Origin: Cochliopodium minus
Lineage: Eukaryota; Discosea; Himatismenida; Cochliopodiidae
DNA length: 23,008 nucleotides
Assembly: GCA_024220525.1 (NCBI GenBank)
Contig: JAMYWO010000483.1
Location: 1 to 23,008 of the forward strand
Reading direction: 5' to 3'
Shown: positions 1 through 23,008 of the stretch, piece by piece
Numbering within the stretch: the stretch's first letter is position 1
Layout of the letters: every line of letters begins with the position of its first letter
The notes under the pieces: model-generated
What the model saw: only the letters and a program-made list of their open reading frames with translations
The model's database searches: none
What the model was told of the DNA's origin: nothing
Translations under genes and position numbers: made by a program

Positions 1-85
1 ATAAAAAATAAAAAATAAAAAATAAAAAATAAAAAATAAAAAATAAAAAATAAAAAATAAAAAATAAAAACAAAAAACAAAAAAC
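1..85. repeat. A/T heptamer tandem repeat at the left edge
   Basis: About nine near-perfect copies of TAAAAAA are followed by decayed CAAAAAA copies. The repeat probably lies inside an intron of the M1-family gene, whose last visible exon ends at 202 with a good donor site. A window beginning inside such a repeat suggests an assembly break here, but that is inference. Confidence 0.85.
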
Positions 86-201
86 TAAAACAACCTTTAT
101 TAAAATGAATAAATAAGAATAAATAAAAAATAAAAATAAAAAATCGACGAAAAATGAATCAAAAGAAAATATAAAAAAAAATTAAAATAAAACAATATTA
201 C

Positions 202-3200
202 AAGTCAAAAGCCTCAATGCTTCAATGGAGTTTACAGTTGCTGATTGGTATTGTTTAAAAATCCAAGCGAAATCGTCTGAATCACCGTACTTAGCACCAG
301 CAATATAAACAGCTTTTCGTTTTTGTTCGAAAAAAGGTTAAAATGATTTAAAAATAAAATAAAAATAAAAAAAAATAATAAAGATTTATTAATACATTAA
401 AAATAAAAAAAAAAAAAGGAGGGGTGGAAGTACCTTGTCTGATATTTGGATCAACTTCATACGAAGAATTGTTTACCAAATTTTTGAAAATTTCGTAAGC
501 AACGTCTTTACAATCTTCCACATTATATTTTACAGCGAATGGAAGAATGACAGACCTTTTTTAAGAATCAAAAAATTGTTAATTTAAATAAATATTTTTT
601 TATTTTTTTATTTTTTTATTTTTTAAATAAATATTTTTAAATTTTTTTAAAATTGATTTTTTTTACCTCAAAATTTTTTTTTCTTCAGATTCGTTAGTTG
701 TTGAAGTAAATCCAACGTAGTTGTACACGTCTTTGGTGATGTGCTTGATAAAATCTTGGAAAGAGTCTTTGGAAGGAAAATCCAAAAGTCTTTCCAGTTT
801 GCCGAAAATCTAAAAATAAAAGAGCAAAATAAATAAATAAAAATAAAATAAAAAAAAAAATAAAAAATTGGAAAAAACATTTGATTTGACTTTAAAATAT
901 CAATAAAAATAATAGTAAAAATTAAAAAAAAAAAAAATAATACTAAAAATAAAAATAAAATAAAATCAATAAAATGAAAAAACATTTGAATAAACTTTTA
1001 AATAAAATATCAAAAAATAAAAATAATACTAAAAATCAAAAAAATATAAAAATAAAATAAAAATAAACTTTTAAATAAAATATAAAAATCAATAAAAATG
1101 ACAATACTAAAAATCAATAACATATAAAAATAAAAAAAATATGTACATCTACGACACTTTCCCATATGCTGTAATCAGTTGAATTTCGAACTAACAAAGC
1201 CAAATCAAATAGATTTCCAACTGCTACAGAAGATTGGGCGTTATTTGGAGAACGAAACAAACTTAACAAATCGTAGAAAATGGAGGAAATGTCTCTAGGG
1301 TCGAAATGGTTGATCCCTGATGTGTTGGCAATGTTGAAAATCTTGTTTAACATTGTTTGAGTATATGCAACTCTATAAAAACCTTTTTTTTTTTTTTTTT
1401 TCAGTTGGGTAAAAAATTAAAAAAAAATTAATAATAAAAATTAATTGAAAAATAAAAAATGTTGAAAAAGAAAAACTAGATTTATGTAGAATACTAAAAA
1501 ATTAAAAATATAAAAATAGATTTATCGAAAAATATTGACTATAAAAATAAGAAATATTGAATTGGAAAGAAAAAACTTTATATAGAATACCAAAAAAGTT
1601 AAAATTATAATTTAAAAACAAAAAATGAATTGGAAAAAATTTTTTGTAAGAATAAATTCTGAGAGATATTAAGATTTTTATAACTCAACAAACTTAAGTT
1701 ACCACATTATTGATCAATGAGATCCAAAATTTTCATACTATCATTTTTACTAACAAAATTTTGAATATAATCCAATTCAATAAAAAATGAAATTAAAAAA
1801 TAAATAAAAATGGGTTCTCAATTTTAAAAAAAAAAATTACAAAAGATTCATATTAAAATTAAAAATGAAATTAAAAAATAAATAAAAATGAGTCCTGATT
1901 TAAATTAATTAATATTTTAGAATAAAAAATGATAACAAAAAATTAAAAAAAAGTAATATTTCTTGCCAATTCTCCCAGGATTAACAACAAAATAACTGTT
2001 TTCTTTCGATTCTTCAAAAGAAGTGCTCTTTATTGTATGATCAAACTTTATACGGACAGTGGCGGACAATTTAGTGTTGTATTGAAGAGTCAAAGAAACC
2101 CACCATAACTGGGATGTGTTGGTGGAAGGAAATGTGTAGAATGGTGTTTGTGTCGCAGCCAAGGTGTTGTTGGAGACGGTTTGGAATTTTATGACTGGAT
2201 AATTCGCGACAAATGTCCAATCATTAACAAAATCATTAATTGAGAATTTCTGAAAAAAAAGTTTTAAAATAAAATAAAAGTAAAAATAAACATGAAAATA
2301 AAATGAAAATAAAATGAAAAAATATTCAAAAAATATAAAAAAAATATAAAAATTTTAAAATAAAGCAAACAAAATGAATGTAAAAAAAAATAAAAATTAA
2401 TTTATTAATAAATAAAAAAAAATATAATTTATTTTAAAAAAAAAAAATTATTTAAAAAATTTACAGAAGTAGATTGAAAAGAATTCCACAAATCTTTGGA
2501 GTTTACAGAACCATATGCATATGAACTCATGAAGTTGTTAATACAGCTCGCAAAAGTTCCTATCTCAACAGCTTCCAATCTTTACAAAAAAATTAACAAC
2601 ATTACTTAAAAAAAAAATACTAATAAATAAATAAAAATTTAAAATAAAATAAAATAAAATATAAAAATACCAATTTAAAGTTGAAAAATAAAAAATAAAA
2701 AACAAAAATAGAATAAAATAAAATAAAATAAAATAAAATAAATAAAAATAAATGAAAATAAATGAAAATAACAATAAAAATAAAATAAAATTAGAAAATA
2801 TGTTTTTTTTTTTACCTGTCATAAACCATTTGTAAGATTGAAGAACCTTTACTGTTAGAAATATCGTCAAATAAAGCTTCTACATCATACTCTGTGACAA
2901 CACTATCTTCAGAAGGTTCCAAGGCATGAGAATACTCCAAAGAATCGTAGAAAAGAGCGTTTTGGTATTCGTAGTGGAAGCTTCTCCAGATGTCCCATGA
3001 TGGTTGGAGGGTGTCTACTGCCAAATATTGAAAGAAATTGTCTAATCCCTCTGTTATCCAAAGAGAATTCCACCACTAACAAAAAAAAATTCGAAAAACA
3101 GATAAAAATAATGAAAAATAAAATAAAATAAATTAAACAAATAAAAATTCTCAGTCATGTAAATTCTCAATAATATAAAATAATCAAACAATAACAAATC

Positions 3201-5053
3201 AAATTTCTGATAATTAAATAACAATATTAAATAACATAAATAAAATAAAAATAAAATAAAAATAAAATAAAAATAAAATAAAAATAAAAATAAAATAAAA
3301 ATAAATGATAAAAATAAAATAAAAATAAAATAGATATAAAATAAAAATAAAAATATGAAAAAATTAATCAAAAATTTTTTTTTTACCTTTACATTGAATA
3401 AAACACCTAAAAATTGAGATTGATGTAAAATTTTTTCACAAAAATAATTTTTTAATAGCAAAATACCCATCCATTGTTGAGCAATCTCACGAGCAAGATT
3501 CAAATAGTTTTGGCGGGTTTGAAAAGTGCTGGAATACTGATCAATCAACACATCGCTTTCTAAAATGATGATGAGTCCCAAATTTGAAGTAGCGTCTATT
3601 TCTCCTTTGGGGGAATAATTTGGCAAGCAAAAAATATCCAATTTTTTAGATGGCATCTTTGGAGAAGAAAAAATAAAAAATAAAAAATTTTTAGAAAAAG
3701 TTTAAAAATTTTAAAAAACAAGAAAATATCAATAAATTTTGATAAATAAACAAATTTTTAAATTTAAATTGAAAAACATAATAAAAAACATATAAATAAT
3801 TTTAAAAATTCAACAGATTTGATAAGAAATAAAATTAAAAATTAAAAAAATATTTGGAAAATAAAAAATTAAAAATTAAAAAAAAAACTACTGGGACGGT
3901 GAAATACTGCTGATAAAAATTTAATATGTTTTTGACAACTGCAACAGCACTGATAGCCTGAGAAATTTTCTGTTGTTGAACATACACAGAAATGTCAACA
4001 TCACCCACTTTGTCGCTAGCTTTTATGAAGTTGGAAGCGACGAAACCAAAAACGGAGGTGGATATCATGGGAGTTGTTCGGAAGGAAACTTGTACAGTCG
4101 AGTTGGTATCTTCAGTTCTTGAGGAAACTGGGGTGCTTGAAATGATTGAAACGAAATCGTTGTTTGTGGTGATTTGAAGAGTAAAATTGGATCTGATGTT
4201 TGGTTCATCAAAACCTTTTTTTTAAAAATTAAATTGAAATAATGAGGTAATAAAAAATGATTGATCCAACAATCAAAATAATTTTTTATCTTCAAAGAAA
4301 ACGATATATGTTCAATTTGTTGTGCAAAATCTTTATAATCACTTTTAAAATTTAAAAAAACTTTTTACATGGGAAAGCTAATCTTGCATTCATAGGTTGG
4401 AATTGAGTTGCTATTACAGTTTCTTTATCATTGCTCACATCTACGAAATTGGTGATGAATATTCCTCTGTTATCTTCTCTTATGGTCCCACTGAAATACA
4501 ATCTCAATTGGATATTTGATATCCCGTTGTATAGAGGCACATTGTTGAGCACCTCAAATCTCATGATGATATAATCGTTTACTGCATCATAATCTAACTG
4601 ATCTGCACGCACATATCTATCATCTGATGTATAATCGGTGAATGCATCTACTTGTCTTACCTCTGCCTTCTCTATCGTAAGATCTCCATGTACTACTATG
4701 AGATTTGTCTTTTGAGATAACGTCATATCAATGATCACCATCCCATTGAATTCTTTATTGGCCACATCCAGGTCCAATGAGATATTATAATGTAATGGCA
4801 CTGTATATGTTGGTAATCTCGCTGATGTCCATTTCAATGGAGGATGTATTATCTTATTACGAACAACTGCAACTATAATCAACAATAATACGATCAATAT
4901 CACCGCTCCTATTATCACCCCCATCATTTTCAGCTTATTCTTCTTCTTTGTTTCTCCATCATGATTATAGACAGTCCCAAATGGATTCTGATCACGAATT
5001 GAATCAAAATTATCAACTACTTGAATGTCACCTTCATTTAATTCATGTTTCAT
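202..5053 (-). CDS. M1-family (aminopeptidase N-like) type II membrane protein, catalytic residues lost; C-terminus outside window
   Basis: Recognised as a peptidase family M1 protein. Exons: 4369-5053, 3892-4214, 3467-3656, 3387-3406, 2816-3075, 2465-2579, 1967-2249, 1147-1382, 667-809, 434-555, 202-312; reading phase is consistent across all of them, giving about 829 residues. A cytosolic N-terminus and one membrane segment (about residues 45-64) precede the M1 N-terminal domain (RLPTYTVPLHYN, then TQFQPMNARLAFPCFDEP), the peptidase domain and an ERAP1_C-like helical domain (NVEDCKDVAYEIF, then AVYIAGAKYG). M1 enzymes use HEXXH-X18-E for zinc; here it reads REIAQ (392-396)-X18-E415, so both histidines are gone while Glu393 and Glu415 remain. 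GAMEN is replaced by DATSN (357-361) and the catalytic Tyr in the ISY-KG segment is Asn480. The frame is intact, so this is more likely a functional pseudoenzyme (binding or scaffold role) than a dead gene. The last exon ends at a donor (GTAATATT) and the family's C-terminal helices are still missing, so the gene continues to the left. Confidence 0.85.
1383..1966 (-). other. 584-nt GC-AG intron of the M1-like gene
   Basis: The upstream exon ends VNPGRI-G and the downstream exon begins FYRVAYTQ, rebuilding the conserved M1 stretch G-F/Y-Y-R-V-x-Y. The only donor giving this join is GCAAGA at 1966, with acceptor AAAAG ending at 1383. GC-AG is the usual minor variant of U2 introns. It is one of the longest introns in the window. 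Confidence 0.75.
3232..3357. repeat. Intronic AAAATA/AAATA simple repeat
   Basis: Runs of AAATAAAAT and related 5-6 nt units lie in the 311-nt intron of the M1-like gene. Similar tracts lie in its other introns, for example 2641-2800 with a clean TAAAA pentamer near 2711-2745. On the coding strand these are T-rich, so they double as polypyrimidine-like intron sequence. Confidence 0.8.
3387..3406 (-). other. 20-nt micro-exon of the M1-like gene, beside a 60-nt stopless intron
   Basis: This exon encodes VLFNVK plus two bases of the preceding Gly codon. It sits between a 60-nt intron (3407-3466, GTATTTTG...TTTTTAG) and a 311-nt intron (3076-3386). Splicing gives QQWMGVLFNVKWWNSLW, which matches the M1 segment QWFGN-LVTMKWWNDLW residue for residue in length. 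The 60-nt intron is a multiple of three without an in-frame stop, so its retention would insert 20 residues without shifting the frame. Confidence 0.8.
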
Positions 5054-5320
5054 TTTTTTTATTTTTCTTTTTTTTATCTTTTAGCTTATATAATTTAATT
5101 TGATAAATTTAAAGCCTTTTATTCTTTCAAATGCATAATTTTTAATGTGAGAATCCATAAGTTGAAAGTAAATATTAAATGTAAATTTGAATATATCCCA
5201 ATTTTGGATGAATGATTTGAATAATCGTGTTTATATATTTAAATATAATAAAATTCTATGTGAAAAAGAAATAAGAAAAAATGAAAAGAAATAGTGTGAA
5301 TCAAACTTTAAAATTTTTAA

Positions 5321-5616
5321 TTAAATTATAGTTTTTTTATTGATCTTTTCTTCAATTTTTCTGATTTCTAGGACATGTTTTTCTGATTGTTGGGATAATA
5401 AGAACAGGGTCAGTAAGATAACTAGTAGATGGTTGGGATTCTTCATCTTTTTTGCCGTGGCGGCATTCCATACATATTTGGGATTGAGCTGTAAAAATTT
5501 GGGGAAAAATTAAATTAAAAAATAAGAAAGATATATGGCAGGATATAGTTTACGGTTGCAGTTGATGTATGGGCATGAATCGAAAAAAACAGAAGCACAG
5601 CAACAAATTTCTTCAT
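5321..5616 (-). CDS. Small predicted membrane protein (76 aa), two exons
   Basis: Not recognised. Exon 1 (5554-5616) encodes a start Met followed by a signal-peptide-like stretch, MKKFVAVLLFFSIHAHTSTA. A GTAAAC donor and a TTTTTACAG acceptor join it in phase 0 to exon 2 (5321-5488), ending in TAA. Exon 2 encodes LNPKYVWNAATAKKMKN, a hydrophobic segment (HLLVILLTLFLLS) and a charged tail rich in Lys and Glu. The product would have two hydrophobic segments and about 76 residues, the size and shape of many small organelle or ER membrane subunits. It lies between two genes on the same strand, 267 nt downstream of the next gene's start codon. A competing frame in exon 2 contains CMEC and no membrane segment, but the visible splice sites do not select it. 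Moderate confidence only. Confidence 0.5.
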
Positions 5617-5810
5617 ATGAATTTTCTCTGAAGAAAGAAACACACATGTTGATATACTTGAGGTATAAATAGGGAAATATGAGAATTAATTTAAAATAAG
5701 GAAAGATGTAAAGTGAAAATAAATGTTATGGATAAAGATTATTAAAATATAGCTATAATACTGTAAAGATAAAGAATATGTTGAAGGATAAATTGAGATA
5801 AGAAAGGATA

Positions 5811-7281
5811 TCAATTAAATTTCTTAAAGGTATCAGTAGATTGATCTTTCGAAAATAACTTTACGTTAGCATTGGTTTTGTTATATCCGAAGCAATCTTC
5901 AGGGATGTAGACATGCTCCCTCTTTTCAGCAGCAGTAGCACTATGAGAGTGAGGAACAGATCTGAAACCAAACTGATCGTTTCTGTAATTTCCACCACGT
6001 TGGTTGGGAGTGGAAGCAGAATAACAGAAATCAAACTGGGTGACAACCTTTTCGACAGCAGCACCATAATAACCACCCTGATAGTTAGGAAGGGAAAGAT
6101 CCGACAAAGCAAGAGTGTAATGACTTTGAGAGACACAAGTGTTGTAAACGACAGGAGTCAGATCATCGTTCTCATTTCTGAGAAGCGAAGAGAAAGCACC
6201 AATGGTGGTTCTTTTGCTTCCGCTGTTGGAGCAGTGGATGTTGGCATAGACGGCGGAAGAAGTTACATTGGTTCCTGGATAGGTTTCGACGGCGAGTCCT
6301 CCACAACTTTGGAAACCAGCGATGCTTCCGCTCAACAACAAGTTGATGATGTTTGCTTGTTTGAGTGTTCCGAACAAAGCGACAGGTCCGTCTGCATCTA
6401 TGGTTACATTGAGGTAGTGACCGTTGCCGTTCAAAGTTCCTCTGAAAGATTGGCCGTTTCCAGAGAGGAGAGGTTGGGTGAGGGTACATTCTATGCTGGT
6501 TGTCAATTGGTAGCTTCCGGTCTCTTTGATCAACAAAAGATCGCTACATTGGTTGATATCTACAACTCCATTGTTAGTAGAGGTGCTCACCCCTGTTGCC
6601 GAGGTTTCAGTATATGCATCTCTTTTGTTTTCGTCAATGCTTCTTGCTCCATTTGTCGAAGTGATTGGAGATACTTCCACCGTTCCATCCGCCAAAACCT
6701 CCGCTACATGATTCACTCCGTACAAGATCAAAGTTCTTCCAGGGATGTAATAGAAAGATACCACATTGAATTGCAATGTCCCTTCTTCTTTTGTGTTGAA
6801 CTTTAAACTTTTGATTCCCTTGATGGTTGCCAATGGGGTGCTCAGTTTCAAGTTTACAGAGTAAAATGCTTCCGAGGTTCCCAACGCAGTCCCATTTCTT
6901 TGTACCAACTCTTGATCCTTCACTTTGTACTCTTTTGTTGCTTCGATCCCAAGTACCACTGAGGCGATCATCAATCCTATGAATGTTGCTACGAATAGTA
7001 CTCCTCCCACTGCCACCCACTTCATGATGGTGTTTTTCACTCTGATTCTTGCGAAGGTACTTGCTGCATTTCTGATATCTTCATCATTCATCTCTCCTTC
7101 TACTCCCCATTTCTCCAACACTAAATATATATAAATTTTGATAAAATAAATAATTCTATAAAAATATCTATATATCCATTTTATATTTTTGGAAATATGA
7201 GAGAAATTCTATTTATTTATATCATATCATATTCTTTTTCTTACCTTTTTGTGTTCTTGATCGTTTTAACTCAAACTCCAT
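5811..7281 (-). CDS. Type II membrane protein with GLUG/beta-helix-like ectodomain (448 aa)
   Basis: Two exons: 7245-7281 encodes MEFELKRSRTQK plus one base; 5811-7120 encodes the rest and ends in TGA. The GTAAGA donor and TATTTAG acceptor keep phase, giving MEFELKRSRTQKVLEKWG. A basic cytosolic N-terminus of about 46 residues is followed by one membrane segment (about 47-71, WVAVGGVLFVATFIGLMIAS), so the bulk should be outside the cell or in a lumen. Roughly residues 200-330 show spaced hydrophobic turns of the pattern FRGTLNGNGHYLNV...ALFGTL...INLLLSG, as in GLUG-type beta-helix surface proteins. Sequons (NGT, NVT, NKT) and scattered Cys fit an extracytosolic, glycosylated domain. No catalytic motif is visible, and the exact function is unknown. 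Base composition is richer in G+C than the neighbouring introns and spacers. The preceding M1-like gene also encodes a type II membrane protein, but no functional link is shown. Confidence 0.8.
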
Positions 7282-7758
7282 TTCAAAAAAAATTATTTGG
7301 TTTCTCTTTTTATTTTTATTTTTTTATTTGAATTTATAATATGAAATATAAATTTCTTTTTTTGCCAAAGTATTTTTCAGTTTAGGAAATCTTTGAACAA
7401 ATTTTTCGAATTGAGAACTAGTTTATATTTTTTTTATATTAAAAAGTTCAAAAACTAAAAATGTTTAATGTTCACTTTAGAAAATGAAAAAAAATTGTTT
7501 TATTTTTTGTTGTTGTTGGATTGTTGATTTTGAACTCCACTATACGAATTTTATATTTCTTAGCTCAAATATAAAATTATTTAATTAAAAAATGGAATCT
7601 TCAATTCTTAAAATAGAGTAAATTTTATTTTTAATTTCATTTTTACAAGATAAACTTCATTGTTTTTATTCTTTTTTTATTTTAAAATTGAATTAAAAAT
7701 TTAAGAAATTTTGAAGAAGAAATTTAAAGTAAAATTCTTTCCCAAGGTTGAATTTCTT
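7282..7758. other. Intergenic spacer, 477 nt
   Basis: This AT-rich spacer lies between the start of the GLUG-like gene and the stop of the first NDUFA4/B12D-like gene. It must hold the promoter of the former and the 3' end of the latter. I see no further gene, RNA or clear motif in it. Confidence 0.6.
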
Positions 7759-8182
7759 TTAGAATTTGTAAGGATTTTTGACAGTGACTTCTTTTACAAA
7801 AGGAAGCTAAAATAAAAAAAAAAAAATATAAAATTTAAATAAAATTTGGCTTTTAAAGCTCTCTTACTTTGTTCAAATTATCGACATTCTTTATTGTGAC
7901 AATTCTAGGACAATTTTTTTCAAATCTCTCTTTCAATGGCAAAGAAGGGTTGATGCTTTAATACAAATGTAATAAAAATAAAAAAAACTTAAAATTTTGT
8001 TTACTAAACATCATTGTGATTAAAAATCAAGTTTGTGATGTAAGCTCCTGACAAAACCACTCCTGCTCCTACGCATCCCACAACAGGTATTATCTACATT
8101 TAAAATTTACTTTAAATTGATTGTTTTTTAAATGAATAATTACTTCTGGTGATGTTTTCAAGTGTTTAAAGAATATATTCAT
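7759..8182 (-). CDS. NDUFA4/B12D-like small mitochondrial protein, copy A (87 aa)
   Basis: Exons 8144-8182, 8005-8093, 7868-7955 and 7759-7806 have GT-AG junctions and consistent phase. The protein begins MNIFFKHLKTSPE, has one membrane segment (IIPVVGCVGAGVVLSGAYI), then NHNDVY, then PLKERFEKNCPRIVTIKNVD and a C-terminal LPFVKEVTVKNPYKF. The layout K-x-(S/H)P-x-x-x-P-x-x-G, membrane helix, N-x-DV, P and NVD-x-L-K matches NDUFA4, a small subunit now assigned to cytochrome c oxidase, and the related B12D family, both about 80-90 residues. Six related genes lie in this window; copies A and B share all three intron positions. An in-frame ATG six codons upstream is possible, but the chosen start aligns with its sisters. 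The family call rests on pattern and size, so complex membership is inference. Confidence 0.75.
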
Positions 8183-8356
8183 TTTTTTTTTAAATTTCAT
8201 ATCATTCAAATAAAAAATGTAATTCATTTCAAGAGAAAATAATATGAAATTCAAAATAATGAAATTTTGAATTTAAAATTTCAATCAACTTTCGCCCAAA
8301 AAAAAAAAAAAAAATCAAAAAAACATCAAGATTGACAATGAATTTTAATATCATTT

Positions 8357-8820
8357 TTAATTTATTATCATTTCTTTAAATGGATTTTCATTTTTTACTG
8401 TTTTTATCAATGGAATCTAGATAAAAAAGTAAAAGGAAAATAACTTGAAAATTTCGAAAGAAAGTAAAAACTTTTTTTTACCTTTGCCAACGAATCAACA
8501 TTTTTGATGGTTATTATTCTTGATGTATCTTTATCAAATTTTTCTACAAGAGGAACAGAATGATCGAAACTGTTCAAATTGGAAATTGTGTTTTAGAAAA
8601 TTTTTGAACAAGGAAATAATTTTTCATTTTTATTTACTTAACATCGTTTTGATTCAACAATAAATTTCCCATGTAAGCTCCCAACAATGTGACTCCTCCT
8701 AAAACACATCCAATAACTGGAGTTATCTTTAAATTTGAAAAATTATTTAATAATCAAAAAAAAAAATTTTCTTTTTACTTCAGGTGAGGTTTTGAGGTGT
8801 TTAAAGAATGTTTTGAACAT
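8357..8820 (-). CDS. NDUFA4/B12D-like small mitochondrial protein, copy B (92 aa)
   Basis: Exons 8779-8820, 8638-8726, 8482-8569 and 8357-8416, ending in TAA, are all GT-AG and in phase. The protein starts MFKTFFKHLKTSPE, continues into the membrane helix (ITPVIGCVLGGVTLLGAYMG), LLNQNDVN, FDHSVPLVEKFDKD, IITIKNVDSLAK and IPLIKTVKNENPF. It aligns end to end with copy A, including the introns after SPE, after the NDV codon pair and after the L-x-K motif. KNVDSLAK is the best match to the NVDYSKL segment of animal NDUFA4. It sits head to tail with copy A (175 nt apart) and head to head with copy C across a 698-nt spacer. It is probably an inner-membrane protein of one helix. Confidence 0.75.
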
Positions 8821-9518
8821 TTTCTTTGTTTTATTTGTTAGTTTTGTTTTTTGTTTTTATTTCTTTTTTATTGAATTCCAAAATTTAATTTAAATAAATT
8901 TTTTTTATTTTTTTCTCTGAAAAATAAATTTCATTAATCAACTAACTTGTTAAAAAAAATGAACACATTCAATTAAATATGAAATCACCCCGATAATTAA
9001 TCTAATTTTGGTTGATTGATAAAAGAGGAAATAAATTTATCGTTATAAAAAAAACTCCCTTTTAAATTTATAATTTGATTAATAACCCAACTCTATCTCA
9101 ATTGTAATTGATTATGCTTATTTTTATGTATCAAACATGAAATAATCTCTCTTTCATAAATTTTTTTTTTTTTTTGATAAATTAACAAGATCATCCACAT
9201 TGAAAAAATAAAATATATTTGAACTTGTTAATCAATGTATTTATATTGTACAATAAAACATTTCACTATTTTCTTGCTTTCTTTGAAATAAGGATTTGGA
9301 TAAAAGTGAGAAATAATTTTTAAAATTTTTTTTTCAAACATAAAATAATATCCCTCTTCATTTGAATGTGATTCACAAGGATGATATGTTTCATAATGAT
9401 TCAATGATCCTCAAACAAAAAAGAAAATCTATTTCAAAATAAAATTTATAGTGATTAAAATAAAATATAAAAAAAAAAAAAAATCTCTTTTTTTTTCAAA
9501 AAATAAATCTTTCAAAAA
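8821..9518. promoter_or_regulatory. Divergent upstream region between NDUFA4-like copies B and C
   Basis: The 698-nt AT-rich spacer separates the start codons of two paralogs transcribed away from each other, so it should contain both promoters. I see no open frame of note and no motif I can name. The only compositional island is ATCACCCCGATAATT near 8986. Confidence 0.5.
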
Positions 9519-10008
9519 ATGATGAACACCTTTAAGAAACACTTGAAGACCTCACCTGAAGTAAAAATTTATGAAACATAGGATAAAAAAATATTAATTA
9601 TATTCTCTTCCTTTATAGATCATCCCTATTGTAGGTATTGTAGTTGGAGGAGTTATGCTTTCTGCAAGTTATGTTTCCAACTTGGTATTTAATCACAATG
9701 ATATCTTGTAAAAAAAAAATTTTTTTTTTTTTATTTAATAAATACTCAGAATCACATCAAGATAATCATTCAATTATAATCGTTATTTTTTTAAAAAAAA
9801 TCATCATTCAAAAGCACAATCAATAAAAACCCTTTTTCATTAATGTTTATTTCATTTTCTTTCATATAACAGTGTTAACCACACCACCCCTTTGAAAGTA
9901 AGATTTGATAGGGAATGCCCACGTATCATGACCAAAGATCAAGCCGAAACTTTCAATAATATGCCTTTTGTTCACAAACTCACTGTAAAAAGTCCTTTTG
10001 ATAAGTAA
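9519..10008 (+). CDS. NDUFA4/B12D-like small mitochondrial protein, copy C (88 aa)
   Basis: Exons 9519-9560, 9619-9707 and 9873-10008 (TAA stop). MMNTFKKHLKTSPE is followed by the helix IIPIVGIVVGGVMLSASYVS, NHNDIF, a TPLKVRFDRECPRIMTK segment and MPFVHKLTVKSPFDK. The first two introns are at the same places and phases as in copies A and B. The third intron of A and B is absent, the coding sequence being continuous there. The product should be a one-helix mitochondrial protein of the usual family length. It is the first plus-strand member of the group and is separated from the plus-strand copies D-G by the ankyrin and RCC1 genes. Confidence 0.75.
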
Positions 10009-10342
10009 TCGATGAGTATCTTGACAAAAAAAAATGAAAAGGGATTTATTAAATATTTGAAAAAAACAAATAAAGGATTTTTATTTCATTTTACAAAACC
10101 TTTCAATTCTAAACAATTCTTTATTTAGCAACATATATATGAAAAATAATATGAAATTTCATCAACGATTGAATAATATCCAATATATTTCCTCATTTCC
10201 CAAAAATATAGATGAGCATTCACTAGATAATTAGGAATTCAAAAATTTTAAAAACGAATGGTTTGACTCGGATATTCATTATCAAAAATTTGATTTCATT
10301 TCTTTGAAGAAATAATTTAATGTTAAAAAATATTCATAATCA
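10009..10342. other. Convergent intergenic spacer, 334 nt
   Basis: The spacer lies between two converging genes (copy C and the ankyrin gene), so it should hold both 3' ends. It is AT-rich, and I could not support any additional exon or RNA gene in it on either strand. Confidence 0.55.
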
Positions 10343-10690
10343 TTACCCAATACTCATTAGATGGTCTATTATCTTTATATCTACAACATATTTGCATTCA
10401 AAATGAAATGGAGTGACGTTCTTCTTGATTGATTTGAGATTCAGCTTTTTATTGGCGAACATCTTCTCGTATTGATCATAATTCAATCTCATCTTGAATA
10501 TGTGATGCAATAATGTATCTCCCTTATATCCAATCAATCCATTTTCATCCATTTTGGTTATCAGAGGTACCAATTCATCAATCTTATTGGAAATCAAGAG
10601 TTCCTTAATCTTTATATTCAGTATATTTTAAAAGCAAATTTGATATGAAGAAAATCTATCTTTACATACCTCATCTATGCAATTATTCAT
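10343..10690 (-). CDS. Short ankyrin-repeat-type protein (95 aa)
   Basis: Exon 1 (10670-10690) encodes MNNCIDE; a GTATGT donor and an ATATAAAG acceptor join it in phase 0 to exon 2 (10343-10609), which begins IKELLISNKID and ends in TAA. Two ankyrin-like units are visible: GDTLLHHIFKMRLNYDQYEK and NVTPFHFECKYVVDIKIID followed by HLMSIG, matching the T-x-L-H and IIxxLLxxG landmarks. Ankyrin repeats bind partner proteins; no partner is evident here. At two units it is short for the class, which usually carries four or more. It may therefore be a truncated duplicate, or it may splice onward from a GTAATG donor just after the last Gly codon, but I found no convincing downstream exon before copy C. 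Confidence 0.6.
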
Positions 10691-10820
10691 CTCTCAATAT
10701 TTTTTTTTAATTTTTTAATTTTTATCTATCGTCTCAAGAGAAAAAAAAAAATTTTTTTTGACAAATTATTTTTTGTTTGTTTATTTTTTTATTTGGAAAG
10801 AAGTTTGTATTATTTTAAAA

Positions 10821-13064
10821 TTATTTTGAAAAAAAATTTAATTGAGAGTAGAAAACAAAAATGAGATTGGTGAACAAAACTTTGGGAAGTCTGAGCTTTG
10901 AATATTTATTACACATCATAATGCAAAAAACTTTAGAGCGAAAAGAACTGGGAAAGAATTTATGTTTGGAAGGAGACCAAACGTTCACTGTTTTGATGGG
11001 GAGTGTTATTGGGAATGTACTCTCTACTTTTGCATAATAAACACCATTTTCTGCATTATGTTCAACTTTGTAATTCCCTATTTAAGAAATATTCTTATAA
11101 AAAAATTTTCAGTTGAAAAAAGAAGAAAAGAAAAAAATTGAACAATAAAAGAAATTAATATTTAAATCGATAAATTGTAGAAAAAAATAAAATTAAAAAA
11201 TCAATTTAAAAAATATTACCAAATTGGCTGATTCATAATTAAAATTAGATTTATGAAATTTTTTAAATTTGTTTACTCAAAACTACAAGTGGAATAAGAT
11301 GCTAAATGGAGCTGGTTTGACTTTGTTATCAACATTACGTGTTGGTAGCAACTAATGAGCTGAATTACAGGTTCCTTGAAATAAAAATAAACAGCATCAC
11401 CGTTGAATACGTTACCGCACTCATCCTTTTTTAAAAAAATAATTTTAAAATGACTAACAAACAAAAATAAAAAATAATTATGACATAGAAAACTAAGTTA
11501 ATTAAAAATAAACAATTAAGATGGAGAAATTAATTTAAAAAAATTTAAACCAATATAAACGAAATGTCACTTCCTGATTTTTTTAAAAAAAAAAATAAAA
11601 ATGGAAAATAAAAAGATGTATTTTTGGTTACCAAAAGAAATAGAAACACATTTAGGAAGTTTTAATTGTTTGAAATAATAAAAAGAAGAAGAAAAAACAA
11701 GTCCATCACAAGTTAACCATAAAATGCTGGAATTCATAGAAATATCTGCTATGTCTTCATTCACAATGGGATGATTAATTTTGGTGAACTGAGATACAGT
11801 ATCGTTGTTGGGCAAGACACCACTTCCACAATAAAAATATTCTCCGCTTTCATTTTTTACTATGATTTTTCCATTTCCACACCAAACTCTAATTAATACG
11901 CCTATTCAAAGGAGAAGGAAAAAGATTTAATATTAAAATAAAGAAAATATAAATTTGGAAAATAAATTTAATAAAATAAAAGTAAAATAAAATAAAAAAA
12001 AAAGAAAAAAAAAAATTTAAAAATCAAGTGAAATGATCAATACCACAGTTTGTGGAAATTTTTTCGACTTGTGACTTATTTTTGGGATTTGATTTGTATT
12101 CTTCAGTTAATTGATAATTAGAGCTAAATGAACGAATTAAAAATTTTTCAAGAAAAATCAGAAGAAAATTACTTATTCCCAATACCATACAAGCATCCAT
12201 CTTCACTCAAAGCCACATTAAAATTACCTTCAGAATAGCAACTCTATTTTTAAAAATAAATTGTTGAATTTTTTATTTTTGGTTTATTTGTTAAAATTTT
12301 CAATTTTATTTTAAATAAATAAATTTTTTTGGTTTATTTTTGAATAATAACAATTTTTTTTTTTTAGTTTTTTGGATTTTAATCTACCAAAAATTTTTTT
12401 CCTTCCATCAAAAGATGTTTTTTAAATTTTTTGTTAAAATTTTCACCAACATGGTTGTATCCACACGCAAACCAATCTCCTTCTTTGTTGACATAAGTAT
12501 ATTGAGTAAATCCACTCGAAAAACTCAGAACATCTTTTTCTATTTCTTTCATTTTTGCCATTGTTAGACAGCCTTCTTTGTGACCTTGTCCTAATTGCCC
12601 ACTGCTATCTTTTTTTTTTTTTTTGAAAAAATGAAATTAAAAATTAAAATTTAAAAAAATTTACTGTGACCATGTGAATAATACTCTCCTGTATCTATAT
12701 ATTATAAATATAATGTAATTGTATTTTATCGAATGTATGATTATTTGTATTTTCACCTTTGTTGATATAGTAATTACTGAATGATTTGGATGATGATGAT
12801 AATATGATCGATTCATTTAATATCTCTTTGAAATGATTATCTTCATAAACGAATTCCTCCACATTATGAATCACTTTAAAAAATTAATATTGTATATAAT
12901 CCCATATTTTGTTCAAAAATGATTATATATTGATAATCATGAGAGATTAAAAGAAAAAAGAGATTTATTAACTTATAAAATTTACCTAAATCTTTATTTC
13001 TTAGATACATCTCAATTTTTTTATAATTATTTATTTCTTTAATTGAATGATTTAATTCAATCAT
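10821..13064 (-). CDS. RCC1-repeat protein with C-terminal amoeba-type domain (434 aa), 11 exons
   Basis: Exons: 12986-13064, 12757-12873, 12665-12694, 12388-12608, 12173-12243, 12044-12123, 11632-11901, 11551-11573, 11277-11425, 11220-11227, 10821-11077; phases agree at every junction. RCC1 blades are recognisable by GEYYSHGHNSSGQLGQGH, DWFACGYNHVGEN, CLYGIGNNSNYQL, EYFYCGSGVLPN and SFILDECGNVF, the last reading across the 23-nt exon. RCC1 repeats form a beta-propeller used for GTPase exchange or protein binding; the repeats here are loose, so a scaffold role is as likely as nucleotide exchange. The C-terminus carries VWSPSKHKFFPSSFRSKVF then KLRLPKVLF, resembling a short domain I associate with amoeba RCC1-like proteins (from memory, not searched). 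Introns go down to 49 nt (12124-12172). The TAA stop is at 10821. Confidence 0.75.
11220..11227 (-). other. Probable 8-nt micro-exon of the RCC1-type gene
   Basis: The upstream exon ends TTT-GA before a GTAAAC donor, and the last exon begins GG-AAT-TAC after AATAG. Direct joining of these gives a quick stop. The 8 bases CCAATTTG, preceded by AATCAG and followed by GTAATATT, restore the frame as S-F-D-Q-F-G-N-Y-K. The alternative is a weaker GTTTTG donor at 11283 that skips the micro-exon and also keeps frame. Confidence 0.5.
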
Positions 13065-13351
13065 TCAATTTGTCAAAAAAAAACATCAACTCATTTGATG
13101 AATTGGAAATTGTCAAAAAACAAAATATAGTCAATCAAAGAAAAAATATTTTAATTGAAAGTATTCAAAAAAAGAAAGATTTAAAACTGAAACTCTTATT
13201 ATAATCTAATTGAGATCTATTTAGGATAAATTAAATAATTTGAAATTAACCTCTTTATTCTTGTAAAGATTAAATAATTTAAAAAATGATTAATTATTTT
13301 TAAAATAAAAAAAAAATCCCTATATTTTAATAAAAGAAAATTTAACTGAAA
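13065..13351. promoter_or_regulatory. Divergent upstream region, RCC1-type gene and NDUFA4-like copy D
   Basis: The 287-nt AT-rich spacer lies between two start codons facing away from each other and must supply both promoters. No specific element is recognisable. Confidence 0.5.
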
Positions 13352-14020
13352 ATGAAGAATTTGAATAAAAAATTAAATAACAAAGTAAACTTGTTTCGAA
13401 AAATCAAACACATGAAAATATCTCCAGAAGTATTTCCTTTGTTAGGGATTGTATCTGCAGGATTGATTCTTGGTACAACGTATTTCACTCATCTCTTAAC
13501 AAGTCACAATGATGTTTAGTAAAAACCATTTTTCAATCTCAAAATTTGATTATTTTTTTTTTATTTTAAAATTTTTTTTCGGTGAAATAAATTTAAAATT
13601 TTTGTTTTTTGTGTTCAAAAAGTTAATTCTTTTCTTTTTCTTAGTGTCGATCAATCTGTTCCTCTTCGTGAAAGATTTGATAAAGATGTTCCTGTGCTAC
13701 TCACAAAGGAAAATATCCACAAAATTAAAATTATTCCTTTTTTCTCTGATCCCAACCTCAAGAATCCATTTGAAAATAAGTATCCCAATAATATTGCACT
13801 TGAAGAACCAAGAATCAAAGAGATTAAAAATAATATAGAAAATATAGCTCAAATAAAAGATGAAACATCTCATAATCTAATAAAACAAATAACATCAAAT
13901 TTTGATCAAGAAGAAATTCTTCAAGATGTATGGGGATCATTATACAACCAACATTTTTATGCTGTAGATCAATACAAATCAAATAAACATCCTTCAAGCT
14001 TTAATGATCTTCCTTGGTGA
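13352..14020 (+). CDS. NDUFA4/B12D-like protein with long C-terminal extension, copy D (180 aa)
   Basis: Exons 13352-13518 and 13645-14020 (TGA stop). The core reads FRKIKHMKISPEVFPLLG, helix GIVSAGLILGTTYFTHLLTS, HNDVY, VDQSVPLRERFDKDVP, then IKIIPFFSDPNLKNPFENK; the last part aligns with MPFVHKLTVKSPFD of copy C. The intron that follows SPE in copies A-C is absent; the phase-2 intron after the NDV motif is kept. Unlike the 85-92-residue members, this one runs about 80 residues further as a hydrophilic tail that ends VWGSLYNQHFY...SFNDLPW. The core is almost identical in DNA to copy F, including the whole intron, while the tail differs. It is likely a one-helix mitochondrial protein; the role of the tail is unknown. 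Confidence 0.75.
13379..13818 (+). repeat. 440-bp duplicated block, copy 1 (partner at 14962-15401)
   Basis: The block aligns with 14962-15401 without gaps, with 11 substitutions counted by eye (97.5% identity). The run 13424-13677, which includes the whole 126-nt intron, is identical. Identity stops abruptly in the middle of coding sequence after CCAAGAATCAA. Confidence 0.9.
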
Positions 14021-14270
14021 TTGAATTATCATTTTGTTTCAAACTATCTTGGTTTAGGAAATCAATATCATTTGAGAGAAAACAAATTTAATAGCATCAA
14101 TTTTGAAATTAAAATATTAAAAAAAAAATTATGATAAAATTCAGTCATTTTTAGGCTTTTTCTTGTATTTTTTAATTCAGCATCTCCGGCCCGAAAAAAT
14201 TTTTCATTAAATTTGATTTGCTTTTTCTCCGAGAATAATTTATAAATAAAAAAAATAAAAAAAGGTTGAA

Positions 14271-14660
14271 ATGAATCAACTCAAATATCTCAAAAAATTA
14301 AAAGAAGTTCCTATCCCAAAAGATGTAAAAACTTTACTTCATTTCAATTTGAACAAAACTAAAAAATGTTCATAAAAAAAAAAAATAATAATTTTATATA
14401 GCTTTATCCATTATTTGGATTTATTCCAGCTCTTGCATCTTTGAGAATTATTGAAGCATTATCTGATAATAAAAACAAAAAGTAAAAAAATCAAATATAA
14501 TTCAAAAATTTTCAATTTATTTTCTCCAATTAGATTAAATCCTTATAATGAAGAATTTTACCAAGATGAAGAAAATGATATCAAAATCAACACAGAAGAT
14601 AATCTAAAATTCCTTGAGATGATTCCAGTGGTACAAGGAGACTTGGCGCATTTTAAGTGA
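14271..14660 (+). CDS. Diverged NDUFA4/B12D-like protein, copy E (86 aa)
   Basis: Exons 14271-14324, 14402-14481 and 14534-14660 (TGA). The protein begins MNQLKYLKKLKEVPIPKD, then LYPLFGFIPALASLRIIEAL, then KLNPYNEEFYQDEEND, INTEDNLKFLEMIPVV. The start, helix and tail line up with copy C, and its two introns fall at the equivalent places and phases (phase 0 before the YPLFG helix, phase 2 after it). The HNDVY motif after the helix is missing and replaced by a polar DNKNK stretch. The second exon is 80 nt rather than 89. It lies between the near-identical copies D and F, so it is part of the same tandem set but much older or faster-evolving. A function in the same complex is uncertain. Confidence 0.65.
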
Positions 14661-14937
14661 TTTTTTCATCCACCATATAATTATATGTACATTTTAATCA
14701 CACTGAGTAAACAATTCAAAAAAAAAAAGTTGGAAGGAAGAAACATCCTGCTGATAAATTTTAAATGTAAATAATCAATAAAGATTTTTCGTCCACTTTT
14801 GTGTATTGTTTTGTTTGAATTTTAGGGTCTTTTTGAATGAGTAATTTGAACCTAAAATTTGATTTATCATTCTTTGATTTTTGATGTAAAGAATTTTCAA
14901 AAAAAAAAAAACAAATTCAATTTTCAAAAAATCAATC

Positions 14938-15654
14938 ATGAAAAAATTTAAAGAATTAAGCAACAAAGTAAACTTGTTTCGCAATATCAAACACATGAAA
15001 ATGCCACCAGAAGTATTTCCTTTGTTAGGGATTGTATCTGCAGGATTGATTCTTGGTACAACGTATTTCACTCATCTCTTAACAAGTCACAATGATGTTT
15101 AGTAAAAACCATTTTTCAATCTCAAAATTTGATTATTTTTTTTTTATTTTAAAATTTTTTTTCGGTGAAATAAATTTAAAATTTTTGTTTTTTGTGTTCA
15201 AAAAGTTAATTCTTTTCTTTTTCTTAGTGTCGATCAATCTGTTCCTCTTCGTGAAAGATTCGATAAAGATGTTCCAGTGCTTCTCACAAAGGAAAATATC
15301 CACAAAATTAAAATAATTCCTTTTTTCTCGGATCCTAACCTCAAGAATCCATTTGAAAATAAGTATCCCAATAATATTGCACTTGAAGAACCAAGAATCA
15401 ACCACAAGATCAAAACATCTGAGCTATTGTTTTTGGAGAAAAAGAAAAAACTTAAGAATATCTCTTTCTTGAAAGATGAAGCATCAATAAAACCTAACAA
15501 ACTAGTTGAAATCAAAAAAATTGACAAACAAGATAATATTTGGGATTCTCTTAACGGAATACATTATTTCCCAGAAGGAAAAGATCTCCACCTTGATCAT
15601 CACAACAAAAATATTTTTGATTTCAACGACTTTCCTATGATCCTCACTTGGTGA
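14938..15654 (+). CDS. NDUFA4/B12D-like protein with long C-terminal extension, copy F (196 aa)
   Basis: Exons 14938-15101 and 15228-15654 (TGA). The core is FRNIKHMKMPPEVFPLLG, GIVSAGLILGTTYFTHLLTS, HNDVY, VDQSVPLRERFDKDVP and IIPFFSDPNLKNPFENK. It differs from copy D in three residues over the duplicated block; all six substitutions in its second exon are silent. After PRIN the tail is unrelated in sequence but ends with a similar pattern, NIWDSLNGIHYF...FDFNDFPMILTW, so the two tails share a W-x-SL and FNDxP ending. The SPE intron is absent, as in copy D. Likely a one-helix mitochondrial protein with an extra hydrophilic domain of about 90-100 residues. Confidence 0.75.
14962..15401 (+). 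repeat. 440-bp duplicated block, copy 2 (partner at 13379-13818)
   Basis: This is the second copy of the block shared by paralogs D and F. It covers most of exon 1, the entire intron and the first 174 nt of exon 2. Confidence 0.9.
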
Positions 15655-15831
15655 TCCTAATTAAATTTTCATTTCAAGAAAAATCTTTAATTTTTTGTGA
15701 TTTTGCAAAAAGATGAAATTATTAAAAAGATTATTTTTTGATCCTAAATTAATTAATTAATATTCTTTTTTCGGTTGACTTTAAAATTTTCGCCTTGTTG
15801 AGAAAGTGACTAAATTTTTTTTTAAATTTTT

Positions 15832-15887
15832 AAATTTTTAACCTATTTTATTATTTTTTAAATTTTTAACCTATTTTATTATTTTTT
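15832..15887 (+). repeat. 28-bp tandem duplication upstream of copy G
   Basis: Two perfect adjacent copies (15832-15859 and 15860-15887) of a 28-bp unit beginning AAATTTTTAACC lie in the 311-nt spacer between copies F and G, about 80 nt before the copy G start codon. The rest of the spacer shows nothing I can name. Confidence 0.85.
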
Positions 15888-15965
15888 ATTTTTCGCCGAT
15901 AAAATTTTTTAAAAATAAAAAAAAAATGTTCAGGAATTAAAAAAAAAAAAAAATCAAAATCAGAA

Positions 15966-16372
15966 ATGAAAAAATTAAACTTTGTAAGACAATTTAACCA
16001 ATTAAAACTTTCAAAAGATGTAAACAAGATTTATCCAGTTCTTGGATTTGCTTCCCTGGTACCAATAATCGCATCATTCAGACCAGAAGAGGAAATAAAG
16101 TAAAAAGAATAGAAAAAAACAAATAATTTAATTTAAAAAATGAAAAATATTAATTATTTTTTTATTTTTTAAGTGAAAATCAAAATGAATCAAATATTCA
16201 GAACAAAGGAAGCATTTCAATTGTGCCATTTTTATATGGAGAATTCATGGAAAATCCATTGGATGGGATTATGATGGCTCCAATAATAAATAACAAAGAT
16301 ATTGACAATGATAAAGAAATGGAAGAAGAGGATGATAGATTGAAATATCTTCCGATTTTTAACATTCAATGA
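15966..16372 (+). CDS. Diverged NDUFA4/B12D-like protein, copy G (110 aa)
   Basis: Exons 15966-16099 and 16174-16372 (TGA). MKKLNFVRQFNQLKLSKD leads to a helix IYPVLGFASLVPIIASF, then a polar stretch, SIVPFLYGEFMENPLD and an acidic tail (DNDKEMEEEDD). The single intron is phase 2, placed soon after the helix as in all sisters, and IVPFLYGEFMENP aligns with IIPFFSDPNLKNP of copies D and F. The HNDVY motif is lost and the helix is short. This is the most diverged member and is called by position, intron phase and overall pattern rather than by strong identity. Function is unknown. Confidence 0.6.
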
Positions 16373-16548
16373 TATTTGGCTTCAATTCAAGAGGAGGAAT
16401 GTCAAAAAATATACAAATATTGTTTTTTTTTGTTAAATAGAAATGATAAATAAATTAAAAAGAAATAAAATTTAAAAAAAAATTTTATTTTTTTAAAAAC
16501 ACAAACACTTAATTCATCAGAAGTATTAAAAAACTCTTCTTTATTTTT

Positions 16549-18281
16549 TCAGTTTTGTTTGGGATTAGGATTCTTTGATTTTGTTAAAATAGAAAACAAA
16601 CTGTTTAATGTGGGAGGAGGACACTCTTTGCGATACTCTTGATCGGATTTCCACCAAAAAGGTTCTTTGTCTTCCACCAAGGTGCCGAAAACTCTGTCCC
16701 ATACTTTGGTGATGGCGCTAAAATTCTTGGCGTTCTCTCCGTATGTGTGGTGCATGTTGTGATCAATAGGTGAAAGTAAGATCCAACTCAAAAAACCTGG
16801 ATATTTAAAAGTACAAGCGCTGTGCAGTACCTAATTTAAAAAACAAAATAAAAAAAAATAAATAAAAATTAATCTCCTAACGAATAAAATTTCAAAATTA
16901 GAATCAAATTTAAACAATTTAATTTATGGACAAAAAAAAAATTAATAAAAACAAAAGTTTCAAAAAAAATTAATAAAAAAAATAATAAAAAAAAATTAAT
17001 AAAATTTTGAAATATACCAAAGCATGAAACACAAGAATTGCATTAACTGCGTGAATGAGATATTCGTTAAAGTGAAGGCCACAATATAGAGGGATCAAAT
17101 ATGGAAAAATGCCAGACATGAGAACCTCGAATGGGTCGATTGCGATACCTGACCACCCTGTTGGAGGTCTGAAGGCGTGGTGGTTTGCGTGTGAGAGTTT
17201 GTAGCCGATACCAGTGTGGAGGACCCATCTGTGTAAAATGTAAAAAACAAGATCCCACAATATCTAAAAATGATTGATGAATAATTAATGTTAATGGAGT
17301 TTAAGAATGGAAAATTAATTTAAAATGAAAAATAAAACATTAAAATGAATTTTTTTAAAAAAAACTTTGTCCAAGTTAACTTTAAAAACAAACTTTCGCA
17401 TCGATATTAAATAAAAAATAAAATTTTCTCTTTCTAATAAAGCTATTTTATTCTGAGGCTTTATGAGAATCCCAAAAAAAGTTTTTTTTTTGGAAAATCA
17501 TTTTGAATTCATTATTCTTAAAAATAAGATTCCAAGAAATTAGAGATGTCCAAAATTTTACAACAGTTCAAAATTTGTTAGTTATAAATTATTATCAGCT
17601 AACAAAGTTGTAAATTTGGACATGTCAACCAAGAAATTTCATATAATTCAATATTTCAAACTTTTTATAAACAATTTCGGATCAAATTTTTTATATCTCA
17701 AAGCAGATATTATTATTTATCAATCAATTTTGATTCAAAATTTAAGATATCTCTTGTTTATATTCTTGAAACGAAATTTCATTGAAACAAAATTTAATTA
17801 GGGGAAATAATAATTCAAATTTATCAAATAAAAGGTTTTGTAAACGTATGTTCCTATATGAAACTTTACAATTCAATATCTTTTTTGAAAATTTATAATA
17901 ATATAAATAAATTCTTCTTACCAAGTATATAGGGATCTGCAAAATCAACCATGGGATCCCAAATTCCATAGGATTTTTATATAATCTCATCCCACTTCTA
18001 GATCCAAATTTTTCAGCAGCTAAAATGAAGAATTGAAGCACGGGTGTACCAGATAGCAATGAAATGAAGCCCAACATGATATCACTATTTAATTTGAATG
18101 ATATCACCTCAGGTCTCGTCTTGGAGGAGGACAATTTTCTGTAGAAAAAGTAATTTACTATCCAGCCATCAACCAAGTAGATCGAGATCCCAATTATACA
18201 TGATATAATGCATCTTAATTTCAATTCTGGATCAAAAAATACTTCCATAGATCCATTCCAAGTATTAGACAAGAATTGCAT
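16549..18281 (-). CDS. Fatty acid hydroxylase / sterol desaturase superfamily membrane enzyme (295 aa)
   Basis: Exons 17922-18281, 17018-17263 and 16549-16830 (TGA); both introns are phase 0. Several hydrophobic segments in the first 120 residues are followed by the three histidine boxes of this di-iron family: HRWVLH (131-136), HANHH (145-149) and HNMHH (226-230), plus WDRVFGT near the end. Such proteins are ER membrane oxidases that hydroxylate or desaturate sterols, sphingoid bases or fatty acids using O2 and electrons often supplied by cytochrome b5. A cytochrome b5 gene lies 2.2 kb away, but that proximity may be chance. All ligand histidines of the boxes are present, so the enzyme looks active. 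The segment HHAFRPPTGWSGIAIDP resembles the sterol C5-desaturase/C4-hydroxylase layout, but the substrate cannot be fixed from sequence. Confidence 0.88.
17264..17921 (-). other. 658-nt intron of the hydroxylase gene, holding an imperfect inverted repeat
   Basis: This is the longest intron in the window, with donor GTAAGAAG and acceptor TTTTTAG. It contains an inverted repeat: ATGTCCAAAATTTTACAAC (17546-17564) pairs with GTTGTAAATTTGGACAT (17607-17623), and inside it TTTGTTAG (17574-17581) pairs with CTAACAAA (17599-17606). No protein-coding or known RNA feature was recognised in the rest. Confidence 0.7.
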
Positions 18282-18534
18282 ATTTGAATTTTATATATTT
18301 TATTTTTTATATTTAATTATTGCAAGATGGAATTTGATTTTGAATTTGATTGATTGAAATTTGGAAATTGCAAAAAATTTGTTAATACTTCAAATTTTTT
18401 CAGTTAGAAGATTGTTATTCAAACATATTTCAAAAAAAAAAAAAAAAATGTTTGTCGAATCAATCATTTTGATAAAATGTATTTAAAGAAGAAGAAAATT
18501 GTGCAATTTTAAATACTGAACAATTTTTTAATGA

Positions 18535-19778
18535 TTAAAAGAAAGATCCAACAAAAGGATACAGTAACTCCGAAAATATACGGAAAAAAGAATAAATAGC
18601 AATTAGTTTTGACACTAAAGTAATGATGGCAAAAATAAAGTTGCAATTGAATTTGGAAGGGGAAGGAGATTTGGGCTTGAGATCGAACTTCTGGGCAGAC
18701 TCCGAAACAGCATTGTTGGTCTTGATCTTTCCCATTGTATTTGACAAGATATTGAGGTTACTAGATATTTTGTTGTTCAAATCATTACCACTTTTAATAT
18801 TTCTATTAAAGTTTTTATTGTTAAAATTATTGTTATTGTTTATGTTTCTACTAAAATTGTTTTTTGAATAACTTTTGTTTTTAAAGTTTGAATGTATTGT
18901 ATCATTTAATTTTTTGGGCGGAAGTGGAGAAACGAAGACAAAGTCATCCTTCTTCAATTCTATCGTTTGATCCTCGTTTTTCTCGTTGAGATACGCCTCG
19001 GAATTAGATAAAATCGATTTTTTTTTTTCCTCACTCAATCTCCCTGTGATGAATTTGAATCCAAAGGAGCTCAGATTATATTTATTTAACATCCTGTCCT
19101 CCTTAGGATAAAAATCGATCGAATCACCATCATTCAAATCTGATCTCTCATTTTTATTCAACTTCTTTTGATTCACATGTGTTCCATTCGCTCCATAATT
19201 CTCTATCACATACTTCTTTCGAATATTCTCATTTATTTCAGTTCCATCTGAGGATATAGAATCGCTATTGGAATTGATATCCTTACACATCCCCCTATTA
19301 TCTCCTAATCTTATTTCAAAATGTTCTCTACTGATCACACTCAAATTGATATTCAATCCATCTGTTTTCTTCAATACTCTTCCCAAATAATTCCTCCCAA
19401 ATTTAAAAGGCAATTCTTCATTTTTGATCGTTATGATATTTATAGCTATTAAAAAATATCATAAATGAGTATAATCAAAACAAATATACATTTATTTCTT
19501 AGATATGTACCATATAATGGATCCTCTTTGTTCATTTCGAAATTATATATCCCTTTGTAACAAAATATCAATGTTATATAATCTTCAGAGTCTTTGGTTG
19601 ATTCCCCATTCGATATATCTTCTTCATCTTGCAATTCAAAGGATATTCTTTTATATTTTTTGGAATTTAGTGTGATCAGTGGAATTGATCCTTCATATGA
19701 AACTGATCTTTTGCTTTTCTTGTATGTGATTGAATTTGAATCATTAATGTTATTCTTTCTTTTTGTTTGTTTATTCAT
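18535..19778 (-). CDS. Tail-anchored FHA-domain protein (392 aa)
   Basis: Exons 19511-19778 and 18535-19445 (TAA); donor GTACAT, acceptor TTAATAG, phase 1. A basic N-terminus (KQTKRKNN, KKSKR) precedes an FHA domain at about residues 65-205, with the key landmarks FGRN (105-108), SREH (128-131), NGTHVN (176-181) and the LNDGDSIDF strand. FHA domains bind phosphothreonine peptides, and Arg107, Ser128 and Asn176 are the expected binding residues. A low-complexity Asn/Lys-rich linker follows, then a C-terminal hydrophobic segment (about 359-377), so the protein should be tail-anchored with the FHA domain facing the cytosol. The insert between SREH and NGTHVN is long, with an Asn/Ser-rich loop. 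Which membrane it sits in is not decided by the sequence. Confidence 0.85.
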
Positions 19779-20032
19779 AAAAGGGAAGATAGAGTAAATT
19801 TTTTTTTAAATGCGAATATCAAGATTAAAAATATGTTCCCTATCTTGAAATCAATTCATTATAACAAGTGAATTATTGTTATAAATCATTCTTATTTCGA
19901 TACAATTTTAATTAATTCGAACTCTCATAATGAATTGTAAAAATATTTGAATAATAACTATCTTGATCAAGATAATTTTTGAATTCTATCAAATGATATA
20001 CATTTATTTAACACATTCTGGTCTATCTTCAA

Positions 20033-20334
20033 TTATTTATCCTTTTGATTATCAATCACAGAATTTTTAAAGCATTCTCTGTATACTTTCAATTGATCTT
20101 GACATTTAGACCAATCTCTATTTGATTCAGCAATACATTCTTCCAATAAATAATATGATTCACTACATCCTTAAATAAATCAGTCAATCAGTCCAATTAT
20201 AAAAATCAAGAATTTTTGATGCTTTTTTTACCTCTTTGGGTAACAACAGAATCAAAATCTCTATCGAATAACAATGATTTTTGTTTGTTTACATCATATC
20301 CTTTGAGATAATCATTTTCATCCTGTTTACTCAT
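20033..20334 (-). CDS. COA4: COA4-like twin CX9C protein, cytochrome c oxidase assembly (79 aa)
   Basis: Exons 20232-20334 and 20033-20169 (TAA), joined in phase 1 by GTAAAA and TATTTAAG. The product has exactly two CX9C motifs, C36-C46 and C57-C67, the hallmark of small intermembrane-space proteins imported and oxidised by the Mia40 relay. The sequence RGCSESYYLLEECIAES, DWSKCQDQLKVYRECF follows human COA4 (RSGC...ECMAQ..DW..CQPQV..F..CM) closely in spacing and residues, including the DW before the second motif and a preceding FD-x-V/L region. COA4 is needed for assembly of respiratory complex IV. The length is usual for the family. It is transcribed away from the cytochrome b5 gene across only 181 nt. 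Confidence 0.85.
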
Positions 20335-20515
20335 TTGAACAATAAGAAACTTTAATTTTTATTTTTTTATGATTTGAAACAAAATATTTGTCATATTGAA
20401 CATTGTTTCCAATTATTGAACAACTCATTTCAAATCCAAATAGAATGATTTCTCTTTCAATCTTTAAATTTTTGGAGATTTATAAATCCCACTTTAAAAA
20501 AAATAAAATTGGAGG
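20335..20515. promoter_or_regulatory. Compact bidirectional promoter region (COA4-like / cytochrome b5)
   Basis: Only 181 nt separate the two start codons, which point away from each other, so both promoters must overlap or abut here. The region is AT-rich without a recognisable named element. Confidence 0.55.
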
Positions 20516-21249
20516 ATGGATCATAACAAGCATTTGAATAGATTGAATCATATCAAGAATTGTTTATCACCATCATCTCCTTGTCAAAATAAATCGCTCA
20601 TCTTCAAGAATGATTGCAAAGAATTGGAGAGCAAGGTGAAAGAATATACGATGGATGATTTAAAGAAACACAATAAAGAAGGGGATCTATGGATATTGAT
20701 AAAAGGTGATTCAAAATATCGCTTTCTAATCATAAAATTAAAAAATTATAAAATTATAAAATATCAATCACTCCAAATGAAACATTTATATCATTATAAT
20801 TGAAATATGCTGTGATTTGAAGACATATCTCAATTCATTTTTTTTATTTATTGATATATTATATGTTATACATAAAATGTTTTGAATATATAATAAGCAA
20901 TTTCGAGATAATTGGGTCTATCCATCAAATAAATAATCTTGATTGGATTTAAATAATTAAAAAATTAAAAAATTAAAAAATAAAAAATTAAAAAATAAAA
21001 AATTCAATTAAAGGAAAAATATATGATGTGTCTGAATTTATGATTGACCATCCTGGAGGAGGAGATTTATTGCTTGACGTAGCAGGAAAAGATGCAACAA
21101 AGGGCTTCGACGAGGCAGGACACTCAAACGAAGCGTTGGCACAGTTGGAGGAACTTTATATAGGAGAATTGAAGAAAGAAGTTCCTCAAAACAGCAAAAA
21201 CAAAAAAAATGTATCAAAAAACAAAAAAGATGATAAAAAAAAGAAATAA
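20516..21249 (+). CDS. Cytochrome b5, soluble type (141 aa)
   Basis: Exons 20516-20705 and 21014-21249 (TAA), joined in phase 1 through the conserved segment [15 protein letters not shown]. The heme-binding landmarks are present: DHPGG (His76) and GHS (His100), with AGKDAT between them and LEELYIGEL after. Cytochrome b5 donates electrons to desaturases, hydroxylases and other oxidases. About 44 extra residues precede the domain, with three Cys and no clear targeting signal. The C-terminus is a Lys-rich tail instead of the membrane anchor common in this family, so the protein should be soluble or bound by charge. Start at 20516 is the first ATG in an open frame after the AT-rich leader. Confidence 0.92.
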
Positions 21250-21269
21250 ATTATTAACGGAAATGTTAT

Positions 21270-21302
<33 letters not shown>

Positions 21303-21338
21303 TTTAATTGAAAATTCTTTTTCTTTTTTTTCAAATCA

Positions 21339-22924
21339 TTAAATTTTGTCCAACAAATTGTCCAGTCTTTTGGACCTAACAGGACCTAATTTGGTGTTTC
21401 CCTCCAAAATTCTGGTTTGTCTCTCTTTAGCCAACTTCACTGCCATAGTTGAGATCATACCCATAGGATTATTCTTTACAAATTTTATTTTTTATTTTTT
21501 ATTTTTTTTATTTTTTTATTTTTTTATTTTTTTATTTTTTATTTTTTTATTTTTTTATTTTTTTATTTTTAGTAATTTTTTACTTCGTTTGTCATTGTTC
21601 TGTTTCTCCCAAGACCTTCGTTGCCACCAGAGTTAACAGGAGTGATGGTTTTGACATTAGGATCATGACTCGTTTTCTTCAGTTTTATTCCAGCTTATTT
21701 TTCATTTTAACATTTTTTTATTAATTTAACATTGTTAATTTTTTCTTTTTATTTATTTTTTATTTTTTATTTTTTATTTTTTGAAAATTTTTTATTTTTA
21801 TTTTTGAATTCTTATTTTTATTTTTTTTAATTTTTTCTTTGATTTTTTTATTTAATTTTTCTTTGCAATTTTTTTTTTATTTTTTATTTTTTATTTTTTT
21901 ATATTTTTTTTTATATTTACACTTCAATTCTTGTATAAAATCGATTTGAGGTTTGATGACGGTAAATTTGGACTTTCTCTCAAGGGGTTTGATTTCCTGT
22001 CCCTCGTTCTTTGCAATGACTATTCTGATCGGCTTGATCTCAAAAATTGGTGGAGGGGGAGGTGGTGGAGGAGCATCTAGAAAATTGAAAATGATCAAAA
22101 AAATTTCAAAAAAAAATTTAAATAAATAATTTGAAAGATTTTTTAAATAAATTAAAAATTAAAATAAAAATGAATAATTTTTTAAAAAATTAAAATTAAA
22201 ATTAAAAATTAAAAAATAATTTGAAAATTCATTTTAAAAAAGATAAAATCAACTATTATTAATTAAAATTTAAAATTAAAATTAAAATAATAAAATAAAA
22301 ATGAATAAAACAATAAAAAAAAACAAAATTTAAATAATAAATAATAAAATGAAAAAATAAATATGAGAATTTAATTAAATTAATAAAAATTAAAAATTAA
22401 AAATTAAAAATATAAAATATAAAGAAAAATTAAAAATATGAAAATTAGAATTTAATTAATAATAAAATATAAAAAATGAAAATAATTTACCCATTGGTGA
22501 GAAGTTTTCACAGATGGGAGGAGAGGAGGAGCTGTTTTGGAGCTTTTCGTTGGCTTCTTGGAGTTGCTGTTTCAAAGAGGAAACGGTCTTCTCCAACTCC
22601 AAGACCTTTTCTTTTTATGTTCGAATAAAAAATAAAAAATTAAAAAAATAAAAAAAATAAAAATAAATTAAAAAAAATAAATAAAAAATAATTAAAAATA
22701 AATAAAAAATAATTAAAAATAAATAAATATTTATTTTTTACCATTGTTATTTCCAACGTTGTTTTGAGAGTTTCTTTGCATGACTTGGTTCTGCTCTTGT
22801 CTTTCTTTTCCTACCAGCTCTACCATTTTCTTGGTTTTCTCTTGGAGGGTTTTGAGGGCAGTTTGGAGCTTCTCGCATTTGTCTTTATTCATCTGTGCTT
22901 CTTTCTTGTATTTTTCTGTTTCTC
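21339..22924 (-). CDS. Coiled-coil / polyproline protein, 3' part only (at least 233 aa)
   Basis: Not recognised by name. Exons 22742-22924, 22491-22610, 21921-22076, 21584-21693 and 21339-21473 (TAA) keep phase throughout. The visible part starts with a coiled coil (GETEKYKKEAQMNKDK..., KTLQEKTKKMVELV; VLELEKTVSSLKQQLQEANE), then a Ser-rich SPPICENFSP stretch, eight prolines in a row (DAPPPPPPPPIFEIKP), a basic region, a Gly/Asn-rich linker (NSGGNEGLGRNRTM) and a C-terminal helix-like segment NPMGMISTMAVKLAKERQTR. Coiled coil followed by polyproline is common in actin and cytoskeleton regulators that bind profilin or SH3/WW domains, but no diagnostic domain is seen. The 5' end lies beyond the right edge. 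The 5'-most acceptor (22925-22926) has a 2-nt alternative. Confidence 0.65.
21485..21910. repeat. T-rich simple-sequence tracts in the last two introns of the coiled-coil gene
   Basis: Arrays of A followed by 6-8 T fill 21485-21570, and less regular ATTTTT tracts fill 21740-21910. They lie in introns 21474-21583 and 21694-21920. On the coding strand these are A-rich, the reverse of the T-rich introns elsewhere in this gene. Confidence 0.75.
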
Positions 22925-22926
22925 CT

Positions 22927-23008
22927 CTTATTAAAAAAATAAAAATAAAAATAAAAATAAAAATAAAAATAAAAATAAAAATAAAAATAAAAATAAAAAT
23001 AAAAATAA
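22927..23008. repeat. AAAAAT hexamer repeat at the right edge
   Basis: About 12-13 copies of AAAAAT run to the last base of the window, inside an intron of the coiled-coil gene. Together with the TAAAAAA repeat at position 1 this suggests both ends are assembly breaks in low-complexity sequence. Confidence 0.85.

Follow-up and report, generated by a model that had tools for sequence, protein, structure and literature searches.

The window analysed here, the whole 23,008-nucleotide stretch of Cochliopodium minus DNA, carries on its minus strand (5053..202) a gene of the M1 peptidase family, for which splice-aware translation yields 11 exons, the first of them also reproduced by spliced alignment. 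The frame is kept across every join of exons 1-11 with no stop codon in the translation, and nine of the ten introns are bounded by GT-AG, intron 7 being of the GC-AG type. The initial annotation had centred on 2816-3656, which corresponds exactly to exons 3-5 of this gene, and had described eleven exons in frame; this holds within the window, but the gene is incomplete there, its 3' part being truncated by the contig start. Exons 12 and 13, which are missing, can very probably be placed at one end of the C591 contig (L046, 1134-924 and 617-425), and with them the full gene would very probably comprise 13 exons and encode 963 amino acids. Because that end of C591 and the start of the window have the TAAAAAA repeat in common, intron 11 probably spans the contig break. 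The features of the locus are given below in window coordinates; C-numbers, here and throughout, denote other contigs of the same genome that carry related copies.

4369..5053, minus strand: exon 1, with the start codon, predicted cytosolic tail and TM helix, and most of the M1 N-terminal domain (splice-aware translation, spliced alignment, PF17900)
4976..4987, minus strand: NPFG, residues 23-26 of the predicted cytosolic tail, a candidate EH-domain ligand common to the C23 and C449 copies (alignment)
4859..4927, minus strand: predicted single TM helix, residues 43-65 (hydrophobic stretch in the translation, judged by eye)
4397..4399, minus strand: Gln219 where PSA has Glu180 (alignment)
3892..4214, minus strand: exon 2, which completes the M1 N-terminal domain and in which PF17900 continues (translation, Pfam)
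3467..3656, minus strand: exon 3, which carries both dead motifs, GAMEN and HEXXH; the most conserved exon between the window and C23 copies, 54/63 amino acids (translation, alignment)
3582..3596, minus strand: DATSN (357-361) at the GAMEN place (translation, alignment)
3477..3491, minus strand: REIAQ (392-396) at the HEXXH place (translation, alignment)
3387..3406, minus strand: exon 4, a 20-nt micro-exon (VLFNVK) between QWMG and WWN, with a 20-nt exon also in the C23 copy (translation)
2816..3075, minus strand: exon 5, with WWNSLWITEG and FDDISNSKG (translation, Pfam)
3049..3051, minus strand: Glu415, the third zinc ligand position, kept (translation, alignment)
2854..2856, minus strand: Asn480 at the place of the catalytic Tyr (translation, alignment)
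2465..2579, minus strand: exon 6 (translation)
1967..2249, minus strand: exon 7, where the ERAP1_C match starts (residue 618), followed by the GC-AG intron (translation, Pfam)
1147..1382, minus strand: exon 8, ERAP1_C domain (translation, Pfam)
667..809, minus strand: exon 9 (translation)
434..555, minus strand: exon 10 (translation)
202..312, minus strand: exon 11, the last in the window, exons 12-13 being very probably on C591 (translation)
1..70, unstranded: (TAAAAAA)n, a repeat with a seven-base unit that opens the contig and recurs at the C591 end (read by eye)

The Pfam profiles M1_N, Peptidase_M1 and ERAP1_C match the translated protein in this order (2e-39, 2.2e-35 and 5.3e-33, all above the Pfam cut-offs), and its alignment to PSA (NPEPPS, PDB 8sw0) extends over residues 72-818 with an E-value of 2.5e-73. 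ERAP1 is matched over about residues 71-818 (E about 5e-70), and APN more weakly than PSA (E about 2e-57). By these scores the homology to M1 is far beyond chance, and the kinship first read from motifs is borne out by profile search. Residues 1-42 would form a short tail followed by the single TM stretch predicted at 43-65, an arrangement that, judged by eye in the translation, fits a type-II layout, the membrane layout of APN.

Examination of the active site confirms the substitutions described by the initial annotation at their reported places, among the flanking segments QWMG, WWNSLWITEG and FDDISNSKG around exons 3-5. REIAQ at 392-396, followed by 18 residues and then Glu415, stands for HEXXH-X18-E in both the translation and the alignment to PSA; two of the three zinc ligands are thereby lost, with Glu415 kept, as is Glu393 at the place of the general base, both also in the C23 copy. 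The GAMEN motif is replaced by DATSN, ahead of which there are four additional residues, and this puts Ser360 in place of the exopeptidase Glu, and the catalytic Tyr (PSA Tyr438) aligns with Asn480. PSA Glu180, which according to the parts of PMC10343166 covered here is probably another Glu that holds the N-terminus of the substrate, is changed as well, to Gln219. A different exon supplying HEXXH, which the earlier reading had named as an alternative, was rejected, since a contiguous HE..H codon pattern has no match in the window on either strand (0.87 expected by chance). On this set of residues, a zinc site of the active M1 type cannot form, and the protein is almost certainly a pseudoenzyme. 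It has the same domains as PSA along a long alignment; PSA, however, is cytosolic with HELAH-X18-E, GAMEN and Tyr438 intact, whereas in the window protein both His residues, the Tyr, Glu180 and the GAMEN Glu are gone and a TM stretch is predicted near the N-terminus. With the ectoenzymes ERAP1 and APN it shares M1_N, Peptidase_M1 and ERAP1_C, and with APN a predicted type-II layout, but unlike them it has lost the active site; it appears to be a type-II membrane M1 pseudopeptidase with a predicted anchor.

At least four copies with damaged active sites are present in the genome, namely the window copy and those on C23, C449 and C361, and they group at 100/99 in the tree when the C50 part is included. 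The C50 copy, whose motifs are intact, branches beside this dead clade at 100/99 in the midpoint-rooted tree; C50 was entered as two separate parts, the contig of the intact-motif copy also bearing an N-terminal part that includes a TM stretch. The roughly or partly modelled copies on C8, C424, C39, C414, C217, C57, C324 and C181 stand outside the trees and counts; the C181 copy, which we take to be TAF2-like, matches the window copy weakly. All four clade members have Ser for the exopeptidase Glu and at least one alteration among the H, E and H of HEXXH, the zinc-motif variants across copies being REIAQ, REMAH, HGICQ and KEISE. The catalytic Tyr is replaced in all three readable copies, the C449 alignment having a four-residue insert with a Tyr one place on; C361 is unreadable beyond its QWLG region, and a rough model of its tail shows no NPF. 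The closest relative of the window copy is C23, which has Arg392, Ser360, Asn480 and Gln219 in common with it and His396 in place of Gln396, the latter residue resting on one assembly. For the ORFs of the C23, C449, C361, C50 and C47 loci, matches to the window are confined to the M1 exons and the strand opposite them, with no sign of a shared neighbourhood. The C23 gene is split: exons 6-13 lie 5' of exons 1-5, all on one strand. A true permutation was rejected in favour of an error of scaffold order, which is likelier because the break coincides with a microsatellite that contains a one-N gap. These copies probably constitute a new clade of M1 pseudopeptidases, probably from a protist, within an already known kind of protein. 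The non-opisthokont affinity is put no higher than probable: two EF-1alpha-like translations, out of six places located, are without the insert that marks opisthokonts, a conserved 18S word has 0 matches, and the nuclear-receptor family has none either, its control likewise matching nowhere.

Comparison of the window and C23 copies over 949 codons (amino acid identity 0.655) gave dN 0.237 and dS 1.733 by NG86, and dN 0.224 and dS 2.133 by maximum likelihood. The resulting pairwise dN/dS of about 0.10-0.14 is approximate because dS is near saturation, and it is an average over one paralog pair from the same genome that cannot date selection. The initial annotation had asked for intact relatives that share the zinc-motif change with dN/dS well below 1; the C23 paralog is such a relative for Arg392, as for Ser360 and Asn480, but not for the His396 that it retains. 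Both copies have 13 open exons with consistent phases and no stops, while neutral drift simulated at 0.2 substitutions per site produced 25 stops on average and never fewer than 12 in 100 runs. In exon 3, 54 of 63 amino acids are identical (86%) versus 568 of 886 elsewhere (64%; Fisher p 3.0e-4, uncorrected for the choice of exon). Gene conversion behind this identity was rejected, because the synonymous positions of exon 3 diverge as they do elsewhere (same codon at 26 of 53 identical residues versus 311 of 547, p 0.31). Given that dN is far below dS, that stops are absent, that exon phases match and that the exon with the dead motifs is more conserved at ordinary synonymous divergence, the gene is best regarded as a functional pseudopeptidase rather than a pseudogene, in all likelihood under selection for a function. 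The earlier proposal of an intact gene kept by selection after loss of its catalytic residues is thus upheld by sequence and same-genome paralogs.

With the catalytic parts lost and yet the gene kept intact, the protein probably binds rather than digests. We propose, at about even confidence, a type-II membrane M1 pseudopeptidase that combines a ligand-binding canyon with an NPFG endocytic tail. The copies, four at least, would go back to a membrane aminopeptidase that was duplicated in what is probably a non-opisthokont (protist) lineage; the ectodomain would keep the M1 fold, with the old catalytic canyon binding a peptide or protein without cleavage, and EH-domain adaptors could internalise or recycle the receptor through the NPFG tail. 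Binding of a ligand by the altered pocket is plausible, if somewhat short of an even chance. Identity of the window copy to the active C50 copy is no more than 33% in exon 3, which suggests that the site was altered and then held in the window and C23 copies. The C449 copy is not raised in this region (0.32, versus 0.30 to 0.45 in other parts), which means that conservation of the pocket does not extend to the clade as a whole. The endocytic role of the tail is put forward more tentatively: NPF is a ligand motif of EH domains, NPFG is present in three aligned tails (window, C23 and C449), and the genome has three EH-domain matches, on C58.

Among the alternatives, the protein could be a regulatory partner subunit, docking by its C-terminal domain IV onto a membrane M1 enzyme that is active, for instance the C50 copy, and modifying how stable or active that enzyme is or where it is located; the dead pocket would contribute little. 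M1 membrane enzymes dimerise through domain IV, the intact-motif C50 copy stands beside the dead clade with a TM-bearing N-terminal part on its contig, and identity between the window and C23 copies peaks in the C-terminal domain: it is 78% in exons 10-11 and 70% in exons 12-13, and the top 40-residue windows fall within residues 863-904, the best reaching 95%. This high conservation indicates that the C-terminal domain may instead be the working surface; however, a domain IV interface leaves the raised conservation of exon 3 unexplained, and we consider this alternative unlikely. Less probable still is a structural scaffold or adhesion protein in which exposed faces matter and the pocket is mere buried packing. 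Variation of the zinc-motif residues among copies is what one would see if a retained fold left their identity unconstrained, and active pairs, too, show their greatest likeness in the exon 3 region (C47-human PSA 0.75, C47-ERAP1 0.67, C50-C47 0.68), so that raised identity there can reflect a buried fold core and not a new pocket; against this, the window and C23 copies have identical derived residues at 392, 360, 480 and 219. A hydrolase still active through other residues or another metal arrangement could draw on the retained Glu393 and Glu415 of the window and C23 copies, but is very improbable given the loss from the window copy of two metal ligands, the oxyanion Tyr and both N-terminus Glu residues, mutation of the PSA Tyr alone having lowered kcat about 1000-fold in the parts of PMC10343166 covered. 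A pseudogene or assembly error, for which the repeat-rich contig end that cuts the gene and the disordered C23 scaffold might speak, is hardly credible and was rejected in view of the open frames, exon phases and dN/dS of two copies and of derived residues common to independent contigs.

M1-fold proteins without a zinc site include TAF2 and inactive nematode homologs. The non-cutting receptor preferred here has a parallel in the yeast protein Tma108, the one M1 case named in a 2024 review of inactive metallopeptidases as far as that review was covered (PMC11266112). According to the same portion, Tma108 is found in association with ribosomal nascent chains, is thought to bind protein N-termini in its pocket without cutting them, and is listed with HExxH-x18-E and one substrate-binding residue absent. 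Both are M1 homologs proposed to bind without cutting, but the window protein has lost two zinc ligands, the Tyr and the GAMEN Glu, and has a predicted membrane anchor. From this coverage, M1 pseudopeptidases look sparsely documented.

The finding overturns nothing, and the class of event is familiar; what one genome offers here is graded active-site loss beside an intact-motif copy, from which the order of loss can be read. A speculative and rather doubtful scenario has a protist convert a membrane aminopeptidase into a small family of non-cutting receptors: loss would have begun with the exopeptidase Glu and, probably, with the catalytic Tyr, the zinc ligands would then have drifted in different ways from branch to branch, and in the branch of the window and C23 copies the old canyon would have become a novel binding site, kept by selection and linked to endocytosis through EH domains. 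The clade allows a test of whether an aminopeptidase canyon may be re-used as a receptor pocket.

The window's M1 gene, W, has 11 exons in the window on the minus strand, which in splice-aware translation stay in frame over 829 codons with 0 stops, as the initial annotation had claimed; the residues it named (REIAQ 392-396, Glu415, DATSN 357-361 and Asn480) are correctly placed.

Exons of W in the window, from the joined translation
Exons 1-4, minus strand: 5053-4369, 4214-3892, 3656-3467, 3406-3387
Exons 5-8, minus strand: 3075-2816, 2579-2465, 2249-1967, 1382-1147
Exons 9-11, minus strand: 809-667, 555-434, 312-202

Exon ends were set by eye, guided by known M1 proteins. A spliced alignment of the W protein to the DNA returned the same exons, save the last base of a partial codon in exon 11; having W itself as query, it is a consistency check rather than independent proof. 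GC content is 0.36 in exons versus 0.11 in introns, and nine introns are GT-AG, with intron 7 (1383-1966) being GC-AG (GCAAG; GT-AG in its counterpart in C23, an M1 copy on another contig). The protein matches the Pfam families Peptidase_M1 (2e-39), ERAP1_C (2.2e-35) and M1_N (5.3e-33), and puromycin-sensitive aminopeptidase (PSA) and ERAP1 align with it over ~745 residues (among the best 60 of 82 distinct chains matched). The window edge cuts the gene after exon 11. A search with the C-terminal portion of C23 as query recovered five matches, two on C23 itself, one on contig C449 and two on contig C591 (72% and 62% identity). Contig C591 breaks off 92 bases upstream of exon 12, by eye within the seven-base repeat that opens the window, and its exons 12 and 13 carry the W frame on to a stop, for a total of 963 aa; we strongly infer that they are the rest of the gene. 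The repeat takes up positions 1-70 of the window and recurs at the end of L046, the locus cut from C591, and C591 and the window's contig (C465) appear to adjoin.

Elsewhere in the window lie the following, the B12D/MLRQ assignments being made by eye:
5811-7208, minus strand: protein with a hydrophobic N-terminal stretch
7724-8860, 13346-14020, 14890-15654 and 15903-16372, both strands: several short genes resembling B12D/MLRQ (NDUFA4-like)
16549-17263: fatty acid hydroxylase
18535-19458: FHA-domain protein with a hydrophobic C-terminus
20992-21249: cytochrome b5 domain
A Pfam search with the 5811-7208 protein gave no match, and an apparent relative, by eye, lies in L013 (contig C324), the locus that holds a PepN-like gene. 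Two B12D/MLRQ-like genes scored 2.6e-6 (above the Pfam cut-off) and 5.9e-4 (below it).

An M1 domain search of the whole genome (44.65 Mb, 598 contigs), matched exon by exon, yielded 21 M1 places; motifs are lost in four copies, namely W, C23, C449 and C361.

Active-site state of M1 copies, named by contig (spliced models; with alignment for the last four)
C47: PSA-like, motifs intact
C50: HEIAH, GAMEN, Tyr; motifs intact
C324: HEYFH, GAMEN, Tyr; motifs intact
W: REIAQ, DATSN, Asn; motifs lost
C23: REMAH, DATSA, Asn; motifs lost
C449: HGICQ, FGISS, Thr; motifs lost
C361: KEISE, KGVSN, Tyr column unreadable; motifs lost

The Thr of C449 is less sure because a four-residue insert and an adjoining Tyr occur there. 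By parsimony, the Glu-to-Ser change in GAMEN probably predates the split of the four dead copies, and the zinc ligands would have been lost separately among them. From residue 338 on, 84 positions are invariant in four active proteins, and 45 of these are kept in W, 48 in C23 and 43 in C449. PSA Glu180 likely interacts with the substrate N-terminus according to one study (PMC10343166); in the alignment C449 has Glu at this position and the other three dead copies have Gln.

Three trees (7, 7 and 8 rows) all pair W with C23 (100/99 to 100/100). The dead copies group at 100/100 in the tree lacking any part of C50, and at 100/99 both with the C50 catalytic part (C361 excluded) and with its N-terminal part; under midpoint rooting the C50 part adjoins them (100/99) in both trees holding one. 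Support for C449 with C361 is 89/92 or 93/94, and the alignment columns are 44% filled for C361 and 34% for the C50 N-terminal part. The two C50 parts were entered separately, their status as one gene not being presumed. They lie out of order near 37k (N-terminal) and 71k (catalytic), and an N is found near the point of rupture. The C23 copy is similar: its exons 1-5 and 6-13 (L012 5785-7770 and L039 5551-8529) are out of order on one strand and separated by ~15 kb, the break falling at a single-N gap inside a microsatellite, and this is likely a scaffold order error. A PSA-like copy on contig C39 (L014 4250-7172), whose model requires a stop and odd exons, may be either a gene in decay or poorly modelled.

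With the C591 exons included, W and C23 have in common 13 exons of the same phases, and over 949 codons their amino acid identity is 0.655, with dN 0.237 and dS 1.733 (NG86) or dN 0.224 and dS 2.133 (ML). The dN/dS of ~0.10-0.14 is approximate because dS is near saturation. The initial annotation asked for relatives with the REIAQ change and a low ratio; the C23 paralog supplies the low ratio, but its motif is REMAH. In simulations of neutral change (100 runs per level), 0.2 changes per site introduced a mean of 25 stops (minimum 12), 0.5 per site a mean of 43 (minimum 28) and 0.85 per site a mean of 52 (minimum 37), against none in W or C23. At the level of sequence, W is a pseudoenzyme maintained by selection.

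Exon 3, which carries DATSN and REIAQ, is identical between W and C23 at 54/63 residues versus 568/886 elsewhere (Fisher p 3.0e-4, uncorrected for several exons), and its synonymous codons are no more alike (26/53 versus 311/547, p 0.31). However, intact-motif pairs also peak in this region (C47-human PSA 0.75, C47-ERAP1 0.67, C50-C47 0.68), so part of the excess can be common fold core. Exon 3 of W is 33% identical to the active C50 copy, 32% to C449 and 47% to C361. Exons 10-13 are also well kept between W and C23 (70-78%), and the top 40-residue windows fall within 863-904, which likewise weighs against explaining the conservation by the pocket alone.

Nematodes have inactive M1 homologs, and TAF2 is another. 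In the available text of a 2024 review, Tma108 is the M1 case among inactive metallopeptidases, and its pocket is proposed to bind nascent N-termini (PMC11266112); it is the nearest functional precedent for W, but is listed there with HExxH-x18-E. C. elegans ANP-1 is described as an active-type enzyme (PMC6857582). Among the matches listed (titles and abstract openings, few subscription journals) there was no protist membrane M1 pseudopeptidase family, which is no claim of absence from print. In the genome that carries W, two EF-1alpha-like translations are without the insertion characteristic of opisthokonts.

Judged by eye, W has a predicted type-II membrane layout, with a short tail (residues 1-42) before a hydrophobic helix (43-65). 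The tail contains NPFG at 23-26, which recurs in the aligned C23 and C449 tails; NPF is absent from that of C361 in a rough model. EH domains bind NPF, and the genome has three EH-domain matches, all on contig C58. W may be a partner subunit, but the reading we propose is that it may act at the membrane as a receptor or binder that does not cut, in which the pocket would be put to use on some ligand and an endocytic step could follow through adaptor-driven internalisation.
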